The notes beneath the pieces are model-generated. The model made no database searches and was not told the origin of the DNA. It was given only the letters and a program-made list of their open reading frames with translations. The translations under genes and the position numbers were made by a program. A DNA stretch of 64,000 nucleotides from Leisingera sp. ANG-M7 (GTDB lineage: Bacteria; Pseudomonadota; Alphaproteobacteria; Rhodobacterales; Rhodobacteraceae), in contig NZ_JWLI01000001.1 of NCBI RefSeq assembly GCF_000813965.1, forward strand, positions 310,001 through 374,000, given 5' to 3'. Below, piece by piece: positions 1 to 64,000 of this stretch; positions within the stretch are counted from its first letter, which is position 1, and each line of letters opens with the position of its first letter.

Positions 1-951
1 TGCCGGGGAGCCGCCTTGGCTGGCGTCCTCCAGAACATACCCGGCTTGGTCCTGATCTGATCCCGCTGCACCCACCGCGACTATGCCGTGCTCGTTGCTT
101 TCTTCTGTGTTGGTCGTGGCCGGGTCGATTGCAATCACTGTGCGGCGCAGATCCGGTGCCCGTGATACCCGGTATGCGTCAATACCACCTTGCGACCATA
201 GAGCGCCAGGAAGGTCTCCCAGGATTTCCGCGTTTAGTTCCTGCCTGCCCAACCGTGTGCCGGCGTACCTTTGTTCCACTTTGCGCAAGAACGCCTTTGC
301 GAGGTTGGCCCTGTTGTCCATGGTGCTACCGCGGGTGACATGCACCTTGCCTTCCTGCCCAGCCACCATTGCCTTGACCAGTTCAGTGGGCCTAGGGGTC
401 GTCGTGACCAGCACACGCGGATGGTCGCCTAAGCGCAAGCCAAACTGCAGCATATCCCATGTTTCGCGGGCATAGCGCCATTTAGCTAACTCATCGCACC
501 ATGCGGTATCGAACTGAGGGCCACGAAGCTGGTTCGGCTCAGTCGCGTTGTAGCCCAGGGCCACAGCTCCATTCCTGAACGTCACCCGCACCGGCTTAAA
601 GCGAACGTGCGGACGCTCATGCTCTGGGAATACAGACAACAATCCTGAATCCCCGTTGATCATGACCTCCTCAAGGTCTTTCTGCGTCTCCGCAATGAGA
701 GCTATGCGCTTCGCCCCTGCCTGCACCTGCTCCCTGATCCACTCGGCACCGGTTCTGGTTTTGCCCCATCCCCTGCCCGCTAGGCACAACCAGACGTCCC
801 AATCGCCACTTGGCGCTACCTGATCCTGCCGCGCCAGAAAGCCACGCCAATCGAAAAGAAGGGCCGCGGCCTCCTGATCGGTAAGCTGCGATAGAGCTTT
901 CGCCCTCTCATCGGCGGGGAGCGCGGCCAGGCGCTCGGCAAGAGAACTCAT
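1..951 (-). CDS. terL: Phage terminase large subunit (partial, C-terminus off the left edge)
   Basis: This is the packaging motor ATPase and nuclease that cuts concatemeric phage DNA and pumps it into the prohead. The 317 visible residues have a Walker A loop (LAGRGWGKT, residues 57-65), a Walker B segment (FDTAWCDE, 147-154), the ATPase coupling motif LVTTTP (181-186) and the first acidic residue of an RNase H-like nuclease domain (VIAIDPATT, D276). The layout resembles the terminases of gene transfer agents and siphophages of Rhodobacterales. The ATG overlaps the TGA of the small subunit as ATGA, so translation is probably coupled. The rest of the nuclease domain is missing because of the window edge. 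Confidence 0.95.
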   Translation of the reverse strand, partial: MSSLAERLAALPADERAKALSQLTDQEAAALLFDWRGFLARQDQVAPSGDWDVWLCLAGRGWGKTRTGAEWIREQVQAGAKRIALIAETQKDLEEVMINGDSGLLSVFPEHERPHVRFKPVRVTFRNGAVALGYNATEPNQLRGPQFDTAWCDELAKWRYARETWDMLQFGLRLGDHPRVLVTTTPRPTELVKAMVAGQEGKVHVTRGSTMDNRANLAKAFLRKVEQRYAGTRLGRQELNAEILGDLPGALWSQGGIDAYRVSRAPDLRRTVIAIDPATTNTEESNEHGIVAVGAAGSDQDQAGYVLEDASQGGSPA

Positions 952-1532
952 TCACTGGCGCGGTCTGCAAGGGTGTTCAAAAAAGCCGCCAGTTTGCCCG
1001 AGCCACTTTCGGTCTGGATCGGCCCGCCGTCAGGGCCGGACACTTCATGCTTGCTCCGGTCAACGAACATTCCTAGATGCTTGCCCAGCTTTTCGAGCGC
1101 CGCCATTTTGTCCCAAGCCCGGATCTTGTGGACATGCTCGACAATCGGCCGGCCTTCCTCGTCCTGCTCGCCGCTTGGCTTCTTCACCACCTCAACAGAA
1201 CTGATGAACCCCGCCACATCATCATCCCAATCTTGCGCATCGATCAGCGCGCCGCCTGGCGTCAGCACCTTGCGCAGATCGGAGAACGCCACCTTCGCCA
1301 GTTCCTGCAGAACGCGATCCTGCGTGATCTCGGTGCGCTCGGCCCGCCGCTCCATGCCTTCTTGAACAGCCTTCTGGATTTCAGGTTTTTTCAAGAGGTC
1401 GAAGCCCTGACGGCCGGCTGTTTTCTCGCTGTACCCAGCACGAATTGCCGCCTGCGTAGCGTTCAGGTCGATCAGGTATTCTTCCGCGAAACGCTTCTGT
1501 TTTTCATTCATGGTCGCGTTATCGCCGCTCAT
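948..1532 (-). CDS. terS: Phage terminase small subunit
   Basis: This is the DNA-recognition subunit that binds the packaging site and hands DNA to TerL. The N-terminus has the Terminase_2-type helix-turn-helix (FAEEYLIDLNATQAAIRAGYS), followed by a helical oligomerisation region with the usual KMAALEKLGKHLGMF segment near the C-terminus. An upstream TTG at 1541 is possible, but the ATG at 1532 has a GGAGG ribosome binding site 9 nt upstream, so that start was chosen, giving 194 aa. The stop overlaps the terL start by 4 nt. Confidence 0.92.
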   Translation of the reverse strand: MSGDNATMNEKQKRFAEEYLIDLNATQAAIRAGYSEKTAGRQGFDLLKKPEIQKAVQEGMERRAERTEITQDRVLQELAKVAFSDLRKVLTPGGALIDAQDWDDDVAGFISSVEVVKKPSGEQDEEGRPIVEHVHKIRAWDKMAALEKLGKHLGMFVDRSKHEVSGPDGGPIQTESGSGKLAAFLNTLADRASE

Positions 1533-1561
1533 AGGGGGCAACCTCCGCTGTTGAAGTTTGA

Positions 1562-1855
1562 TTAGACGTCAATCACGGCGATCTTGTCGCCTTCCTTCAG
1601 TGGGCCGAAGTCGCGGCAACCGCCTGCAGGAACCATGTAACTTGTAGATGCTGAGGCAATCGGGTTCTGCCCGAAAACCACATAGACAGACCCGCCATCA
1701 GAGCAAACTGACGCATACGCGCCGCCCGGTGCGGTCTCTGACCCCTGCTGAGTTGTTCCAGAGGACGTGATTTCTTCCGCCTTGTCTGGTGCCGGCGCAA
1801 GCACTGGAGCGCCGCCGCCCATCGCGCTTCCATAGGTTACGTGGACTGTTGCCAT
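1562..1855 (-). CDS. Conserved small phage protein, unknown function
   Basis: A 97-aa protein just upstream of terS in the same direction. It has a Gly/Ala/Ser/Thr-rich middle part and ends in PLKEGDKIAVIDV, a beta-rich pattern. There is no signal peptide, membrane segment or catalytic motif. The position next to the packaging genes would fit a small virion or decoration protein, but nothing in the sequence proves that. Confidence 0.7.
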   Translation of the reverse strand: MATVHVTYGSAMGGGAPVLAPAPDKAEEITSSGTTQQGSETAPGGAYASVCSDGGSVYVVFGQNPIASASTSYMVPAGGCRDFGPLKEGDKIAVIDV

Positions 1856-1883
1856 AGTTCAGGCTCCTGTGCTGAGAATGCCG

Positions 1884-2192
1884 TTAGCTGCCAGGGGTGC
1901 GCAGCCGCTCTGTCAGGCTGGGCCGCCAATCATCTTCTACGCCGCTTGTCTCAATATCCTGCTCAAGGGCGCGGCAGATCATCCCGTCGAATGCACAGAG
2001 AGGCACGGCGCCGCCTGTGTCCCACCGGCATACGGCGTTCCCGTTGGAGGTGATTGCCACAATCGCATAAGCCACAACGTCCTGAGTGCCGATCTCACGG
2101 GCCGAGGACACCATCTCATCCCGCTTGGCCCTCTGGTTGCGGCGCTCGATGGTATTCTTGTGCAGTGACAGCTTTACGGGACGCTTGGCCAT
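1884..2192 (-). CDS. Small phage protein, unknown function
   Basis: A 102-aa protein with a basic N-terminus (MAKRPVKLSLHKNTIERRNQ) and a core that reads like a compact alpha/beta fold (VVAYAIVAITSNGNAVCRWD). The family is not recognised. It lies in the leftward late block between the NusG-like gene and the terminase genes. The gap to its downstream neighbour is under 30 bp, as expected for one transcription unit. Confidence 0.65.
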   Translation of the reverse strand: MAKRPVKLSLHKNTIERRNQRAKRDEMVSSAREIGTQDVVAYAIVAITSNGNAVCRWDTGGAVPLCAFDGMICRALEQDIETSGVEDDWRPSLTERLRTPGS

Positions 2193-2430
2193 GCCTGCTC
2201 CTGTGCTGGTGCCGGGGATGTGCTGAGAAAGGTGTGTGAGGCTCGGTTTTGCGAGGATGCCGCCCCGACCGGATATCGTCCCGCCAAAAAGCGGCTATGC
2301 GGGTCTTTCCCCGCTTGTCAGCCTCGAAATGCAGTAGCACGCGCCCTTTCCTCAGTTCCGAAACCGGGGGCGCGTGGTCGGGCACGACCGGAGCAATCCA
2401 GGTGCGGCCTTGCCCGTGACTATACCACAT
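2116..2430 (-). CDS. Doubtful ORF in the leftward late block
   Basis: This open frame fills most of an otherwise empty 250-bp stretch. The first half reads like protein (GRVLLHFEADKRGKTRIAAFW). The second half is Arg/His/Pro-rich and overlaps the next gene by 77 bp out of frame, which is typical of a shadow reading. No clear ribosome binding site precedes the ATG. It may be a short real gene with a run-on end, or no gene at all. Confidence 0.3.
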   Translation of the reverse strand: MWYSHGQGRTWIAPVVPDHAPPVSELRKGRVLLHFEADKRGKTRIAAFWRDDIRSGRHPRKTEPHTPFSAHPRHQHRSRHGQASRKAVTAQEYHRAPQPEGQAG

Positions 2431-2442
2431 CTGGACGTTGCA

Positions 2443-2613
2443 TCAAGGGGTTGTGGGCCTTACCAAATAGGCCATTCCCCAAGCTGCAAATGCAGGGATT
2501 GGCCAGTCCAAGTGCTCAAGCCTGATGCAGTTCGCCAGGTCAACCAAGGCTAGCGCTGAAAATGCAGCGCAGAGTATCGGGCGCTTGATAAGATAGGCGG
2601 TTAGCGCATCCAT
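2443..2613 (-). CDS. Small hydrophobic phage protein (56 aa)
   Basis: The start codon overlaps the stop of the NusG-like gene (TGATG), so translation is likely coupled. The protein has two hydrophobic stretches (ILCAAFSALALVDLA and PIPAFAAWGMAYLV), which suggests a small two-pass membrane protein. Position between antiterminator and terminase is compatible with a lysis or membrane role, but this is inference only. The family is not recognised. Confidence 0.5.
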   Translation of the reverse strand: MDALTAYLIKRPILCAAFSALALVDLANCIRLEHLDWPIPAFAAWGMAYLVRPTTP

Positions 2614-3182
2614 CACGCCACCCCCTTCACATCCAGTGGGTCAATCCGCACCTTCACCGAGCGCCCGAACATCTCCGCCTCTGCCTCGATCATCGGGTGA
2701 AGGTCATGCGCCGCCTGCACCATCCGCACAAAGTTCGCTGCCCTGTCCATGAACGGCCCCGCCAGCACCTCCAGCGCCGCGCCAGGCTCGAACTGGCACA
2801 TGGCCGCCCGGTCCCGGCTGTCGATGATGCGCTGTGCCTCTGCGTTCTCCTGCTCCACCTTGCTCAGGAAGGGCTGAACGTGCCGGCGCACCTCCTGCGG
2901 GCTTACGGCCATCAGTGACGGGCTGAGGCCGCGGCACTGGATTGCCTTGGTGAACATAGCCGCGGGGATCTCTGCGAAGATATAGCCCGGGAGGTAGGCC
3001 GATGTGACCGGCTCGGCGTAGCGCTTCTTGCCTTGCCGCTTGAACTCGATCCTGCGTGGGGCCACTGCCTCAAGGCCGAGGGCGCGAAGCTGGCGCTCTA
3101 CAGCGAACTCGCCGCGCTCCTTGTCCGCCCCTGGCGACGGGGCGATGTGCCGGGTTGTTGTAATGCCAAGATACCAGGTCAC
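2613..3182 (-). CDS. NusG-like transcription antitermination protein (phage-encoded)
   Basis: A NusG/RfaH paralogue. NusG-family proteins bind elongating RNA polymerase and change pausing or termination. The N-terminal NGN-type domain is visible (start VTWYLGITTT; R-A-LGLEAVAPRR; YLPGYIFAEIP). The C-terminal part has a KOW-like pattern (FEPGAALEVLAGPFMDRAANF, ending SVKVRIDPLDV). Length is 189 aa, close to NusG. The GTG start at 3182 overlaps the upstream stop, and the longer in-frame extension to 3290 lies inside the upstream gene. It precedes the terminase genes, so a role as a late-operon antiterminator is likely but inferred. Confidence 0.85.
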   Translation of the reverse strand: MTWYLGITTTRHIAPSPGADKERGEFAVERQLRALGLEAVAPRRIEFKRQGKKRYAEPVTSAYLPGYIFAEIPAAMFTKAIQCRGLSPSLMAVSPQEVRRHVQPFLSKVEQENAEAQRIIDSRDRAAMCQFEPGAALEVLAGPFMDRAANFVRMVQAAHDLHPMIEAEAEMFGRSVKVRIDPLDVKGVA

Positions 3183-3592
3183 TCCCCTGCCTCCCTCTGC
3201 GCAGTCGCCGAAATGAAAAGCGCCGGCCTGTTGCCGCCATCTCCCCCACCACGCGCGGAACGGATTTTTTCGATCAGACCCCGCTTGCACAGATCACGAA
3301 GCGAACGCAGCGCCTGCGCCTTGCTGCAATTAAGCGCCGCCATAACGTCCCAGGACGACACCGGCTTGGACGCCATCGCCAGCACCTGTTCCGTCCGCGC
3401 CGCCGCCTTCACCACTGCGGGCTTGATCTTGACCGGGTTTGCCAAGGGTGAGGCCGGCAGCCGCGCCTTCGGATTCCGCAGCCCGCCGAACTCCCGGCGA
3501 TACCCAGCCCGGTACACGCTCTCCCACGCCCGCGCTTCGGCCGGGCTGTACTGCGCGAGGGTCTGCGCGCTGATCTTATGAAGTGCGTTCAT
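3179..3592 (-). CDS. Winged-helix/HTH phage protein
   Basis: A 137-aa protein whose C-terminal half carries a winged-helix pattern (QVLAMASKPVSSWDVMAAL, then KAQALRSLRDLCKRGLIEK, about residues 68-108). The N-terminal part is basic and contains YSPAEARAWESVYRAGY. It is probably a DNA-binding regulator. AAGGAGC lies 7 nt upstream of the ATG. It is the first gene after a 480-bp stretch without clear genes and is translationally coupled to the NusG-like gene, so both may form a late-switch unit. Confidence 0.7.
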   Translation of the reverse strand: MNALHKISAQTLAQYSPAEARAWESVYRAGYRREFGGLRNPKARLPASPLANPVKIKPAVVKAAARTEQVLAMASKPVSSWDVMAALNCSKAQALRSLRDLCKRGLIEKIRSARGGGDGGNRPALFISATAQREAGE

Positions 3593-4072
3593 TTCGTCTG
3601 CTCCTTGCCGTTAGTTCAACCATTAAACTATCTTTATGGGCCGCGACCCGCGTCCTTCCCCCCGCTATTGAAACGTCTCCCTCTGGCGGGAGAGGCCTGC
3701 TGGAGGCCAGAGAAAGCCCGTCACTGACGATCCGTATCCACGCGCTGCCCGTAACGTGGGCCATCCGCCTTCCCCCTGGGGTTCTCACCCAGCCCGCCGC
3801 ATCGGCGGTCCCCAGTCTGTCGTGGCCGTCTCTCTGGCCCCTATAGCTGGTGGGATTTAGTAGGCACGCTTCTCTGCCGGGCCAGACGGGGCCGCTTCGG
3901 CAAGGGTCGGGTCACTTCCCCGGATCTTCCCCATTGGTTTCGCCCAACGGTCAAAGGCGGCAACGGTGCGGCGGTTTCTTTGCGATGTGCCCGGGTATCC
4001 GGTCTGCTCCAAAGAGTTTCGCCATTCTCAGCAATCCGACCGCTGCCCGGAGCGCTGAGCTATAGGGTCAAG
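3593..4072. other. 480-bp stretch without a convincing gene
   Basis: No well-supported gene was found here, which is unusual in this compact prophage. A leftward frame (3576-3764, ATG with GGGGGAAGG upstream) could encode about 62 residues but overlaps the next gene. Several GC-rich inverted segments occur, for example CTCTGGCGGGAGAGGCC near 3671. The stretch may hold the promoter and leader of the late leftward operon or a structured RNA. No promoter could be assigned with confidence. Confidence 0.5.
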
Positions 4073-4507
4073 TCATTCCGCAGCCTCCAGCACGTCCAAA
4101 TGCACGTCCTCACCGGCCTGGATGGCTCCTTGCGCCTTCCATTCCCGATAGAGGGATTTGGCGAACTCAGCCTCTTTCTGGCTGGGCGTGTCGCCTTCCT
4201 TGACCAGCTTCATGAAGGATTTGCCGAACCCATGAGCGTCGGAACCTTCGAGGGTTCGCAGGACGTGAAACCACCAGCGGGCGGCCTCCTCCAGTTCCGG
4301 GTCTTTCAGGCCGGGGAAACGGCTTGCCGGTGCTGGTACGTCATGCGGGTAATTCGATACCTTGCTGAGGAAGTTCTGGCGCTCGAAGGCTGGCAGTTTC
4401 TGCCACAGGGCAAAGAACAGCTTTTTGACAAGCACCTGTTCCTCGCCGCTGGTGCGCGCCAGGCCGATGCCCTCTGCGTATTGCAGGATGCGCAGCTTCG
4501 CGTTCAT
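4073..4507 (-). CDS. Phage protein, unknown function
   Basis: A 144-aa soluble protein rich in charged residues and aromatic clusters (AARWWFHVLRTLEG). No signal peptide or known catalytic motif was seen. The ATG overlaps the stop of the upstream gene by 4 nt, so it is co-translated with it. The surrounding genes (RusA, ParB-like, small HTH) suggest an early replication/recombination operon. The family is not recognised. Confidence 0.65.
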   Translation of the reverse strand: MNAKLRILQYAEGIGLARTSGEEQVLVKKLFFALWQKLPAFERQNFLSKVSNYPHDVPAPASRFPGLKDPELEEAARWWFHVLRTLEGSDAHGFGKSFMKLVKEGDTPSQKEAEFAKSLYREWKAQGAIQAGEDVHLDVLEAAE

Positions 4508-4986
4508 GCCAGCCCCTTCTTCTTGAGCCAGGCCGCGAAACTCATCCGCGACCGCGGGGCCATACCCTCAACAGCCACAACCGCCGCCGCCATCAGCTCG
4601 TTCTGCGATGCGCCGGCAGCCCACATGCGGGCCGTTGACAGAACCTCTGCCTTGTCCTCGGGGTCTAGGGGTGGCAGAAACTCCCAACCGCATTCCAGAG
4701 CGCTCTTGGCTGTGTCAAAGGCCGTGTCTCCGGGCATGGCGCGCAGGGCCGCCCATGCGACAGAGGCAAGCTCCTCCTCTGTCAACTTGCGGCTCAAAGT
4801 TGGACTTGCTGCAAGCCACGCATCACGATTATCCTCGATCAGGCAGCACAGAATTGCCTTCGCCGCGTCTTTCCGGCGCGCCATATCGCCCGCCAGCTTC
4901 TGAGACACAGCGCCAACAGGCTTCCATGTTCCCGCTTCATCCCCATTGCGTTCAGGAGGGGCTGCTTTACTATCGTCATAAGCCAT
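4504..4986 (-). CDS. Phage protein, unknown function
   Basis: A helical protein of about 160 aa with no recognised domain. Two ATGs are possible, at 5001 and 4986. The second is preferred because GGAG lies 9 nt upstream, whereas the first has no ribosome binding site. The C-terminus (MSFAAWLKKKGLA) is basic. It sits between rusA (16-31 bp upstream) and a coupled downstream gene. Confidence 0.62.
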   Translation of the reverse strand: MAYDDSKAAPPERNGDEAGTWKPVGAVSQKLAGDMARRKDAAKAILCCLIEDNRDAWLAASPTLSRKLTEEELASVAWAALRAMPGDTAFDTAKSALECGWEFLPPLDPEDKAEVLSTARMWAAGASQNELMAAAVVAVEGMAPRSRMSFAAWLKKKGLA

Positions 4987-5017
4987 TCTCGCGTTCTCCA
5001 TTTGCTACGCGTGACGG

Positions 5018-5512
5018 TCAGGCCTGCTCCGGTGTGTCCGCACCGTTGCGGGCCGTTTCATTGATGGGGTTCAGGTCTTCTGCCGCACACGATGCGTTGA
5101 AGCGCTCGACAAGAAGCCGGATCTCCTCTGCGCGAGACTGAATGCCGCCTGGAATGCTTGTTGCGGTGACAATACACGTTCCTGACAGGACATCTGGGCA
5201 TCGCATGTACGTTCCGCCCATCAGCCAGCGGTCGTCCGGGGTGGCCCCCATCTGATGCAGAAGGTCGTGTAGAGCCTTCAGCCGGTTGTCACTGTCGCCC
5301 AAGTGGTTCTCTGGCATCCGAACATCGGTCCAGTACCATGTCTCCGCGGTCAGAGGCTTGTATCCGGACTTGGCGCGCGCCTCATTCATGCGCCAGCCGG
5401 CTTCCTCGAACCATGCGGCGCACTGTGGGGTCTTGCGCTTGTTTTTCCCGCCGCCCTGGTAGAGGCGGTTGACTGACGGCGGCAAAGGCAATGTCAGAGT
5501 AAAACTTGCCAT
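5018..5512 (-). CDS. rusA: RusA-family Holliday junction resolvase
   Basis: This dimeric nuclease cuts Holliday junctions during phage recombination and before packaging. The 164-aa protein begins with the family's beta strand and PPSVNRLY motif (residues 11-18). It carries the acidic cluster GDSDNRLKALHDLL (D73 and D75, with K79) and a further acidic pair in TPDDRW (D93, D94), the expected metal-binding residues. The start was set at the ATG overlapping the upstream TGA (TGATG); the longer frame to 5593 runs inside the upstream gene. Confidence 0.93.
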   Translation of the reverse strand: MASFTLTLPLPPSVNRLYQGGGKNKRKTPQCAAWFEEAGWRMNEARAKSGYKPLTAETWYWTDVRMPENHLGDSDNRLKALHDLLHQMGATPDDRWLMGGTYMRCPDVLSGTCIVTATSIPGGIQSRAEEIRLLVERFNASCAAEDLNPINETARNGADTPEQA

Positions 5513-5796
5513 CACGCTTCCCCCTCTGCCTCGCAGCGCGCATCTGTTACGATGGCGTTGAGGACGTCGATAATGGAGCATTTGGAGGCCCAAGCCTGCG
5601 TCTGCAGCCAGGCTCTGTTTTCGTCGCTGAGAAGCTGCGGCGCCCCGGCTTTTCCGAACTTGATGCTGTGCTGGCTTGCAACCGTCCGAACGGTTTTCGG
5701 GCTGCTGCCAGAGGCGGCGGCGATCTCAAACGCTGACCGGTTCGGATTGGCCGCCAACTCAGCCAGGATAGCGTCTGTTATGGGGCGGCGGCTCAT
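5512..5796 (-). CDS. Small helix-turn-helix protein
   Basis: A 94-aa protein with a helix-turn-helix reading (ITDAILAELAANPNRSAFEI, then AAASGSSPKTVRTVASQH) in the first half, resembling AsnC or MarR-type recognition helices. It is probably a DNA-binding accessory factor. It is coupled at both ends: its ATG overlaps the preceding small gene and its stop overlaps rusA. Confidence 0.7.
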   Translation of the reverse strand: MSRRPITDAILAELAANPNRSAFEIAAASGSSPKTVRTVASQHSIKFGKAGAPQLLSDENRAWLQTQAWASKCSIIDVLNAIVTDARCEAEGEA

Positions 5797-5930
5797 GACT
5801 TGCCTCCCTTGTTCCGCATCGGGAAAGGGATGCGCTTCCAGATCTCTGCCGCGCGGGCCGGGTCGTTCTTCTCCAGATATTCCGACAGTTCACGAAGGCG
5901 GCGGGCTAGGGCTTTGTTTGCGGCGCTCAT
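5793..5930 (-). CDS. Small basic phage protein (45 aa)
   Basis: A 45-aa helical protein (core ARRLRELSEYLEKNDPARAA) starting at an ATG that overlaps the stop of the ParB-like gene as ATGA. The upstream extension to 6032 lies inside that gene and is rejected. Its own stop overlaps the next ATG. The function is not recognised. The tight coupling on both sides supports it being real. Confidence 0.6.
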   Translation of the reverse strand: MSAANKALARRLRELSEYLEKNDPARAAEIWKRIPFPMRNKGGKS

Positions 5931-6775
5931 GCGGCCACCTTGTCCCGAAGGCCCTTGTTGTAGAGGCGGAGAATTGACGCCGTTCCATGTCGCGCCAATT
6001 GCCCGCCCTGAAGCTTCACAAGCTGCTTGCAATCGTCTTTGAGGCTTTCAAAATCAATCTCAGGCAGGACGTTCGCCAGCCGGTCAAGGTCTGCCTCAGC
6101 GTCCACGAGCTTTGCCACCGCCATCGACACCGCCTCCACCGCAAAAGCTGTCAGGAGATTGGTCTGTTCCGGCTGCGCCTCCCGGAGCATTTCAAGAGCA
6201 GTGAAGGTAAGGCCACGGCCAATGATCTTGACCAGCTTTTCCAGCTTGCTAACCGCGCGGGTCTGATGCGGCGCAAGTGAACAACCAGCGGCCACGTCCG
6301 CGCTGATACCCAGTTCGTCCATGATTTCCTGCGCAGTGACCGCAGCTTCATCACCAGCGGCAACACGGGCGCGGAACTTGTCGATGCTGGCAACCGTGGT
6401 CCTGTTCACGTTTACGCCGACAAACGCCATGGCCTGATCAGTCACATCGGCTTTGAATGCTACCGCTGGGACAACCGCCGCACCCGCCGCCCATGCCATG
6501 ATGGAGCGGTGCTGGCCGTCGATGCAGGCGTACTGATCATCTCCAACGGGAACTACAGAGATTACTCCGAATTTCCGCCAGTCGAACGCCTTGAGCGCAC
6601 GCTTGATGCGAGCCTTGCCAGCATCTGAGACGCGCCGTTGGTAGGTGCGATCGATCACAATTTGATTGGGGCGCAACCAAAGGAATTCCAGTGTGTCGGA
6701 CGGATTGTCTGCGCATGTGGTGCGGGCCAGCCCCAGACCTTCGGCAACTTCGGCGATTGGATCGAACCCGCTCAT
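5927..6775 (-). CDS. ParB/sulfiredoxin-fold phage protein
   Basis: A 282-aa protein with a ParB-like N-terminal fold. The hallmark is the YACIDGQHRSIMAW motif at residues 82-95, equivalent to the GEHR/GxHR nucleotide-binding motif of ParB/Srx proteins. It is preceded by a conserved IDRTYQRRV segment (residues 41-49). The C-terminal half is helical. Such proteins occur in many phages, probably acting on DNA or nucleotides, but the substrate is unknown. It is not a partition ParB because no ParA is nearby. Confidence 0.85.
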   Translation of the reverse strand: MSGFDPIAEVAEGLGLARTTCADNPSDTLEFLWLRPNQIVIDRTYQRRVSDAGKARIKRALKAFDWRKFGVISVVPVGDDQYACIDGQHRSIMAWAAGAAVVPAVAFKADVTDQAMAFVGVNVNRTTVASIDKFRARVAAGDEAAVTAQEIMDELGISADVAAGCSLAPHQTRAVSKLEKLVKIIGRGLTFTALEMLREAQPEQTNLLTAFAVEAVSMAVAKLVDAEADLDRLANVLPEIDFESLKDDCKQLVKLQGGQLARHGTASILRLYNKGLRDKVAA

Positions 6776-7056
6776 TCCCCTGCCTCCCCGTTCAGGGCGG
6801 TGCGGTCCAAGGTCGATGCGGCATGTTCACGAAGCACCCCGGGGTCTCCGTACGTCATGACCCGGCGGGCGTCGCTGATATCTTCCAGACCGGCCCGCAG
6901 CACAGCCTCCCGCGCCCGTGCCGCCTCCTTGGTCGCTTCCATTTCGTGGTTCAGGCGGTCGATCTGCTCCTGCGCCAGCTCCAGAAGGATCTCGCTGTCG
7001 TCAATGCGGTCGCACTGTTTCAGATGGTCGGTGATCTGCTGGGATAGGTCGGTCAT
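6772..7056 (-). CDS. Coiled-coil phage protein
   Basis: A 94-aa acidic protein, mostly alpha-helical with heptad-like spacing (LLELAQEQIDRLNHEMEAT). It is the first gene of the leftward block. Its stop overlaps the start of the ParB-like gene. The promoter for the block should lie in 7057-7139, between it and the divergent Rap1a-type gene. The function is unknown. Confidence 0.6.
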   Translation of the reverse strand: MTDLSQQITDHLKQCDRIDDSEILLELAQEQIDRLNHEMEATKEAARAREAVLRAGLEDISDARRVMTYGDPGVLREHAASTLDRTALNGEAGE

Positions 7057-7139
7057 TGGGGCGCTCCTGTCGGCTTGGCGCTTGACTCCGCGGACGGATT
7101 GCGCGCCATGATTGAGGGAGTTGAATTGGAGGATTTGCT

Positions 7140-7541
7140 TTGAAGCGATTGATTGCGGCCGCCCTGATCACCGCGTGTTCCAGCGCAGCCCATGCCAACA
7201 ATCTGACCGGGAACGACTTGCACCGGATGTGCAACCAGCACGAGGGAAGCGATCTGCTCAATAGTGCCTGTGCCTTTTGGGTGATCGGTGCCTGGGAAGG
7301 CATGAAGTGGGGCGCCGCCAGCGTGCTTTTTGTTGCGAACGAAGGAGGCAGTGCCGCGCAGATCAATCAGGACGTCAACTTGATCCTCGGAACCTGTGCG
7401 CCGGAAAGCGCCACGTGGGAACAGCAAACTGACGTGTTCGCCAAGTACCTTGCCGACCACCCGGAGACACGACACGACAGCGCTAGAAGCCTGTTGCTGG
7501 CATCCGGACGTGAGGCATTTCCCTGCGGCGGCACGAACTAG
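7140..7541 (+). CDS. Secreted Rap1a/Tai-type protein (prophage cargo)
   Basis: A 133-aa protein with a signal peptide (MKRLIAAALITACSSAAHA) and a small disulfide-type domain: C48, C60 and later C93 and C129 are spaced as in the Rap1a/Tai family, and GAWEGM is the family-like core. Family members include periplasmic immunity proteins of type VI effectors, but many are uncharacterised. The start is TTG at 7140 with GGAGGA 6 nt upstream. It lies on the opposite strand to the surrounding phage genes, as expected for a moron expressed from the lysogen. Confidence 0.75.
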   Translation: MKRLIAAALITACSSAAHANNLTGNDLHRMCNQHEGSDLLNSACAFWVIGAWEGMKWGAASVLFVANEGGSAAQINQDVNLILGTCAPESATWEQQTDVFAKYLADHPETRHDSARSLLLASGREAFPCGGTN

Positions 7542-7650
7542 CATCAACCTTCCCCCATCTTACGGATGGCGGCCTCAGAGCTTGACTCGGGCGCACGCAG
7601 CAATTGAAATTGCGGCAGATGACACGCGCGCATTTCAGGAGCCTGTTTTG

Positions 7651-7935
7651 ATGCTGAGAAAGATTGCCCTCGCCCTGCCCGTTCTGATGCTGGCTGGCTG
7701 CGAAGAACCGAAACCGAGTCCCGGCGATGCGCGGCTGATCCAAGCCTGTGAGGCCGGTGATACGAACGCCTGCATTGCTTATGAACAGATCCGGGCGCAA
7801 CGCATAGCGGCTGTGTCTGCGTACCTCGGGGCGCGGCAACCTGTGCAGCTTCAGCACACGCCAATGCCAGTATCGACACCGGTGCGGACAAACTGCACGA
7901 CGACGCTTGGGCAAACGAACTGCACGACGTATTGA
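7651..7935 (+). CDS. Small lipoprotein (prophage cargo)
   Basis: A 94-aa precursor with a lipoprotein signal (MLRKIALALPVLMLAGC), with the lipobox Cys at residue 17. The mature part is short, with a Cys-containing helix (ACEAGDTNACIAYEQI) and a C-terminus with a duplicated TNCTT motif (TNCTTTLGQTNCTTY). The in-frame extension upstream to 7396 is out of context and rejected. It follows the Rap1a-type gene by 109 bp in the same direction and may be co-expressed cargo. Its stop abuts that of the convergent Cro-like gene. Confidence 0.7.
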   Translation: MLRKIALALPVLMLAGCEEPKPSPGDARLIQACEAGDTNACIAYEQIRAQRIAAVSAYLGARQPVQLQHTPMPVSTPVRTNCTTTLGQTNCTTY

Positions 7936-8244
7936 TCATGCTGCGCCCTTTTTCGTTTTTTTGACGCGGGGTTGACCATCGCTGGCAGCGTGACCACATC
8001 GGTCATCATGAATAGAACGCGCCGCCATCAAATCGTGCCAGCTCAAGGGGATATTCCGCTTGCTGGCTCCAGCGAGGATGGCGAGGTCATACTTGCCGTC
8101 AATCGAACCGCGCTGATGCCAGCGGTGAATGGCGACAATTTCAATTTGATCGCTCAAGGACAGGCTCTCGTTGACATCGTCAAGGAGAGCCTTCCTGCTT
8201 GGCCACTTATCAATGATGGCTTGAGTGAGGTGCTTTTTGCTCAT
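7936..8244 (-). CDS. Cro-like phage regulator
   Basis: A 102-aa DNA-binding protein. The N-terminus has the short helix-turn-helix pattern common in alphaproteobacterial phage Cro-like proteins (WPSRKALLDDV, then IVAIHRWHQRGSIDGKYDLAI), ending in a basic tail (RVKKTKKGAA). It is divergent from the XRE repressor at 8334 with palindromic operators between them, the usual lysis-lysogeny arrangement. The -10 element of its promoter ends 8 nt before the ATG, so the mRNA is probably leaderless. Confidence 0.8.
   Translation of the reverse strand: MSKKHLTQAIIDKWPSRKALLDDVNESLSLSDQIEIVAIHRWHQRGSIDGKYDLAILAGASKRNIPLSWHDLMAARSIHDDRCGHAASDGQPRVKKTKKGAA
7990..8006. promoter_or_regulatory. Operator-like palindrome inside the Cro-like gene
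   Basis: GTGACC-ACATC-GGTCAT matches the other phage operators in arm sequence and 5-nt spacing, with one arm mismatch. No -35/-10 pair flanks it. It may be an auxiliary repressor site 260 bp from the switch, or a chance match. Confidence 0.5.
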
Positions 8245-8281
8245 GCCTCACACTATAATGACCATTTCGGTCATTCGTCAA
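8245..8281 (-). promoter_or_regulatory. Promoter of the Cro-like gene with embedded operator
   Basis: On the minus strand, TTGACG (8281-8276) and TATAGT (8257-8252) are separated by 18 bp. The spacer is filled by the perfect palindrome ATGACC-GAAAT-GGTCAT (8274-8258). Seven nucleotides after the -10 comes the ATG at 8244. Repressor bound here would block polymerase directly. Confidence 0.8.
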
Positions 8282-8297
8282 CTCACCTGAATGGTTA

Positions 8298-8326
8298 TTG
8301 AACATGAACACTTTGGTCATGATAGA
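8298..8326 (+). promoter_or_regulatory. Promoter of the XRE repressor with embedded operator
   Basis: TTGAAC (8298-8303) and GATAGA (8321-8326) are separated by exactly 17 bp, which form the palindrome ATGAAC-ACTTT-GGTCAT (8304-8320), one mismatch from the operator consensus. The ATG at 8334 is 7 nt after the -10, so this mRNA also appears leaderless. The weak -10 suggests a weak or activated promoter. The layout implies autoregulation. Confidence 0.7.
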
Positions 8327-8333
8327 TTGCGTC

Positions 8334-8648
8334 ATGAGCACGAGCACCGACGCACAACAGCAAAAATCCAAATTTGCACAGGAAATGCGCCCCGAGAGAA
8401 TCGGGCAGCGCCTAAAATGGCTCCGCCTCGCACTGGGCTTTCAGCCGGCGGAAATGGCTGACTTCCTCGGCATAGAGCGCACCTACTGGTCGCGGATCGA
8501 GGGCGGCAAGCGCGCCACCTCCAAAGAACTTGCCGCTATCATCAAAGAACGGTGCAATGTGACGATGGACTACATCATCGTTGGTGAGCTGGGCGGCTTG
8601 CCGCTGGACTTGGCAAACAAGATCACGAAGATCGCCAACCAGGACTGA
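8334..8648 (+). CDS. XRE-family phage repressor
   Basis: A 104-aa helix-turn-helix protein (ERIGQRLKWLRLALGFQPAE, then MADFLGIERTYWSRIEGGKR), about 30 residues in from the start. It has no protease or LexA-like C-terminal domain, so induction would not be by RecA self-cleavage. The ATG at 8334 was chosen over upstream TTG/ATG codons at 8298-8319 because those fall inside the promoter and operator. It is divergent from the Cro-like gene and likely maintains lysogeny by binding the 17-bp palindromes. Confidence 0.82.
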   Translation: MSTSTDAQQQKSKFAQEMRPERIGQRLKWLRLALGFQPAEMADFLGIERTYWSRIEGGKRATSKELAAIIKERCNVTMDYIIVGELGGLPLDLANKITKIANQD

Positions 8649-8831
8649 TTGAAGTAGACCTCATCGACAGATTGCCCTGATTTCAGCGCCGCCCGCGCAG
8701 CGAAAAAGAGCTTCAAGTTCCAGACCCAGTACAGCACTTATCTTCCCAATCACATTCAACCTATGGACGACATGAGCGCACAGCCAACACCACCTGTCAA
8801 AAGCACTTTTCGCCTGTCGTAAATTTTCAAC

Positions 8832-9518
8832 ATGAGCAGCAAGAACGAGGCAACAAGACTGATACTGTGGCTAGAGGCGCAAGTCGAGAGCCGCCGTGCA
8901 GAGCTTGGATTAAGCCTTGGCGAGGCGTCAATTAAGGCTGGCAACAGTCGAGGATACTTGTCCCGTCTCTTCAGAGACAAGAACGATATTGGCATTGCCC
9001 GCTTCCACAGGATCTGTGACGCCCTCGGGATTTCAACGTCTGAGCGGACATCTGCTCTGGCAAGGAACGATTTCCCCAGCCTGGATGAAATCACAGAACT
9101 TGTCGCACGCGGCGCAACCGAGGATGAGATACGCGCGTTTGAGGATCACATCTTGGTATATGCGGAGCCAGACGATAGCGACAGCACTCTGCGATTGGTC
9201 CACATGGGCAGCAAAAGCTTGGCTGCGCAGGTGATATCGACACGATCACCATCGGTTCTTCAACGGGCCGTGGACGCCTTCCCAGATGCGTCACGCAAAA
9301 AATTGCTGGCCTCCTACCGAGTTGCCGCCAAGGGCGCGTGCATCATTACGATAGAACGCCTGTCAGCTCACCTGCACGGGCAGCCTGGGGTCGATGAACT
9401 GGTGTACAAACGGCTGCTATTCCCTATCGCCTCTTTCGATGGCGCCCCCGGCGTCGGGATCTACGCTATCCCGGTGTCCAACTCAGCCAAGTTCATCACG
9501 TCATCCATCGAAGAATAA
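8832..9518 (+). CDS. Second XRE-family regulator with large C-terminal domain
   Basis: A 228-aa protein. Residues 15-65 form an XRE helix-turn-helix (VESRRAELGLSLGEASIKAG, then NSRGYLSRLFRDKNDIGIAR). The C-terminal 150 residues form an alpha/beta domain of unknown type (STLRLVHMGSKSLAAQVIST, and IASFDGAPGVGIYAIPVSN). It does not show the Ser/Lys dyad of LexA-like repressors clearly. The 3' end overlaps the convergent gene at 9461 by 58 bp. It may modulate the switch, or sense a ligand through the C-terminal domain. Confidence 0.72.
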   Translation: MSSKNEATRLILWLEAQVESRRAELGLSLGEASIKAGNSRGYLSRLFRDKNDIGIARFHRICDALGISTSERTSALARNDFPSLDEITELVARGATEDEIRAFEDHILVYAEPDDSDSTLRLVHMGSKSLAAQVISTRSPSVLQRAVDAFPDASRKKLLASYRVAAKGACIITIERLSAHLHGQPGVDELVYKRLLFPIASFDGAPGVGIYAIPVSNSAKFITSSIEE

Positions 9519-10141
9519 CAGCACGCCTCATGATCCCCCCTTGTTTCAGGCACTGGAGCTGACCACACTTGAGCGCGAGGGATGCAGGACATAAGCCCGA
9601 GTTGGAACCCGAACCCCCGGCGCAAATCCCGATCCTTGAGAAATGCATAAAACTGATTGGCGCGCCACGTTATCGCGGCATGGTACAATGCTGCCCGGCC
9701 AAAGTCCTCCACAGCATTCAACTTCCTCAATTCGGGGCTGAAGAATAGATCGCCGAAATAGACCACATCACCCGACAACCGGCCGTCAACCAAGCTGGAT
9801 ACTTCCTTGATGGTTGCAACGTCATTTGCGCCAGGATACTGCCGCTGGTGGATGCGCTTCCAGTAGTCGGACACCCTCTCCCTGCCCAAGCGCTCCAACT
9901 TGACGCCAGCCGCTCCAAGCATCTTCCCTGAACCGCTGATCGTCACCCAGAAACACCCCTCAAATGTGAAGTCGTTTTTCTCCGGGGAGAGCGTGGGCGT
10001 AAGGTACGGCTTCCCAATCTCCAACAGTTTTTCCGCAACAGATTGGTAGTCGTGGGTCACACGGACAGTGCAGCCCTTTGCCTTCAGGCCGGACAGCCTG
10101 TGCGAGAGCGCGGCGGATAGAATGAATGCTTGCTCCGACAT
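9461..10141 (-). CDS. Unknown phage protein, possible acyltransferase-like fold
   Basis: A 226-aa protein of unrecognised family. Features are an N-terminal helix (MSEQAFILSAALSHRLSGLK), a beta-rich centre (FEGCFWVTISGSGKMLGAAG) and a helix with the charged stretch ERVSDYWKRIHQRQYP. The alternation recalls GNAT-type folds but no acetyl-CoA loop is certain. The ATG at 10141 has GAGG 5 nt upstream; the TTG at 10156 is less likely. It is convergent with, and overlaps, the second XRE gene, so the pair may regulate each other by transcriptional interference. Confidence 0.6.
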   Translation of the reverse strand: MSEQAFILSAALSHRLSGLKAKGCTVRVTHDYQSVAEKLLEIGKPYLTPTLSPEKNDFTFEGCFWVTISGSGKMLGAAGVKLERLGRERVSDYWKRIHQRQYPGANDVATIKEVSSLVDGRLSGDVVYFGDLFFSPELRKLNAVEDFGRAALYHAAITWRANQFYAFLKDRDLRRGFGFQLGLMSCIPRAQVWSAPVPETRGDHEACCYSSMDDVMNLAELDTGIA

Positions 10142-10235
10142 CAATACCTCGAACAATTCATGACAAATGCCGCCTCGCCTTATAGCTGATTAACGACATT
10201 CTGCGAGCACCTTGAATCCGCTGCGGCACACGTGA

Positions 10236-10252
10236 ATGTCCATTTTGGTCAT
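10236..10252. promoter_or_regulatory. Auxiliary phage operator
   Basis: ATGTCC-ATTTT-GGTCAT is a near-perfect copy of the 17-bp palindrome. Its centre is 31 bp from that of the promoter operator at 10267-10283, about three helical turns, so two repressor dimers could bind cooperatively on the same DNA face. Confidence 0.75.
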
Positions 10253-10260
10253 TTTTCCGG

Positions 10261-10289
10261 TTGACTGTGACCATTTTGGTCACTACATT
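10261..10289 (+). promoter_or_regulatory. Early rightward promoter with embedded operator
   Basis: TTGACT (10261-10266) and TACATT (10284-10289) are separated by exactly 17 bp consisting of the perfect palindrome GTGACC-ATTTT-GGTCAC. The first gene starts at 10316 with AAAGGGAG upstream. This promoter should drive the rightward operon and be shut by the repressor in the lysogen. Confidence 0.85.
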
Positions 10290-10315
10290 GGTTCTCAAGC
10301 AAAGGGAGAACCGAG

Positions 10316-10687
10316 ATGCACGGACGAGCCTTCAAGGAAATCGAACTGACGGATCGCAAGGGCGAGGACTTCGAGGGTTCCGCCGAGTTCTGCTGGACCG
10401 CCAGCAAAATCCAGGCTGACCGCGAGACCAGCGAACCGGGCGGCTGGGAGGCTTACGCTTCCATCGCCTTCGCTGTGATCGACGGTGTTCTCCATGACCG
10501 TGACGCTCTGTGCCGGCGCTTCGACAAGTCCGAGGTGACCCGCGTGGAGGCATACTTCGAGGAGGAAGCCTTCCGCGAGGAACTGGACGAGTTCGACACG
10601 ATCTATGACGACGACGGCGCTGCGTTCGACGCTGCTGCGATGATCCGAGCCGCTGATCCTGTCCTTCATTCTATGGCTGCGGAGTAA
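10316..10687 (+). CDS. Acidic phage protein, unknown function
   Basis: The first gene of the rightward operon, 123 aa, strongly acidic (runs such as EEEAFREELDEFDTIYDDDG). No known domain was recognised. Acidic early phage proteins often inhibit host DNA-binding proteins, which is only a possibility here. It lies directly behind the operator-controlled promoter, so it should be among the first proteins made on induction. Confidence 0.68.
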   Translation: MHGRAFKEIELTDRKGEDFEGSAEFCWTASKIQADRETSEPGGWEAYASIAFAVIDGVLHDRDALCRRFDKSEVTRVEAYFEEEAFREELDEFDTIYDDDGAAFDAAAMIRAADPVLHSMAAE

Positions 10688-10692
10688 GAGCG

Positions 10693-11151
10693 ATGACCGC
10701 CAATAACGCTATCGATTTTGAGCACTCCGGCCTCCCCTGCCGGGTATTGAAAACATCAATGGGTCACTACTGTGGATACGTTGGAGTTCCTGAAGGCCAC
10801 CCGTGGCATGGGAAATGCTACAGCGACAAGGTTACCGTTCCAAAGGAAGTCATTAACCGTCCGATCGACGTTGATAAGATCGGTGTAATCAACCTGTTTT
10901 GCGCTGCAATGACCTCTGACGAGGTAGCGGACGGGACTCTGGATATCGTCCTTGCAGTCGATGTGCATGGCGGCCTGACCTACGCCAGCAACTATGCGCC
11001 GGGCGGCGAGAGTAAACCCGGACACTGGTGGTTCGGATATGACTGCGCCCACGCTGGTGACCACCCCTCTGTGCAAGACGACGTTTACTGCATAGGCGAG
11101 TGCCGCAGCCTTGCCGACCAGCTTTTGAAGGTGTCGGAGTCAAGCGCATGA
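10693..11151 (+). CDS. Conserved phage protein, unknown function
   Basis: A 152-aa soluble protein. The C-terminal half contains GHWWFGYDCAHAGDHPS, with Cys and His residues that could bind metal, followed by YCIGECRSLADQLL. This type of protein is frequent in phages of Gram-negative hosts, with no assigned role. It starts 5 bp after the previous stop, and its stop overlaps the next ATG. Confidence 0.68.
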   Translation: MTANNAIDFEHSGLPCRVLKTSMGHYCGYVGVPEGHPWHGKCYSDKVTVPKEVINRPIDVDKIGVINLFCAAMTSDEVADGTLDIVLAVDVHGGLTYASNYAPGGESKPGHWWFGYDCAHAGDHPSVQDDVYCIGECRSLADQLLKVSESSA

Positions 11152-11327
11152 CCTCCCCCGTCTATGACCTTGGCCGCACCATCCAGCGCCTTCGCAGCGA
11201 ATGGGCAGAGGCCAGCAAGCACCCGGCAGAGAGAGCGGCTGAGGAAATCAACGCCACCCTCGACCAGATCCAAACCGAATACGAAAGCGGCGACCGCACT
11301 CTGGGCGGATCGCTGGCAGCGGAGTGA
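11148..11327 (+). CDS. Small phage protein (59 aa)
   Basis: Starts at an ATG overlapping the upstream TGA as ATGA; the longer frame from 11100 lies in the previous gene. It is a helical, charged protein (IQRLRSEWAEASKHPAERAA) with no recognised domain. Its stop overlaps the GTG of the next gene. Confidence 0.6.
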   Translation: MTSPVYDLGRTIQRLRSEWAEASKHPAERAAEEINATLDQIQTEYESGDRTLGGSLAAE

Positions 11328-11749
11328 ACGATATGACCAGCATCTTCGACCAGATCAAAGCGGACCGTGAAGTTGGTACGAAGGGCGACTTCGGTACAGT
11401 CACAGACCACGAATGGAGCCTCGATACCGAGGGTGAGAATTCCTATTACGTGATCGGCCCGAATAACCGGCCTCTTGCTGTTGTTGCGGTTGAGCAAGCC
11501 TTTGGAATGGACCGCGTTAACGAAGCGGATATGCGCCGATTTTGCCGACTGCCTCAGTTGGAGCGCATCGCTCTGGCGGCGGAGGGCAACGATATTGCCT
11601 TCATGGAAATCAAGGATGCTGCCCTTCGCGTGATCCAAGAAATCCACATTGGCCCAGACGGTGAAGGCGAAGACCTGATCCAGACCCTCGAGGCTATCTG
11701 CGAGGATTGCGACACCCAGACGGAAGCACATCGGGAGGCCCGCAAATGA
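11324..11749 (+). CDS. Phage protein, unknown function
   Basis: A 141-aa acidic protein with a Trp/Tyr-containing beta-like segment (EWSLDTEGENSYYVIGP) followed by helices. Start may be GTG at 11324, overlapping the upstream stop, or ATG at 11333; GGAG upstream suits either. The family is not recognised. Confidence 0.62.
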   Translation: MNDMTSIFDQIKADREVGTKGDFGTVTDHEWSLDTEGENSYYVIGPNNRPLAVVAVEQAFGMDRVNEADMRRFCRLPQLERIALAAEGNDIAFMEIKDAALRVIQEIHIGPDGEGEDLIQTLEAICEDCDTQTEAHREARK

Positions 11750-12048
11750 CCCTCACCACCACACCCACGTCAGCGCGCCCTCCCCGCGCTGTCTCCTCCC
11801 CGGCGGCTGGTCAGGCCACCACTAACGGGCAGTGCCGCCGGGGAACGGATGATCCAGACAACCGGGGCCGCAGCGCCAAAGTGTTCGAGGACTTCAACGA
11901 AGATCACATGCAGGAGGACCTTGGGCACGCGGTGTTCCTCACGATCCTGGCTCTGGCCTTCATCGTGGTGGCCTGCACCTTCATCGCCGCCCCGTACGTG
12001 CTGCGTCTCCTGTTCGCCCTGTTCGATGTGATGGGCCTCTCTCTGTGA
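11746..12048 (+). CDS. Small membrane-anchored phage protein
   Basis: A 100-aa protein starting at an ATG overlapping the upstream stop. The first half is Thr/Pro/Gly-rich and probably disordered. The second half has one strong membrane segment (FLTILALAFIVVACTFIAA) and a short second hydrophobic helix at the C-terminus. It is likely an inner-membrane protein. The role is unknown; superinfection exclusion is one possibility without direct evidence. Confidence 0.6.
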   Translation: MTLTTTPTSARPPRAVSSPAAGQATTNGQCRRGTDDPDNRGRSAKVFEDFNEDHMQEDLGHAVFLTILALAFIVVACTFIAAPYVLRLLFALFDVMGLSL

Positions 12049-12059
12049 AAGGACACGAC

Positions 12060-12281
12060 ATGAAACTTACTGCCCTTGCCGCTCTGATCCTCGTTGCCGC
12101 CGCTTGCTCTCCGCAGGTTCGCGTTGACCGGGCATCTGCTGAATGCGCCACCCTTGGCTATGCCGCCGGCACCTCTGAATACGCCGGTTGTGTGGAGCGC
12201 GGATACCGCGCCGCCAAGCAGGGCGACAGTTCCACCGCATCCACCCTGACCAGCCTGCTGATGGTGCTGGCTGTTCTTTGA
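12060..12281 (+). CDS. Small lipoprotein
   Basis: A 73-aa precursor with a lipoprotein signal (MKLTALAALILVAAAC; lipobox Cys at 16). The short mature part has two further Cys residues (ECATLGYAAG, YAGCVERGY) and a hydrophobic C-terminus (LTSLLMVLAVL). AAAGGA lies 9 nt upstream of this ATG. Location in the early operon suggests an envelope function such as surface exclusion, which is inference. Confidence 0.65.
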   Translation: MKLTALAALILVAAACSPQVRVDRASAECATLGYAAGTSEYAGCVERGYRAAKQGDSSTASTLTSLLMVLAVL

Positions 12282-12306
12282 AACCGAAACCCTGAAAGGA
12301 AACTGC

Positions 12307-12723
12307 GTGGGTTGTGATATTCACATCGTCCTTGAACGCCGCCGCAACGGGCAGGCCAAGTGGATCGGAGAGTACTGCTCTGACAACTACAATGCTGTGG
12401 GGCGTAATCTTAGAGCCAGTCACCGTGATTATGGATTCTTCGGTCGTCTCGCGCATGTTCGACACCACCCAGAAGATGGCCCCCGACATTTACCCAAAAA
12501 TCTGCCGCGAGACGTGAGCGATTTGGCTTGGGATCAGTACATGCGCTGCCCGACTGATTATCACAACCCATCGCACCTCAGTGTGTCCGACTTCTGTGAG
12601 GCCTACCTGGCCGAGAACCCCAATGACCCGAGCGTCCGGGCCGAACACGCAGCCTATGATCTGCTTGGCGTCGATAGAGAAGAAGACTGCGAATATCGCG
12701 TGGTCTTCTGGTTCGACAACTGA
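12307..12723 (+). CDS. Conserved phage protein with MGCDIH start
   Basis: A 138-aa protein starting at GTG with AAAGGA upstream. The opening MGCDIHIVLERR is a recurring N-terminus of uncharacterised phage proteins. The rest contains several His and Cys residues (AHVRHHPEDGPRHLPKNLPR; a DFCEAYLAENP helix). No enzymatic motif is certain. Confidence 0.7.
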   Translation: MGCDIHIVLERRRNGQAKWIGEYCSDNYNAVGRNLRASHRDYGFFGRLAHVRHHPEDGPRHLPKNLPRDVSDLAWDQYMRCPTDYHNPSHLSVSDFCEAYLAENPNDPSVRAEHAAYDLLGVDREEDCEYRVVFWFDN

Positions 12724-12837
12724 CCAGATTTCTCCCCGGGCACCACGTCCCCCAGTTGGTGCCCGAACCTCACCCCGGCGGGGAAACCAACTTTCCTCCT
12801 GGCGACCTTGCCGGGGTGCTTTTGAAAGGAGCGAGAC

Positions 12838-13569
12838 ATGAACCAAGTTGCACACGTTGAGCCGCAGGAGGCCGCGCTGCCCGCCGACCCTATGGTCTGC
12901 ATGATCGAGCGGGTTGTGATGAACCCAGATCTGCCAATGGAGAGGGTGCAGGCCATGTTCGACCTGCGCGAGCGCCAGCTTGCGAAAGAGGCAGAGCAGG
13001 CTTTCAACGCAGCTTTCGCCGCGGCAATGGCGGAAATGCCCGATATCCCCAAGAGCGGAGAGAACAAGCACCTCAAGCGCAAATACTCCACGCTGGACGA
13101 CCTGATCCGCACCGCGCGCCCGGTTCTCGCAAAGCACGGCCTTTCCTTGAACTGGCAGCCAGAAATCAGCGGAGACCAAATCTCTATGCGCGCCATCGTG
13201 CGGCACTCGCTGGGTCACTCGATTGAGGCCATCGACACCGCACCGCGGGACAAGAGCGGCAGCATGAACCACATCCAGGGCGGCGGGTCCACTCAGACCT
13301 ATCTCAAGCGCTTCACCGGCTTTGCCATTCTGGGCCTGTCCAGCGGCGACGAGACTGACGACGACGGCCAAGCTGCGGGCCGCGGCGAGCCTATCAACGC
13401 TGGCCAATACGACGAACTGTGCCAGTTGATCAAGGAAGCGGGCATCACCGAGGAAATCGTCTGCACCGCCGAGAAGCTGAGCGCCCTGCATGACTTGCCT
13501 GCGCAGCACTTTTCCCGCGTAGCGGGCCGACTGCGGCAGACCATCAAAGACCGGAGCGCACAGAAATGA
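12838..13569 (+). CDS. erf: ERF-family single-strand annealing protein
   Basis: This recombinase anneals complementary single strands during phage recombination and circularisation. The 243-aa protein has the ERF core: FNAAFAAAMAEMPDIPK near residues 56-72, KYSTLDDLIRTARPVLAKHG near 82-101, LSLNWQPE, and the TQTYLKRFTGFAILGLSSGD segment near 151-170. A helical C-terminal extension follows. The ATG at 12838 has a GGAGCGAG site upstream. It partners the YqaJ exonuclease encoded next, with overlapping stop and start. Confidence 0.93.
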   Translation: MNQVAHVEPQEAALPADPMVCMIERVVMNPDLPMERVQAMFDLRERQLAKEAEQAFNAAFAAAMAEMPDIPKSGENKHLKRKYSTLDDLIRTARPVLAKHGLSLNWQPEISGDQISMRAIVRHSLGHSIEAIDTAPRDKSGSMNHIQGGGSTQTYLKRFTGFAILGLSSGDETDDDGQAAGRGEPINAGQYDELCQLIKEAGITEEIVCTAEKLSALHDLPAQHFSRVAGRLRQTIKDRSAQK

Positions 13570-14174
13570 CCCAGCAAGGAACGGATGAGTGGCACGATCT
13601 GCGCCTTGGCAAAGTCACGGCCTCCAAAGTCAACGACGCCATGATGGATGCCAGCAAGGCGGGCTATCAGAACTACCGCGCGCAGCTTGTCTGTGAGCGT
13701 CTGACTGGGCGCCCCACTGAGACATTCAAGAGCGCGGCGATGGATCAGGGCAACGAGACTGAACCGCAGGCCCGCGCCATGTACACCATGACCACCGGCC
13801 AGATGGTGCAGGAGGTGGCGTTTGTCGATCACCCAGAGATAAGCATGGCCGGTGCATCGCCTGACGGCCTGGTGGGGAAAACTGGTCTTGTCGAGATCAA
13901 ATGCCCGCAGCCGACAGAGCATATCCGCGTCATGATGGGCGGGGCGATCAAGAAGGCCTACCGCGAGCAGATGCAGTGGCAGATGGCCTGCACGGGCCGC
14001 GAGTGGTGCGACTTCGTGTCGTTCTGCCCGGACCTGCCTGACGATCTGGCTCTGCACATCGTGAGGATCGATGCCGACGGCAAGGCGATCCGGGAAATGG
14101 AATCCGACGTCCGGGCCTTCTTGGCAGATGTGGAAATCATGATTGCCAAGCTCACCGGTAAGGAGGCCGCCTGA
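13566..14174 (+). CDS. YqaJ/lambda-exonuclease-type recombinase nuclease
   Basis: A 202-aa 5'-3' exonuclease of the PD-(D/E)XK fold that makes the single strands used by ERF. Visible motifs are EWHDLRLGKVTASKV at the N-terminus, the metal-binding SPDGLV and LVEIKCPQP (D and the E-x-K pair), and the helix EQMQWQMACTGREWCDFVSF. Order and length match the YqaJ family. The start overlaps the erf stop by 4 nt, giving a Red-like two-gene module. Confidence 0.94.
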   Translation: MTQQGTDEWHDLRLGKVTASKVNDAMMDASKAGYQNYRAQLVCERLTGRPTETFKSAAMDQGNETEPQARAMYTMTTGQMVQEVAFVDHPEISMAGASPDGLVGKTGLVEIKCPQPTEHIRVMMGGAIKKAYREQMQWQMACTGREWCDFVSFCPDLPDDLALHIVRIDADGKAIREMESDVRAFLADVEIMIAKLTGKEAA

Positions 14175-14356
14175 TGACCTGCTCCAAACTCGACGCCGCC
14201 GTGCAGGACTATTTCGCCCGCGAGGCAGCCGCCAGCAAGACACCTCAAGGCCAAGACTGCATCGCCCTGTGGGAAGCGGTAGCCCGTGAACACAAGGTGG
14301 AGTTCGATGTTCTGCAAGAGGCGGTTATCTCCGCCGGAATGCCGAGGGCGGGTTGA
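14174..14356 (+). CDS. Small helical phage protein (60 aa)
   Basis: A 60-aa protein starting on the last base of the yqaJ stop (TGATG). It is helical and charged, with no recognised motif. Its stop overlaps the ATG of the NinB gene. Coupling on both sides supports expression. Confidence 0.58.
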   Translation: MTCSKLDAAVQDYFAREAAASKTPQGQDCIALWEAVAREHKVEFDVLQEAVISAGMPRAG

Positions 14357-14745
14357 TGGCTGGGCAGACCGTAATCCTTGCCGGCCCGAGCCAGCGCCGT
14401 TTTGCGCATGACCTGATTGAGCGCGCGCCGATCAATGCTGTTCTCAGCGTGAAGAAGGCTAAGCGCACCGTCGATCAAAACGCGAAGATGTGGTCGATGC
14501 TATCCGACATTTCCCGCGCCGCGCCCGAGGGCCGACAGTGGACAACTGACACATGGAAAGCGGCATTCATGCACGCCCTGGGTCACGAGATCCTATGGCA
14601 GCCCGGCTTGAACGGCCAGCCCTTCCCGGCAGGGTTCCGCACCTCACGCCTGGACAAGGAGCAGATGGCTGACCTGATCACCTTCATTCAGGAGTACGGC
14701 GACCGCCACGGCGTGCGCTGGACCGCACCGGAGGACGCGCTGTGA
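14356..14745 (+). CDS. ninB: NinB family recombination protein
   Basis: A 129-aa NinB/Orf-type protein. In lambda this factor stimulates recombination in place of RecFOR. Family features are KRTVDQNAKMWSMLSDIS (residues 37-54), WTTDTWKAAFMHALG (62-76) and TSRLDKEQMADLITFIQEYG near the C-terminus. The ATG at 14356 was chosen over the TTG at 14353. It lies in the recombination module between YqaJ and an HNH protein. Confidence 0.92.
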   Translation: MAGQTVILAGPSQRRFAHDLIERAPINAVLSVKKAKRTVDQNAKMWSMLSDISRAAPEGRQWTTDTWKAAFMHALGHEILWQPGLNGQPFPAGFRTSRLDKEQMADLITFIQEYGDRHGVRWTAPEDAL

Positions 14746-15083
14746 ACATCGCCAACCGCGGCCCGCTCGGCTTGAAGAAGCCCAAGGCCAAGAAGGACTC
14801 CGAATACCTGCGCAAGGTCCGCGCCATGCCGTGCTGCATTTGCGAGTCCTACGGCTACACCCAGATTTCTTCGACCACGGCGCACCATCCTATCTGTGAA
14901 CGCCACGGCGGGGAGAAGGTGCCGGATCACGAGGCTATCCCCCTCTGTGACGGCCACCATCAGGGGGACTTTGACACCTCCAAGATTGCCATTCACCGCG
15001 ACCGCGCCTTGTGGGTGGAGTGGTACGGCTCTGACCGTGACTGGATCGCGCCGACGCAAGACAGGATCAACGCTGCGCCCTGA
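14742..15083 (+). CDS. HNH-type nuclease, Ref-like
   Basis: A 113-aa protein with zinc/HNH pattern: PCCICESYGYTQ (Cys pair near 31-34), TTAHHPICERHGG, and IPLCDGHHQGDFDTSKIAIH. It resembles the phage P1 Ref RecA-dependent nuclease and related DUF968-type proteins. It starts at GTG overlapping the ninB stop. Involvement in recombination-linked DNA cleavage is likely from family and neighbours. Confidence 0.85.
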   Translation: MNIANRGPLGLKKPKAKKDSEYLRKVRAMPCCICESYGYTQISSTTAHHPICERHGGEKVPDHEAIPLCDGHHQGDFDTSKIAIHRDRALWVEWYGSDRDWIAPTQDRINAAP

Positions 15084-15212
15084 CAGCAACCGGGCGGCTG
15101 AGCCAGAAGCGGGCGTATCCCGCGCCTGCCAATTATACCGCCCCGCTCAGCCTCGTATTCCCGCAACAGTACCCCGGTTGCTTTCAAGACGCAGTGAACA
15201 AGGAGAGAGACG

Positions 15213-15764
15213 ATGGGCAGAGAAATTCGCAGAGTTCCAGAGAACTGGGATCATCCGATTGTTGATCGCAACTATGGCCGCGAAGGCCCCCAGCCGATGT
15301 TTGACAAGACCTATCAGGAGGCTTGTGCAGACTGGCTGGCCGAATTTGACCGTGTTCGCTCCGGCGGTATGGAGGGCTATGAGCGTGACTGCTACGAGAA
15401 CGAGTGCCACTGGGCGAGCGAGAACGTAGCCCCGGCGCCAGAGTACTATCGGCCTTGGCAGTCCGAAGATGCGACATGGTTCCAAGTCTGGGAGACCGTC
15501 AGCGAGGGCACGCCGGTTTCACCACCATTCGAGACGCAAGAGGAGCTGATTCACTACCTCGCTGAGCACGGGGATTTCTGGGATCAGGAGCGTTGCAAGA
15601 AACCGAATTGGACAACGCTGTGGGGTGGCACTCCGGGTGTTTCGGGTTGGGGTAAAGAGCAGGCCGAACGCTTTGTTCGCGGCCCAGGCTGGGCGCCATC
15701 AATGGTTGTCGAGAATGGACGCGTGCTGAGCGGCGTCGAAGCTGTCACTCAAGACCCAGCTTGA
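15213..15764 (+). CDS. Conserved phage protein (MGREIRRVP family)
   Basis: A 183-aa Trp/Tyr-rich acidic protein starting MGREIRRVPENWDHP, an opening common to uncharacterised proteins of many proteobacterial phages. AAGGAGAGAG lies just upstream of the ATG. No catalytic motif was recognised. The preceding 129 bp (15084-15212) hold no clear gene. Confidence 0.7.
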   Translation: MGREIRRVPENWDHPIVDRNYGREGPQPMFDKTYQEACADWLAEFDRVRSGGMEGYERDCYENECHWASENVAPAPEYYRPWQSEDATWFQVWETVSEGTPVSPPFETQEELIHYLAEHGDFWDQERCKKPNWTTLWGGTPGVSGWGKEQAERFVRGPGWAPSMVVENGRVLSGVEAVTQDPA

Positions 15765-15778
15765 TCTAAGGCAGCCCC

Positions 15779-15922
15779 ATGCCCGACCCCTTAACCCCTC
15801 TCCGCAAGGCTCCACACGTCCCTATCCAATGGGGAGACAGCAACCCGTTGGCGCGGTTTTCGGATGAGGAACTGGCCGCAGAACTGAAGCGGCGGAAAGA
15901 GCAGCGGAAGGAAGAGGAATGA
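15779..15922 (+). CDS. Small phage protein (47 aa)
   Basis: The frame runs from ATG at 15779 to a TGA at 15922 that overlaps the next ATG as ATGA. The protein has a Pro-rich start and a charged helical end (SDEELAAELKRRKEQRKEEE). Helices of this type often mediate protein binding, but the function is unknown. AAGG stands 9 nt before the start. Confidence 0.55.
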   Translation: MPDPLTPLRKAPHVPIQWGDSNPLARFSDEELAAELKRRKEQRKEEE

Positions 15923-16368
15923 GCATCGACACCAGCACCGCCGCCGTAGAGGCCCGCTGCCAGCACCTTGATCACGTCGCCCATGACCGGGAATGCCCGG
16001 ATGCCGCGCTGATGCGGGCGCTGGTGGCCGAGCGGGATGCGGCATCAAAGCGCGCCTACGATCTAGCCTATGCCATTGCCGGTGGTGAAGACGCCCACGG
16101 GCTGCTTGACAGCATTGCCGCTGAAGACTTGGCAGTCATGATCCGAGAGGAGCGCGCCGTATCTCAGGATCAATGGGACTACGCCCACGCTGCCGGGCGC
16201 AAGGAGGCGCTGGAGGAGGCGAAGACAGCGGTCCGCGAAGCCTGCATCGCTCCTGACGGCTCCTATGACATGCGGACAGAGGGCGCGATTGCCCGGGCCG
16301 AGGCTGCGACGGTTGAGGTTGCCTGCGAAGCTATCGACGCCGTCCAGCACCAGAGGGAGGAAGGCTGA
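15919..16368 (+). CDS. Helical phage protein, unknown function
   Basis: A 149-aa protein, largely alpha-helical and Ala/Glu-rich. Two Cys/His pairs occur early (CQHLDHVAHDREC). No recognised domain. Its start overlaps the preceding 47-aa gene, and its TGA overlaps the next ATG. Confidence 0.6.
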   Translation: MSIDTSTAAVEARCQHLDHVAHDRECPDAALMRALVAERDAASKRAYDLAYAIAGGEDAHGLLDSIAAEDLAVMIREERAVSQDQWDYAHAAGRKEALEEAKTAVREACIAPDGSYDMRTEGAIARAEAATVEVACEAIDAVQHQREEG

Positions 16369-16640
16369 TGCGGAGCAGTAAGCAAGAAGTTAGAAACCCG
16401 GTTTTGGCACTTCCGTCGTCTCAAAAACTGGCTGCCCTCGACCCTGAGACCAAATCTCTATTCTCCGACATTTTGAAAGAAATCTCAGCTGATGCGCGCT
16501 GCCGGGCGGAGACGTCCTGGAAGAAGCACAAAGGGCCGATGGCGGCTTATTGGAAGGCCGTCGCCGTCTATGCCCGTCATTGCTCCGTAGCAATCCGCAA
16601 GACACCCACAGAAAATGGGAAGGACTCCCCCAATGACTGA
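16368..16640 (+). CDS. Small phage protein (90 aa)
   Basis: A basic 90-aa protein. The C-terminal half (DARCRAETSWKKHKGPMAAY) looks like a helical pair that could bind nucleic acid. The family is not recognised. It overlaps the start of the following Lar-like gene by 8 nt. Confidence 0.58.
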   Translation: MRSSKQEVRNPVLALPSSQKLAALDPETKSLFSDILKEISADARCRAETSWKKHKGPMAAYWKAVAVYARHCSVAIRKTPTENGKDSPND

Positions 16641-17304
16641 TCAACCCGAACTGTTGCCATGTCCGTTTTGCGACGAGTTACCGAAATGGGGCTTTGATGC
16701 TGATCCGGAAATACGTTTGCACTATGTCAATTGCAGCAATCTTGATTGCCCTGTTGGCCCGGATGTTTGCGCCGAGAATGAAGCGAATGCCATTGCCGCC
16801 TGGAACGCCCGCCCCGCCCCTGTTGCGGAAGTGAAGCCTCTGGCGGTGGATATTCTTGAAATGAAGCTTTCGGGCGGACGTCTAGAACATTGGGTACGCA
16901 TCAAATGCGGGAACCGCACTTATGACGTCCGAAATTACCCGGGGGAATATCGCAACCGAGCCCTATACGAGCGCGACGGACTGCGGCACGTACTTCTTGG
17001 CGAACCCAAGCCGGACCTGATGAGCGACGAGTATGCAGACCACCTCGCCCACTCCCCGCAGGAACCGACCGTAGAGCAGGCGGCAGGCTGGCAGCCGATT
17101 GAAACCGCGCCGAAGGGCGGCCTTATAGATATTTGGCTGTCGGATGGCGTGCGCTGGTGTGACTGCTACCACGACAGGATAACAGATACATGGAGAACTA
17201 GCAGGCCGTCAGGCCGCCTGCTGTCCATACAGTCTAAATTTGTCACTCACTGGATGCACCGTCCGGAGCCGCCCGCCGGAGGTTCCGACCATGAAAACAA
17301 GTAA
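16633..17304 (+). CDS. Lar-type zinc-finger protein fused to a DUF551-like domain
   Basis: A 223-aa protein. The N-terminus LLPCPFCDELPKWGF with later CSNLDCPVGPDVCAENE and AIAAWNARP is the Lar restriction-alleviation signature (two Cys pairs binding zinc). The C-terminal part GWQPIETAPKGG through THWMHRPEPP is the DUF551 signature. Lar proteins modulate host type I restriction, but many homologues are untested. Start is the ATG at 16633; an upstream in-frame start at 16615 lies in the previous gene. Confidence 0.8.
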   Translation: MTDQPELLPCPFCDELPKWGFDADPEIRLHYVNCSNLDCPVGPDVCAENEANAIAAWNARPAPVAEVKPLAVDILEMKLSGGRLEHWVRIKCGNRTYDVRNYPGEYRNRALYERDGLRHVLLGEPKPDLMSDEYADHLAHSPQEPTVEQAAGWQPIETAPKGGLIDIWLSDGVRWCDCYHDRITDTWRTSRPSGRLLSIQSKFVTHWMHRPEPPAGGSDHENK

Positions 17305-17584
17305 CCATCACCATGAGTTGAAAGACGGTAAGGGGAAATGCTCTGTCCCGATGTGGTGCGGCGGCATTCCCGCAGGTTTTTGCGATCATGACGCCTTTGG
17401 TGAGCAAACAATCGAGTATCTGTCTAGGTTCCCGAAATGGGACAGATACCGGCAGCCGGCTTATGCCCCCGGACTGGCGTGCCCAATGCACGGCGGCCCT
17501 AAGTGCCCCGGCATTGAAATCGAGCCAGGAGTTTTTAGCGGATGCAACCAATCGGGCGGAGACTGCCCGACGTGCGGAAAGTAG
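17291..17584 (+). CDS. Cys-rich phage protein
   Basis: A 97-aa protein with eight Cys residues (KCSVPMWCGGIPAGFC, GLACPMHGGPKCPG, and a C-terminal CPTCGK), consistent with zinc or disulfide stabilisation. It starts at an ATG inside the end of the Lar-like gene (14-nt overlap), preceded by GGAGGTT. The function is unknown. Confidence 0.6.
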   Translation: MKTSNHHHELKDGKGKCSVPMWCGGIPAGFCDHDAFGEQTIEYLSRFPKWDRYRQPAYAPGLACPMHGGPKCPGIEIEPGVFSGCNQSGGDCPTCGK

Positions 17585-17599
17585 CAGGAGGTTCCGACC

Positions 17600-18004
17600 A
17601 TGACTGAAAAATGTGTCTCGTGCGGGCAGCCCGCCACCCACAACTGCATGGCCGATTGCGGCATGAGCCTGTGCGGTTCGCCACTGTGCGACGACTGCCA
17701 CCACGTTCATGTTGGAGGGGTGTGGGGCTGGGATCACCAGCGCCGGAAGGGCGCAAAGCAGCCAAAGGGGCACGCCGCTCCTGACAACAAGTACACCTGC
17801 CCCCGCTGCGGCGGCACTGGTGAGGAGCGGGAGGCTGTGCCTGCGGATCAGGTGGGGGCGCCGGAACGGATTTGGGCTTACATTGATGAAGACAGCGACG
17901 GCCTCTACATCGAATGCCTCTCAGAAGACCCATTTTCACCTGATGACGCGGGAACCGAATACCTCCTCCCCGCCATGCCCGCCACGAGAACAGGAAAGGA
18001 GTAA
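17600..18004 (+). CDS. Zinc-ribbon phage protein
   Basis: A 134-aa protein with several Cys pairs: CVSCGQPATHNCMADCG at the start, PLCDDCHHVH, and a CPRCGGTG ribbon near residue 65. The tail is acidic. AGGAGG precedes the ATG. It forms, with the two preceding genes, a run of Cys-rich proteins; a role in DNA or protein binding is possible but unproven. Confidence 0.62.
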   Translation: MTEKCVSCGQPATHNCMADCGMSLCGSPLCDDCHHVHVGGVWGWDHQRRKGAKQPKGHAAPDNKYTCPRCGGTGEEREAVPADQVGAPERIWAYIDEDSDGLYIECLSEDPFSPDDAGTEYLLPAMPATRTGKE

Positions 18005-18007
18005 GCG

Positions 18008-18292
18008 ATGGAACCTGCACGACCATTTTCAGCCGACACCCTAGCAGAACGCTGGGGATGCTCAGCCGAAAGCGTCCGGCAACTGGCGCGCCAAGGCGCA
18101 ATCAGATATTTCCGTGTCGGGAAGATGTACCGCTTCCCCAAATCCGCTGTTGAGGAATTCGAATGTCAAACATCAGGATCGGACGCCTCCGCGGCGGCCT
18201 CTGCGTCTACTGGGACGACCCGGACACCGGCAAGCGAAAGCGGTATCAGCTTGACTCACGCTCCAGAAAGGAAGCGGAAGCCGAGGCAATAG
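18008..18292 (+). CDS. xis: Excisionase-like HTH protein
   Basis: A 94-aa frame whose first 52 residues form a MerR/AlpA-type winged helix (SADTLAERWGCSAESVRQLA, then RQGAIRYFRVGKMYRFPKSA), the usual fold of phage excisionases. It should bend DNA at att and direct integrase to excise. The last 43 residues are Ser/Thr/Ala-rich and overlap the integrase by 130 bp out of frame, which is unusually long. AAAGGAGTAAG precedes the ATG. Confidence 0.82.
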   Translation: MEPARPFSADTLAERWGCSAESVRQLARQGAIRYFRVGKMYRFPKSAVEEFECQTSGSDASAAASASTGTTRTPASESGISLTHAPERKRKPRQ

Positions 18293-19179
18293 ACGTATTC
18301 CGGCGGGAGACCTTCAAGGCCACCCCTAAGGGTGCTGATGTGCAGCAGATCTGGGACGCTTACATCGCCGACCTGGGAGACAAGCCCACTGCAAAGACGA
18401 TGGGATATACCGGAAAGGCGATCTTGCCGCACTTCGGCCCGTTCCTCCCTCAGGACATAGACAAGGCCCTGTGCCAGGCCTACGAGCGGGACCGCAAGGC
18501 CGAGGGCAAGAAGCAGGGAACCATCTGGACGGAACTAGGCCACCTGCAAAGCGCTCTGAACTTCGGCAAGAAGGTCCGCATGATCGAGGGGGGGACGCCC
18601 CATATCTGGCGGCCGGCCAAGCCTGACAGCGACAAACGCATCCTGAACGCCGGGGAGATCCGCGCGCTCATCAGCGCGGCGCACGACCCGCACATTCGGC
18701 TTGCCCTTATCCTGCTTCTCAGCACCGCTGCCCGCGTTGGCGCCGTGCTGGACCTGACCTGGGACCGGATTGACCTCGAGCGCGGCGTAATCAACCTGCG
18801 CCGGGAAGATGGTGCAACACGCAAGGGCCGGGCTGTGGTACCGATGAACGCCAGCACCCGCGCCGCTCTGCAGACCGCGAACGACATGGCGATGAGCGAC
18901 TACGTGGTGGAATATGCCGGAGGCCCGGTCAAGAGCATCCGCAAGGGTGTGTCCAACGCTATCGAGCGTTCCAAGATCGGTCACGTGACCATCCACGAGC
19001 TTCGTCACACCGCCGCGGTGCACCTGCTGGGCGCCGGCATCCCAATCGAGAAGGTTTCGCAGTACCTGGGCCACAGCAACGTGCAGATCACGTTCAAGAC
19101 CTACGCCCGATTCCTGCCTGATCAGATGCAGGATGCCGCTGAAGTGCTGGATTTCATGAACTTCAGGAAAGCGAACTAG
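18163..19179 (+). CDS. int: Tyrosine recombinase integrase of the prophage
   Basis: A 338-aa phage integrase. It has an N-terminal arm-binding region (IRIGRLRGGLCVYWDDPDTG), a SAM-like core-binding domain about residues 60-155, and a catalytic domain with R191 (AARVGAVLDLTW), H278-x-x-R281 (HELRHTAAVH), H304 (LGHSN) and nucleophile Y314 (FKTYARF). The gene ends 53 bp from the 3' end of tRNA-Val(UAC), the probable attachment site. Placement at the end of the rightward operon, after xis, means induction could co-express both excision proteins. Confidence 0.94.
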   Translation: MSNIRIGRLRGGLCVYWDDPDTGKRKRYQLDSRSRKEAEAEAIDVFRRETFKATPKGADVQQIWDAYIADLGDKPTAKTMGYTGKAILPHFGPFLPQDIDKALCQAYERDRKAEGKKQGTIWTELGHLQSALNFGKKVRMIEGGTPHIWRPAKPDSDKRILNAGEIRALISAAHDPHIRLALILLLSTAARVGAVLDLTWDRIDLERGVINLRREDGATRKGRAVVPMNASTRAALQTANDMAMSDYVVEYAGGPVKSIRKGVSNAIERSKIGHVTIHELRHTAAVHLLGAGIPIEKVSQYLGHSNVQITFKTYARFLPDQMQDAAEVLDFMNFRKAN

Positions 19180-19232
19180 GTTCACGGAACCGGGGCGCGC
19201 TTCGTAAAACCCATGATCAAGTCAGGAAAATA

Positions 19233-19308
<76 letters not shown>

Positions 19309-19383
19309 GATGAGCGGGGATTTAGACAATGCCGCCTGACAGCGCAAGGGGGCAATGCAGATTTTTTTGCCAGCCCGGGCCGC

Positions 19384-19953
19384 TTATTCCAGAACTGTTT
19401 CCATCCCGTTTTCCAGCACATAGACACAGCCCTGCCCGTTCGGCAGCGCCGCCATCTGGTCGCGGCTCAGCCCGCAGACGATGCCCCGCATCACCTGCCC
19501 CAAGAGGCCATGCGCCACAACCACCGACGGGCCGGTCAGCGACTGCATGAAATCGAGGATACGGGCATGGAAACTGCCATACCCCTCTCCGCCCGGCGCC
19601 TCGCAGAACAGGTCAAGATTTCGCGGATTGGCGCCGTGGATATCCGGGTACTCCGCTGCGACCTCCTCCAGCGTCATCCCCTGAAAAGCCCCGGCATAGG
19701 CCTCTGCCAGCCGCGCATCGGTCACAAAGGGCGCTCCGCCAAGGGCAATATCAGCGGTTTGCTGCGCCCGCCCCAGGGGTGAAGCATAGCAGGTCGGGTT
19801 CTGCATCAGGACCGGCACCATCAGTGCTGCCTGACGCCGGGCGTGTTCAACTCCCAGCACGCTCAGCGGGGATTCCAGCTGCCCCTGGATGCGGTGCTCG
19901 GCATTCCATTCGGTCTGCCCATGCCGCAGCAGCCAGATTTTGGGAAATTGCAT
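19384..19953 (-). CDS. Histidine phosphatase family protein (phosphoglycerate mutase-like)
   Basis: A 189-aa protein with the RHG signature (WLLRHGQTEWN, catalytic His near residue 10), the second Arg in SPLGRAQQTADIAL, the acid residue in RLAEAYAGAFQGM, and the second catalytic His in VVVAHGLLGQVMRG. It may be a broad phosphatase or a cofactor-dependent mutase; the substrate cannot be read from sequence. The ATG at 19953 has CAGGGAGC upstream and gives a typical start; the frame extends upstream to 20037 without support. It is the only chromosomal gene left between the two integrated elements. Confidence 0.9.
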   Translation of the reverse strand: MQFPKIWLLRHGQTEWNAEHRIQGQLESPLSVLGVEHARRQAALMVPVLMQNPTCYASPLGRAQQTADIALGGAPFVTDARLAEAYAGAFQGMTLEEVAAEYPDIHGANPRNLDLFCEAPGGEGYGSFHARILDFMQSLTGPSVVVAHGLLGQVMRGIVCGLSRDQMAALPNGQGCVYVLENGMETVLE

Positions 19954-20064
19954 GATCTGCTCCCTGCCCGGTTGTTCAGGCAATTGGTAGCGCCGCAGTG
20001 CCGCCAGCGGAACCCCGGAAAGCAAAAAGGCGCTCAACCTTTTCAGGGAGCGCCTTTTAGAATG

Positions 20065-20088
20065 ATGGTGGGTGATAAGAGATTTGAA
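20065..20088. repeat. attL core repeat of the tRNA-Val(CAC) element
   Basis: Identical over 24 bp to 32815-32838, the 3' end of tRNA-Val(CAC), beginning ATGGTGGGTGATAAGAG. Identity stops after position 20088 (GTCTC versus CTCCT). It lies 111 bp upstream of the histidine phosphatase start and marks the left end. Confidence 0.92.
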
Positions 20089-20637
20089 GTCTCAAACACG
20101 CACGCTAACCTATTGATTTATATAGGTCGAAAAACAACCCCGCTTTGGATCATGTACCAGTGCACTGCACTTGGGTCAACTTGCCAAGCGCCTGCAGCGT
20201 TCACCGTAGAAACCTTGGGCCTAAAGTTGAATTGCGAAGCAGCCCGGAGGCTGCCCCACTGTAATCGGAGGAAGTCGCTAAGCATCTGCATTTTGGAACC
20301 GCTCAAAGTCAAAGCAAAGCAGGCAGTCACCGACCCGACCCGTAAGAGAGCGATATGAGCGGGTCGTGTTCGGTGTGCAATAGGCGAAAATCTCGCCTGC
20401 CAGCCGGGGCGAAAAGATAGCGTCCACACTCAAGCGCCAGAATTTCATGATCAATTTCTCCGTCAGATTTATCAGTTCTGCGGGAGTATCTAAGCGTCTG
20501 CACTTGTGGGAAAAAACCACATGTGAGTGCTATTGCAACCTCCCGCAGAAAGCACGGATGCAACGCTGATTGCAAGCCGAAATCGACGGACAAGGCTGTG
20601 CCAATGGCACACTCCAAGGGTGGCACACCCGCAAACC
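20089..20637. other. 549-bp stretch without a clear gene (element left end)
   Basis: Three overlapping short frames exist in different phases on the minus strand (ranges 20118-20429, 20278-20520, 20327-20626), none with good start signals. The peptides are odd in composition and share the same DNA, so at most one could be real. It may be a decayed gene or a dispersed non-coding repeat. A genome-wide BLASTN would tell. Confidence 0.5.
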
Positions 20638-21546
20638 TCAGAAGTCCACCATCTCGTCTTCATCCTCGTCGGTGCCCGCCAAGTAATCAGTGATGTCTTC
20701 GACCATCTTGGGCGAATAGACCTCCAGGGCTGCCAAGAACATTAGTGGAGCCTTGATAGGTATCACGCCGAACTGCCTTCTCAGCCGGTCAGCCCATTCC
20801 TTTTCGGTGAGCCTACGTTTCTCCTCATCGGCGTCCATATCCGGTATCTCTCCTGTTTCCTTTTCTCTCCGCATTACCTCCGCCCAGGTCATCCCCATGG
20901 CTTCCCCGAGAGGAACCCCTTCCACCTCCACTAACTCCCTGAGTGCCTGCCGCATTCGGATGATTGAGCGCTTGGACGTGAGGCCCAGGGCTGCCAATTC
21001 AGCCTGTGTGCTCGCCCATGTTCCATCCTGCCAACTCATGCAAACCCTGCACCACATGGCATTGCTGCGCTCGGTGGGTGTAAGCGGGGCTGCTGCCTTC
21101 TTGTTGGCAAGGGCGGAGAAATCCCAAGCCTCAATGGGTGTTCCCTCGAAGACCCTAACGGGAACCTTGAAGGTTCTCAGGTTCGCATCCACCTCATCAG
21201 CGAACAACTGATACGCTTCGAGCCGATAGTGACCGTCAAGAACGATCCAGCGTTTTCCGCAGCGCCATACGGTCACCGCGTCCAGCCGGTTCTCAGGCTC
21301 CCGTTTGATTGCCGCAACAAGCTCCCTGATGTGAAACTCCAGAGCGTACCGGGTCTCGCTATCATCTTCCCTGTGCTGGAACACGGCAGGTTCCGTCCTG
21401 ATTTCCAGGAGTGGCAGCGACCTGTGCCGCTTGACAGGTCCGCCCTCAGCAGCCGCAAATTCCGCTTGGACACGCGCAAAGGCGTCCTGTCTGGTTTCCG
21501 ATGCGTTGGGCATCGTTATGGTATCATTGTTCATTGTATTTCTCAT
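20638..21546 (-). CDS. ParB/sulfiredoxin-fold protein
   Basis: A 302-aa protein with a ParB-like nuclease/Srx domain: EFHIRELVAAIKREPENRLD, then WIVLDGHYRLEAYQL (about residues 97-111, the GxHR-type motif) and VPVRVFEG. It is followed by a helical part with an HTH-like stretch (LTSKRSIIRMRQALRELVEV). The C-terminus is very acidic (TDEDEDEMV). It is related in fold, not in close sequence, to the prophage ParB-like protein at 5927. No ParA is present, so it is probably a phage-type regulator or DNA-binding enzyme. Confidence 0.8.
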   Translation of the reverse strand: MRNTMNNDTITMPNASETRQDAFARVQAEFAAAEGGPVKRHRSLPLLEIRTEPAVFQHREDDSETRYALEFHIRELVAAIKREPENRLDAVTVWRCGKRWIVLDGHYRLEAYQLFADEVDANLRTFKVPVRVFEGTPIEAWDFSALANKKAAAPLTPTERSNAMWCRVCMSWQDGTWASTQAELAALGLTSKRSIIRMRQALRELVEVEGVPLGEAMGMTWAEVMRREKETGEIPDMDADEEKRRLTEKEWADRLRRQFGVIPIKAPLMFLAALEVYSPKMVEDITDYLAGTDEDEDEMVDF

Positions 21547-21615
21547 TGATGATGGAAAGAAAAAGGGGACCCCGAAAGGCCCCCTTGTTGATTGATGTGA
21601 CGATGATCCTGCTCA

Positions 21616-24600
21616 TCAGAATTTGAGGATCAGGTTCTCCCGTGCACTCGGGTCCACCTTGCCTCGCTGGGCATCAGCCTCGGATCGCTCGTAGGCCCGC
21701 CATGCGTCGTAGAGTTCAGGGTAAAGGTCGAAGAGCTCAGCCCGCGCCCGCTGCTTGTAGGCAGACATGACGCCACGGATCATATCGACCCGGTGGCTTT
21801 CACCTGGAGCCGTGAGGCCATCCGGTGTGCGATCCCGCTCTAGGTCGTAGCGGTTGCCCCGCATGGTCATCTCTAACCGCTGTTTGAGGTTCTTGCTACC
21901 GATCCGCACGGTCCCCATCAGCCGGTTCCAGTCCTGGTACTGCTGAGTAGAGAAGGTGATTTCCCCGATGCGCCGATCCGGGCCGGTGAAGCCGTAGTTC
22001 AGGCGGCGGAGCTCGGCGGCAACCAGATCGTTATCCCCACGGCTGACCTTGATGAAACCCAGAAGGTGTTCCGGTTTCGCCTGCGCCTCGCCGGTCACCC
22101 AGTTGTGGCGGTCAGGGATGTTCGAAGTCATGCCCGGGATGTTGGCCTTGGCCTTGTCGATGAAGCCCCTGGCCTCCTTCATGTAATCATCCTGAGACTG
22201 GTTGAAGGTCCGGCCTGCCGAAGAAAACGGGATGAGGGATGTAATCTTTGTCTCCATCCAGCGCTGAGCAACGTAGGGCCGATCCTTTGAAGACAACACC
22301 TCCACCACTTCGGAGATACCCTGCAGCCAAGTCTTGGAGGTCAGATTATTGGCGACAGACGAAGCAGCCATCGCAAACAAACCCGCATGGTCTAGTGAGG
22401 GATCATCCTCAGCGGCCTGAACCATCTCAGCCATGTCCCCTGCAATCCCCAAGGTGAACGCAAAGGGGTCCATCCGGCGGTATTCGACCCAGACAGGAGC
22501 CTCAGGGGTGCCTACGTTGAAGGAGTATGGCTGCCAGCCGCCATCCCGCATCCACATCTGCCGCCGCTTACCATCAACTGGGCCACCCCCGGTGATCCGC
22601 CCCTCCAGTGCCAGCATGTACAGCGCCGTTGTGATTGCCACGCCAGTCGCCATTTCACCCGCAGCCTCAGCCCGGATTGCAGGTTCAGCACTGGTGAGCC
22701 TTTGCCGGTAACGAGGACGCGCGAGATTCACCCCGGGTATCCGGTCGAAAGCCTTGTTCAGGATGTTTACAGGGGTCTGAATGAATGGTGTGACCTGCCG
22801 GAGGTACGGGTGCTGGTTCGCAATCCGCTGCCATGCGTGGGAAAGCGTTCCTTGAGCAAGAGGCGTGGTGAATGTCGCCTCCCGCGCAATCCGCAAAGCA
22901 TCCCGTGCATAGGTGCTGCCTTCATTGGCGGCCCCCAGGTTGTTGCGGATGAACTCCGCCTTTGTCGCGGGGTCATCAATTACCCGGCCAGCAGCAACCA
23001 GTTCACGCCATTGCTGATCCAGCGTCTGCAAGTTGTACGTGGCTGCCTCCGTTTCACCTTCGACAAATGCTCCCTTGCTGTCATAGCCCAGCCGCTTGAG
23101 CTTGGCATCACTCATAGACGCTGCATCCACCGTCAGCTTTGCCTTCAGGCGGGACCGGAACATGATTTGCTTGAAGAACTCGTCTTCAGCCATCAGGAAC
23201 CTGCCAGGAACCCGAACAAGCTGTCCCAGCCCATCCACAAGCTTGCCGCCCATGGTGTTTTCCAGGCTGAAGTTGCTGGCCGAAATCGCTTTGAAGCCTT
23301 CATTCTGATAATCCAGTTTCACTTGCGTATCGAGCACAGGTGCTTCGTTCTTCATGACCCGGCTGCTGAAGCGCAAACCGTCGATCACGGCAGTCCGCAA
23401 GGCCACGTATTGTTCCAGCCCGGCCCGCATCTCGCCCCGGCTGCCAGTCAGTGCCCCGCCGACGATCCGTTCAAACGGCAAGACAATGCTGTTGACGGTG
23501 TTCGATGCGACATTGACCGCATGAGTCTTCCACCCGGACAGGATATTGTTGATGAAGACTTCATTGACCACGTTCCACCCCTTCTTGAAGAACCCGCCAC
23601 GTTCCATGCTGCGCAACAGTGCGGCTTGCTGGCTCGGGGTCTCGGTCATGCGGAGCCGTTTAGCAGCTTCCCGGATAGCATCGGAGCCACCTGCAGCCTG
23701 TACCCGGTCCAGGGCAGCCAAGGCTTCCCCGTCGATACCCCCTTGGGTTCTGATGCGGCCCACCGAAACCGCCCTTGCGGCTGCCGTTTGGACCTGTTTC
23801 AGGTGACCCTGCAGGTTCGTGTGGGTTTCCATCAGGCTCAGCAGCTTGGCTTCCACCTCTGGGTCGATCTTGCCCGCTGCGTACATAGCATCCAGTTGCC
23901 GTGCCACTTTGGAGATGTGATTGCCCACGGAAAGCAGTGCGGTTTTGCCTGCCACGAGGAACTTTGACTGTTCCACAGCGGCTTCACCGACCTTGGCAAC
24001 CCGTGCGGTGAATGCATCCAGGCCAACCCCAAGATAACCTGCCAGTTCCTCTTGGGCTGCTTTGGTCACAGATTCGAAGGTCTCCGGCTGGTCGATCCCC
24101 AGCTTCTCCAGGGCACCACTACGGGCCAGCGCATCGCCTGCCACCTCAATCATCTTCTGGCCTTCAATCGGGCCGTCCATTTTCGAGGGGTTGAACCACA
24201 GGCTGTCAGCCACCTGTTCCACCGTCACGTTGTCCTTGTCGGCCAGCGCTGCACGGATCGCCTCAGGGCTTGCCAATGGCTCGGGCTTAGCAGGTGTTTC
24301 CACCTCGGGTTCCGGCGTCTCAGCGGCATCTTGGGGGATACCCTCGTCAACCGCCTACCGGGCTTCCTCAGCGGCTTCATCTGCAAGGTCTTCGGCCTCA
24401 CGGATCATCTGTTCACCAGCTTCCCCGCCGACCTGCCGCCCCTTGGCTGCCTTGGCGAGAGCCTGAAAGCCTTTCAGGGTGGTATCCACGAGGCCGCCAG
24501 CGACCACGCCTTCCGCCACGTTCCGCATCCGGTTCATCCATTCGGAGTCATCCGGGTCGGTTGCCAGCGCTTCGGTCAGAAACGGGATCGCATACTCATT

Positions 24601-25394
24601 GTCCTGCATGAACGATGAGATGTTCGGGTCCTCGGGGTCGAAGACCAGACCATCAGCGATGCCGCCATTCACAAAGGCACCCATGACGCCTTTCAGGCCG
24701 GTGACCTTAGAAGCCCCTGCCATGCCCGCAAGGAATTGGGCCGTGCTGGAGGTGAAGCGTCCGTAGGAGGAGACTGGTTCCCGCGCAATGTCGAGTTCCA
24801 GCGCGTCCCCTTTGGTGGTCACCTCACCGCCAAACAGCAGGTCTCCATCACCCTCGCTTTCCGCAAGGGTTTTCAGGCGCACATCAAGGGCACCTTCCTG
24901 GTTCACAATTTGGAGACGGCTGGGGATGCCCCATTCGTCAAGCGTCTGGGACATGGAGATGTCGGCAGCCTCTAGGGCGTCCAGCGTCTCGTTCGCCGCT
25001 TCTTGGACCCCATGGGTGATGGCCCCGGCTGTTTCGTCCAGGAAACCATCTACTGCATTGGCTGCCTGCACCAGCATACCGCCGCTGTTCTTGGTTGCCG
25101 GTTGGGGTTCGCTGCGGGTTCGGTACCACCTTTCATTGAAATAAAGGAGGCCGAAGCTCCCTCACCAAACCGTGCATCAAACTTTCCCGCCAGCCCCGGA
25201 TTGGCTCTCAAATACTCAATGTCACTGCGGTTTGGCTCCCCCCGTTCTGGTGCTAGTAGGGAGTTGGAAGTCTGCGAAAGCGCAGCCTCAGCGGCTCCAT
25301 CACCGAACCGAGCATCAAACTTTTCCGCAAATTCCGGGTGCGCTTGCAAGTAAGCGATGTCACGGCGTGTCGGGCTGATTGTTGTCTCGGTCAT
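21616..25394 (-). pseudogene. Large phage internal virion-like protein, broken by a frameshift and an amber codon
   Basis: Three leftward frames read as one protein of about 1,250 residues. The first (from ATG 25394) has two copies of a GKFDARFGEGA-type repeat. The sense then moves to another frame near 25080-25160 (SFGLLYFNERWYR onwards joins the downstream part). A TAG at 24357-24355 separates EEAR from AVDEGIPQDAAETP in the same frame as the 895-residue remainder, whose GTG at 24303 is the only visible start. Motifs such as WKTHAVNVASNTVNS and AEDEFFKQIMFRSRLKAKL resemble large internal or DNA-ejection proteins of podoviruses. The order is RNase HI, then this gene, with ATGA coupling. It is most likely inactive. 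Confidence 0.75.
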
Positions 25395-25870
25395 TGTGCC
25401 GCGCTCTCCCCGTAAGACGCCGCCTGGGCCAACGTATCAGCTCGTTCATTACCCGGATTTCCGCTGTGGCCTTTGACGTGCTCGAAGGTGACTTGACGGG
25501 TTTCCATCAGCGCCATGATCTGTTGCCAGCGGTCCTGGTTCTTCACCGGCTTATTTTTTGCGCCCTTCCAGCCGTTCTTCATCCAGGTGTTCGGCGCCCA
25601 GTTGGTCGCGCCATTGATCGTGTATTGGCTATCCGTGAAGATGTGCACTGCCGCTCCTTCGGGGACTGCTTGGAGAGCATGGATCACGGCATCCATCTCC
25701 ATCTTGATATTCGTGGTGTCGGGGTCGTGCCCAGAGCGCTCGCTGGTCATGCCATCCGGGTCAGTGAGGACAAACGCCCAACCGCCAGGGCCGGGATTTC
25801 CTCGGCAACTGCCATCGGTGAAGACAATATAGGTGCGAGCCGCCGGGGCGGGTGTGATGTGGTCGGTCAT
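25391..25870 (-). CDS. rnhA: Ribonuclease HI
   Basis: A 159-aa enzyme cutting RNA in RNA-DNA hybrids. Catalytic residues are visible: D19 in FTDGSCRGNPGPGGWA, E58 in IKMEMDAV, D80 in FTDSQYTING and the last Asp in HVKGHSGNPGNERAD. It is complete and of normal length. Start at ATG 25870 was chosen because the upstream extension to 25921 lacks support. It sits in the mobile element, coupled to the broken virion gene, so it is probably phage-derived and additional to the chromosomal copy. Confidence 0.93.
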   Translation of the reverse strand: MTDHITPAPAARTYIVFTDGSCRGNPGPGGWAFVLTDPDGMTSERSGHDPDTTNIKMEMDAVIHALQAVPEGAAVHIFTDSQYTINGATNWAPNTWMKNGWKGAKNKPVKNQDRWQQIMALMETRQVTFEHVKGHSGNPGNERADTLAQAASYGESAAQ

Positions 25871-26039
25871 GTGTGGTGACTCCTTGGGTTCCTTTTCAGG
25901 ACAAGGGCGGCACAGGCGCACACCCCTTTCTTATGGTGCAACCCAATCGACCCACGGACTCGCTGACCTCCATAACCAGAGAACAAAAACAGATAGCAGA
26001 CAAAAAGATCAGCAATAATGACCTATTGTACTCACCATC

Positions 26040-26675
26040 CTATAGCCCCCACCTTTCGAGTGCTTCCTCCGCTGCCGCAGGATCGTTCTTAATCCTCAAA
26101 ACAGTTTGGCGGGTTAAGCCGGTTTCGTTTGAAACCTTCGTGGCACCGGCCTCCTGCCCCAGCATAGACCGCACTGTTTCGAACTGCGTCCTGCTGTAGC
26201 TCGGCTTCTTGCCGCGATACTTCTTACCGTTCGTCTTGGCAGCCTCAATCCCGGCTTTCTGAGCCTCCTTAGTGGCCTCCGCCTGCGCCTGTGCTGTGGC
26301 TGCCATAAAGGCGATGAGGGCGTCCCTCACGGCTTCCTGGATGGGATCAGTGGTAGACCCATCAAACGTCATGTTGTTGATAACAGTGCGGATCACAACG
26401 CCCCGTCGCATAAACTCGCGGATGGTGTCTGTAACGTCCTGATAGTTCCGCCCCAGACGGTCAACCCAGCGGACTACTAAGATGTCTCCCTTGCGCAGCC
26501 TATCATTCAGGCGCTCCCCGCCGGGTCTCTCTGCCAGCCTTGTCGAAACGCCAGATGCGCCTTGGTCAGAAATGACTTCATCAATCTGAAACCCAGCAGC
26601 TCTGGCTTGTGCTTCCTGATGTTCGAGGGTCTGCTCCGCTGTGCTGACGCGAGCGTAAAGAATAGTATGGGACAT
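26040..26675 (-). CDS. Serine recombinase (resolvase/invertase family)
   Basis: A 211-aa small serine recombinase: N-terminal catalytic domain with the Ser nucleophile in LYARVSTAEQTLEHQ (about residue 11), the Arg cluster in VVRWVDRLGRNYQDV (about 69-83), and a C-terminal helix-turn-helix (GATKVSNETGLTRQTVLRIK). Such enzymes resolve or invert DNA between short sites. It is divergent from an upstream inverted-repeat cluster at 26693-26745 that could be its site. It is a second recombinase besides the tyrosine integrase. Confidence 0.92.
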   Translation of the reverse strand: MSHTILYARVSTAEQTLEHQEAQARAAGFQIDEVISDQGASGVSTRLAERPGGERLNDRLRKGDILVVRWVDRLGRNYQDVTDTIREFMRRGVVIRTVINNMTFDGSTTDPIQEAVRDALIAFMAATAQAQAEATKEAQKAGIEAAKTNGKKYRGKKPSYSRTQFETVRSMLGQEAGATKVSNETGLTRQTVLRIKNDPAAAEEALERWGL

Positions 26676-26692
26676 GCTGCCTCAATCTGTCC

Positions 26693-26745
26693 GTTAGGGT
26701 GGCGTCCATTAATTTGCATGTCCGTTGATGGAACGCAACCCTAAC
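26693..26745. repeat. Candidate res site: inverted repeat upstream of the resolvase
   Basis: GTTAGGGTGGCGTCCATTAA (26693-26712) and TTGATGGAACGCAACCCTAA (26725-26744) are imperfect inverted copies about 20 bp long, starting 18 bp from the resolvase start codon. Related half-sites GGTGCAACCTAATTGCG (26759) and GGTGCAACCCAAT (25935) occur nearby. This is consistent with resolvase subsites or an autoregulatory operator. Confidence 0.6.
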
Positions 26746-26856
26746 GTACACTTCTAAGGTGCAACCTAATTGCGTCCGCAAAGGTATACCCTTTTGGGCA
26801 CCCCTCTACTCGCAAGTAGACCACCCCAAGGTTGCTAGAATTAACGGGGGTTAGCG

Positions 26857-26985
26857 ATGAACCTGCCAGAAAGCCCCCGGGGTCTCGCTACTTCCCGTAA
26901 GGGGGCCAGCTACGGGACCACCAACAGGGGGTACGGGGGGAAAGCGCTACTCGTCTCCACCGTAGGAGGGGGTTCAGATTTTTGA
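26857..26985 (+). CDS. Possible Gly-rich small protein (42 aa)
   Basis: An ATG preceded by a G-rich stretch opens a 42-codon frame, Gly/Ser/Thr-rich (GASYGTTNRGYGGK). No family is recognised. The surrounding 26746-27005 stretch holds no other gene candidate. It may well be non-coding. Confidence 0.25.
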   Translation: MNLPESPRGLATSRKGASYGTTNRGYGGKALLVSTVGGGSDF

Positions 26986-27005
26986 CCCCAAAAACTGCCC
27001 GGAGG

Positions 27006-27167
27006 CTAGAGCCGTGACTTGAAGTTTTCATAGTGGAGTGCGTAGGCGAGGAAACCGAACAGCACTCCGCCTGCCCACTGCCCGAAGTAAACGCAGCCGA
27101 AAGAGAGTGCTCCCAAAGTCAAAACTCCGAGCCAGACCCAGATAGTAGTCAAAACTGAAGCCGTCAT
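27006..27167 (-). CDS. Small two-segment membrane protein (53 aa)
   Basis: Reading frame from ATG 27167 to TAG 27006. The protein is strongly hydrophobic: TIWVWLGVLTLGALSFGCVY and WAGGVLFGFLAYAL form two likely membrane helices, followed by the short charged tail HYENFKSRL. No recognised family. The layout fits a holin-like or toxin-like small membrane protein, but this is inference. AGGTGTTTGC precedes the start. Confidence 0.5.
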   Translation of the reverse strand: MTASVLTTIWVWLGVLTLGALSFGCVYFGQWAGGVLFGFLAYALHYENFKSRL

Positions 27168-27661
27168 TGCAAACACCTGGAGCTAGCTAGATTTTTCATA
27201 GGGCTTTCAATCAAGTACCAACCGGGAACCCCAAAAGGTAGTACGGAAACCAATACGTTTCGCGCTGATGCCTGACCGTATCGACCCACCGTACTCCCTT
27301 TCCGCAGTCGAACTTGTTCCTGTCTTGGGCTCTGATGCGGTCCAGACTGCCCGGGCCAGTAGCCGGGCCTCCTTGTGCTGGCTGGTCCTTGCCAGCTACG
27401 GAGAAGTCATTGAGGATGCTACAGTGCGACCGAATTCTCTGCCGAAGATCGAACAGTTTCTGGCTACCTCTTGCTGTTCCGCCAGCCAGCCGATAGAGAG
27501 CTTCGCTGAGTCCACCCAGCAAGCTTGTCGCCAACAATCGGTAGAAATTGCAGGCATGAATGCTTGACGGTGAGACTGTATAGCGGGCATTAATCAGAAC
27601 TTAATACCACATCTAGAGTCTAGCTCTGTGATAGAAGCGGTAGTCGAGGAGTACATCGAGC
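27168..27661. other. 494-bp stretch with only doubtful ORFs
   Basis: Between the small membrane gene and the methyltransferases there is no convincing gene. A leftward frame (27211-27537) starts at TTG without a ribosome binding site and reads as a mixed 108-aa peptide; overlapping frames on both strands compete with it. The stretch probably contains the promoter of the methyltransferase operon. Confidence 0.4.
27613..27623. promoter_or_regulatory. Palindrome before the methyltransferase operon
   Basis: CTAGA-G-TCTAG is a perfect 11-bp palindrome 38 bp before the first methyltransferase ATG. It could be an autoregulatory operator for the restriction-modification genes. No C-protein gene is present, so a methyltransferase would have to bind it. 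Confidence 0.3.
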
Positions 27662-28762
27662 ATGAATTTGCCAGTCATTGATCTGTTCGCGGGGGCTGGC
27701 GGATTGAGCATTGGAGCCACTCAAGCTGGCTGCGATGTGAAGGCGTCTGTTGAGCTTGATGCGACCGCTTGTGAAACACTGAAGAGAAACAATGGGTTCC
27801 ATGGTAATGTTTCTAACGAAGACGTTTCCAAGATTTCTGGACAAAATTTGCGCACCTTGGCTGGACTGTCGAGCACCGATCCCCTCGTGGTCGTAGGTGG
27901 CGCACCATGCCAGCCGTTTTCTAAAGCGGCATATTGGGTCGAAAATGGCGAGGAAGCTCGTTATCGAAGGGCTCGCGCACAAGGGCAAACGATTGATAAA
28001 CCAGGGACAAAAAGCGAAGCGCGACCTGACGAACGCAGAAACTTGGTTCTTGAATTCTGGCGCTTGATCAACGAGTCCAATGCAGACGGGTTCGTTTTCG
28101 AGAATGTCCCTTCAATAAGGCATCCCAAAAACCGCCCAGTCCTAGAAGCATTCATCGCAGAGGCGGAACGCGCTGGTTACTTTGTGTCTGAGACATTGGG
28201 TAAAGCCGTTGAGCATGGTGTAGCTCAAAAGCGTGAGCGAGTTTTTTTGCTCGGTTCGAAAAAGAAGAAACCGCAAGCGCCTGCCCCTACCCACGCCTTA
28301 CCGGGGAAAAATGTGCCCGGCCTGCTTCCAGCGTTTACGACTGGTGAAGCGCTCGACGGATTGGACGATGAGCGTTACTTCGAACCAGAAGAAATTGTAG
28401 CAGGTAAGTGGGCAGACCATCTAAAAACTGTACCACCAGGCTGGAACTACAAAGCTCACACGGCCTGGGCAGGGCATCCAAACCCGACTTTTGTCACTGA
28501 GACGCGTTTCTGGAACTTCCTCCTTAAACTAGACCCTAACAAACCATCATGGACACTAGCGGCATCTCCAGGGCCATGGACTGGACCTTTCCATTGGGAC
28601 TCCAGGAGGCTGCGGACCGTTGAGATGGCGGCCATTCAAGGATTTCCATCCGGTTACCAGTTTTCTGGAAGCAGAAGAGAACGTGTGAGGCAACTGGGAA
28701 ACGCCGTTCCGCCTCCTTTGGCAAAATCCATGGTTTCGTCGGTAATGGAGGCCGTCGCATGA
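27662..28762 (+). CDS. DNA (cytosine-5) methyltransferase 1
   Basis: A complete 366-aa C5 methyltransferase. Motif I is IDLFAGAGGLSIG (residues 6-18). Motif IV is GGAPCQPFS with catalytic C83. Motif VI is FVFENV, motif VIII is AQKRERVFLLG and motif X is RQLGNAVPPPLAKSM at the C-terminus. A variable target-recognition region lies about residues 225-300. The stop overlaps the start of a second methyltransferase (ATGA), and an HNH protein follows, so it is the modification arm of a restriction system. The recognition sequence cannot be read from the protein. Confidence 0.95.
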   Translation: MNLPVIDLFAGAGGLSIGATQAGCDVKASVELDATACETLKRNNGFHGNVSNEDVSKISGQNLRTLAGLSSTDPLVVVGGAPCQPFSKAAYWVENGEEARYRRARAQGQTIDKPGTKSEARPDERRNLVLEFWRLINESNADGFVFENVPSIRHPKNRPVLEAFIAEAERAGYFVSETLGKAVEHGVAQKRERVFLLGSKKKKPQAPAPTHALPGKNVPGLLPAFTTGEALDGLDDERYFEPEEIVAGKWADHLKTVPPGWNYKAHTAWAGHPNPTFVTETRFWNFLLKLDPNKPSWTLAASPGPWTGPFHWDSRRLRTVEMAAIQGFPSGYQFSGSRRERVRQLGNAVPPPLAKSMVSSVMEAVA

Positions 28763-29820
28763 AAGAGACCCTTACATCGGTGAGTCTGTTTTCCGGCTGC
28801 GGGGGCTTGGATGCTGGCTTAGAGGACGCTGGCTTTCGCACGTTGTTCGCCACCGACAGTGAAAAAACCTGCCAGATCACGTATGAGCACAACTTTCCTT
28901 CCGCAAAGTTTGCCTTGGCCCGCATTGGCGAACTAACTGAGGCGAAACTCAAAGACGAGTTAGGCGACCGGGCAGAAAGCATTGACCTACTGGCGGGAGG
29001 CCCACCTTGCCCTCCGTTCTCCAAAAGCAGGTTCTATCGCAAAGATATGCCCAGAGCCTTGGACGATCCAAACGGCTTAGAAACTGTTGAAGGCTATCTC
29101 AACGTTTTGAGTTGGTTGCGCCCTCGTGCGTTCATTTTGGAGAATGTAAAGGGGCTGTCCTATAAAGTGCATGCTGAAGCATTGCACACAATCACTTCAC
29201 GAGCCGAAGCACTTGGTTACAATGTCAGCCAAAAAACTCTCAATGCGGCCGATTATGGCGTGCCACAGATGCGCGAACGTTTTTTTGTAGTTGGCCTACT
29301 TGACGGAGAGTTCAAATTTCCGGCTCCCACCCATGATAAAGAGGGTAATCTGGGGTTGCCTAAATGGGTGACTGCTGGGCATGCTATCTCAGATTTAGAT
29401 ACTGAAGAAAATGCAGACGATACTGGGCATTTTGCTGGTGGAAAATTTCATCACCTCTTGGCTCAGATACCCCCCGGGGAAAACTACCTGCACCTGACAA
29501 AGGAACGAGGGCACCCCAATCCGGTCTTTAAGTGGCGCAGTCGCTACTGGTCTTATCTTTTGAAGTTGAGCCCTGAGAAACCCTCATGGACAATTCAGGC
29601 AAGACGCTCAAATAACATGGGCCCTTTGCACTGGCGAAACCGAATTTTGCGTATCGAAGAAGTGAAAAGGTTGCAGAGTTTTTCGGATGACTTTTATTTG
29701 TCAGGCACCGTTGAGCAACAATGGCGACAAATTGGGAACGCTGTCCCTCCTCGACTTGCGGCAGCGCTTGGTCAACAACTTGTACTACATTTGCAAAAGA
29801 AAGTGTCTAAGGCCGCTTAG
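28759..29820 (+). CDS. DNA (cytosine-5) methyltransferase 2
   Basis: A second complete C5 methyltransferase, 353 aa. Motif I is LFSGCGGLDAG (residues 10-20). Motif IV reads GGPPCPPFS with catalytic C84, where Gln after Cys is replaced by Pro. ILENV, PQMRERFFVVG and QIGNAVPPRLAAAL complete the set. It is clearly diverged from methyltransferase 1, so the pair is not a recent duplication. Two C5 enzymes in one operon usually mean an asymmetric target, each enzyme protecting one strand. It is coupled to the upstream gene by a 4-nt overlap. Confidence 0.94.
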   Translation: MKETLTSVSLFSGCGGLDAGLEDAGFRTLFATDSEKTCQITYEHNFPSAKFALARIGELTEAKLKDELGDRAESIDLLAGGPPCPPFSKSRFYRKDMPRALDDPNGLETVEGYLNVLSWLRPRAFILENVKGLSYKVHAEALHTITSRAEALGYNVSQKTLNAADYGVPQMRERFFVVGLLDGEFKFPAPTHDKEGNLGLPKWVTAGHAISDLDTEENADDTGHFAGGKFHHLLAQIPPGENYLHLTKERGHPNPVFKWRSRYWSYLLKLSPEKPSWTIQARRSNNMGPLHWRNRILRIEEVKRLQSFSDDFYLSGTVEQQWRQIGNAVPPRLAAALGQQLVLHLQKKVSKAA

Positions 29821-29845
29821 AGCTTTCATTTCTTTGGATAAATAG

Positions 29846-30865
29846 ATGGCTCCGCTTAGAAAACCAGCATTGTTTCGCATTTTCGAGAACTCGCTTCGAA
29901 AGTGCGGCCTCAACTTCCTTAGACTTTCGGCTGAGGGGGCTCACCCAGCCTCCTACCAAGTAATTGGACCAGCAAACTCATTTACGGTCCAGGTCTATAT
30001 CTGGAATTTGACCTTCGGTGGGCGTCAGTCAATTCCGGGTGAATGGAGAATTCAAGTTACAGGTCTACCTGAGTTCGGCGGGCACCAGCGTTTTCAGCCT
30101 AAAGAAGGTGAAAAAACTGTTGTTCTCGGATGGTGCCAAGAGCTTCAGGTGTTTGCTGGGTATGACGTTACCAAGCATCTCGGTCCCTTAGGGGGGTCAC
30201 CCTCTATTCAAATTCGTCAACCTGCACTCGAAGCATGTAGAGTTAACGGTCTTGCTCACCACTTTAGGGGAGGGGAAGAGGTTGCTTTCGCGATAAAACC
30301 GGAGTGCATGGGAATTTATCTAGACTTTGTAGAAGACCTCCACGCCTGCGGATCATCAAATGAAGCACTAGAATTGCTCGCTGGCATCTTCGAGGACCCA
30401 CCGCTCATTGATGATAGTGAGGTTAATGAGAAAGTACCCGAGCCGCGCCGCTTTGCTGTCGTCTCCACTAAGAAGGCATTACGTGACGCGAACTTCAGCA
30501 ATCGAGTCTTGACCGCTTACTCAAATACGTGTGCGATGTGCGGCACTCAACTACGGCTGCTCGATGCGGCTCACATTTTACCTGCTGCACACCCTGAGAG
30601 CACTGACGATACCAGCAATGGGATTTCTCTATGCGCTCTGCACCATCGCGCATATGATCGAGGCCTTGTCACTTTTGGTACGAATTACCGAATTCACATC
30701 AATGCTTCGGCAGTAGAAGAACTCACCGACAGAAACTTGCACGGCGGCCTGGAGAAGTTCAGTGAGAACTTGTTCCATATGATTGAAGTTCCCCCTGCAA
30801 AAGCTGACCGGCCCGCTGAAAAGTATGTCGAGCAAGTCAACAGTTTGCGGGGCTGGGTTATCTGA
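29846..30865 (+). CDS. HNH endonuclease, probable restriction enzyme partner
   Basis: A 339-aa protein. The C-terminal part (about residues 227-275) is an HNH_2-like nuclease: TCAMCGTQLRLLDAAHILPA, then SNGISLCALHHRAYDRGLVTF, with the two Cys pairs for zinc and the catalytic His. The first 190 residues form a beta-rich region that I do not recognise (WRIQVTGLPEFGG; YDVTKHLGPLGGSPSIQI) and that may be the DNA-reading domain. It starts 25 bp after methyltransferase 2. The gene order makes it the restriction arm; alternatively it is a modification-dependent nuclease. Confidence 0.88.
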   Translation: MAPLRKPALFRIFENSLRKCGLNFLRLSAEGAHPASYQVIGPANSFTVQVYIWNLTFGGRQSIPGEWRIQVTGLPEFGGHQRFQPKEGEKTVVLGWCQELQVFAGYDVTKHLGPLGGSPSIQIRQPALEACRVNGLAHHFRGGEEVAFAIKPECMGIYLDFVEDLHACGSSNEALELLAGIFEDPPLIDDSEVNEKVPEPRRFAVVSTKKALRDANFSNRVLTAYSNTCAMCGTQLRLLDAAHILPAAHPESTDDTSNGISLCALHHRAYDRGLVTFGTNYRIHINASAVEELTDRNLHGGLEKFSENLFHMIEVPPAKADRPAEKYVEQVNSLRGWVI

Positions 30866-30933
30866 AGTGCAGGCAAGCCTCAGAACCTGTGACACTTCTT
30901 CTTCACCGGCTTGACGCAGAAGAGGTCACGAAA

Positions 30934-31110
30934 TCAATGCAGGAACCGAACGGCCAACAAAATAAAAATTAAGAGTAGTGTCGCAAACGCTGCACCGGCC
31001 AGCAATGGCACAAGAGGGTTCCGTCGGTTGATCCTCGAAGCCTCCTCTAAGGACCATTCAATTTCTTTGTATGCCGCCTCTAGGATAGCGTCGAAACGTT
31101 CAGTATTCAT
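30934..31110 (-). CDS. Small single-pass membrane protein (58 aa)
   Basis: A frame from ATG 31110 to TGA 30934. The N-terminal half is a charged amphipathic helix (FDAILEAAYKEIEWSLEEAS). It is followed by the membrane helix LVPLLAGAAFATLLLIFILLAVRF. It lies 23 bp downstream of the integrase gene on the same strand and convergent to the HNH gene. The function is unknown. Confidence 0.5.
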   Translation of the reverse strand: MNTERFDAILEAAYKEIEWSLEEASRINRRNPLVPLLAGAAFATLLLIFILLAVRFLH

Positions 31111-31133
31111 CTGCCCTGCTCCCGTCCTGGAGA

Positions 31134-32732
31134 TTACCGCAGTATCGACTTTATCAGCTTCATCTGCTGCGCCAAGCCGGGAAGCATCTCAAATCCTTTG
31201 CCGTAAGCCCGGGCTGACCCGCCACCAGAGCGGCCAGTGATGTATAACTTTGCCGAGTCGGACATCCCGGCTGCCATCGCCAAATCCTCGAACAAATGTC
31301 GCCACCCATGGTTTGGCGCCAACTCCTTGCGGGTGATCTTCAACTCTTCCCGTAGCCAATCCCTGATGTTCAACGCCGCCCTATTTGGGAACATACGGGC
31401 GTCTTGCGATTTGTTGCTGCACCCATTTACGAATTCCAGAAGCCCTTCGGCTACAAGGTCAGGATGGACGGGGACCTGTCGGACACTGTGCTCGTTCTTG
31501 ACGTTCCGCTTTCCCATCGTAGTGATTTTGTAGAACCAGTCCTCGCCCACCTTGAAGAAGTCTTTCGGGACAAGCTGCCCGACCTCATTAATCCGGGCAC
31601 CGGAGTAAGCACACATCCAAGGCAACCAGCGGAGGTCTGGCTTTGACTGCTTTCGGGCCATTCGAAGAACCTTCTGGGCCTCATCAAGCCTAAAGGTCTT
31701 CTCTTCACTGGGAACTGGCTGGTGGCGTGGGAGCTTTACGAGGGTCAGAGGGTTTCCTTCAGGGAAGAACTCTCCAAGCCCTTGCTGCCTCCCCCATTCT
31801 ACAACTGTACGGAGGTTCTGAAGCCGCTGACCAATGGTGTTGTTAGAAAGCTCTTCAGCTTCCAGCATGTCCTGCTTCCAGCCATCGACATCCTTTGCGG
31901 TGATCTGTGCCGCGTTTTCGCTACCCACGAACTCCGCATACTCCGTTGCGGCACGCCTGAATTTGCTTTCAGTCGCAGCAATCATAGCAACGCCGCCCCT
32001 GCCCGCTGCACGCTGCTTCACCTCCTTGTCGATGATGGACTGGAAGGTAACTACCGGCTCCGCTACAGGAGCCTTAGGCGTGGCTGGTGCAGGGATGTAT
32101 TCGGGGTATTTGGAGGTCTCACCGGTATCTGAATAGTCCCCCTCAGCCTTCGCCTCGTTGACCCTAGCGGCATCGTTCATGGCATCCGCAACCATTCGCA
32201 GCAGTTTGGGTCTATCTTCCAGGCGCAACAACACTCGCTTGCTGGCAAGGAATGCGTCAACCAAGCCTCCAAACCGCTCCTCCAAAGAATTCGGCGGGGG
32301 ATCATCTCTCGGTATCCACAGAAGCTTCCGCCCGTCCGAAAGAGCCGCATTGTTTTGAGCCCGGACCCTTTGCCACACTTCCGGCTCCCCGGGGTCTTCA
32401 TCAAATGCTTTGACCCAGCCAGCTCGCATTTCGCCCGCCAGAGCCAGGAGCGACTTGTGGCTCAGCCTTTGAGGTCCCGTACGGACTGCATCCCAGTGGG
32501 CCAGGATCGCCTCATGGGCCGGGAGAAAACGCCGTTTAGCTTCCTCCCAGTCACTCGTCCCAAGTGAAGCCTTAACGGCACTCCCGGCCTTCACCCGCCG
32601 GAGACTCCCATTGAGGGGGATAGAAAGTTCCGTTCCCTTGACCTTGCTCGCTATGTCAGCGGGCACGGCAATCCTCAAATAGTAGTTCGGATTGGCACCA
32701 ATACGGATTGGTTTCGGCATCCCTCGCCCCAT
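31134..32732 (-). CDS. int: Tyrosine recombinase integrase of the tRNA-Val(CAC) element
   Basis: A long 532-aa integrase with an N-terminal DUF6538-like domain (YYLRIAVPADIASKVKGTEL, residues 17-36), a middle helical region with Pro-rich linker about 210-228, and a C-terminal catalytic domain. Visible catalytic residues are R380 (YSGARINEVGQL), H475-x-x-R478 (NHGWRHLFED) and Tyr510 (SARAYGKGF). The start at ATG 32732 lies 83 bp from attR in the tRNA gene. Transcription runs away from the tRNA into the element, the usual orientation of such integrases. Confidence 0.93.
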   Translation of the reverse strand: MGRGMPKPIRIGANPNYYLRIAVPADIASKVKGTELSIPLNGSLRRVKAGSAVKASLGTSDWEEAKRRFLPAHEAILAHWDAVRTGPQRLSHKSLLALAGEMRAGWVKAFDEDPGEPEVWQRVRAQNNAALSDGRKLLWIPRDDPPPNSLEERFGGLVDAFLASKRVLLRLEDRPKLLRMVADAMNDAARVNEAKAEGDYSDTGETSKYPEYIPAPATPKAPVAEPVVTFQSIIDKEVKQRAAGRGGVAMIAATESKFRRAATEYAEFVGSENAAQITAKDVDGWKQDMLEAEELSNNTIGQRLQNLRTVVEWGRQQGLGEFFPEGNPLTLVKLPRHQPVPSEEKTFRLDEAQKVLRMARKQSKPDLRWLPWMCAYSGARINEVGQLVPKDFFKVGEDWFYKITTMGKRNVKNEHSVRQVPVHPDLVAEGLLEFVNGCSNKSQDARMFPNRAALNIRDWLREELKITRKELAPNHGWRHLFEDLAMAAGMSDSAKLYITGRSGGGSARAYGKGFEMLPGLAQQMKLIKSILR

Positions 32733-32814
32733 GTTGATGTACCACCTCTATGTACCAGTCGAGGCGGAGCTTTCCTGCTATTAAGCAGAAACCCATGTAA
32801 ATCAAAGGGATAGA

Positions 32815-32838
32815 ATGGTGGGTGATAAGAGATTTGAA
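32815..32838. repeat. attR core repeat within tRNA-Val(CAC)
   Basis: The 24-bp copy is identical to 20065-20088. It covers the tRNA 3' end and T-arm, so integration restores an intact tRNA gene. Confidence 0.92.
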
Positions 32839-32890
32839 CTCCTGACATCTTCGATGTGAACGAAGCGCTCTACCACTGAGCTAATCACCC
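32816..32890 (-). tRNA. tRNA-Val (anticodon CAC)
   Basis: The cloverleaf has acceptor GGGTGAT/ATCACCC, D arm GCTCAGTGGTAGAGC, anticodon stem CTTCG/CGAAG with loop TTCACAT (anticodon CAC), T arm AGGAG TTCAAAT CTCTT and encoded CCA. Its 3' end is the attachment site of the 12.8-kb element. It pairs with tRNA-Val(UAC) at 19233, originally only about 0.8 kb away. Confidence 0.97.
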
Positions 32891-33123
32891 GTGAGGCAGG
32901 CTTTTAACTGCCCGGTGCGGGCTCTGCAAGAGGGTCTTTGGCAGATTTTTGCGCTTCCCGCGCATTTTCTTCAGCGGCGCAGTCTTTGGCTTTCACAGTG
33001 TCCAAGCGCAGGTGCAGCCGGCAGACGGACAGCGTGCCGATGCCGCGCTGCCGGCTGCAGCTGGTGCGCAGTTGGCCAAGGGTCTGAGGTTAAGCCCGCG
33101 CCCCTCCTCCCGCCATGAACCGG

Positions 33124-33579
33124 TCAGCAGGATGGCAGCGCGTCGCGTTGTATCATGGTCCGCAGGGTAAAACTGGACCGAGTGTTGCGGATTCCCGGCA
33201 CCCGCATCAGCCGGTCCTCCAGAAAGCGGTCGAAATCAGGCAGGTCCTCTGCCACCACCCGCAAGAGGATGTCGCGCGTACCGGTCATCAGGTAGCACTC
33301 CATCACCTGATCGAATTTGCGCACCGCTTTCTCAAAGGCCTGCAGCGCGTCAGTGGACTGCCGCTCCAGCTCCACCGCCACAAAGATTGTCACCGGCAGC
33401 CCCAGCTTGGCCTGATCCACCCGCGCCGAATAGCCCGCGATCACACCGCTGGCTTCCAGATTTGCAACTCTGCGGGCGCAGGGCGTAGGGGACAAGCCGA
33501 TCATCTCCGACAGCTCGGAAATCTTCAGCCGCCCATTGCGTTGAAGCGCAGCGACAATCTTGCGGTCAATCGAATCCAT
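33124..33579 (-). CDS. Lrp/AsnC family transcriptional regulator
   Basis: A 151-aa Lrp-type regulator. The N-terminal helix-turn-helix is MDSIDRKIVAALQRNGRLKI, then SELSEMIGLSPTPCARRVAN. The C-terminal RAM ligand domain has VMECYLMTGTRDILLRVVA. It starts at ATG 33579 with AGAGGAAAG upstream and is divergent from leucine dehydrogenase, which it likely controls in response to branched-chain amino acids; the pairing is common in alphaproteobacteria. The long in-frame extension is the shadow of the divergent gene. Confidence 0.94.
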   Translation of the reverse strand: MDSIDRKIVAALQRNGRLKISELSEMIGLSPTPCARRVANLEASGVIAGYSARVDQAKLGLPVTIFVAVELERQSTDALQAFEKAVRKFDQVMECYLMTGTRDILLRVVAEDLPDFDRFLEDRLMRVPGIRNTRSSFTLRTMIQRDALPSC

Positions 33580-33711
33580 GGTGCTTTCCTCTAAAACCAG
33601 CGCCGCTCCTAGAGCATACCACCAAATCACGCCAGCCCGGGAGCTCCTTTTGGTGAAAACCGGCGCCTGCGCACTGGTAGTATCCTGGAAAGTTTTGGAG
33701 GAGCCATCCAG

Positions 33712-34767
33712 ATGACAGTGACCGCCATTGCGTCCAGCACCCATGAAGAGATCTACCGCGTCGAGGAGCCCGCTGTTGGCCTTCTCGGCTTTATCGCCGT
33801 GCATTCCACCCATCTGGGACCGGCGGCCGGCGGCTTGCGCATGCGCCCCTATGCCAGCGAAAACGAAGCGCTGACCGACGTCAAACGGCTGAGCGAAGGC
33901 ATGACCTACAAGAACGCGGCGGCAGGCCTGACCCTGGGCGGCGGCAAGGCGGTGATCATCGGCGATCCGGCCAAGGACAAATCGCCGGAGCTGCTGCGTG
34001 CCTTTGCCCGCGCCATCGAGGGCCTGGACGGCCGCTATATCACCGCCGAGGACATGGGCATGAGCCCCGCCGACATGGCTGTCCTCGCGGAGGAAACCCG
34101 GTTCGTGGCCGGCCTTGCTGATGGCGAGTTTGCCAGCGGCGACCCCTCCCCGATCACCGCGCGCGGCATCTTCAACGCGATCCGCACCACCCGCGCCCAC
34201 AAGCACGGCAGCCGCGATCTGGCCGGCGTCACCGTGTCGGTGCAGGGCCTTGGCCACGTCGGCTGGTACCTCTGCCAGTTCCTGCATGAAGCCGGCGCCA
34301 AGCTGGTTGTCACTGACATCGACGAGTCTCGCGTCGAGCAGGCAATTGCCGAATTCGGTGCCAAGGCCGTGCCGCTGGCAGAGATCTACGGCGCCGAGGC
34401 GGACGTCTTTGCGCCTTGCGCCATCGGCGGCATCCTGAATGCCCAGACCATCCCGCAGCTGAAGGCGGATATCGTTGCAGGCGGCGCCAATAACCAGCTG
34501 GCAACACCTGAAGACGGCGCAGCGCTGCATGCCCGCGGCATCCTCTATGCGCCCGATTTCGTGGCCAATGGCGGAGGCATTATCAACGTCGCGACCGAGA
34601 TCCAGAAGATCAAGGACCGTGAAGGCTTTGTCGCCGAGAAGCTGCAAGCGCTCGATGAAACCATGGCGGCGATCCTGACCCAGGCCAAGGCCGCGGATGT
34701 CAGCCCTGCGGAAATGGCCATTGCCACCGTGCAGGACAAGATGGCAGGCGCCAGCAAGGCGGCCTGA
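33712..34767 (+). CDS. ldh: Leucine (branched-chain amino acid) dehydrogenase
   Basis: A 351-aa Glu/Leu/Phe/Val dehydrogenase converting leucine, valine or isoleucine to 2-oxo acids with NAD. The catalytic region GPAAGGLRMRPY, with Lys in GMTYKNAAAGLTLGGGKAVI, lies at residues 36-82. The Rossmann motif is VSVQGLGHVGWYL (about 179-191). The last quarter has GGANNQLATPEDG and FVANGGGIINVA. Length matches leucine dehydrogenases rather than the larger glutamate enzymes. The divergent Lrp gene suggests substrate-induced control. Confidence 0.93.
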   Translation: MTVTAIASSTHEEIYRVEEPAVGLLGFIAVHSTHLGPAAGGLRMRPYASENEALTDVKRLSEGMTYKNAAAGLTLGGGKAVIIGDPAKDKSPELLRAFARAIEGLDGRYITAEDMGMSPADMAVLAEETRFVAGLADGEFASGDPSPITARGIFNAIRTTRAHKHGSRDLAGVTVSVQGLGHVGWYLCQFLHEAGAKLVVTDIDESRVEQAIAEFGAKAVPLAEIYGAEADVFAPCAIGGILNAQTIPQLKADIVAGGANNQLATPEDGAALHARGILYAPDFVANGGGIINVATEIQKIKDREGFVAEKLQALDETMAAILTQAKAADVSPAEMAIATVQDKMAGASKAA

Positions 34768-34887
34768 ACTTTCCTGCTGGCGGCGCTGGAAGCGCTGCCA
34801 GCTGCGAACGGGAGCCCCTGTTCCCGTTCGCAAACGCCCAGAACAATATGCCCCGGCAAGAAGGGCCAGAACGGAAGAGAACACTGA

Positions 34888-34917
34888 AAAAGGGCGGCCC
34901 TTTGGGACCGCCCTTTC
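34888..34917. terminator. Bidirectional terminator between ldh and lon
   Basis: AAAGGGCGGCCC, TTTGG, then GACCGCCCTTT forms a strong stem with one mismatch, A-rich on one side and T-rich on the other. It ends both converging genes. Confidence 0.85.
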
Positions 34918-34944
34918 CTTTTGTCATCTTATCTGATCAGCGGA

Positions 34945-37356
34945 TCAATGAGCGGTGGCGCCAGCCCCCTCGCCGGAGCCTTTCAGCGCCGCCTTGGCAG
35001 CTGCGGCTTCCTCCGCCTCCTCGTCCCACTCGATGGGTTCGGGTTTGGAGACCAGCGCGTGTTCCAGAACCTCGGACACGTGGCTGACGGGGATGATCTC
35101 CAGCCCCTCTTTCACGTTGTCCGGGATCTCCGGCAGGTCCTTTTCGTTCTCCTGCGGGATCAGCACCGTCTTGATGCCGCCGCGCAGTGCCGCCAGCAGC
35201 TTCTCCTTAAGGCCGCCAATGGCGCTGGCATTGCCGCGCAGAGTGACTTCGCCGGTCATCGCAATGTCCTTGCGAACCGGAATGCCGGTCAGCACCGACA
35301 CAATCGCAGTGACCATCGCCAGGCCGGCGCTGGGGCCATCCTTCGGCGTTGCGCCGTCCGGCACGTGCACATGGATATCCAGCCGGTCGAACTGCGGCGG
35401 CTTGACGCCGATCTGCGGGCTGACCGAGCGCACATAGCTTGACGCCGCCTCGATCGACTCCTTCATCACGTCGCCCAGCTTGCCGGTGGTCTTCATCCGG
35501 CCCTTGCCCGGCAGCCGCAGCGCCTCGATCGACAGCAGCTCACCGCCGACAGAAGTATAGGCGAGACCGGTGACGACACCCACCTGATCCTCCAGCTCGG
35601 CCAGGCCATAGCGGTACTTCTTGACGCCCAGGAAATCATCCAGGTTGTCCGCCGTCACGGTCACGCTTTCGGCTTCTTTCTTGACGATCTTGGTCAGCGA
35701 CTTCCGCGCCACCTTGGCGATCTCGCGCTCCAGGTTCCGCACACCGGCCTCGCGGGTGTAGGTGCGGATCATCTCGGTCACCGCATCATCGGTCAGCTCG
35801 AACTCCTTGGCCTTCAGGCCGTGGTTCTTCACCTGCTTGGAAATCAGGTGCTGCTTGGCAATCTCGCGCTTTTCGTCTTCGGTGTAGCCGGACAGCGGAA
35901 TGATCTCCATCCGGTCCAGGAGCGGCCCGGGCATATTGTAGCTGTTCGAGGTGGTCAGGAACATCACGTTCGACAGGTCGTACTCCACCTCCAGGTAGTG
36001 ATCCATGAAGGTGTTGTTCTGTTCCGGATCCAACACCTCCAGCATCGCCGAGGCCGGGTCGCCGCGGAAATCCTGGCCCATCTTGTCAATCTCATCGAGA
36101 AGGATCAGCGGGTTGGTGGTCTTGGCCTTCTTCAGCGCCTGGATGATCTTGCCGGGCATCGAACCGATATATGTGCGGCGGTGGCCGCGGATTTCGGATT
36201 CGTCGCGCACGCCGCCCAGCGAGATGCGGATGAATTCGCGGCCGGTGGCTTTGGCCACGGATTTACCCAGCGAGGTTTTACCCACGCCCGGAGGGCCGAC
36301 GAGGCACAGGATCGGCCCCTTCAGCTTGGCCGAGCGCTGCTGCACTGCCAAATACTCGACGATCCGCTCCTTGACCTTCTCCAGGCCGTAGTGATCCGCA
36401 TCCAGAATCTCCTGCGCCTTGTTTAGGTCTTTCTTGACGCGGGATTTGTTGCCCCACGGGATCGACAGCATCCAGTCGAGGTAGTTGCGCACAACCGTGG
36501 CTTCCGCCGACATCGGCGACATGTTCTTGAGCTTCTTCAGCTCAGCATCCGCCTTCTCGCGTGCTTCTTTCGACAGTTTGGTGGCGGCGATCTTCTCTTC
36601 CAGCTCGGCGATTTCGCCTGCGCCTTCCTCGCCGTCGCCCAGCTCCTTCTGAATGGCCTTCATCTGCTCATTCAGATAGTATTCGCGCTGGGTCTTCTCC
36701 ATCTGGGATTTGACGCGGGTCTTGATCTTCTTCTCGACCTGAAGGACCGACATTTCGCCCTGCATCAGGCCATAGACCTTCTCCAGACGCTCGCTGACAG
36801 AGAGCGTCTCCAGCAGTTCCTGCTTGCGGTCCACTTCAATGCCCAGATGGCCTGCCACCAGGTCGGCCAGCTTAGCCGGCTCAGCGGTCTCACCGACAGC
36901 AGACAGCGCCTCTTCGGGGATGTTCTTGCGGACCTTGGCGTAGCGTTCAAACTCGTCGCCCACAGTGCGCACCAGCGCCTCGGTGGTGGTGACGTCGCCC
37001 GGAATCTCGCCCAGTTCCTCGGCCTTGGCTTCGAAGAAATTGTCGTTCTCCAGGAACTCGGTGATCTTCACGCGGCTCTGCCCCTCGACCAGCACCTTGA
37101 CGGTGCCATCGGGCAGTTTCAGCAGCTGCAACACATTGGCCAGCACGCCGACGGTGTAGATGCTATCGGTTTCGGGATCGTCCTCGGAGGGGTCGATCTG
37201 GCTCGACAGCAGGATCTGCTTGTCGTCAGCCATCACCTCTTCCAGGGCGCGCACCGATTTTTCCCGGCCCACAAACAGCGGCACGATCATGTGGGGGAAC
37301 ACCACGATGTCGCGCAGCGGCAGGACTGGGTAGGAGGAATTGAGTGGCTCTTGCAT
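34945..37356 (-). CDS. lon: ATP-dependent protease Lon
   Basis: Lon degrades misfolded and regulatory proteins as a homohexamer in the cytoplasm. The 803-aa protein has the N-terminal substrate domain ([20 protein letters not shown]), an AAA+ module with Walker [16 protein letters not shown] near residue 355 and Walker [12 protein letters not shown], and the protease domain with catalytic Ser in [10 protein letters not shown] near 675 and Lys in [14 protein letters not shown]. The start was placed at ATG 37356; the upstream extension to 37422 does not match the family. It is convergent with ldh. Confidence 0.97.
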
Positions 37357-37592
37357 ACTCGGTCCTTTGGTTAGGCAAGACGGCCCGGCCCCGGTATTGG
37401 CAGCTTTGGCCCGTCTCCTCATTGGATGTCTTTACTTGGTGGGGCGGCCCTTTGTTTTCAACCGCGGCACCTCAAGGCTGGGGCTCACCTTGCCCGCTGC
37501 GCGCCGGGACCACAAGGGCGCAAATGCAGGAAGGGTGAGCAAATGATGAAGGCCTTGCGGGGCTTCCCTGTGGATAACTCCGCAAGGGCCTG

Positions 37593-38252
37593 TCAGCGCC
37601 GCAGCAGCGTGATAAGACCGCGCTCCAGCCGCCCGCCCGGACCGGTTTCGCGGTAGGTACCGCTCATCCGGCCCTGGTCGACCAGAAACAGGCGGATGTC
37701 CTGCCGCAGCGCCTCTCCGGTGCCGCTGTCGCGCTCCGCGAGCAGGTTCAGCCGCAGCAGCTGATCCGCGCCGCAGGGCAGCGCGCCCAGCGCCAATTCA
37801 TCCAGGAAAACCTCAGCGCCGTCAGCCAGATCGCCACGGCCGACGCTATCGGCCCTGAGGCCCGTGCCGGGCTTCAGCGGCGCCCGGTTCTCCACCCCGA
37901 TGGGCAGAAACCCCAAGGCCGCGGAATCCGCCACCAGCCGCCCGCCCCGGAACCCCAGGCGCAGCAGGTCGCCGGTGCGTTGCGGCAGCGGCACCATTTC
38001 GATGCGCCCGCCTGTGTTCAGTGATATCTCGCCCGGCCCCTTCTGCACGATCCATTGCCCGCGCAAAGCCTGCGAGCCGCCCTTGATCAATTCGTCAATG
38101 GAGATCCGGCAGCCATCCAGCGGCGGCGCTTTGAAAAAACTTGAGGCTTCCGCAAGGGAACCCGGCGCTGTGTTGCTTTGTGCAGTCTGCGCCTCGGCTG
38201 CAGGAGAGCCGCCCAGCAGCGCGGCCAGAGCCAGCGCACGCAAAAATGTCAT
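37593..38252 (-). CDS. Secreted protein, unknown function
   Basis: A 219-aa precursor with a signal peptide (MTFLRALALAALLGGSPAAEAQ). The mature protein is beta-rich with repeated Gly/Leu-rich strands and ends RGLITLLRR. The start at ATG 38252 is favoured because GGAGG lies 6 nt upstream; other ATGs at 38258 and 38267 lack that spacing. The family is not recognised; periplasmic or outer-membrane location is likely. Confidence 0.72.
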   Translation of the reverse strand: MTFLRALALAALLGGSPAAEAQTAQSNTAPGSLAEASSFFKAPPLDGCRISIDELIKGGSQALRGQWIVQKGPGEISLNTGGRIEMVPLPQRTGDLLRLGFRGGRLVADSAALGFLPIGVENRAPLKPGTGLRADSVGRGDLADGAEVFLDELALGALPCGADQLLRLNLLAERDSGTGEALRQDIRLFLVDQGRMSGTYRETGPGGRLERGLITLLRR

Positions 38253-38385
38253 CGCCATCCTCCGCATTTTGTCGGCAGGATAGCGGATCAGGTCTTCATA
38301 ACAGGTGAACGCGGGCGCACGGCCCGCTATCTGCGGCCGGGCGTGTACAGCCCGGCCGCAAATCCTCAATCTGAAGGACCGCTGG

Positions 38386-39471
38386 CTACTCGGCCGCCAC
38401 CTGCTCCAGCAACGGGTAATCGGTATAGCCGTCGTCTCCGCCGCCATAGTAGGTTTCCGGATTGCCGTCGTTCAGCGGCGCATCCGCTGCCAGCCGGTCA
38501 ACCAGATCAGGGTTGGCGATGAAGGGGCGCCCGAAGGCCACGAGGTCCGCCTGGCCAGATGCCGTCCGCGCCAGCGCAGTTTCACGGTCATAGCCATTGT
38601 TGGCCATATAGGTGCCGGTATAGAGCTTGCGCAGAGCCTCGAAACCACCATCGCGGCTGCCGCCTGGTTCCCCTTCGACCATGTGCAGGTAGGCCAGGCC
38701 ATAGCTGTTCAGACGCTGGATGAGCGGCGTGTACAGGCCCAGGGGATCGCTGTCGGAAACATCGTTGAAGGTCGCGAAAGGCGACAGGCGCAGGCCAATG
38801 CGGCCGGCCTCCCAAACCGTCAGCAGCCCGTCCAGAATTTCAAAAACGATCCGGGCGCGGTTTTCCGGCGATCCGCCATAGGCATCCGCGCGGGTGTTCA
38901 CACCGTCTTTCAGGAACTGCTCCAGCAGATAGCCGTTGGCCGCATGCAGTTCGACACCGTCGAACCCTGCGTCCTTAGCGTATTTCGCCGCCTGAACATA
39001 GTCGGCGACCACCCGCTGAATGCCTTCGGCGCTCAGCGCCTGCGGCGTGGCCGTCGGCTCAACACCATTGCGGGTGAAGGTCTGGGCCTCAGCCGCGGCA
39101 TCGGTGGAAGACACGGCTTGGGTACCTTCGGGCAGCAGCGAGTCATGCGTGATCCGCCCGACATGCCACAGCTGAATGACAATCTTGCCGCCCTTCGCAT
39201 GGACCGCATCGGTGACCTTGCGCCAGGCCGCGGCCTGCGCCGCCGTGTGGATGCCCGGGGTCTGGATATAGCCTTTGCCCTCGGGGCTGATCTGGCTGCC
39301 TTCGGTGATGATCAGGCCTGCACCCGCCCGCTGGGCATAGTACTCCACATGACGGTCCAGAACCTCGCCGGTCTGGTCGTCAGCCCGGTTTCGGGTCAGC
39401 GGCGCCATGACAATGCGGTTACGCAGCTCGATTGCACCAGCAGTGCTGGCGGAAAACAATTCTTGGCTCAC
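38386..39471 (-). CDS. Old yellow enzyme-type ene-reductase (FMN)
   Basis: A 361-aa flavin TIM-barrel oxidoreductase of the NemA/OYE class, reducing activated C=C bonds or nitroesters with NAD(P)H. Motifs are NRIVMAPLTRNRAD (about residues 20-33), IQLWHVGRITH (about 100), the active-site His/Asn pair in GFDGVELHAANGYLLEQFL, NTRADAYGGSPENRARI, and GRPFIANPDLVDRL. The GTG at 39471 with GGAGGG upstream gives an N-terminus matching the family. It is followed by the secreted protein gene in the same direction. Confidence 0.93.
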   Translation of the reverse strand: MSQELFSASTAGAIELRNRIVMAPLTRNRADDQTGEVLDRHVEYYAQRAGAGLIITEGSQISPEGKGYIQTPGIHTAAQAAAWRKVTDAVHAKGGKIVIQLWHVGRITHDSLLPEGTQAVSSTDAAAEAQTFTRNGVEPTATPQALSAEGIQRVVADYVQAAKYAKDAGFDGVELHAANGYLLEQFLKDGVNTRADAYGGSPENRARIVFEILDGLLTVWEAGRIGLRLSPFATFNDVSDSDPLGLYTPLIQRLNSYGLAYLHMVEGEPGGSRDGGFEALRKLYTGTYMANNGYDRETALARTASGQADLVAFGRPFIANPDLVDRLAADAPLNDGNPETYYGGGDDGYTDYPLLEQVAAE

Positions 39472-39610
39472 GGGGATTTCCCTCCGGTCAAAGTTTCCAG
39501 CAACAGGAACGTTGCCGGAAAGACCTGAGCATTGCACGCCGCGCGTTCAAGCGGGGGACAGCCGGAACTGCTGCTCACCTGCGCACAGCAGACTGTTCAA
39601 TTGCGCGGCT

Positions 39611-40741
39611 TTACAGCCGCTCAATATCGCCCTGTGCGCGGGTGTCGTGGAAATCCTTCTGCCAGGCTTCAAACGTTCCGGCAGCAATAGCCTCCCGCAT
39701 TCCTCCCATGATCTCCTGGAAGTAATGCAGGTTGTGCCAGGTCAGCAGCATCCCCGAAATCATCTCGTTGGAGCGGAACACATGATGCAGGTAAGCGCGG
39801 GAATAGTTCGAGCACGCCGGGCAGCTGCAATGCTCATCCAGCGGCCGCGGGTCGTCCTGGTGCCGGGCGTTCTTGATGTTCACCACACCATAGCGGGTGA
39901 ACGCCTGCCCCGTACGGCCAGAGCGCGACGGCAGCACGCAGTCCATCATGTCGATGCCGCGGGCAACAGCGCCAACGATATCGTCGGGCTTGCCCACCCC
40001 CATCAGATAGCGCGGCTTGTCCTCAGGCAGGAAACCGGGGGCATAATCCAGGCAGTCGAACATCGCCTCCTGCCCCTCGCCCACCGCAAGTCCGCCCACC
40101 GCATAGCCCTCGAAGCCGATCTTTTTCAGTGCTTCGGCGCTTTCCTCGCGCAGGTCCTGCTCCAGCCCGCCCTGCATGATGCCGAACAGCGCATGGCCCG
40201 GACGATCCCCGAAGGCCTCACGGCTGCGCTCCGCCCAGCGCATCGACAGGCGCATCGACTCGGCAATCCGGTCGCGGTCCGCAGGCAGCGCCGGGCATTC
40301 GTCGAAGCACATCACGATGTCGGAGCCCAGCAGCCGCTGAATCTCCATCGACCGCTCCGGCGTCAGCTCATGCTTGGAGCCGTCCACATGGCTCTTGAAG
40401 GTGACGCCCTTCTCGGTCAGTTTCCTGAGCCCCGCCAGCGACATCACTTGAAACCCGCCGCTGTCGGTAAGGATCGGGCGCTCCCAGTTCATGAACTTGT
40501 GCAACCCGCCCAGCCGGTCAATCCGTTCTGCCGTCGGGCGCAGCATCAGGTGGTAGGTATTGCCCAGCAGAATGTCGGCGCCGGTCGCGCGCACGCTTTC
40601 CGGCATCATCGCCTTGACTGTTGCGGCAGTGCCAACCGGCATGAAGGCAGGCGTGCGGATGTCGCCGCGCGGGGTATTAATGACACCTGTGCGCGCCTTG
40701 CCGTCGGTTGCCTTCAGTTCGAAGTTGAAAAGCTCTGCCAT
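39611..40741 (-). CDS. tgt: tRNA-guanine(34) transglycosylase
   Basis: This enzyme replaces G34 of tRNA with queuine precursor preQ1. The 376-aa protein has the catalytic [14 protein letters not shown] (first Asp near residue 92), [15 protein letters not shown], the nucleophile region [14 protein letters not shown] preceded by MMDCV, and the zinc site [17 protein letters not shown] near residue 302. Length is typical. It is divergent from the RimB-RimK gene at 40812. Confidence 0.97.
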
Positions 40742-40811
40742 CTCGTATTCCTGCCGTTACACTTAAACCGGCATCCCGGTGATTCACCCCTAATGCCAAG
40801 GAGCCAAGCTC

Positions 40812-42218
40812 ATGTCCACAGCCGACCCTGCGCCGCAATTGAAACTCGGCTGGGAGGAATGGGTCAGCCTGCCGGACCTCGGCCTACCCGCCCTGCGGGT
40901 CAAGGTCGACACCGGCGCCCGCACCTCATCTCTGCACGCCACCGGGATCGAAACATTCGGGCCCGCAAATGCCCCTAAGGTGCGCTTCATGGTGCACCCC
41001 ATTCCCGGCCAGTATGATCTGGAAATCCCCTGCTCTGCCCTGATCAAGGACCGGCGCGAAGTGACTTCGTCAAACGGCGAAAGCGAAATGCGCTTCGTGA
41101 TCGAGACGCCGATGGAGATCGGCGGCCAGGCCTGGCCGGTGGAACTGACGCTGACCGACCGGCGGGGCATGGCGAAACACATGCTGCTGGGCCGCCAGGC
41201 GCTGACCGAAAACGTGACCGTGGTGCCCGGTGAGCGCATGTGCCAGCCGGCGCTGGACTATTCCGTCTACGCCTCTGCCAATATCCGCAAATCCGCCCCC
41301 AAGCGCGCCCTACGCATCGCCGTGCTCAGCCGCGAGGACAACTACTCCACCCGCCGCCTTGTGGAAGAAGGCGAAAGCCGCGGCCATACGGTGGAAGTGA
41401 TCAACACTACCCGCTGCTACATGGCGCTGAACGCGCTGGCGCCGGAAATCCATTACGACGGCAAACGCCTGCCCCGCTACGACGCGGTGATCCCGCGCAT
41501 CGGCGCCTCTGTCACCCAATACGGCACCGCGCTGTTGCGCCAGTTCGAAACGCTGGGCACCTTCTGCGTCAACGGGTCTGAGGGCATCACCGCCAGCCGC
41601 GACAAGCTGCACGCGCACCAGATCCTGGCGCGCCACAAGATCGGCATGCCCGCCACCGCCTTTGCCGCCTCGCCCAAGGACACCGGCAGCCTGATCCAGA
41701 TCGTTGGCGGCGCACCCCTGATCGTGAAACTGCTGGAAAGCACCCAGGGCAAGGGCGTGGTGCTGGCGGAAACCAAGAAAGCCGCCGAAAGCGTCATCAC
41801 TGCCTTCCGCGGGCTCAAGGCCAACTTCCTGGTGCAGCAATTCGTCAAGGAGGCCGCGGGCGTAGACATCCGCTGCTTTGTGGTCGGGTCCAAGGTGGTG
41901 GCCTCGATGAAACGCTCAGGGGCAGAAGGCGACTTCCGCTCCAACCTGCACCTGGGCGGCAGCGCCGAAACGGTCCGCATCAGCAAGGAGGAGCGCGCCA
42001 CCGCCGTGCGCGCTGCTCGCGCCTTTGGCCTCAATGTGGCGGGCGTCGACCTGTTGCGCTCGGAAACCGGCCCCAAGGTGCTGGAGGTGAACTCCTCGCC
42101 CGGGCTGGAAGGGATCGAGAAGACCTCCGCAAAGAACATCGCGGGCCTGATCTACGCCGAGATCGAGAACCGGGTCCGCCCGGCACCGCTGCGGCGGCTG
42201 AAACCCAGCAGCAACTGA
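40812..42218 (+). CDS. Fusion of RimB-type aspartic protease-like domain and RimK ATP-grasp ligase
   Basis: A 468-aa protein. Residues 1-145 match the ATP-dependent zinc protease / RimB (DUF615-type, retropepsin-like) domain, with [13 protein letters not shown]. Residues about 165-455 form an ATP-grasp RimK ligase: [44 protein letters not shown], and [13 protein letters not shown]. RimK adds glutamates to the S6 C-terminus; RimB trims them. Both activities in one chain is uncommon in the model gammaproteobacteria but seen in some alphaproteobacteria. An upstream CCAAGGAG is near the ATG. Confidence 0.9.
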
Positions 42219-42451
42219 CCGATGCTGGCAGGCCTGTCCGGGCTTGCCAGCCTGCGCTGCGACGCGTCATATACGCCGGAAACCCTTGAAACCGCCGCGG
42301 CAAACATCCATTTGCATACCATTGCACACAAAGAGGCTTGTCATTGAACAAGGCCAAGACCCCCGGCGCAGAGCCCCTGCCCGGCGCGCCGCCGGAACCG
42401 GCTGCGCTTGCAGCCTCTGCGGCCCCTGCTGATCCATCAAAGGAATTTTAC

Positions 42452-43342
42452 ATGAACGAAGACCTCATCCTCGAACTCCTGTCCGGCAACCTGCTGTATC
42501 TGCTGGGCGCCGTTCTGCTGGTCATTATTGTCCTGAAAGGCATCAAGATCGTGCCGCAGTCGGAAAAATACGTGGTCGAACGCTTTGGCCGCCTGCACTC
42601 GGTGCTTGGCCCGGGCATCAACTTCATCGTGCCCTTCCTCGACGTGGCCCGCCACAAGATCTCGATCCTGGAACGCCAGCTGCCCAATGCCACCCAGGAC
42701 GCGATCACCAAGGACAACGTGCTGGTGCAGATCGACACCTCGGTGTTCTATCGCATTCTTGAGCCGGAAAAGACCGTCTACCGGATCCGCGACGTCGATG
42801 GCGCCATCGCTACCACCGTTGCCGGCATCGTGCGCGCCGAGATCGGCAAGATGGACCTGGACGAGGTGCAGTCGAACCGCGCCCAGCTGATCTCCCGCAT
42901 CCAGGAAAGCGTCGAAAGCGCAGTGGATGACTGGGGCATCGAAGTGACCCGCGCCGAGATCCTGGATGTGAACCTGGACCAGGCCACCCGCGATGCCATG
43001 CTGCAGCAGCTGAATGCCGAACGCGCCCGCCGCGCCGAGGTGACCAAGGCCGAGGGCCAGAAACGCGCCGTCGAACTTCAGGCCGATGCAGAGCTTTATG
43101 CCGCCGAACAGACCGCCAAGGCCCGCCGCATCCAAGCCGAGGCTGAGGCCTATGCCACCGAAGTTGTTGCCAAGGCCATTGCCGAAAACGGGCTGGAGGC
43201 TGCACAGTATCAGGTTGCCCTGAAACAGGTGGAGTCCCTTACTGCGCTCGGCAAAGGCGAAGGCAAGCAGACCATCGTGGTCCCCGCCCACGCGCTGGAG
43301 GCCTTTGGCAATGCCTTCAGCCTGCTAAAAGGGGGCAAGTGA
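42452..43342 (+). CDS. qmcA: SPFH/band 7 (stomatin, QmcA-like) membrane protein
   Basis: A 296-aa protein with one N-terminal membrane helix (LLYLLGAVLLVIIVLKGI) and a large band-7 domain (VVERFGRLHSVLGPGINFIV; LVQIDTSVFYRILEPEKTVY). It ends in a helical Glu/Ala-rich stretch (QTAKARRIQAEAEAYATEVV). The ATG at 42452 with AAAGGA upstream was chosen over the TTG at 42338. Such proteins scaffold membrane microdomains. It is coupled to the NfeD gene (overlap TGATG), its usual partner. Confidence 0.92.
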   Translation: MNEDLILELLSGNLLYLLGAVLLVIIVLKGIKIVPQSEKYVVERFGRLHSVLGPGINFIVPFLDVARHKISILERQLPNATQDAITKDNVLVQIDTSVFYRILEPEKTVYRIRDVDGAIATTVAGIVRAEIGKMDLDEVQSNRAQLISRIQESVESAVDDWGIEVTRAEILDVNLDQATRDAMLQQLNAERARRAEVTKAEGQKRAVELQADAELYAAEQTAKARRIQAEAEAYATEVVAKAIAENGLEAAQYQVALKQVESLTALGKGEGKQTIVVPAHALEAFGNAFSLLKGGK

Positions 43343-43617
43343 TGGATGCCCCCTTCTGGGCCCTGTGGTGGGTCTGGGGCGCCGGCGCGCTGGTACTGGC
43401 CATCCTTGAGGTTCTGGCACCGGGCTTTGTCTTCCTGGGCTTTGCCATCGGCGCGGCGGTGGTGGCGCTGCTGCTGCTGGCCGGCGCCGGCATCACCCTG
43501 CCGCCGCTGCTCCTGATCTTCGCCGCCCTGTCGCTGGCGGCCTGGCTGGTGATGCGCAAGTTCTTCGCCCTGCCCAAGGGCCAGGTGAAGACCTTCAACC
43601 ACGATATCAACGACTGA
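43342..43617 (+). CDS. NfeD-like membrane protein (short)
   Basis: A 91-aa protein with three to four hydrophobic segments (WVWGAGALVLAILEVLAPGF; IGAAVVALLLLAGAGI; LLLIFAALSLAAWLVM). It is a short NfeD form without the usual C-terminal OB-fold. The start overlaps the stop of the SPFH gene. SPFH and NfeD genes are commonly adjacent and act together in membranes. Confidence 0.85.
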   Translation: MDAPFWALWWVWGAGALVLAILEVLAPGFVFLGFAIGAAVVALLLLAGAGITLPPLLLIFAALSLAAWLVMRKFFALPKGQVKTFNHDIND

Positions 43618-43625
43618 TCCTCAGG

Positions 43626-43647
43626 CCGGAGCCCTCCTGGGCTCCGG
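43626..43647. terminator. Hairpin after the SPFH-NfeD operon
   Basis: CCGGAGCCC, TCCT, GGGCTCCGG is a perfect 9-bp stem with a short loop, 8 bp after the stop of the NfeD gene. The following T-run is weak (TTCTGG), so termination efficiency is uncertain. Confidence 0.65.
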
Positions 43648-43967
43648 TTCTGGCAAGGCTTTGCATGCCTGCCTTCATCCGGCGCATTCGTTTCGCTGAC
43701 AGCGTCTGGCTGCCCCGTTCGGGCTAACCGGATGCCCGCGCTTTACTCTTCAAAGAGTCCAAGTCCGGCCGCTCCCATGACCTAACAAGGCACACTGGCT
43801 GTGCAGAAAGCAGCCGCCTCTTGCTTGCAAACTTTCACAAGTGCCGGAAGGAAGAACGCGTTGCCGAACGGAGCTGCAATTTGCTGCGGGTGCGCCAAAG
43901 TCAGCTATAAGGTGTCGATGGCGGTACTCAAATTGCACCAATGCAGGCTTTGATTGAAAACGACAGG
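43648..43967. other. 320-bp stretch without a gene
   Basis: No gene or clear regulatory element was seen. The DNA becomes less GC-rich towards the unknown gene that begins at 43968, which suggests the edge of acquired DNA. Confidence 0.4.
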
Positions 43968-44699
43968 CTACATTCTGACCGCGCCTGACAATGGATGATC
44001 CTCAATGTTTTGATACCGATCTATGAGTGTCGTCAAAAGATCATGCATAGGGCCAAATTGCTGATCGGCATCGCTGGACCTGACAGCGATTTTTGTGACC
44101 CGTAAACCTTGAGAGGTCTCGGTATTTTTGCTCCACAACAGGCGGACCCACGGACCGGGGTTAAATTCATCGGCTTGTTCCATGTAGCCAATGCCGCCTC
44201 GCAAGTCTTTTACGGACAGCGTGGCAAGCCGTCTGGCATAACCGGCGGATTGTGTCCTGTCATGGGCAAAGGCGCTAATTTCACCCGCCTGCATTCCAAT
44301 GAAATCACTGCTGTAAGTCATCTCGTTATGAGCAATTTCTGACGATCTTTGCATCTCCGAGCGGTCTACAGAAATCACATCATCTTCGAAGCTGACATAA
44401 ACTTCAGCTATTGTCTTAGCACTTGCGTAGCGGAGTAGTCCTCTTTCGTTCTTTGGAAAGTTACCCGCAAGGAAGTAGAGATACTCACCCATAGGTTCAA
44501 CTTCCCAAAGCAACCCATTGAAAGTTGACGTGGTGGGTTCTTCGGGTGGAACATCAACCCAAACCGGGAGCTCAGCGGTTTCACCAATTTGTTGAATACT
44601 GACGACAGGGTGGGTCTGTAAGTTCTCGATATGGTTGCCTGCTGGTTTCACGACCTTTGCTTCAGGCCCCTGCCCTCGGAGCTTTTTCCACCAGTTCAA
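43968..44699 (-). CDS. Unknown protein, atypical composition
   Basis: An unrecognised soluble protein of about 243 aa. Start is likely TTG at 44699, giving MNWWKKLRGQG, with GAGGTGGG upstream; a frame to 44759 is also open. It includes LLWEVEPMGEYLYFLAGNFP and many Ser/Thr residues. Its codon use is more AT-rich than that of neighbours, so recent transfer is plausible. No partner genes are adjacent. Confidence 0.65.
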   Translation of the reverse strand: MNWWKKLRGQGPEAKVVKPAGNHIENLQTHPVVSIQQIGETAELPVWVDVPPEEPTTSTFNGLLWEVEPMGEYLYFLAGNFPKNERGLLRYASAKTIAEVYVSFEDDVISVDRSEMQRSSEIAHNEMTYSSDFIGMQAGEISAFAHDRTQSAGYARRLATLSVKDLRGGIGYMEQADEFNPGPWVRLLWSKNTETSQGLRVTKIAVRSSDADQQFGPMHDLLTTLIDRYQNIEDHPLSGAVRM

Positions 44700-44959
44700 A
44701 GCGATACCCACCTCTGTTGGACCGACGGGACAATATCGCCCGCAGCAATAATAGAACAATGATATTCGTTTGCTTAATCAGATCACTGGATTCAAGGAAA
44801 ATAGTAAGCCTTCTTTGATGCCCCTCACAGCATTCGCCAAAATGGTCTCTTTGTCCCCCTTCGCCGCATACCGTGCAAACTTCTGTTTCTGCCATCTGCC
44901 CCTTCAGCTGGCCCGCGGCCATACAGGCGCAGGGCTACAGCAAGCTCGCTTCTCAACCC

Positions 44960-45718
44960 TCAAAACCGGAACCCAACCCCGGCCAGCAGGCTGTGCGTCA
45001 CCGCGTTATGGCGGAAGAAGCTGCCGGTGCTGCGGGCACCTTCTTCATACTCCACCCCCAGCCCGCGGTAGAGCACATAGATGGACGCGTTCTTCCAGCG
45101 GTGATGCACCAGGCCGCCCGCCAGCGACCAGCTTTCCTCCGACCCGGCGCCAAATCCGCCGATGTCCCCTTCCAGGGTAACGCTGAAGTTGTCCGACAGC
45201 CGCCGTTCCCAGCGCATGCCAACGACGGGATCGGTCCAGTCCGCCCCGCGCCACAGGGCCGCCCCAGGCAAGGAGGCGGTCACATCCACATCCCAGTGGC
45301 GCAGGCCGCCGAAGACCTCAAACTGATCCAGCCCGCGCCCGAACCGGTAGGTCACCAGCGCCTCGGCCAGGTTCTGATCGTAGCGCACCCCGCCCGGCCC
45401 CACTGACGACAGCGCATTGGAATCGGCATCCAGCACCGCATAGCGCAGCCGGAAGCCGAAATTGCTGTAGTGGGTGCCCTCGAACTGCAGCATCCCGCCC
45501 GCCTGCAGCTGGTCGAACACATCGCCGGCGTCAATGGATACATCGCCGCCGGTCCAGCCCAGCTCGGTCGTGCTGTCGATGGAAGGCGCAACCATGAACG
45601 GCGTCAGCTGCCACTGCCAGCTTTCCCCAGCCGCGGCGGCAACCGCCCCAGCCAGACCCGCGGCGGCCGCCAGACTGACCTGGGCGGCAGCGCGTAGGGG
45701 TGCAATCGGATCAAGCAT
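44960..45718 (-). CDS. Outer-membrane beta-barrel protein, unknown type
   Basis: A 252-aa precursor. The signal peptide region is LSLAAAAGLAGAVAAAAG-like following a short charged N-terminus. The mature part alternates polar and hydrophobic residues in strands (FGFRLRYAVLDADSN; LAEALVTYRFGRGLDQFEVF; NASIYVLYRGLGVEYEEG), and the chain ends in aromatic Phe (LLAGVGFRF), the usual C-terminal barrel signature. ATG 45718 has GGAGGAG upstream. Function unknown; porin-like or lipid-related roles are possible. Confidence 0.8.
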   Translation of the reverse strand: MLDPIAPLRAAAQVSLAAAAGLAGAVAAAAGESWQWQLTPFMVAPSIDSTTELGWTGGDVSIDAGDVFDQLQAGGMLQFEGTHYSNFGFRLRYAVLDADSNALSSVGPGGVRYDQNLAEALVTYRFGRGLDQFEVFGGLRHWDVDVTASLPGAALWRGADWTDPVVGMRWERRLSDNFSVTLEGDIGGFGAGSEESWSLAGGLVHHRWKNASIYVLYRGLGVEYEEGARSTGSFFRHNAVTHSLLAGVGFRF

Positions 45719-45958
45719 CGCTCCTCCCGGCGCACCAGTCCACCCGGCCCGGACGGCAAACAGCATCCGGTCCGCTGCAATCTGGCAGCCTTTACAAAAA
45801 CATCGCGGGGGATTCACAACGTAGAGCGGGTGCAGCCCCAAATCAAATTTTCACATCAGCGTGAGGCACATTTCCCTAGCCCCGCCATGACCGCCGCCTC
45901 TGGACGCCGGGGCGCATATTCCCTATATAAACCGTCGGAAAATAGAACCGGGATCCTC

Positions 45959-46321
45959 ATGACCAACCCTGCCGAACCGCTCGAAGGCGCCCCGCTGATC
46001 GCCCCCTCCTCCGTCAGCCACCCGCTGTACGAGGCTATCGTCGACGCCTGCCGCACCGTCTATGACCCGGAAATCCCGGTGAACATTTACGAGCTTGGCC
46101 TGATCTACACCATCGACATCAATGACGAAAACGACGTGAAGATCATCATGACCCTGACCGCGCCGGGCTGCCCGGTGGCAGGCGAGATGCCGGGCTGGCT
46201 GATCGATGCTGTATCGCCGGTCGACGGCGTCAAAAGCGTTGATGTCGAACTGACCTGGGAGCCGCCCTGGGGCATGGAAATGATGTCCGACGAGGCACGC
46301 CTCGAACTGGGCTTTATGTAA
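45959..46321 (+). CDS. sufT: SufT-type Fe-S assembly protein (MIP18/DUF59)
   Basis: A 120-aa DUF59 protein with YEAIVDACRTVYDPEIPVNI, then YELGLIYTIDINDENDVKII and a metal-type Cys motif LTAPGCPVAGEMPGWLI, ending WEPPWGMEMMSDEARLELGFM. Such proteins help mature Fe-S clusters. The ATG at 45959 was chosen; the frame opens far upstream without support. The A-type carrier gene at 47843 is nearby on the same strand, with the GlpQ-like gene between. Confidence 0.9.
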   Translation: MTNPAEPLEGAPLIAPSSVSHPLYEAIVDACRTVYDPEIPVNIYELGLIYTIDINDENDVKIIMTLTAPGCPVAGEMPGWLIDAVSPVDGVKSVDVELTWEPPWGMEMMSDEARLELGFM

Positions 46322-46447
46322 GGTTCCAAGCCCGCGCACCGCGCCGGTTGTCATGAGAATTTGATGCGCCCGTCATGCGGGCGCAATCCGGGTGTTACAT
46401 ACAGGCGCCACTCTCGGCGCAAATTTTGACCAACCGGAGAATTTTCA

Positions 46448-47671
46448 ATGCGCTGCGCCCTGACTTCGGCAACCGCCCTGCTTGTGTCTACCGCCGTCTT
46501 TGCCGGCAATCCCCCGGTTGCGGCGGATACGGGCCTCAGCTACGGCCCCCGCCCCGCCTATCTGGTCTCCAAGCTGCCCGAGGGCGCTCTGAAAGAGAAG
46601 CTGCAGTCCTGCCTAGGCCAGACGCCCCAGCGCACGGATTTCTCCATCGGCCACCGCGGCGCGCCACTGATGTTCCCCGAACACACCGCCGAATCCAACA
46701 TCGCCGCTGCGCAGATGGGCGCCGGCATTCTGGAATGCGATGTCACCTTCACCAAGGATCTGGAGCTGGTCTGCCGCCACGCCCAGAACGACCTGCACAC
46801 CACCACCAACATCCTGACCTCGGATCTGGCGGACACCTGCATCACATCGTTCACCCCGGCGGACGGCGAAACACCTGCTAACGCCGAGTGCCGCACCTCC
46901 GACATCACGCTGGCCGAGTTCCGCACCCTGCAGCCCAAGATGGACAGCGCGGACAAAACGGCCCTGACCGCCGAAGCCTACCAGGGCGGCACCGCCAGCT
47001 GGCGCTCCACCCTGTTCGCCGGCGACGCCACCAGCATGACCCACGCAGAGTCGATCGAACTGTTCAAATCGCTGGGCGCCAAATTCACCCCGGAACTGAA
47101 GAGCCCGGCAGTGGAAATGCCCTTCAACGGCTTCTCCCAGGCCGACTACGCCCAGAAGCTGATTGATGAATACAAGGCCGCCGGCATCCCCGCCTCCGAC
47201 GTCTGGGCGCAAAGCTTCAACCTGAACGACGTGCTCTACTGGATTGAAAACGAGCCGGAATTCGGCAAGCAGGCGGTGTTCCTCGACGCCAGTTACAACC
47301 TCGAAGGCTTCGACCACAATAACCCGGCAACCTTCCCGCATGACTTTGCCGCGCTGCACGCCAAAGGTGTCAACTACATCGCGCCGCCGATGTGGATGCT
47401 GGTCACTGCTGAGAATGGCAAGATCGTCCCCTCGGCTTATGCCAAGGATGCCAAGGCGGCGGGCCTCAAGCTGATCACCTGGACCCTGGAACGCTCCGGC
47501 CCGCTGGCCTCAGGCGGCGGCTGGTACTTCCAGTCCGTCTCCGACCTGACCACCGATGACAGCATGTACTACCAGCTGCTGGACGTGCTGGCCCGGGATG
47601 TGGGGGTGCAGGGCGTGTTCTCCGACTGGCCCGCCACCACCACCTTCTACGCGAACTGCATGGGGCTCTGA
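46448..47671 (+). CDS. glpQ: Periplasmic glycerophosphodiester phosphodiesterase
   Basis: A 407-aa enzyme that splits glycerophosphodiesters to sn-glycerol 3-phosphate and an alcohol. It has a signal peptide ([20 protein letters not shown]). The GDPD motif [20 protein letters not shown] lies about residues 65-84, with the catalytic pair completed by [23 protein letters not shown]-barrel elements [12 protein letters not shown] and [13 protein letters not shown] follow. The extra length fits the large secreted GlpQ subgroup. ATG 46448 follows AACCGGAG. It helps acquire phosphorus and glycerol. Confidence 0.93.
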
Positions 47672-47708
47672 CCACCGTCCTTCCCCCCGCGACGGACACC
47701 CCATCAAT

Positions 47709-47741
47709 GGCCGCCTCCCTGCCCAGGAGGCGGCCTCTTTT
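47709..47741 (+). terminator. Rho-independent terminator after glpQ
   Basis: GGCCGCCTCC (47709-47718), a 7-nt loop, then GGAGGCGGCC (47726-47735) and TCTTTTAATT. It is a perfect 10-bp stem with a T-rich tail. Confidence 0.92.
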
Positions 47742-47842
47742 AATTCTGCATATCGGGTATATCTTATGCATCCCTGTCGCATCCGGGGTTGAGCCGCCCC
47801 GGCAGCCATCCTAGATAACAAGGGAAGCGCAAGGAGACTTAC

Positions 47843-48202
47843 ATGTTCGGCATTCCCGGCAAACAGGCGGTGACGATGACGCCCAAGGCTGCGGCCCAGA
47901 TCGCCAAGCTGATGGCAAAGGACGGCCACGCCGGCCTGCGCATCGGCGTCAAAAAGGGCGGTTGCGCGGGCATGGAATACACCATGGAATATGTCGACGC
48001 GCCCGATCCCAATGACGAGGTCGTGGAACAGGACGGCGCCCGTATCCTGATCGCGCCGATGGCGCAGATGTTCCTGTTCGGGACAGAGATCGACTATGAG
48101 GTCACGCTGCTGGAAAGCGGCTTCAAGTTCAACAACCCCAATGTCACCGAGGCCTGCGGCTGCGGCGAGTCGATCTCCTTCAAGGAAGCGCCCGGAACCT
48201 GA
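47843..48202 (+). CDS. sufA: HesB/IscA/SufA family Fe-S carrier
   Basis: A 119-aa A-type carrier that delivers Fe-S clusters to apoproteins. The three conserved Cys residues are visible: C41 in KKGGCAGMEY and the pair in EACGCGESISF near the C-terminus. Length is typical (about 110-120 aa). ATG 47843 has AAGGAG upstream. It is a stand-alone gene with its own terminator. Confidence 0.92.
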   Translation: MFGIPGKQAVTMTPKAAAQIAKLMAKDGHAGLRIGVKKGGCAGMEYTMEYVDAPDPNDEVVEQDGARILIAPMAQMFLFGTEIDYEVTLLESGFKFNNPNVTEACGCGESISFKEAPGT

Positions 48203-48228
48203 TCCGGCGCCAAAGCTATGAAAACACC

Positions 48229-48258
48229 GGGCGGGGCTTTCCCCGCCCTTTTGCTTTT
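48229..48258 (+). terminator. Rho-independent terminator after sufA
   Basis: GGGCGGGG, CTTT, CCCCGCCC followed by TTTTGCTTTT; perfect 8-bp stem and strong T-tail. Confidence 0.93.
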
Positions 48259-48340
48259 CAGGTCATCGCCCAAGCGAATTGCGCCGCCCCGCCGCCGGTG
48301 CTACCAGTCACGCCGAAACACCACATTTCGGAGGCCCCCC

Positions 48341-49090
48341 ATGCGGCGGAAACTGGCAGCAGGCAATTGGAAGATGAACGGCACCGGCACGAGCCTCGCG
48401 GAACTGGCGGCACTTGCGGAAAGCCATGCACGCCCCGCAGCCGACATTCTGATCTGCCCGCCTGCAACCCTCTTGTCCCGCGCCGCGGACACCGCCAAGG
48501 GCGGCACCGTTGCCATCGGCGGCCAGGACTGCCATGCAAACGCCTCCGGCGCCCACACCGGCGATCTGTCGGCTGCGATGCTGAAGGACGCAGGCGCCTC
48601 CGCCGTGATCCTCGGCCACTCCGAACGCCGGGCCGACCATGGGGAGACCGATGCACAGGTCTGCGCCAAGGCTGAGGCCGCCATCGGCGAGGGCCTCATT
48701 GCGGTGATCTGCATTGGCGAAACCCTGGCGGAACGCGAAGCCGGCGATACGCTGAAAGTGGCCGGCACCCAGCTTGCAGGCTCCGTTCCCGCTTCGGCCA
48801 CCGGTGAAAACACCGTGATCGCCTATGAACCGGTCTGGGCCATCGGCACCGGCAAGGTGCCAACGCTGGAGCAGATCGCAGAGGTTCACGATTTCCTGCG
48901 CGCCGAGCTCACCGCCCGTTTCGGCGCGGAAACCGCAGACAGCATCCGGCTGCTCTACGGCGGCTCGGTCAAACCGTCGAACGCCGCGGAAATCTTTGCC
49001 GTCTCCAACGTCGACGGCGCGCTGGTGGGCGGCGCCAGCCTCAAGGCCGCGGATTTCTCCCCGATCATCACCGCGCTGGAAGCCAGCTGA
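48341..49090 (+). CDS. tpiA: Triosephosphate isomerase
   Basis: Interconverts dihydroxyacetone phosphate and glyceraldehyde 3-phosphate. The 249-aa protein has the N-terminal [15 protein letters not shown] (Asn/Lys catalytic), the His loop [15 protein letters not shown], the catalytic Glu in [14 protein letters not shown] and the phosphate loop [15 protein letters not shown] 48341 is preceded by GGAGG; the upstream in-frame extension from 48218 is rejected. It is a housekeeping gene of normal length. Confidence 0.97.
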
Positions 49091-49120
49091 TACGCGCCTT
49101 GCGGCGCGTGCCTCCGGCGG

Positions 49121-49176
49121 GGATATTTTCAGCCAGATGAAGAACGGATCCCCTGTTCATCTGGCAGGAAATATCC
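49121..49176. repeat. Intergenic inverted repeat (dispersed-repeat type)
   Basis: GGATATTTTCAGCCAGATGA (from 49121) and its inverted near-copy ending AAATATCC at 49176 match at 19 of 21 positions around a 14-bp spacer. A related block occurs at 52716-52736. The sequence type is found between genes in several roseobacter genomes as I recall; function unknown. Confidence 0.75.
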
Positions 49177-49230
49177 TGGGGTGAATGCGCCCGCGGCGCA
49201 GAGGGGCAAAGCCCCTGCCCTGAAATGACA

Positions 49231-49260
49231 AACGCCCCGGTCTCCCGGGGCGTTTCTTTT
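49231..49260. terminator. Terminator between tpiA and the TRAP genes
   Basis: AACGCCCCGG, TCTC, CCGGGGCGTT is a perfect 10-bp stem followed by TCTTTTT. It ends tpiA transcripts; the dctM gene ends 12 bp away from the other side. Confidence 0.93.
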
Positions 49261-49271
49261 TGGCAAATCGC

Positions 49272-50648
49272 CTACTTTGTTATGATCTCCGGCCCCATCA
49301 CCGCATTTGGCAGCACGGTCGACAGCCAGGGCACATAGGTGATCAGGATCAGGAACACGAACAGCACTGCCAGGAACGGCAGGGCCGCACGCACCACCCC
49401 CATCATCGGCATCCCCGCCACGCCCGAGGTCACGAACAGGTTCAGGCCAACTGGCGGGGTGATCATGCCGATCTCCATGTTAACCACCATGATGATGCCC
49501 AAGTGGATCGGGTCGATGCCCAGCTCGATGGCAATCGGGAACACCAGCGGCGCCACGATCACCAAGAGGCCCGAAGGCTCCATGAACTGGCCGCCGATCA
49601 GCAGGATCACGTTGACGACGACCAGGAACATCACCGGGCCAAAGCCCGCCGACAGCATCGCATTGGCGATATGCTGCGGCACCTGCTCATCGGTCAGCAC
49701 ATGCTTCAGGATCAGCGCATTGGCGATCACGAACAGCAGCGTCACGGTCAGCTTGCCCGCCTCAAACAGCGTGTGCTTGGTGTCGCTGTGGAAGAAGGCA
49801 GTGACCAGCGCATAAGGTTTCTTCAAGAGCGGCGTCTTCGCCTCGCCCTCGCCGTTCGACAGCGGCCCCATGTCCTTGTACACAAAAGACGCGATCAGGA
49901 AGGCATAGACCGCCGCCACCGCCGCCGCTTCAGTCGGGGTGAAGATGCCGCCATAGATGCCGCCCAGGATGATCACGATCAGGAACAGCCCCCAGCCGGC
50001 CTCGCGGCCTGAAGTGATGATCTCGCCCCAGCCCTTCCACTCGCCCTTCGGCAGGTTCTTGACCTTGGCCATCACATAGATGGTGACCATCAGGAACAGA
50101 CCGGCCAGCAGGCCCGGAATGACACCGGCCAGGAACATCCGCCCGACAGAGACCTCTACCGCCGCCGCATAGACCACCATCACGATCGACGGCGGGATCA
50201 GAATGCCCAGGGTGCCTGCGTTACAGATCACGCCGGCCGCGAACTCCTTGGTGTAGCCCACCTGCCGCATGCCTGCGATCACGATGGAGCCGATGGCCAC
50301 CACGGTCGCGGGCGACGACCCGGACAGCGCGGCAAACAGCATACAGGCAAACACGCCAGCGATCGCCAGACCGCCCGGCAGATGGCCAACGCAGGCGATG
50401 GAGAAACGGATGATCCGCCGCGCCACGCCGCCCGTCGTCATGAAGCTTGAGGCCAGGATGAAGAACGGGATCGCCAGCAGGGTGAAATGCCCCTCGAAGG
50501 CTTCAAACAGCGTACCTGCGACCGACGCCAGCGAGCTGTCGGAATAGATCAGCAGGAAAATGGTCGAGCTGAGGCCGAGGGACACCGCAATCGGCACCCC
50601 GATCAGCAGCAGGCCGATCACCATCGCAAAGAGGATTACCACTTCCAT
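49272..50648 (-). CDS. dctM: TRAP transporter large membrane subunit
   Basis: A 458-aa integral membrane protein of the DctM family with about 12 hydrophobic segments. It begins MEVVILFAMVIGLLLIG; GGVARRIIRFSIACVGHLPG and ALSGSSPATVVAIGSIVIAG are the family motifs for substrate and ion movement. It catalyses sodium-driven uptake together with DctQ and DctP. Its ATG overlaps the stop of dctQ by 1 nt (TGATG). Confidence 0.96.
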   Translation of the reverse strand: MEVVILFAMVIGLLLIGVPIAVSLGLSSTIFLLIYSDSSLASVAGTLFEAFEGHFTLLAIPFFILASSFMTTGGVARRIIRFSIACVGHLPGGLAIAGVFACMLFAALSGSSPATVVAIGSIVIAGMRQVGYTKEFAAGVICNAGTLGILIPPSIVMVVYAAAVEVSVGRMFLAGVIPGLLAGLFLMVTIYVMAKVKNLPKGEWKGWGEIITSGREAGWGLFLIVIILGGIYGGIFTPTEAAAVAAVYAFLIASFVYKDMGPLSNGEGEAKTPLLKKPYALVTAFFHSDTKHTLFEAGKLTVTLLFVIANALILKHVLTDEQVPQHIANAMLSAGFGPVMFLVVVNVILLIGGQFMEPSGLLVIVAPLVFPIAIELGIDPIHLGIIMVVNMEIGMITPPVGLNLFVTSGVAGMPMMGVVRAALPFLAVLFVFLILITYVPWLSTVLPNAVMGPEIITK

Positions 50649-51325
50649 CAGTCATGCTCCCCGCGCTGCGCTTGCACTTCTGCAATTTCGTCTTCGACCT
50701 CGTGGCTGGCGACCAGACGGTCGGCCTCGCCGCGGGCAATCTGGAACGCCGCCTGGATGAAGCGGAACACCAAGAGCAGCATCGACACCGGCAGCACCAC
50801 ATAAGGCACCACTTTCGGCAGTTTCTCGTAAGAATCGCCGTAATTGATCAGGTCCTCCAGGAACTTGAAGACCGCCACCATCGGCACGTCCTGCACCTCA
50901 TAGAAGCTCTGGCTGCGCGCCTTCATGTCCAGCCCGGTCGGAAACCAGCGGCCGGAGGTGGGCGGCAGGTCGGCAAACACCGCCCAGTAGTCATAAGCGC
51001 CCTTCAGCAGGAGCAGCGAAAACACGATGCAGCATCCGGCAGCAAACAGGCCCACCGCCTTGCGCGCACCCGGCGCCAGCATGTTGACGATGGCATCAAC
51101 GCCCAGATGCGCGTGGGTCTTGACCGCATAAGACGCCCCCAGCAGCACCAGCCAGGCAAACAGGAACACGGTCAGCTCCAGCGCCCATAAAATGTTTGAA
51201 TTGAACACGAAGCGTGCGATCACGTTAGCGAAGGTGATCGCCGTCATCAGCCCCAGCAGAAGCGCGATCAGGGTTTCTTCGAGTGAATTGATAAGCCCGC
51301 TCGGGCCGGTTCTGGACCCCGCCAT
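50648..51325 (-). CDS. dctQ: TRAP transporter small membrane subunit
   Basis: A 225-aa DctQ protein with four predicted membrane segments: LIALLLGLMTAITFANVI, LELTVFLFAWLVLLGASYAV, VGLFAAGCCIVFSLLLLKG and VVLPVSMLLLVFRFIQAA. It is larger than the usual 160-180 aa, with an inserted stretch (SGRWFPTGLDMKARSQSFYE). It joins DctM to the binding protein DctP. It lies between dctP (101-bp gap) and dctM. Confidence 0.94.
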   Translation of the reverse strand: MAGSRTGPSGLINSLEETLIALLLGLMTAITFANVIARFVFNSNILWALELTVFLFAWLVLLGASYAVKTHAHLGVDAIVNMLAPGARKAVGLFAAGCCIVFSLLLLKGAYDYWAVFADLPPTSGRWFPTGLDMKARSQSFYEVQDVPMVAVFKFLEDLINYGDSYEKLPKVVPYVVLPVSMLLLVFRFIQAAFQIARGEADRLVASHEVEDEIAEVQAQRGEHD

Positions 51326-51426
51326 GGCTGCCTCCCAAGTTTTGCGGAAAGAAGGGGTGCAGGCGGCGGATCCCCGCGCCGCCTGCGGTCACGGGGCGCC
51401 CGTGCAGGGCACCCCGGAGGTGGCCT

Positions 51427-52428
51427 TTAGAGGCCTGCGTTGATGGCTTGCGCCGCGTCGATCTTCTCCTGGCCGACGTCGCCTGCGAATTTCTCCCACA
51501 CAGGCTTCATCGCCTCGACCCAGGCCGCGCGCTGCTCAGGGGTCAGCTCGCGCACCACGCCGCCGGCGTCGATGATCGCCTGGCGTGCTTCGCCGTTGAC
51601 CTTGGTCGACTCCGCGTTGCGGGTCGCGGTCACCTCGTTCAGGATGTTCAGGAACTGGTCGCGCACTGCCGGATCCAGGCTGTCCAGCCAGTCAACCGAG
51701 GTCACAACCAGATAGTCCAGCGCGCCGTGGTTGGTTTCGGTGATGCCGTCCTGCACCTCAAAGAACTTCTTGCCGTAGATGTTGGACCAGGTGTTTTCCT
51801 GCCCGTCGACAACCCCCTGCTGCAGCGCGCCGTAAACTTCCGAGAACGCCATTTTCTGCGGGCTGCCGCCGATTGCTTCCATCTGCGCCACCAGCACGTC
51901 AGAGGATTGCACGCGGAACTTCAGCCCGTTGGCGTCAGACGGCTCGACCAGCGGCTTGTTGGCGGACATCTGCTTCATGCCGTTGTGCCAGTAGCCCAGC
52001 CCCTGCAGGCCGCGGCGCTGCATCGAGTTCAGCATCTCCTGGCCGGTCTCGGACGCCTGGAAGGCATCCACGGCCTCGATGTTCTTGAACATGAACGGCA
52101 GGTCGAACAGGCGGAACTGCTTGGTGAACTTCTCGAATTTCGAGAGCGACGGCGCGGCCAGCTGCACATCACCCTGCAGCATCGCTTCCAGCACCTTGTT
52201 GTCATTGTAGAGCGTGGAGTTCGGATAGACTTCCAGGCACATGGTGCCATTCATCTCTTCGTTCACGCGCTTTTCCAGCAGCGCCGCGGCAATCCCCTTG
52301 GGGTGCTTGTCGGTGTTGGTGACGTGGCTGAACTTCACCACGATCTCGCCGTCGTCACAAGCGGCGCTTGCGGCGCCTGCGGAAACGGCCAGAGCCAATG
52401 CGGTGGCGGCAGTTGTCAGGAATTTCAT
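51427..52428 (-). CDS. dctP: TRAP transporter substrate-binding protein (C4-dicarboxylate type)
   Basis: A 333-aa periplasmic binding protein. Signal peptide MKFLTTAATALALAVSAGAASA. The start of the mature part (VVKFSHVTNTDKHPKG), GLKFRVQSSDVLVAQMEAIG with the Arg that holds the carboxylate, and GQENTWSNIYGKKFFEVQ are the family marks. Substrate is inferred as succinate/malate/fumarate-like because of the neighbouring DctBD genes. The ATG at 52428 has GGAGG upstream. It is the first gene of the dctPQM operon. Confidence 0.95.
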   Translation of the reverse strand: MKFLTTAATALALAVSAGAASAACDDGEIVVKFSHVTNTDKHPKGIAAALLEKRVNEEMNGTMCLEVYPNSTLYNDNKVLEAMLQGDVQLAAPSLSKFEKFTKQFRLFDLPFMFKNIEAVDAFQASETGQEMLNSMQRRGLQGLGYWHNGMKQMSANKPLVEPSDANGLKFRVQSSDVLVAQMEAIGGSPQKMAFSEVYGALQQGVVDGQENTWSNIYGKKFFEVQDGITETNHGALDYLVVTSVDWLDSLDPAVRDQFLNILNEVTATRNAESTKVNGEARQAIIDAGGVVRELTPEQRAAWVEAMKPVWEKFAGDVGQEKIDAAQAINAGL

Positions 52429-52622
52429 GGTTTTTCCTCCCAGAAAAATCGTCTGTAATCCGATGGTGCACTCAGCGCATGGCTGAGGCCTGGCAAGAGC
52501 ATCCCAAGTTGCGGAAAACCGCTCAAGAATTGATTCGAGAATCACGGCGGCATGGGATTTTCCGCAATTTTGCATAGGCTTACGGACCTGCGAAAATGCG
52601 CCCGCGATGTGCCTGCAGCAAG

Positions 52623-52642
52623 CTGTGCGAAAACCCGCACAG
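52623..52642. promoter_or_regulatory. Palindromic site upstream of dctP (site 1)
   Basis: CTGTGCG-AAAACC-CGCACAG, arms of 7 bp, 195 bp upstream of dctP. Related to site 2 at 52655; centres are 33 bp apart, about three helical turns. Probably a DctD binding site. Confidence 0.7.
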
Positions 52643-52654
52643 GGCATTCCGGGC

Positions 52655-52676
52655 TTTGTGCGGAAAACCGCACAAA
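52655..52676. promoter_or_regulatory. Palindromic site upstream of dctP (site 2)
   Basis: TTTGTGCGG-AAAA-CCGCACAAA, a perfect palindrome with 9-bp arms. A weaker third copy (GTTGCGG-AAAA-CCGCTCAA) lies at 52508-52526, closer to the gene. The cluster looks like an upstream activator region. Confidence 0.75.
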
Positions 52677-53120
52677 TGTTAGCGCCGGACAGCAGCACAC
52701 GGGAATCGCCCCCTACTTCAGGCTGAAAATATCCCCGTCCCACTGCCCGTCAGGCGGCTATGCCGCCGAGAGGGGGGGGCTCCCGGCCTCGCCTAATTCG
52801 CCCCGGCCCCGGGGTGTTGCGCCCCCACCGTACGCACCGCTTGCCGCTCCTTAACCCGGGCTTGCGATACTCACTCCCGTCGCGACACCGGTGCGGACTG
52901 ACACCCCGCACCACCAGGAGACCACAGGGCCCCCGAGACCACCTCTTCATCGGGTTCAGGGGCGTCCCGCACCGAAGGCTTCAGCGGACATGGGGGCTTG
53001 CGACCCCCGTCCTCCCTCCGCCTTTGGCCCCACCCAGGGCCTCCCGGCGGCGCCGCCTCCTTAACGGCCCCGGCCACAGCGCCGGACAGAACGAACCGCA
53101 AGGTTCCCGGCCAAACGCCC
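52677..53120. other. 444-bp intergenic stretch between dctP control region and dctD
   Basis: No gene is supported. It contains a partial copy of the intergenic repeat (52716-52736, TTCAGGCTGAAAATATCCCC) and GC-rich, low-complexity DNA downstream of dctD. Rightward open frames here and into dctD are Pro/Arg/Ala-rich shadows. Confidence 0.5.
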
Positions 53121-54350
53121 TTAGCGGCGGTAATCCTCGGGCCGGATGCCATAGCGGGCCAGCTTGTCATAAAACGTCTTGCGCGGCAGCTTCAGGGCTT
53201 CGGCGGCCGCAGCCGCGCGCCCGTTGGCACGGCCCAGCGCCGCAATCAGCAGAGAGCGCTCCACCTGCGCCATCTGCTCCGCCAGCCCCAGCCCGGCCGC
53301 CGCTGCGGCTTCCTCAGGCATTCCCAGCACAAACCGCATCGCCGCCGACATCAAAGATCTCGCATTGCCCGGCCAATCCTGCGCCATCAGCGCCGCCAGA
53401 TGGTCCTGGCTGATCTCCGGCGGCTCGATCCCTGCCTGCTCTGCGGCTTGCGCCACGTAATGGCGGAACAGCACTGGAATGTCGCCAGGACGCTCCGCCA
53501 GCGAGGGGATCCGCACACGCATCACATCCAGCCTGTAGAACAGATCGGCGCTGAACTTCCCTGCCTGCGCCAGTTCTGCCAGACTGGCGCTGGAGCCCGC
53601 GATGATCCGCACCCCGCCGCCCTGCTCCAGCTGCGCCAGCAGCGCGTATTGCGCCGCCTCCGGCAGCGCCTGCACCTCATCCAGAAACAGCGATCCGCCC
53701 GCCGCCTCCTGGCACAGCTCCGCCACGGTTTCCGCCGCCAGCCCTGCGGCCGGGCGTTTCACAAAGGGCCCCTGCGCGGCGGGCGACATCAGGTGGATGA
53801 CCTCGGCCACCTTGGAAATGCCGCTGCCCGGCGCGCCGGTGACCAGCACCTCTGCCCCTGTCGGCGCCACCGCCCGCACCCGCTGGCGCATCTCCTTGGC
53901 CTGCGGCGAGGTCCCGAACAGCAGGCGTGCCGCCGGGTCGCCGGTTTCCAGCTGGTGCTTCAGCCGCCGGTTTTCCAGCACCAGCGCCCGGGTTTTCAGC
54001 GCACGCTCCAAGACCGGCAGAAAGTCGGCAGGCGCGCAGGGTTTCTCCAGGAAATCAAAGGCGCCTTGCGACATCGCCTTCACGGCCATCGGAATGTCGC
54101 CCTCGCCGGTCAGCAGCACCACCGGCAATTCCTCATCCGCGCCGCGGGCATAGTCCAGCAGGTGAAACCCGTCCCGCCCCGGCATCCGGATGTCGGAAAC
54201 GATAATGCCGCCGAACGCCGGCGTGATGTGATCCTTGGCCGCCACAAACGAGCCGCAGACCACAACATCCAGGTCGTTCAGCTCCAGTGTCTGCGCCAGT
54301 GCCTCGCGCACCGCCGCGTCATCATCCACCAAGAGAACCTTGCGGGTCAT
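53121..54350 (-). CDS. dctD: DctD-type response regulator with a degenerate sigma-54 activation domain
   Basis: A 409-aa NtrC-family protein. It has a receiver domain (VLLVDDDAAVREAL; phosphorylated Asp in VSDIRMPGRDG, near residue 53), a shortened AAA+ domain and a C-terminal Fis-type HTH (AAAEALKLPRKTFYDKLARY). The Walker A segment reads GAPGSGISKVAEV instead of GESGTGKE, and the GAFTGA loop that contacts sigma-54 is absent; Walker B is GGSLFLDEVQAL. Known roseobacter and Rhodobacter NtrC proteins also lack GAFTGA. It probably controls dctPQM without sigma-54. Confidence 0.9.
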   Translation of the reverse strand: MTRKVLLVDDDAAVREALAQTLELNDLDVVVCGSFVAAKDHITPAFGGIIVSDIRMPGRDGFHLLDYARGADEELPVVLLTGEGDIPMAVKAMSQGAFDFLEKPCAPADFLPVLERALKTRALVLENRRLKHQLETGDPAARLLFGTSPQAKEMRQRVRAVAPTGAEVLVTGAPGSGISKVAEVIHLMSPAAQGPFVKRPAAGLAAETVAELCQEAAGGSLFLDEVQALPEAAQYALLAQLEQGGGVRIIAGSSASLAELAQAGKFSADLFYRLDVMRVRIPSLAERPGDIPVLFRHYVAQAAEQAGIEPPEISQDHLAALMAQDWPGNARSLMSAAMRFVLGMPEEAAAAAGLGLAEQMAQVERSLLIAALGRANGRAAAAAEALKLPRKTFYDKLARYGIRPEDYRR

Positions 54351-56092
54351 GCGGCGTCTCCCTTTTCTTCACCCTCGCGCCACGGCTCCAGCTCCACCGT
54401 GAACACGGCGCCGCCGCCGGTGTTGGCGCCGCGGATATTGCCGCCAAAGCTTTGCACCAGCCCGTATGAGATCGACAGCCCCAGCCCCATACCCTCGGAA
54501 CTGCCCACCGCCTTGGTGGAATAGAAGGGATCAAACATTTTCTCCGGCTCCTTGATGCCAGGGCCGCTGTCCTGCACCCTCACCTGCAGCCGCGGCCCGG
54601 TGTCGACGGTGATCGAGATCACCTTCTCCTCCTGCCCCTGCATGGCATCGGCGGCATTGTTGATCAGATTCACAAAGACCTGCGTCAGCCGCACCTCGCC
54701 GCCCCAGGCATGGACCACCCCGCCGCAGGCCGCCGCGTTCCACCGGAGGTCAATATGGTCAGCCTTCAGCCGCGGCGCGGTCAGCTCCACCGCGGCGTCA
54801 ATCACCTGCACCAGATCGACCTGCCCCATCGGCTCGCTTTCGTTGCGCACGAAGGCGCGCAGGTTCTTGATGATCCGCGCCATCCGCGCCGCCATGTCGG
54901 CAATCCGGCCCAGGTTTTCACTGGTGCGCTCCGCCTTGCCGCGCTCCAGAAAGGCGGCGCCATTCTCGGCGAATTGCTGTATTGCCATCAGGGGCTGGTT
55001 CAGCTCATGGCTGATCCCTGCCGACATCTGGCCCAGCGCCGACAGCTTGCCCGCCTGCACCAGATCCTCCTGCGCCCGCTTCAGGGCCGCTTCGGCCTCC
55101 TCCCGCTCGCGCACCTCGCGGCGCAGCTGGGTGTTGGCCGCCGACAGGTCGCGGGTGCGCTGCTCAACCCGGCTCTCCAGCACCGCGTTGGCCTCCGCCA
55201 GAGTGCGCCGCCGCTCCATCACGATGAACAGCATCGCACCCAGCGCCAGGCACACCGCCGCCAGCGCCGCCGCCTGCAGCAGCGCGATCCGCCGGGCCGG
55301 CGCCACATCCACCAGGATCTCCCCGGTCATGCCGATGACCGGCAAGCCTACTGTCAGATGCAGCGCCTGCGCAGGCAGATAGGGGCTGCCCTCCAGGCTC
55401 CAGATCTCATGCCCGGCAAAATAGTCCCGTCCCGTCACGCTTGGATTCTGCCCGTCAGCGCCGCGCTGCCAGAACAGCAGCTCCGTGCGGTTGGCAATGA
55501 ATACCTCTCCGCGCTCGTCAGTAAAGAACACCGCGGGCAAGGAGCCGCGCCAGGTCTGCTCCACGTCTCCGACATCCGCGACCACAACCAGCGCGCCCCG
55601 CACCCGGCCCTCACCGGAAAAGGCAGGGGCCGCATAGAAATAGGCCCGCTTGCCCTCCGCTGGCAGCACCCCATGGCCGGTGCCCAGCGCGCCCTGCGTG
55701 GCCCGGATGAAATAATCCTCCGCTGCCACGCTGGCGCCAGTCACCCCTTCGGCCGCCGCCAGCACCCGCCCGTCTGCGGCAGCAAAGAACACATCCAGCG
55801 CCGCGGTCTTGTCGGCGACCGCGCGCAAGAGCTCCGCCGCCTCTGCCCGCGCTTCGGGCGAAGACAAATCCGCCAGCACCGGATGCTCTGCCGTCAAAAC
55901 CGCCAGTTCCTGATAGACTTGCAGCTGGGTGCTGACGCGGTCCGACGCCAGCGCCAGATCCGCAGCGCTGCGCTCTGCCAGGCCGTTCAGCGCCTGACGG
56001 TATCCGTAAGACCAGACCGCAAGCGCCAATGCCGCCACGGCCACGAGGAACCCGGCAGGCAGGCTCCAGCGGAGATAGTGCTGTGTTTTCAT
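54347..56092 (-). CDS. dctB: DctB-type sensor histidine kinase
   Basis: A 581-aa membrane kinase. It has an N-terminal membrane helix (SLPAGFLVAVAALALAVWSY), a periplasmic double-PAS-type sensor region to about residue 270, a second membrane segment (LLQAAALAAVCLALGAMLFI), a coiled coil, a phospho-acceptor His in GQMSAGISHELNQPLMAIQQ and an ATPase domain (NLINNAADAMQ, DSGPGI, GMGLGLSIS). It senses dicarboxylates and phosphorylates DctD. The stop overlaps the dctD start by 4 nt. Confidence 0.95.
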   Translation of the reverse strand: MKTQHYLRWSLPAGFLVAVAALALAVWSYGYRQALNGLAERSAADLALASDRVSTQLQVYQELAVLTAEHPVLADLSSPEARAEAAELLRAVADKTAALDVFFAAADGRVLAAAEGVTGASVAAEDYFIRATQGALGTGHGVLPAEGKRAYFYAAPAFSGEGRVRGALVVVADVGDVEQTWRGSLPAVFFTDERGEVFIANRTELLFWQRGADGQNPSVTGRDYFAGHEIWSLEGSPYLPAQALHLTVGLPVIGMTGEILVDVAPARRIALLQAAALAAVCLALGAMLFIVMERRRTLAEANAVLESRVEQRTRDLSAANTQLRREVREREEAEAALKRAQEDLVQAGKLSALGQMSAGISHELNQPLMAIQQFAENGAAFLERGKAERTSENLGRIADMAARMARIIKNLRAFVRNESEPMGQVDLVQVIDAAVELTAPRLKADHIDLRWNAAACGGVVHAWGGEVRLTQVFVNLINNAADAMQGQEEKVISITVDTGPRLQVRVQDSGPGIKEPEKMFDPFYSTKAVGSSEGMGLGLSISYGLVQSFGGNIRGANTGGGAVFTVELEPWREGEEKGDAA

Positions 56093-56151
56093 TGCGGCAC
56101 GTTATCAAAGCGCCCCTTGCATTGACCAGATGCAACGGCAACAACCGGTGT

Positions 56152-57336
56152 ATGAAGACTTTAAACCAATCCCCCACCGATCCCGCCTTTGTGCAGGACC
56201 CTTACTCTTTCTATGCTGCAGCCCGGGAACAAGGGCAGCTGCACCACTGGCAGGACTACGGCATGGTCGCCGCCTTCGGCCATTCAGCGGTGCATATGCT
56301 GCTGCGCGACCGCCGCTTCGGCCGCGAGGTGCCGAAAGAGCTGCGCAAGCCCGGCCCCGCCCATCTGGCCCCCTTTCTGGCGGTGGAGGCGCACTCCATG
56401 CTGGATGCCGAGCCGCCCCGCCACACCCGCCTGCGCCGCCTGGTGCTGCACGCGTTCACCTCCCGCGGAATCGCGGCGCTGGAACCGGGGATCAGGGACC
56501 TGTGCCACCAGCTGATCGACGCCTTTCCGGATCAGCCCTTTGACCTCTTGGAGGCCTATTGCACACAGGTTCCGGTGGTGACCATCTGCCGCCTTCTGGG
56601 TGTTCCCGAAGAGATGGGCGCCAATCTCGTGGACTGGTCGCACAAGATCGTGGCGATGTATCAGGCCGCGCGCACAGAGGCGACAGAGCACACTGCAGCG
56701 CAGGCGGCTCAGGAGTTCACGGACTTTTTGCAGGGCTACATCGCGGAACGCCGCAACGATCCCCGTGACGACCTGATCACCCGGCTGATCGCCGCTGAGG
56801 AAGAAGGCGACAAGCTGTCCACCGACGAACTGATTGGCACCTGCATCCTGCTCTTGAACGCAGGCCACGAGGCTACAGTGCATTCGCTGGGCAACGGGGT
56901 GAAAACCATGTTGCAGCAGGGCTGGCAGCCGGAGTGGCTGGCGCCGGAAGGGATCGAGGGGCTGGTGGAGGAAATCCTGCGCTTTGATCCGCCGGTGCAT
57001 CTGTTCACCCGCTACGCCTATGAGGAGGCAGAGGTGTTCGGCCACACCTTCCAGCGCGGCGATCAGGTGGCGCTGCTGCTGGGTGCTGCCAACCGCGACC
57101 CGAAGGCGCTGGACGATGCGGATAAGTTCGATCCCGCACGCCCGCCCAAGGTGAACAAGAGCTTTGGCGGCGGGTTGCATTTCTGCGTCGGCGCGCCGCT
57201 GGCGCGGCTGGAAATGCAGATCGCCCTGCCGATCCTGTTCGCGCGCTGTCCGGACCTGAGGCTGGCGGCGGAGCCGGAATACTCCAACACCTTCCACTTC
57301 CACGGCCTCACCCGGCTGATGGTGGCCCGCAGCTGA
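56152..57336 (+). CDS. Cytochrome P450
   Basis: A 394-aa soluble bacterial P450. The heme-Cys loop is FGGGLHFCVGAPLARLE near residues 338-354. The I-helix oxygen motif is LLNAGHEATV, the K-helix ExxR is VEEILRFDPPVHLFTR, and HTRLRRLVLHAFT precedes them. The substrate cannot be told. The ATG at 56152 is taken because the longer frame overlaps the divergent dctB gene. No ferredoxin gene is adjacent. Confidence 0.94.
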   Translation: MKTLNQSPTDPAFVQDPYSFYAAAREQGQLHHWQDYGMVAAFGHSAVHMLLRDRRFGREVPKELRKPGPAHLAPFLAVEAHSMLDAEPPRHTRLRRLVLHAFTSRGIAALEPGIRDLCHQLIDAFPDQPFDLLEAYCTQVPVVTICRLLGVPEEMGANLVDWSHKIVAMYQAARTEATEHTAAQAAQEFTDFLQGYIAERRNDPRDDLITRLIAAEEEGDKLSTDELIGTCILLLNAGHEATVHSLGNGVKTMLQQGWQPEWLAPEGIEGLVEEILRFDPPVHLFTRYAYEEAEVFGHTFQRGDQVALLLGAANRDPKALDDADKFDPARPPKVNKSFGGGLHFCVGAPLARLEMQIALPILFARCPDLRLAAEPEYSNTFHFHGLTRLMVARS

Positions 57337-57521
57337 AGCCCCGGGCGCTCCCGCCCGCGCTGCAAGGATCACAGATCCCCTTGCGCGGTTGGGCCGGGCG
57401 CCGCTGACGCGGCGCGGCGCGCGCCCCTTTTCACCTTTGGCTAAATACTCCGGGGGTGAGGCGCCCCGGCGCCGAGGGGGCAGCGCCCCCTCCCGCCCTC
57501 CTACCGCGCCCGTCCGGGGCG

Positions 57522-58430
57522 TTACTCCGGCAAGACCGGCAGGGCTGCCATGCCGGGACTGTTGAGCAGCCACTCCCGGAAGGCCGCCACCTTGGGGTCA
57601 TTCCATTTCTGCCGTTCGCCGATCAGCGCATAGGACCCCTGCGGAGTGGCGCAGGCCATTTCCGGGAAGGGCAGCACCAGATCACCCCTTTCCAGTTCAT
57701 CGCGGCACAGGACCAGATCCGCCATCACCACGCCGGTCCCGATAACCGCAGCACGGGTTGCCATATCGAGGTTCGGAAAGACTTCGCCGCTGTCCGGGTC
57801 TACCCCCTCCACCCCGAAGTGCCCCAGCCAGGTGTGCCAGTCCTGGCGGCGCGGGGTTTCATGCAGCAGCCTGAGACCCGCCAGCGCCGCAGGACCGTCC
57901 GCAAGCGCAGGCAGCAGCGATGGCGCGCAGGCGGGTGAGAGGATCATGCCGAACAGCGGCATCACCTCGATATCCGCAGGCCGTCCCGGGATGTTTTCTA
58001 GCGATATGCCCAGATCGTACTCCGACCGTTCAAATCCCTTGCTGCCGTAAAAGTCGGTGGCCAGCCGCAGCGTGATCTCCGGATGCGCGGCGCGGAACAG
58101 CTCCAATTGCGGCAGCAGCCAGCGCAGCGACAGCGTCGGCGGGCAGATCACCCGCAATTCCGACGCATCCGCCGCGATCTGCCCCAACTCGCGCTGCATC
58201 ATCGCAAAGGCGTCGGTCAGCACCGGATAAAGCCGCTGCCCCGCCGCCGTCAGCGCCACCCCGCGGGCTCCCCTGTGAAACAGCTGCACGCCGATGTGGT
58301 CCTCGAGGATTTTCACCTGGCGGCTGATCGCACCGCGCGTGACGAACAGCTCCTCCGCGGCAGCGATAAAGCCCTGATGGCGGGCGGCGGCCTCAAAGGC
58401 GCGCAGGGAATTCAGGGGCGGCAGGCGCAT
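57522..58430 (-). CDS. LysR family regulator (GcvA-like)
   Basis: A 302-aa LysR protein. The HTH is PPLNSLRAFEAAARHQGFI, then AAAEELFVTRGAISRQVKIL. The effector-binding domain includes YDLGISLENIPGRPADIEV and AVIGTGVVMADLVLCRDEL. The N-terminus LRAFEAAARH resembles GcvA-type regulators of glycine or amino acid metabolism. It is divergent from the small DUF1127-like gene, with a perfect inverted repeat between them that is probably its operator. Confidence 0.92.
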   Translation of the reverse strand: MRLPPLNSLRAFEAAARHQGFIAAAEELFVTRGAISRQVKILEDHIGVQLFHRGARGVALTAAGQRLYPVLTDAFAMMQRELGQIAADASELRVICPPTLSLRWLLPQLELFRAAHPEITLRLATDFYGSKGFERSEYDLGISLENIPGRPADIEVMPLFGMILSPACAPSLLPALADGPAALAGLRLLHETPRRQDWHTWLGHFGVEGVDPDSGEVFPNLDMATRAAVIGTGVVMADLVLCRDELERGDLVLPFPEMACATPQGSYALIGERQKWNDPKVAAFREWLLNSPGMAALPVLPE

Positions 58431-58435
58431 CAGAT

Positions 58436-58466
58436 CACCATGGATCAGTTTTCCTGATCCATGGTG
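58436..58466. promoter_or_regulatory. Perfect 13-bp inverted repeat before the LysR gene
   Basis: CACCATGGATCAG, TTTTC, CTGATCCATGGTG, beginning 6 bp upstream of the LysR start codon. A site of this perfection is likely the LysR autoregulatory operator, controlling the divergent small gene too. Confidence 0.8.
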
Positions 58467-58534
58467 GAGATTAACTGGTTTGCGCGCAAGCCCCGCAGCC
58501 TCTATCTCTCAGAGGCCCGAACGGAGGAATTGCC

Positions 58535-58816
58535 ATGACAGCATATTGTGAGAAAGCGCACTCCCGGAACCATGCGGTTCTCATCCGCGGCGTGCTTGGC
58601 TGGATTTCAGGCCTGGCTGGACTGAGAAAAACTGCGCCTTGTTCCGCGGCAGCCACGAAACCAGTGCAAGTGCCGCACCGCGACCTGGAGCGGCTGTCCG
58701 GGATCTCTCCGCACCTGCTGGCCGATATCGGGGTCGTGCCAGCCAGCGCTACCGAGGACACATCCCCGTGGCGGCTGCAGGACGGGCGCCATCTGCTGCT
58801 GCGCCCGCCGCTGTGA
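58535..58816 (+). CDS. DUF1127-like small protein
   Basis: A 93-aa protein whose C-terminal part RDLERLSGISPHLLADIGV matches the DUF1127 helix-loop pattern. The N-terminal half is longer than usual (DUF1127 proteins are often about 45-70 aa). ACGGAGGAATTGCC precedes the ATG. It is divergent from LysR and so is probably its target. Confidence 0.72.
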   Translation: MTAYCEKAHSRNHAVLIRGVLGWISGLAGLRKTAPCSAAATKPVQVPHRDLERLSGISPHLLADIGVVPASATEDTSPWRLQDGRHLLLRPPL

Positions 58817-58852
58817 GATCCGGGGCGGCCTGCCGGCCGCCGCCACGCGCCT

Positions 58853-59320
58853 TCAGCTGCCCAGCGGCAGCATGGTGGTCGACTTGATCTCTTCCATCGA
58901 CAAAAGCGCAGTCACATTGTGCACCTTCACCTCTGAAATCAGCGCCTGATAAAAGACGTCATATGCACGGGCGTTCTGCACGCGCACTTTCAAAATATAG
59001 TCGATGTCGCCCGCCAGCCGGTGCGCCTCTTGCACCTCGGGGCGTTCCTGCAGTGCTTTCAGGAACTTGGCCTGCCATTCCGCCTCATGCTCCGAGGTGC
59101 GGATGAGGACAAAGAAACAGGCCTCGAACCCCAGGGAATCCGCATCCAGCAGCACTGTCTGCTGGCCGATCACCCCGGCCTCCTTCAGCTTGCGGATGCG
59201 ATTCCACACCGGGGTCTTGGAAGACCCCACCCGGCGGGCTATTTCATCCAGCGACTGGCTGGCGTCGCGCTGCAGTTCAGCCAGAATTTTCCGGTCCGTG
59301 CCGTCGATCCGCACCGTCAT
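58853..59320 (-). CDS. Lrp/AsnC family regulator
   Basis: A 155-aa Lrp-type regulator. HTH: IDGTDRKILAELQRDASQSL, then DEIARRVGSSKTPVWNRIRK. The C-terminal RAM domain has AHRLAGDIDYILKVRVQNAR. ATG 59320 was chosen; the upstream in-frame extension is the divergent promoter region. It is divergent from the sulfate assimilation operon, so control of cysG-cysI-cysH is likely. Confidence 0.93.
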   Translation of the reverse strand: MTVRIDGTDRKILAELQRDASQSLDEIARRVGSSKTPVWNRIRKLKEAGVIGQQTVLLDADSLGFEACFFVLIRTSEHEAEWQAKFLKALQERPEVQEAHRLAGDIDYILKVRVQNARAYDVFYQALISEVKVHNVTALLSMEEIKSTTMLPLGS

Positions 59321-59466
59321 TCCTGTTTTCTCCTTTTGTGAGGACCAATCGGCCCGATGTCCCGCCGCGGCAAAACCAATGTTCTTATTTATCCGCCCAT
59401 ATAGCGCAATACCGGGAATATTTCCTATATCTACCCTCAAGTCAAACACACTCAGAGGGTACAGGA

Positions 59467-60285
59467 ATGTCCGCACCATCTATACATGCTGCCAATGCCG
59501 CCACTCACGTCCGTGGCAGCATGGACTGTATGGTTGCAGGCCAGGTGTGCTTTGCGGGTTCCGGCCCCGGCGATGCGGAGCTGCTGACCCTGAAAGCCCT
59601 GCGCGCCCTGCAATCCGCCGATGTGATTCTGCATGACCGTCTGGTGAGTGCTGAAATCCTCGCGCTGGCCGGCCCGCAGGCGGTGCTGGAAGACGCCGGC
59701 AAGGAAGGTTTCGGTGCTCAGGTCTCCCAGGCCGACATCAACGCCCGTCTGGTCGAGCTGGCCAAGCAGGGCAAGAAGGTGTTGCGCCTCAAGGGCGGCG
59801 ATCCTGCAATCTTTGCCCGCTTGGATGAGGAGCTGACCGCCTGCGAGGAAGCCGGCATCGCTTACACCATCATTCCCGGCATCACCGCCGCCTCTGCGGC
59901 CGTGGCCGCCATCGGCCAGAGCCTGACGCAGCGCGGCCGCAATACATCGGTCCGGTTCCTGACTGGCCACGCGATGACCGGCTTTGCCGACCACGACTGG
60001 GCCGCATTGGCGCGCCCGGGCGAGGTTGCTGCTGTCTACATGGGCAAGAAATCCGCCCGCTTTGTGCAGGGCCGCCTGATCATGCATGGCGCCGACCGTG
60101 CAACGCCGGTGACCATCATCGAAAACGCCTCGCGCCCCGATCAGCGGGTGCTGGAAACAACGCTGGACCGCCTGCCCGCCGACTTGGATGCGGCTGGTTT
60201 CGATGGCCCTGCCCTCACATTCCTGGGTCTTGCCCCGCGCCAGGCGGCGGCAGCCCTGAACGATCTCAAAACGGAGCTTGCATAA
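59467..60285 (+). CDS. cobA: Uroporphyrinogen-III C-methyltransferase (siroheme synthesis)
   Basis: A 272-aa SUMT enzyme making precorrin-2 for siroheme, the cofactor of sulfite reductase. Motifs are VCFAGSGPGDAELLTLKALR (SAM loop, about 24-43), LRLKGGDPAIFAR, IPGITAASAAVAAIG, and ALTFLGLAP near the C-terminus. It lacks the N-terminal dehydrogenase/ferrochelatase part of full CysG, so those steps are elsewhere. ATG 59467 follows ACAGGA. First gene of the operon; its TAA overlaps the next ATG. Confidence 0.93.
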   Translation: MSAPSIHAANAATHVRGSMDCMVAGQVCFAGSGPGDAELLTLKALRALQSADVILHDRLVSAEILALAGPQAVLEDAGKEGFGAQVSQADINARLVELAKQGKKVLRLKGGDPAIFARLDEELTACEEAGIAYTIIPGITAASAAVAAIGQSLTQRGRNTSVRFLTGHAMTGFADHDWAALARPGEVAAVYMGKKSARFVQGRLIMHGADRATPVTIIENASRPDQRVLETTLDRLPADLDAAGFDGPALTFLGLAPRQAAAALNDLKTELA

Positions 60286-60593
60286 TGGCCCGCGCCTTTA
60301 CACCCAAAGTCATCACCGCCAACGACCTGCTCGAGGGCGACGTGATCTACTTCACCGCCGAAGACACCTGGACCCGCGAGCTGTCGGAGGCTGAGCTGAT
60401 CACCGACGAGGCAGACGCCCAGCTGCGCCTGCTGGAAGCGGAGAAGCAGAACATCAAAATCGTCGGCGCCTATCTGGCCGACGCCAAGGCAGGCCCGAAC
60501 GGCCCCGAGCCGACCCACTTCCGCGAGGAATTCCGCCGCACCGGCCCCTCGAACTACTTCCATGGCAAGCAGGAGGCGCAAGCCAATGTATAA
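60285..60593 (+). CDS. DUF2849 family protein
   Basis: A 102-aa DUF2849 protein (AFTPKVITANDLLEGDVIYF; NIKIVGAYLADAKAGPNGP; EEFRRTGPSNYFHGKQE). Members are encoded next to sulfite reductase genes in alphaproteobacteria, but their role is unknown; an assembly or electron-transfer help is guessed. It overlaps cobA by 1 nt and cysI by 8 nt. Confidence 0.93.
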   Translation: MARAFTPKVITANDLLEGDVIYFTAEDTWTRELSEAELITDEADAQLRLLEAEKQNIKIVGAYLADAKAGPNGPEPTHFREEFRRTGPSNYFHGKQEAQANV

Positions 60594-62250
60594 GTACAAC
60601 GAGTTTGACGAAGCCTTCCTGGCAGAACGCAACGCCCAGTTCCGCGCCCAGGTCGAGCGCCGCATCGACGGCTCCCTCACCGAGGATGAGTTCAAGCCGC
60701 TGCGCCTGATGAACGGCGTCTACCTTCAGCTGCACGCCTATATGCTGCGGGTTGCGGTCCCCTATGGCACCCTGAACCCGAACCAGATGCGCACCCTGGC
60801 GCTGCTGGCCGAGAAGTGGGACAAGGGCTACGGCCATTTCACCACCCGCCAGAACATCCAGTACAACTGGCCGAAACTGCGCGACCTGCCGGACATGCTG
60901 GACGCGCTGGGTGAAGTCGGGCTGCACGCCATCCAGACCTCGGGCAACACCATCCGCAACACCACCGCCGACCATTTCGCCGGTGCCGCCGCGGATGAGC
61001 TGACCGACCCACGCCCCTATGCCGAGCTGATCCGCCAGTGGTCCACCGACCACCCGGAATTCCAGTTCCTGGGCCGCAAGTTCAAGATTGCCATCACCGG
61101 CAGCAGCGCCGACCGCGCTGTGATCAAGGCGCATGACGTGGGCCTGCAGGTGGTGGAACAGGACGGCAAGATCGGCTTCAAGGTGATCGTCGGCGGCGGC
61201 CTGGGCCGTACCCCGATGATCGGCCAGGTGCTGCGCGAGTTCCTGCCGCAGGCAGACCTGCTGCCCTACCTGGAGTCGGTTCTGACCGTCTACAACGTGC
61301 TGGGCCGCCGCGACAACAAGTACAAGGCGCGCATCAAGATCACCGTTTCCGAGAACGGCATCGACACCTACCGCGCGATGACCGAGGAAGCCTTTATGGC
61401 GATCCGCGGCCAGTACGACGGCACCGACCAGCAGCTGCTGGAAGAGATCAAGACGCATTTCCAGGCGCCGGAGTTCCGCTCCGCCCCGACCGATGCGTTC
61501 GATGCAGCCTATGCAAACGACCCGGTGTTCCGCGCCTGGGCCGACACCAACCTCGCAGAGCACCGCGCCGACGGCCACGCCATCGCCACCATCTCGATCA
61601 AGGCGCATGGGGCAACCCCGGGCGACGCGTCCGCCGAGCAGATGCGGGTGATGGCTGACCTCGCAGAGCAGTACGGCTATGGCGAGCTGCGCATCAGCCA
61701 CCAGCAGAACGTGATCCTGCCGCATGTCCACAAGAACGACCTGCCGGCAATCCACGCAACCCTGAAGGCAAACGGCCTGGCCACTGCAAACATCGGCCTG
61801 ATCTCGGACATCATCGCCTGCCCGGGCATGGATTACTGCGCGCTGGCAACCGCCCGCTCGATCCCGGTCGCGCAGGAGATTGCAACCCGCTTTGACGAGC
61901 TGAAGATGGAGCACGATATCGGCCATCTGCAGATCAAGATCTCGGGCTGCATCAACGCCTGCGGCCACCACCATGTTGCCCATATCGGCATTCTTGGTTT
62001 GGACCGCGCGGGCGTCGAGAACTACCAAATCACCCTGGGCGGCGACGCCACCGAGACGGCCGCCATCGGCACCCGCACCGGCCCCGGCTTTGCCTATGAC
62101 GAGATCGTTCCCGCCGTGGAGCGCATCGTCGAGGTCTACATGGCCCAGCGTGAGAGCGCCGAGGAAACCTTCCTCGAAACCTACCGCCGGATCGGCATGG
62201 AGCCGTTCAAGGCAGCACTGTACCCCGAGGCTCAGAAAAAGGTCGCCTGA
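60586..62250 (+). CDS. cysI: Sulfite/nitrite reductase, hemoprotein subunit
   Basis: A 554-aa siroheme/4Fe-4S reductase converting sulfite to sulfide. Domain order is two ferredoxin-like and two siroheme halves: YGHFTTRQNIQYNWPKLRDL, TSGNTIRNTTADHFAG, ELRISHQQNVILPHVHKN. Cluster ligands are CPGMDYCALA and GCINACGHHHVAHIG. Context with cysH indicates sulfite rather than nitrite. The ATG at 60586 lies inside the end of the DUF2849 gene. Confidence 0.95.
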   Translation: MYKYNEFDEAFLAERNAQFRAQVERRIDGSLTEDEFKPLRLMNGVYLQLHAYMLRVAVPYGTLNPNQMRTLALLAEKWDKGYGHFTTRQNIQYNWPKLRDLPDMLDALGEVGLHAIQTSGNTIRNTTADHFAGAAADELTDPRPYAELIRQWSTDHPEFQFLGRKFKIAITGSSADRAVIKAHDVGLQVVEQDGKIGFKVIVGGGLGRTPMIGQVLREFLPQADLLPYLESVLTVYNVLGRRDNKYKARIKITVSENGIDTYRAMTEEAFMAIRGQYDGTDQQLLEEIKTHFQAPEFRSAPTDAFDAAYANDPVFRAWADTNLAEHRADGHAIATISIKAHGATPGDASAEQMRVMADLAEQYGYGELRISHQQNVILPHVHKNDLPAIHATLKANGLATANIGLISDIIACPGMDYCALATARSIPVAQEIATRFDELKMEHDIGHLQIKISGCINACGHHHVAHIGILGLDRAGVENYQITLGGDATETAAIGTRTGPGFAYDEIVPAVERIVEVYMAQRESAEETFLETYRRIGMEPFKAALYPEAQKKVA

Positions 62251-62254
62251 TCTG

Positions 62255-63016
62255 ATGTTCCAACCAGCCGGAAATAGGCCCGCCGGAGAAGCAGAGCTTC
62301 TCCGGGACCGGGAGCTGGCCGCCAAGGCGGAAGCGCTGAATGCGCGCTACCGCCACCATTCGGCCACCTCGGTAATGGAGGGCGCATTGCGGGATGCAGG
62401 GCACATCGCCCTGGTCTCCTCTTTCGGCGCGGAATCCGTGGTGCTCTTGCACATGGCCGCGATCATCGACCCGATGACCCCGGTTGTGTTCGTGGACACC
62501 GAACTGCTGTTCACCGAAACGCTGATCTATCAGCAGGAAGTGAGCGAGCGGCTGGGCCTGCGCAATGTGCGCATCATCCGCGCCGATGACATCGCCGAGA
62601 AGGACCCCTATGGGGCCCTCAAGTTCAGCGACAAGGACGCCTGCTGCACGCTGCGCAAGACCGTGCCGCTGCAAAAGGCGCTGGCGGGTTACGACGGCTG
62701 GATCACCGGCCGCAAGCGGTTCCAGGCCGGCACCCGTGCGGCGCTGGAGTTCTTCGAGGTCGAGGAAGGCACCGGGCGGCTGAAGATCAACCCGCTGGCC
62801 CATTGGGCGCCCGAGGACGTGCGCGCCTATATGGATGAGAACCGCCTGCCCCGCCATCCACTGGTGGCCAAGGGCTATCCCTCGATCGGCTGCGCGCCCT
62901 GCACCAGCCCGGTCAAGGAGGGCGAAGATCCGCGCGCCGGCCGGTGGCGCGGAGAGAACAAAGAAGAATGCGGCATCCACGTGGTGGACGGCCAAATGGT
63001 ACGCACAGGAGCGTGA
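62255..63016 (+). CDS. cysH: Adenylylsulfate/phosphoadenylylsulfate reductase
   Basis: A 253-aa enzyme reducing activated sulfate to sulfite. Motifs are ALVSSFGAESVVLLHMAAI, FVDTELLFTETLIYQ, and the Cys pairs KDACCTLRKTVPL and GCAPCTSPV that bind a 4Fe-4S cluster in the APS-using class. The C-terminal Cys is ECGIHVVDGQ. It probably prefers APS. Starts 5 bp after cysI. Confidence 0.95.
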   Translation: MFQPAGNRPAGEAELLRDRELAAKAEALNARYRHHSATSVMEGALRDAGHIALVSSFGAESVVLLHMAAIIDPMTPVVFVDTELLFTETLIYQQEVSERLGLRNVRIIRADDIAEKDPYGALKFSDKDACCTLRKTVPLQKALAGYDGWITGRKRFQAGTRAALEFFEVEEGTGRLKINPLAHWAPEDVRAYMDENRLPRHPLVAKGYPSIGCAPCTSPVKEGEDPRAGRWRGENKEECGIHVVDGQMVRTGA

Positions 63017-63021
63017 GTGAG

Positions 63022-63417
63022 ATGACTGTTATCGTGACCGACACCGGCTTTGCCGCCGACGACTGGACCACCGGCTTTGAGGGATCAGACGTGCTGGAGC
63101 TGGCCTCCGACGCCAATCTGAACGACGTGTCGCTGGACGGCGTGGAGCTGGTCCGGGTGCAATTCCCAAGCTTTGCCGACGGCCGCGGCTTCACCCTGGC
63201 CCGCCAGCTGCGGCTGAAGGGCTACCAGGGCCGCCTGCGCGCCTTTGGCCATGTGATTGCAGACCAGTATGCCATGGCCCGCCGTTCCGGCTTTGACGAG
63301 GTCGAGCTGACTGACGAGCTGGCCGCCCGCCAGCCCGAGGACCAGTGGCTGGCCCGCGCCAACTGGAAAGACCACAGCTATCAGGCCCGCCTGCGCGGCA
63401 GCACCGCTGCCCGCTAA
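63022..63417 (+). CDS. DUF934 family protein
   Basis: A 131-aa DUF934 protein (LVRVQFPSFADGRGFTLARQ; RLKGYQGRLRAFGHVIADQY; MARRSGFDEVELTD). The family is almost always encoded beside sulfite reductase and cysH but has no known activity. The ATG at 63022 follows GTGAGTGAG. It starts 6 bp after cysH. Confidence 0.93.
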   Translation: MTVIVTDTGFAADDWTTGFEGSDVLELASDANLNDVSLDGVELVRVQFPSFADGRGFTLARQLRLKGYQGRLRAFGHVIADQYAMARRSGFDEVELTDELAARQPEDQWLARANWKDHSYQARLRGSTAAR

Positions 63418-63446
63418 GCCAGCCCCCGAACCCGGGAACGCTCCCT

Positions 63447-63484
63447 GAAACCGGCTCCGTTGCGTCAAACGCGGGGCCGGTTTC
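63447..63484 (+). terminator. Possible terminator/attenuator before fpr
   Basis: GAAACCGGC pairs with GCCGGTTTC across a 20-nt loop and is followed by GCAAAACAGGGGGTTTTCC. There is no clear T-tail, so it may only reduce read-through into the ferredoxin reductase gene. Confidence 0.45.
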
Positions 63485-63559
63485 GCAAAACAGGGGGTTT
63501 TCCTGACATGTATCAAGGACTAATCAGAGGTGCCGGCTACTCCTCCGGCAGTGGAACCG

Positions 63560-64000
63560 ATGAATGAGATGACACCCGTGACCGACACTGCAACCGACCC
63601 GAAACCGGCCAAGGCCGTGCCGGCGCTGCCCGACGCCCAGACCGTGACCCAGGTGAAACACTGGACCGACCGGCTGTTCTCCTTCCGCTGCACCCGGCCC
63701 GCGTCCCTGCGCTTCCGCTCCGGCGAGTTCGTGATGATCGGCCTGATGAATGATCCGGACCCCAAGACCGGTAAGGTGAAGCCCTTGCTGCGCGCCTATT
63801 CCATCGCCTCGCCGTCGTGGGACGAGGAAATGGAGTTCTACTCGATCAAGGTGCAGGACGGCCCGCTGACCTCCAAGCTGCAGCACATCAAGGAAGGCGA
63901 CGAGATCATCCTGCGCCCCAAGCCCGTCGGCACCCTGGTGCATGATGCGCTGGTTCCGGGCAAGCGGATCTGGTTCTTTGCCACCGGCACCGGCTTTGCG
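63560..64000 (+). CDS. fpr: Ferredoxin--NADP reductase (partial, C-terminus off the right edge)
   Basis: The first 147 residues of a flavoprotein that moves electrons between NADPH and ferredoxin, here probably feeding sulfite reductase. The FAD-binding LLRAYSIASPSW lies at residues 77-88; the ferric-type barrel strand RFRSGEFVMIGL at 51-62. An NADP-domain start (WFFATGTGFA) is cut by the window. The second ATG at 63569 is an alternative start. Confidence 0.93.
   Translation, partial: MNEMTPVTDTATDPKPAKAVPALPDAQTVTQVKHWTDRLFSFRCTRPASLRFRSGEFVMIGLMNDPDPKTGKVKPLLRAYSIASPSWDEEMEFYSIKVQDGPLTSKLQHIKEGDEIILRPKPVGTLVHDALVPGKRIWFFATGTGFA

Follow-up and report, generated by a model that had tools for sequence, protein, structure and literature searches.

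A predicted lambda-type immunity region with two putatively leaderless regulator genes in a Leisingera prophage

How is a prophage switch organized when each of its two divergent promoters seems to hold an operator in its spacer and to start transcription at the start codon itself? This question was raised by a locus of Leisingera sp. ANG-M7, a marine member of the Rhodobacterales, located in a stretch of 64,000 nt (assembly GCF_000813965.1, contig NZ_JWLI01000001.1, forward-strand positions 310,001-374,000), which is called the window below and to which all coordinates refer unless stated otherwise. A preliminary description of this DNA had reported a palindrome within the -35/-10 spacer of both promoters as well as an ATG 7 nt past the -10 on both the cro and the XRE sides, and both points are read directly from the window letters. 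Our analyses of operator words, spacings, start codon positions, Shine-Dalgarno scarcity and conservation, all taken from the sequence, suggested that the locus is the immunity region of a lambda-type OR/OL prophage in which both regulators are leaderless, and we put the probability of this reading at roughly three in four.

The coordinates of the predicted elements are collected in Table 1. On the minus strand, the cro promoter comprises TTGACG (8281-8276), an 18-nt spacer containing ATGACCGAAATGGTCAT, TATAGT (8257-8252) and GTGAGGC, followed by the ATG at 8244, which is the first possible start because an in-frame TGA lies two codons upstream. The XRE promoter on the plus strand comprises TTGAAC (8298-8303), the 17-nt spacer ATGAACACTTTGGTCAT (8304-8320), GATAGA (8321-8326) and TTGCGTC, followed by the ATG at 8334; two further in-frame ATGs (8304 and 8319) lie upstream of this chosen start. 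The XRE boxes match the consensus poorly (4/6 and 3/6, respectively), and a consensus promoter scan found the cro promoter and not the XRE promoter, so the latter appears weak by sequence alone. Sites matching ATGACCN5GGTCAT with at most 2 mismatches were detected 12 times in the window, where 2.33 would be expected, and five of these sites fall within 7990-10283. Compared with the nearest relative, Leisingera sp. SS27, no change was seen in the 89-bp intergenic region, and 70 were counted over the remaining 1,012 bases compared (P ~0.002). In addition, an operator-like word in the 3' end of cro was observed in two Leisingera copies (7990-8006 in the window; 19715-19731 in L150), and the locus L068 and its near-duplicate L069 carried an extra operator-like word, ATGACCAAGATGGTTAT, overlapping the cro -10 and start codon.

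Table 1. Predicted features of the immunity region in the window, with the evidence for each; dG, Shine-Dalgarno pairing value.
Feature	Position	Strand	Basis
Cro-like regulator gene, 102 aa, first of leftward (probably lytic) operon, predicted leaderless	7936-8244	-	ORF, profile, model
Operator-like site GTGACCACATCGGTCAT, near-perfect operator word, 3' end of cro	7990-8006		window and G013 (Leisingera sp. SS27)
cro -10, TATAGT	8252-8257	-	window letters and consensus scan
Putative operator O1, ATGACCATTTCGGTCAT, in cro promoter spacer	8258-8274		operator-word scan, relatives' comparison
cro -35, TTGACG	8276-8281	-	consensus scan; TTGAC spacing to ATG in relatives
Putative operator O2, CTCACCTGAATGGTTAT; shares one base with XRE -35	8282-8298		core at fixed shift from O1
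XRE -35, TTGAAC	8298-8303	+	TTG position in 21/21 same-word loci, O3-less ones included
Putative operator O3, ATGAACACTTTGGTCAT, equal to XRE promoter spacer exactly	8304-8320		one mismatch from full consensus
XRE -10, GATAGA, weak	8321-8326	+	window letters, relatives' comparison
XRE repressor gene, 104 aa, HTH only, predicted leaderless	8334-8648 (stop codon included)	+	Pfam, PHROG, model
OL-like cluster, upstream site ATGTCCATTTTGGTCAT	10236-10252		operator-word scan, own-word pair search
PL-like promoter -35, TTGACT	10261-10266	+	window letters, relatives
OL-like site GTGACCATTTTGGTCAC, fills PL-like spacer, 31 bp from partner	10267-10283		operator-word scan, own-word pair search
PL-like promoter -10, TACATT	10284-10289	+	window letters, relatives
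Shine-Dalgarno AAAGGGAGA, leader of predicted PL-like transcript	10301-10309	+	dG -8.4
First PL-like operon gene, 123 aa, unassigned product	10316-10687	+	ORF

Related loci were collected by several searches. Annotated phage records gave no match to the XRE or the Cro-like protein. Among 148 genomes of the window's relatives (its own included), the Cro-like protein was matched in 4 and the XRE protein in 23; one of the four Cro matches (L005) held two internal stops, looked like a chance match and was dropped. Profile searches returned 15/394 (E 1e-8) and 31/394 (E 1e-12) for genomes of the host family and 39/289 (E 1e-8) for those of the host class; named genomes contributed 11 loci and viral contigs another 18. 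A pair was accepted when a divergent Cro-like ORF, recognized by profile, lay beside the XRE gene, and the loci are thus defined by the gene pair alone. The resulting 67 rows were reduced to 33 distinct pairs (the window and 32 others) once near-identical regions had been collapsed. By source, pairs were present in the window (1), in 7/24 and 2/3 loci of the earlier searches, in 13/17 new loci of the family profile at E 1e-8 and 16/30 at E 1e-12, in 10/11 loci of named genomes and in 18/18 viral contigs, and none was found among the 29 new loci of the class-wide search. The named hosts include Leisingera, Pseudoroseicyclus, Cognatishimia, Paracoccus, Alloyangia, Aquimixticola, Meinhardsimonia, Oceanicola and Palleronia. 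Twenty-one loci use the window's operator word (ACC/GGT or ACT/AGT), a group that was picked after the data had been seen. Two loci with no -35 meeting the rule (L048 and L063) were excluded from the 31-locus analyses, namely the O1 shift profile and the search for the PL-like pair, and two with doubtful -35 boxes (L036 and L087) were used in that shift profile. Loci L032-L037, L041, L043, L011, L088 and L093 have other operator words (e.g., ATCGAC..., ATGGAA... or ATGGAC...) in the same geometry and are candidate separate immunity groups.

Comparison of these loci supported operators in both promoter spacers, as the preliminary description had it, and at the same time showed that picture to be incomplete, as it had missed O2 (8282-8298) and a second cluster (10236-10283); a switch with two operators only is ruled out by these additions. 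First, the O2 core CC-N5-GG, or CT-N5-AG where O1 has GACT, was found at +24/25 from O1 in 19 of the 21 same-word loci (the misses being L060 and L068), against 1 in 903 tests once the O2 and O3 shifts are set aside. In both loci whose O1 reads GACT..AGTC (L050 and L070), the matching CT..AG core is present at O2. Measured to the XRE ATG, the centre of O2 is 43 bp upstream in most loci and 44 bp in the window, which we take to be close to the position of OR2 at lambda PRM. Second, 13 of the 21 loci passed the strict core test for O3. The window's own O3, with its ATGAAC half, failed this test yet is one mismatch from the full consensus; by reading, a relaxed version is kept in three of the eight failures (the window, L057 and L067) and not in the other five. 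By sequence comparison, O1 and O2 are the constant sites. Third, a word-independent test, in which each of 31 loci was compared with its own O1, gave peaks at +24/25 (z 4.8 and 8.0) and at +40 and +42 (z 4.0 and 5.2), besides a weaker signal at +17 (z 2.9). Taken together, these loci repeat O1 at +24 to +26 and +40 to +43; in the 12 other-word loci alone, O1 recurred at +25/26 and +40/41 (z 3.4 to 5.1). The distance from O1 to the XRE ATG is 74-79 bp in 21/21 loci. Three related operators therefore appear to lie between the two genes, as in the OR/OL switch of lambda type.

A second putative operator cluster precedes the other early operon, which is likewise characteristic of such a switch. 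The same OL-like pair, 31 bp apart, occurs in three further genomes (G013, G062 and G182). When each locus was searched with its own O1 word, a pair with a TTGAC-like box was found in 26 of 31 loci, spaced by 31 bp in 21, 30 bp in 3, and 29 and 32 bp once each; the pair was missing in L042, L043, L070, L087 and L088. Control searches gave 7/476 with the words of other loci and 1/580 with permuted palindromes. In the window and in L057 the pair is found 1.9 kb beyond the start of the XRE domain, and the remaining 25 loci for which a PL-like candidate was listed have it 0.4-0.9 kb beyond that point. Only ~0.5 kb or less separates XRE from the downstream PL-like promoter in G062 and G182, which leaves no room for a second HTH/XRE gene such as the one (228 aa, 8832-9518) found downstream of the repressor in the window. 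The latter has TAAATT 6 nt ahead of its ATG; as a leaderless candidate it was inspected by eye only and dropped.

The two proteins and their surroundings bear on which of them acts as the repressor. The XRE protein matched HTH_31 and HTH_3 above the Pfam cut-off and a PHROG family of transcriptional repressors, and its predicted model (pLDDT 91) contains helices only. The C-terminal peptidase/dimer domain of the LexA-like lambda CI family, whose members undergo RecA-induced cleavage, is absent from it, as judged from its 104 aa, its HTH matches only and its all-helical model, so induction must use another route. The Cro-like protein also has a helical predicted model (pLDDT 85), for which Foldseek gave Xfaso1 Cro as the best but weak match and N15 Cro among the next sensible ones (E >1); it belongs to no family in Pfam, PHROG or NCBIfam. 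Four tested Cro-like relatives scored 21-33 bits with the carph-isopro model (NF046037), below its cut-off of 38, the window protein had no match, and the open-licence literature search found no paper on this domain. Leftward of cro are genes for a ParB-like protein, a RusA-like resolvase, a NusG-like antiterminator and a small terminase. Rightward, on the plus strand, ERF (12838), YqaJ exonuclease (13566), NinB (14353) and an integrase (18163) adjoining tRNA-Val were found, and the genes from 10316 through the integrase probably form one transcript. It would be conceivable that the roles are reversed, with the 102-aa protein as repressor in lysogeny and XRE as the lytic regulator, as both are small HTH proteins and neither has a peptidase domain; we regard this as improbable, since the 102-aa gene heads the side toward the antiterminator and terminase, its product weakly resembles Cro folds while XRE matches PHROG repressors, and the XRE promoter, which is weak and has an operator immediately ahead of it, fits the expectation for a repressor that activates itself. 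An autoregulated antitoxin-like module in place of phage immunity is brought to mind by the profile matches of XRE to solved structures, where the antitoxin PezA came first and another antitoxin, HipB, appeared along with the repressors of 434 and P22. The flanking prophage genes to the left and right, an operator word shared with the recombination side, and the fact that no toxin gene was noticed beside the pair on inspection make that explanation highly improbable.

The positions of the start codons bear on leaderlessness. On the cro side, TTGAC stands 35-38 nt upstream of an in-frame ATG in 25 of 33 loci (L087 being counted only via the outer of two TTGAC boxes) compared with 3 of 300 host ORFs (Fisher 1e-27), and no other 4-nt interval from 11 to 90 contains more than 4 loci. 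The eight exceptions comprise altered -35 boxes (L011, L033, L048, L063 and L068), a distance of 39 nt (L041) and two apparent leaders (L036 and L057): in L036, the operator ahead of cro is duplicated and XRE is preceded by a strong Shine-Dalgarno sequence (dG -11.6), and in L057 the cro leader is longer. On the XRE side, TTG is located 34-38 nt ahead of an XRE ATG in all 21 same-word loci and at exactly 35 nt in 17 of them, the accepted distances (34, 35, 36 and 38) having been fixed after the data were seen; TTG at 34-36 nt was found in 12/172 of the host comparison. This TTG is retained in loci where O3 is lost (L029, L048, L050, L060 and L070). Among the 12 other-word loci, an ATG at the XRE domain start is preceded by TTG at 34-36 nt in L034 and L088 alone; in L093 the ATG so preceded is sited 63 nt upstream of the domain start, and in L032 and L037 no XRE ATG was present within the searched range. 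Because so few of these loci fit, leaderlessness of XRE seems to be a trait of the window's operator-word group and not of the wider family. Comparison supports the claim that, for cro and XRE alike, the ATG coincides with the predicted start of transcription, as this position is kept in diverged relatives.

Shine-Dalgarno sequences (dG -4.5 or below) were scarce at the predicted leaderless starts, being present at 4/33 for cro and 4/21 for XRE against 96/215 host starts, and the value is -1.1 at both the cro and the XRE start of the window. In contrast, among 24 loci with PL-like gene starts within 110 nt, a Shine-Dalgarno sequence was found at one candidate in 22 and at the first candidate in 13. 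Since this first contrast set the best of up to 4 PL candidates against one start per regulator, the regulators were recounted evenly with the best nearby ATG (cro 5/33, XRE 5/21), by which the contrast becomes somewhat smaller. An ATG at the expected promoter start combined with the lack of a Shine-Dalgarno sequence, the two marks of a leaderless gene, is what both regulator genes appear to show. The PL-like promoter can serve as an internal control, because it has the same repressor word and the same operator-in-spacer design yet an ordinary leader, and leaderlessness as a general result of that design is ruled out by the leaders of the PL-like genes.

The same switch might instead produce very short leaders of 1-5 nt or start at several positions, in which case "leaderless" would be approximate and functionless. 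The cro -35 to ATG distance does range from 35 to 39 nt, for which reason leaders of 1-3 nt are possible, and some loci have a Shine-Dalgarno-like sequence ahead of their starts; on the other hand, the XRE distance is held at exactly 35 in most same-word loci though the sequence between -10 and ATG varies, and Shine-Dalgarno matches are few compared with PL in the same loci, so that we consider this alternative unlikely. Furthermore, leaderlessness could be a side effect of fitting three operators and two promoters into ~90 bp and not have been selected for translation, which is compatible with the main reading. The narrow range of the O1 to XRE ATG distance, with the intergenic space used fully, speaks for packing; PL-like promoters, which share the operator-in-spacer design yet retain leaders, speak against it, as does the consideration that a leader would merely lengthen the region, which L057 appears to tolerate. 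We give the packing explanation somewhat less than an even chance.

As for the host, a sample of 320 kb with 300 non-overlapping ORFs had the TTGAC signature at the above 3/300 with no peak in distance, and the -10 profile over 215 starts showed no peak either. There was no sign of wide host use of leaderless starts in this sample, from which the absence of host leaderless genes does not follow because start calling in it was crude. One of the three host ORFs with the signature (L133-L148 joined, minus-strand 199803) has TTGACA 36 nt before its ATG with a palindromic stretch between. Leaderless mRNAs are on record in other Alphaproteobacteria, including 375 in Caulobacter (PMC4117421) and 171 in S. 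meliloti.

These observations can be assembled into a lambda-like mechanism with both regulators leaderless, for which protein binding, transcription starts, autoactivation, Cro at O3 and the roles of both proteins are what we infer. The 104-aa XRE protein would be the prophage repressor and the 102-aa HTH protein its Cro. Repressor dimers on the 17-bp O1 and O2 would turn off the strong cro/lytic promoter, and repressor on the OL-like pair would turn off the second early promoter, which serves the recombination and integration genes. O2, situated ~43 bp upstream of the XRE start beside a weak promoter, would probably allow the repressor to activate its own gene, and it is also placed so that it could block cro from upstream, while O3 in the XRE spacer would turn the XRE gene off at high levels of repressor or Cro. 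Both regulator mRNAs would begin at, or within about 3 nt of, the AUG and be translated without a Shine-Dalgarno sequence, and the PL-like transcript would carry an ordinary leader.

In lambda itself, the divergent promoters for repressor and Cro enclose three 17-bp operators; a further operator cluster is present on the recombination side, and one operator is placed at about -42 of the repressor promoter. The predicted region resembles it in the divergent promoters, the three 17-bp operators, the second cluster, the operator at about -42 and the leaderless repressor gene. It differs in that the cro gene is also predicted to be leaderless, in that the repressor is HTH only (104 aa) with no peptidase domain, and in operator spacing, which is 24-25 and then 18 bp (22 bp in the window), OL consisting of two sites ~31 bp apart. 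Leaderlessness of lambda cI, long known, is stated in PMC8630535 and PMC4488713. The preliminary description had regarded leaderlessness on both sides of a switch as unusual, which holds, and its claim to novelty is weakened because there is a precedent in the telomere phage PY54, whose cI and cro mRNAs are both leaderless by RACE according to PMC4488713. By the same source, PY54 is an enterobacterial phage whose Cro binds the single site OR3 upstream of cI, with the cro promoter no more than 40 bp away. In a cryptic prophage of E. coli O157:H7, the leaderless cI-like regulator paaR2 faces the small HTH protein YdaS across 97 bp, and in the passages available leaderlessness is stated for the repressor side only (PMC8630535). 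Within the same order, Rhodobacterales, the regulator gene of acuR-acuI-dddL in Rhodobacter sphaeroides was found by RACE to be leaderless, with lower translation, though it belongs to a metabolic operon with a TetR-type regulator (PMC3017554). Caulobacter leaderless mRNAs showed similar translation efficiency (PMC4117421), and the literature is thus mixed on the suggestion of the preliminary description that leaderless translation may hold the repressor at a low level.

A further parallel is the hth / xre-luxR-luxI module of Phaeobacter inhibens T5, where divergent hth (lysis) and xre (lysogeny) promoters occur in prophages of a Roseobacter-group host. Reporters in two prophages of this strain showed that the xre promoter was on and the hth promoter repressed in lysogens, and that hth was on without the prophage (PMC13345283), which by analogy supports the direction of the switch roles proposed here. 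Autoactivation is not assured, because xre was needed for its own promoter in one of these prophages and suppressed it in the other. The Phaeobacter modules differ in having quorum-sensing genes inside the xre operon, and in the main text the terms "operator", "leaderless" and "transcription start" are absent (PMC13345283). Apart from these related modules, the switch family is described in none of the papers listed by the open-licence literature searches.

What appears to be new is a layout held across diverged phages despite changing operator words, to which O2, the OL-like cluster and the contrast with a leadered operon are added. Such findings would replace the impression of a single site by a whole family of immunity regions of lambda-like build in phages of the Rhodobacterales, and immunity groups might be readable from sequence, because the geometry is constant while the operator words change. 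In addition, this single prophage appears to place one leadered and two leaderless genes under the same repressor, a natural setting in which to ask why regulators of phages lack leaders. In lambda, cI is leaderless and cro is leadered. It is tempting to speculate that selection kept both arms of the lysis-lysogeny decision leaderless and the neighbouring early operon leadered, thereby coupling the decision to leaderless initiation by host 70S ribosomes, an idea that we hold to be distinctly doubtful. If it were true, the levels of initiation factors or initiator tRNA under stress, for example, would feed the translation state into induction, an input that lambda lacks.

Two minor observations concern other parts of the prophage neighbourhood. 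The NusG-like protein at 2613-3290 matches a PHROG transcription antiterminator and lies near the terminase, and it is possibly a late-gene antiterminator. Furthermore, two adjoining DNA-methyltransferase-like ORFs followed by an HNH-endonuclease-like ORF were noticed at 27662-30865 from reading of the translations only.
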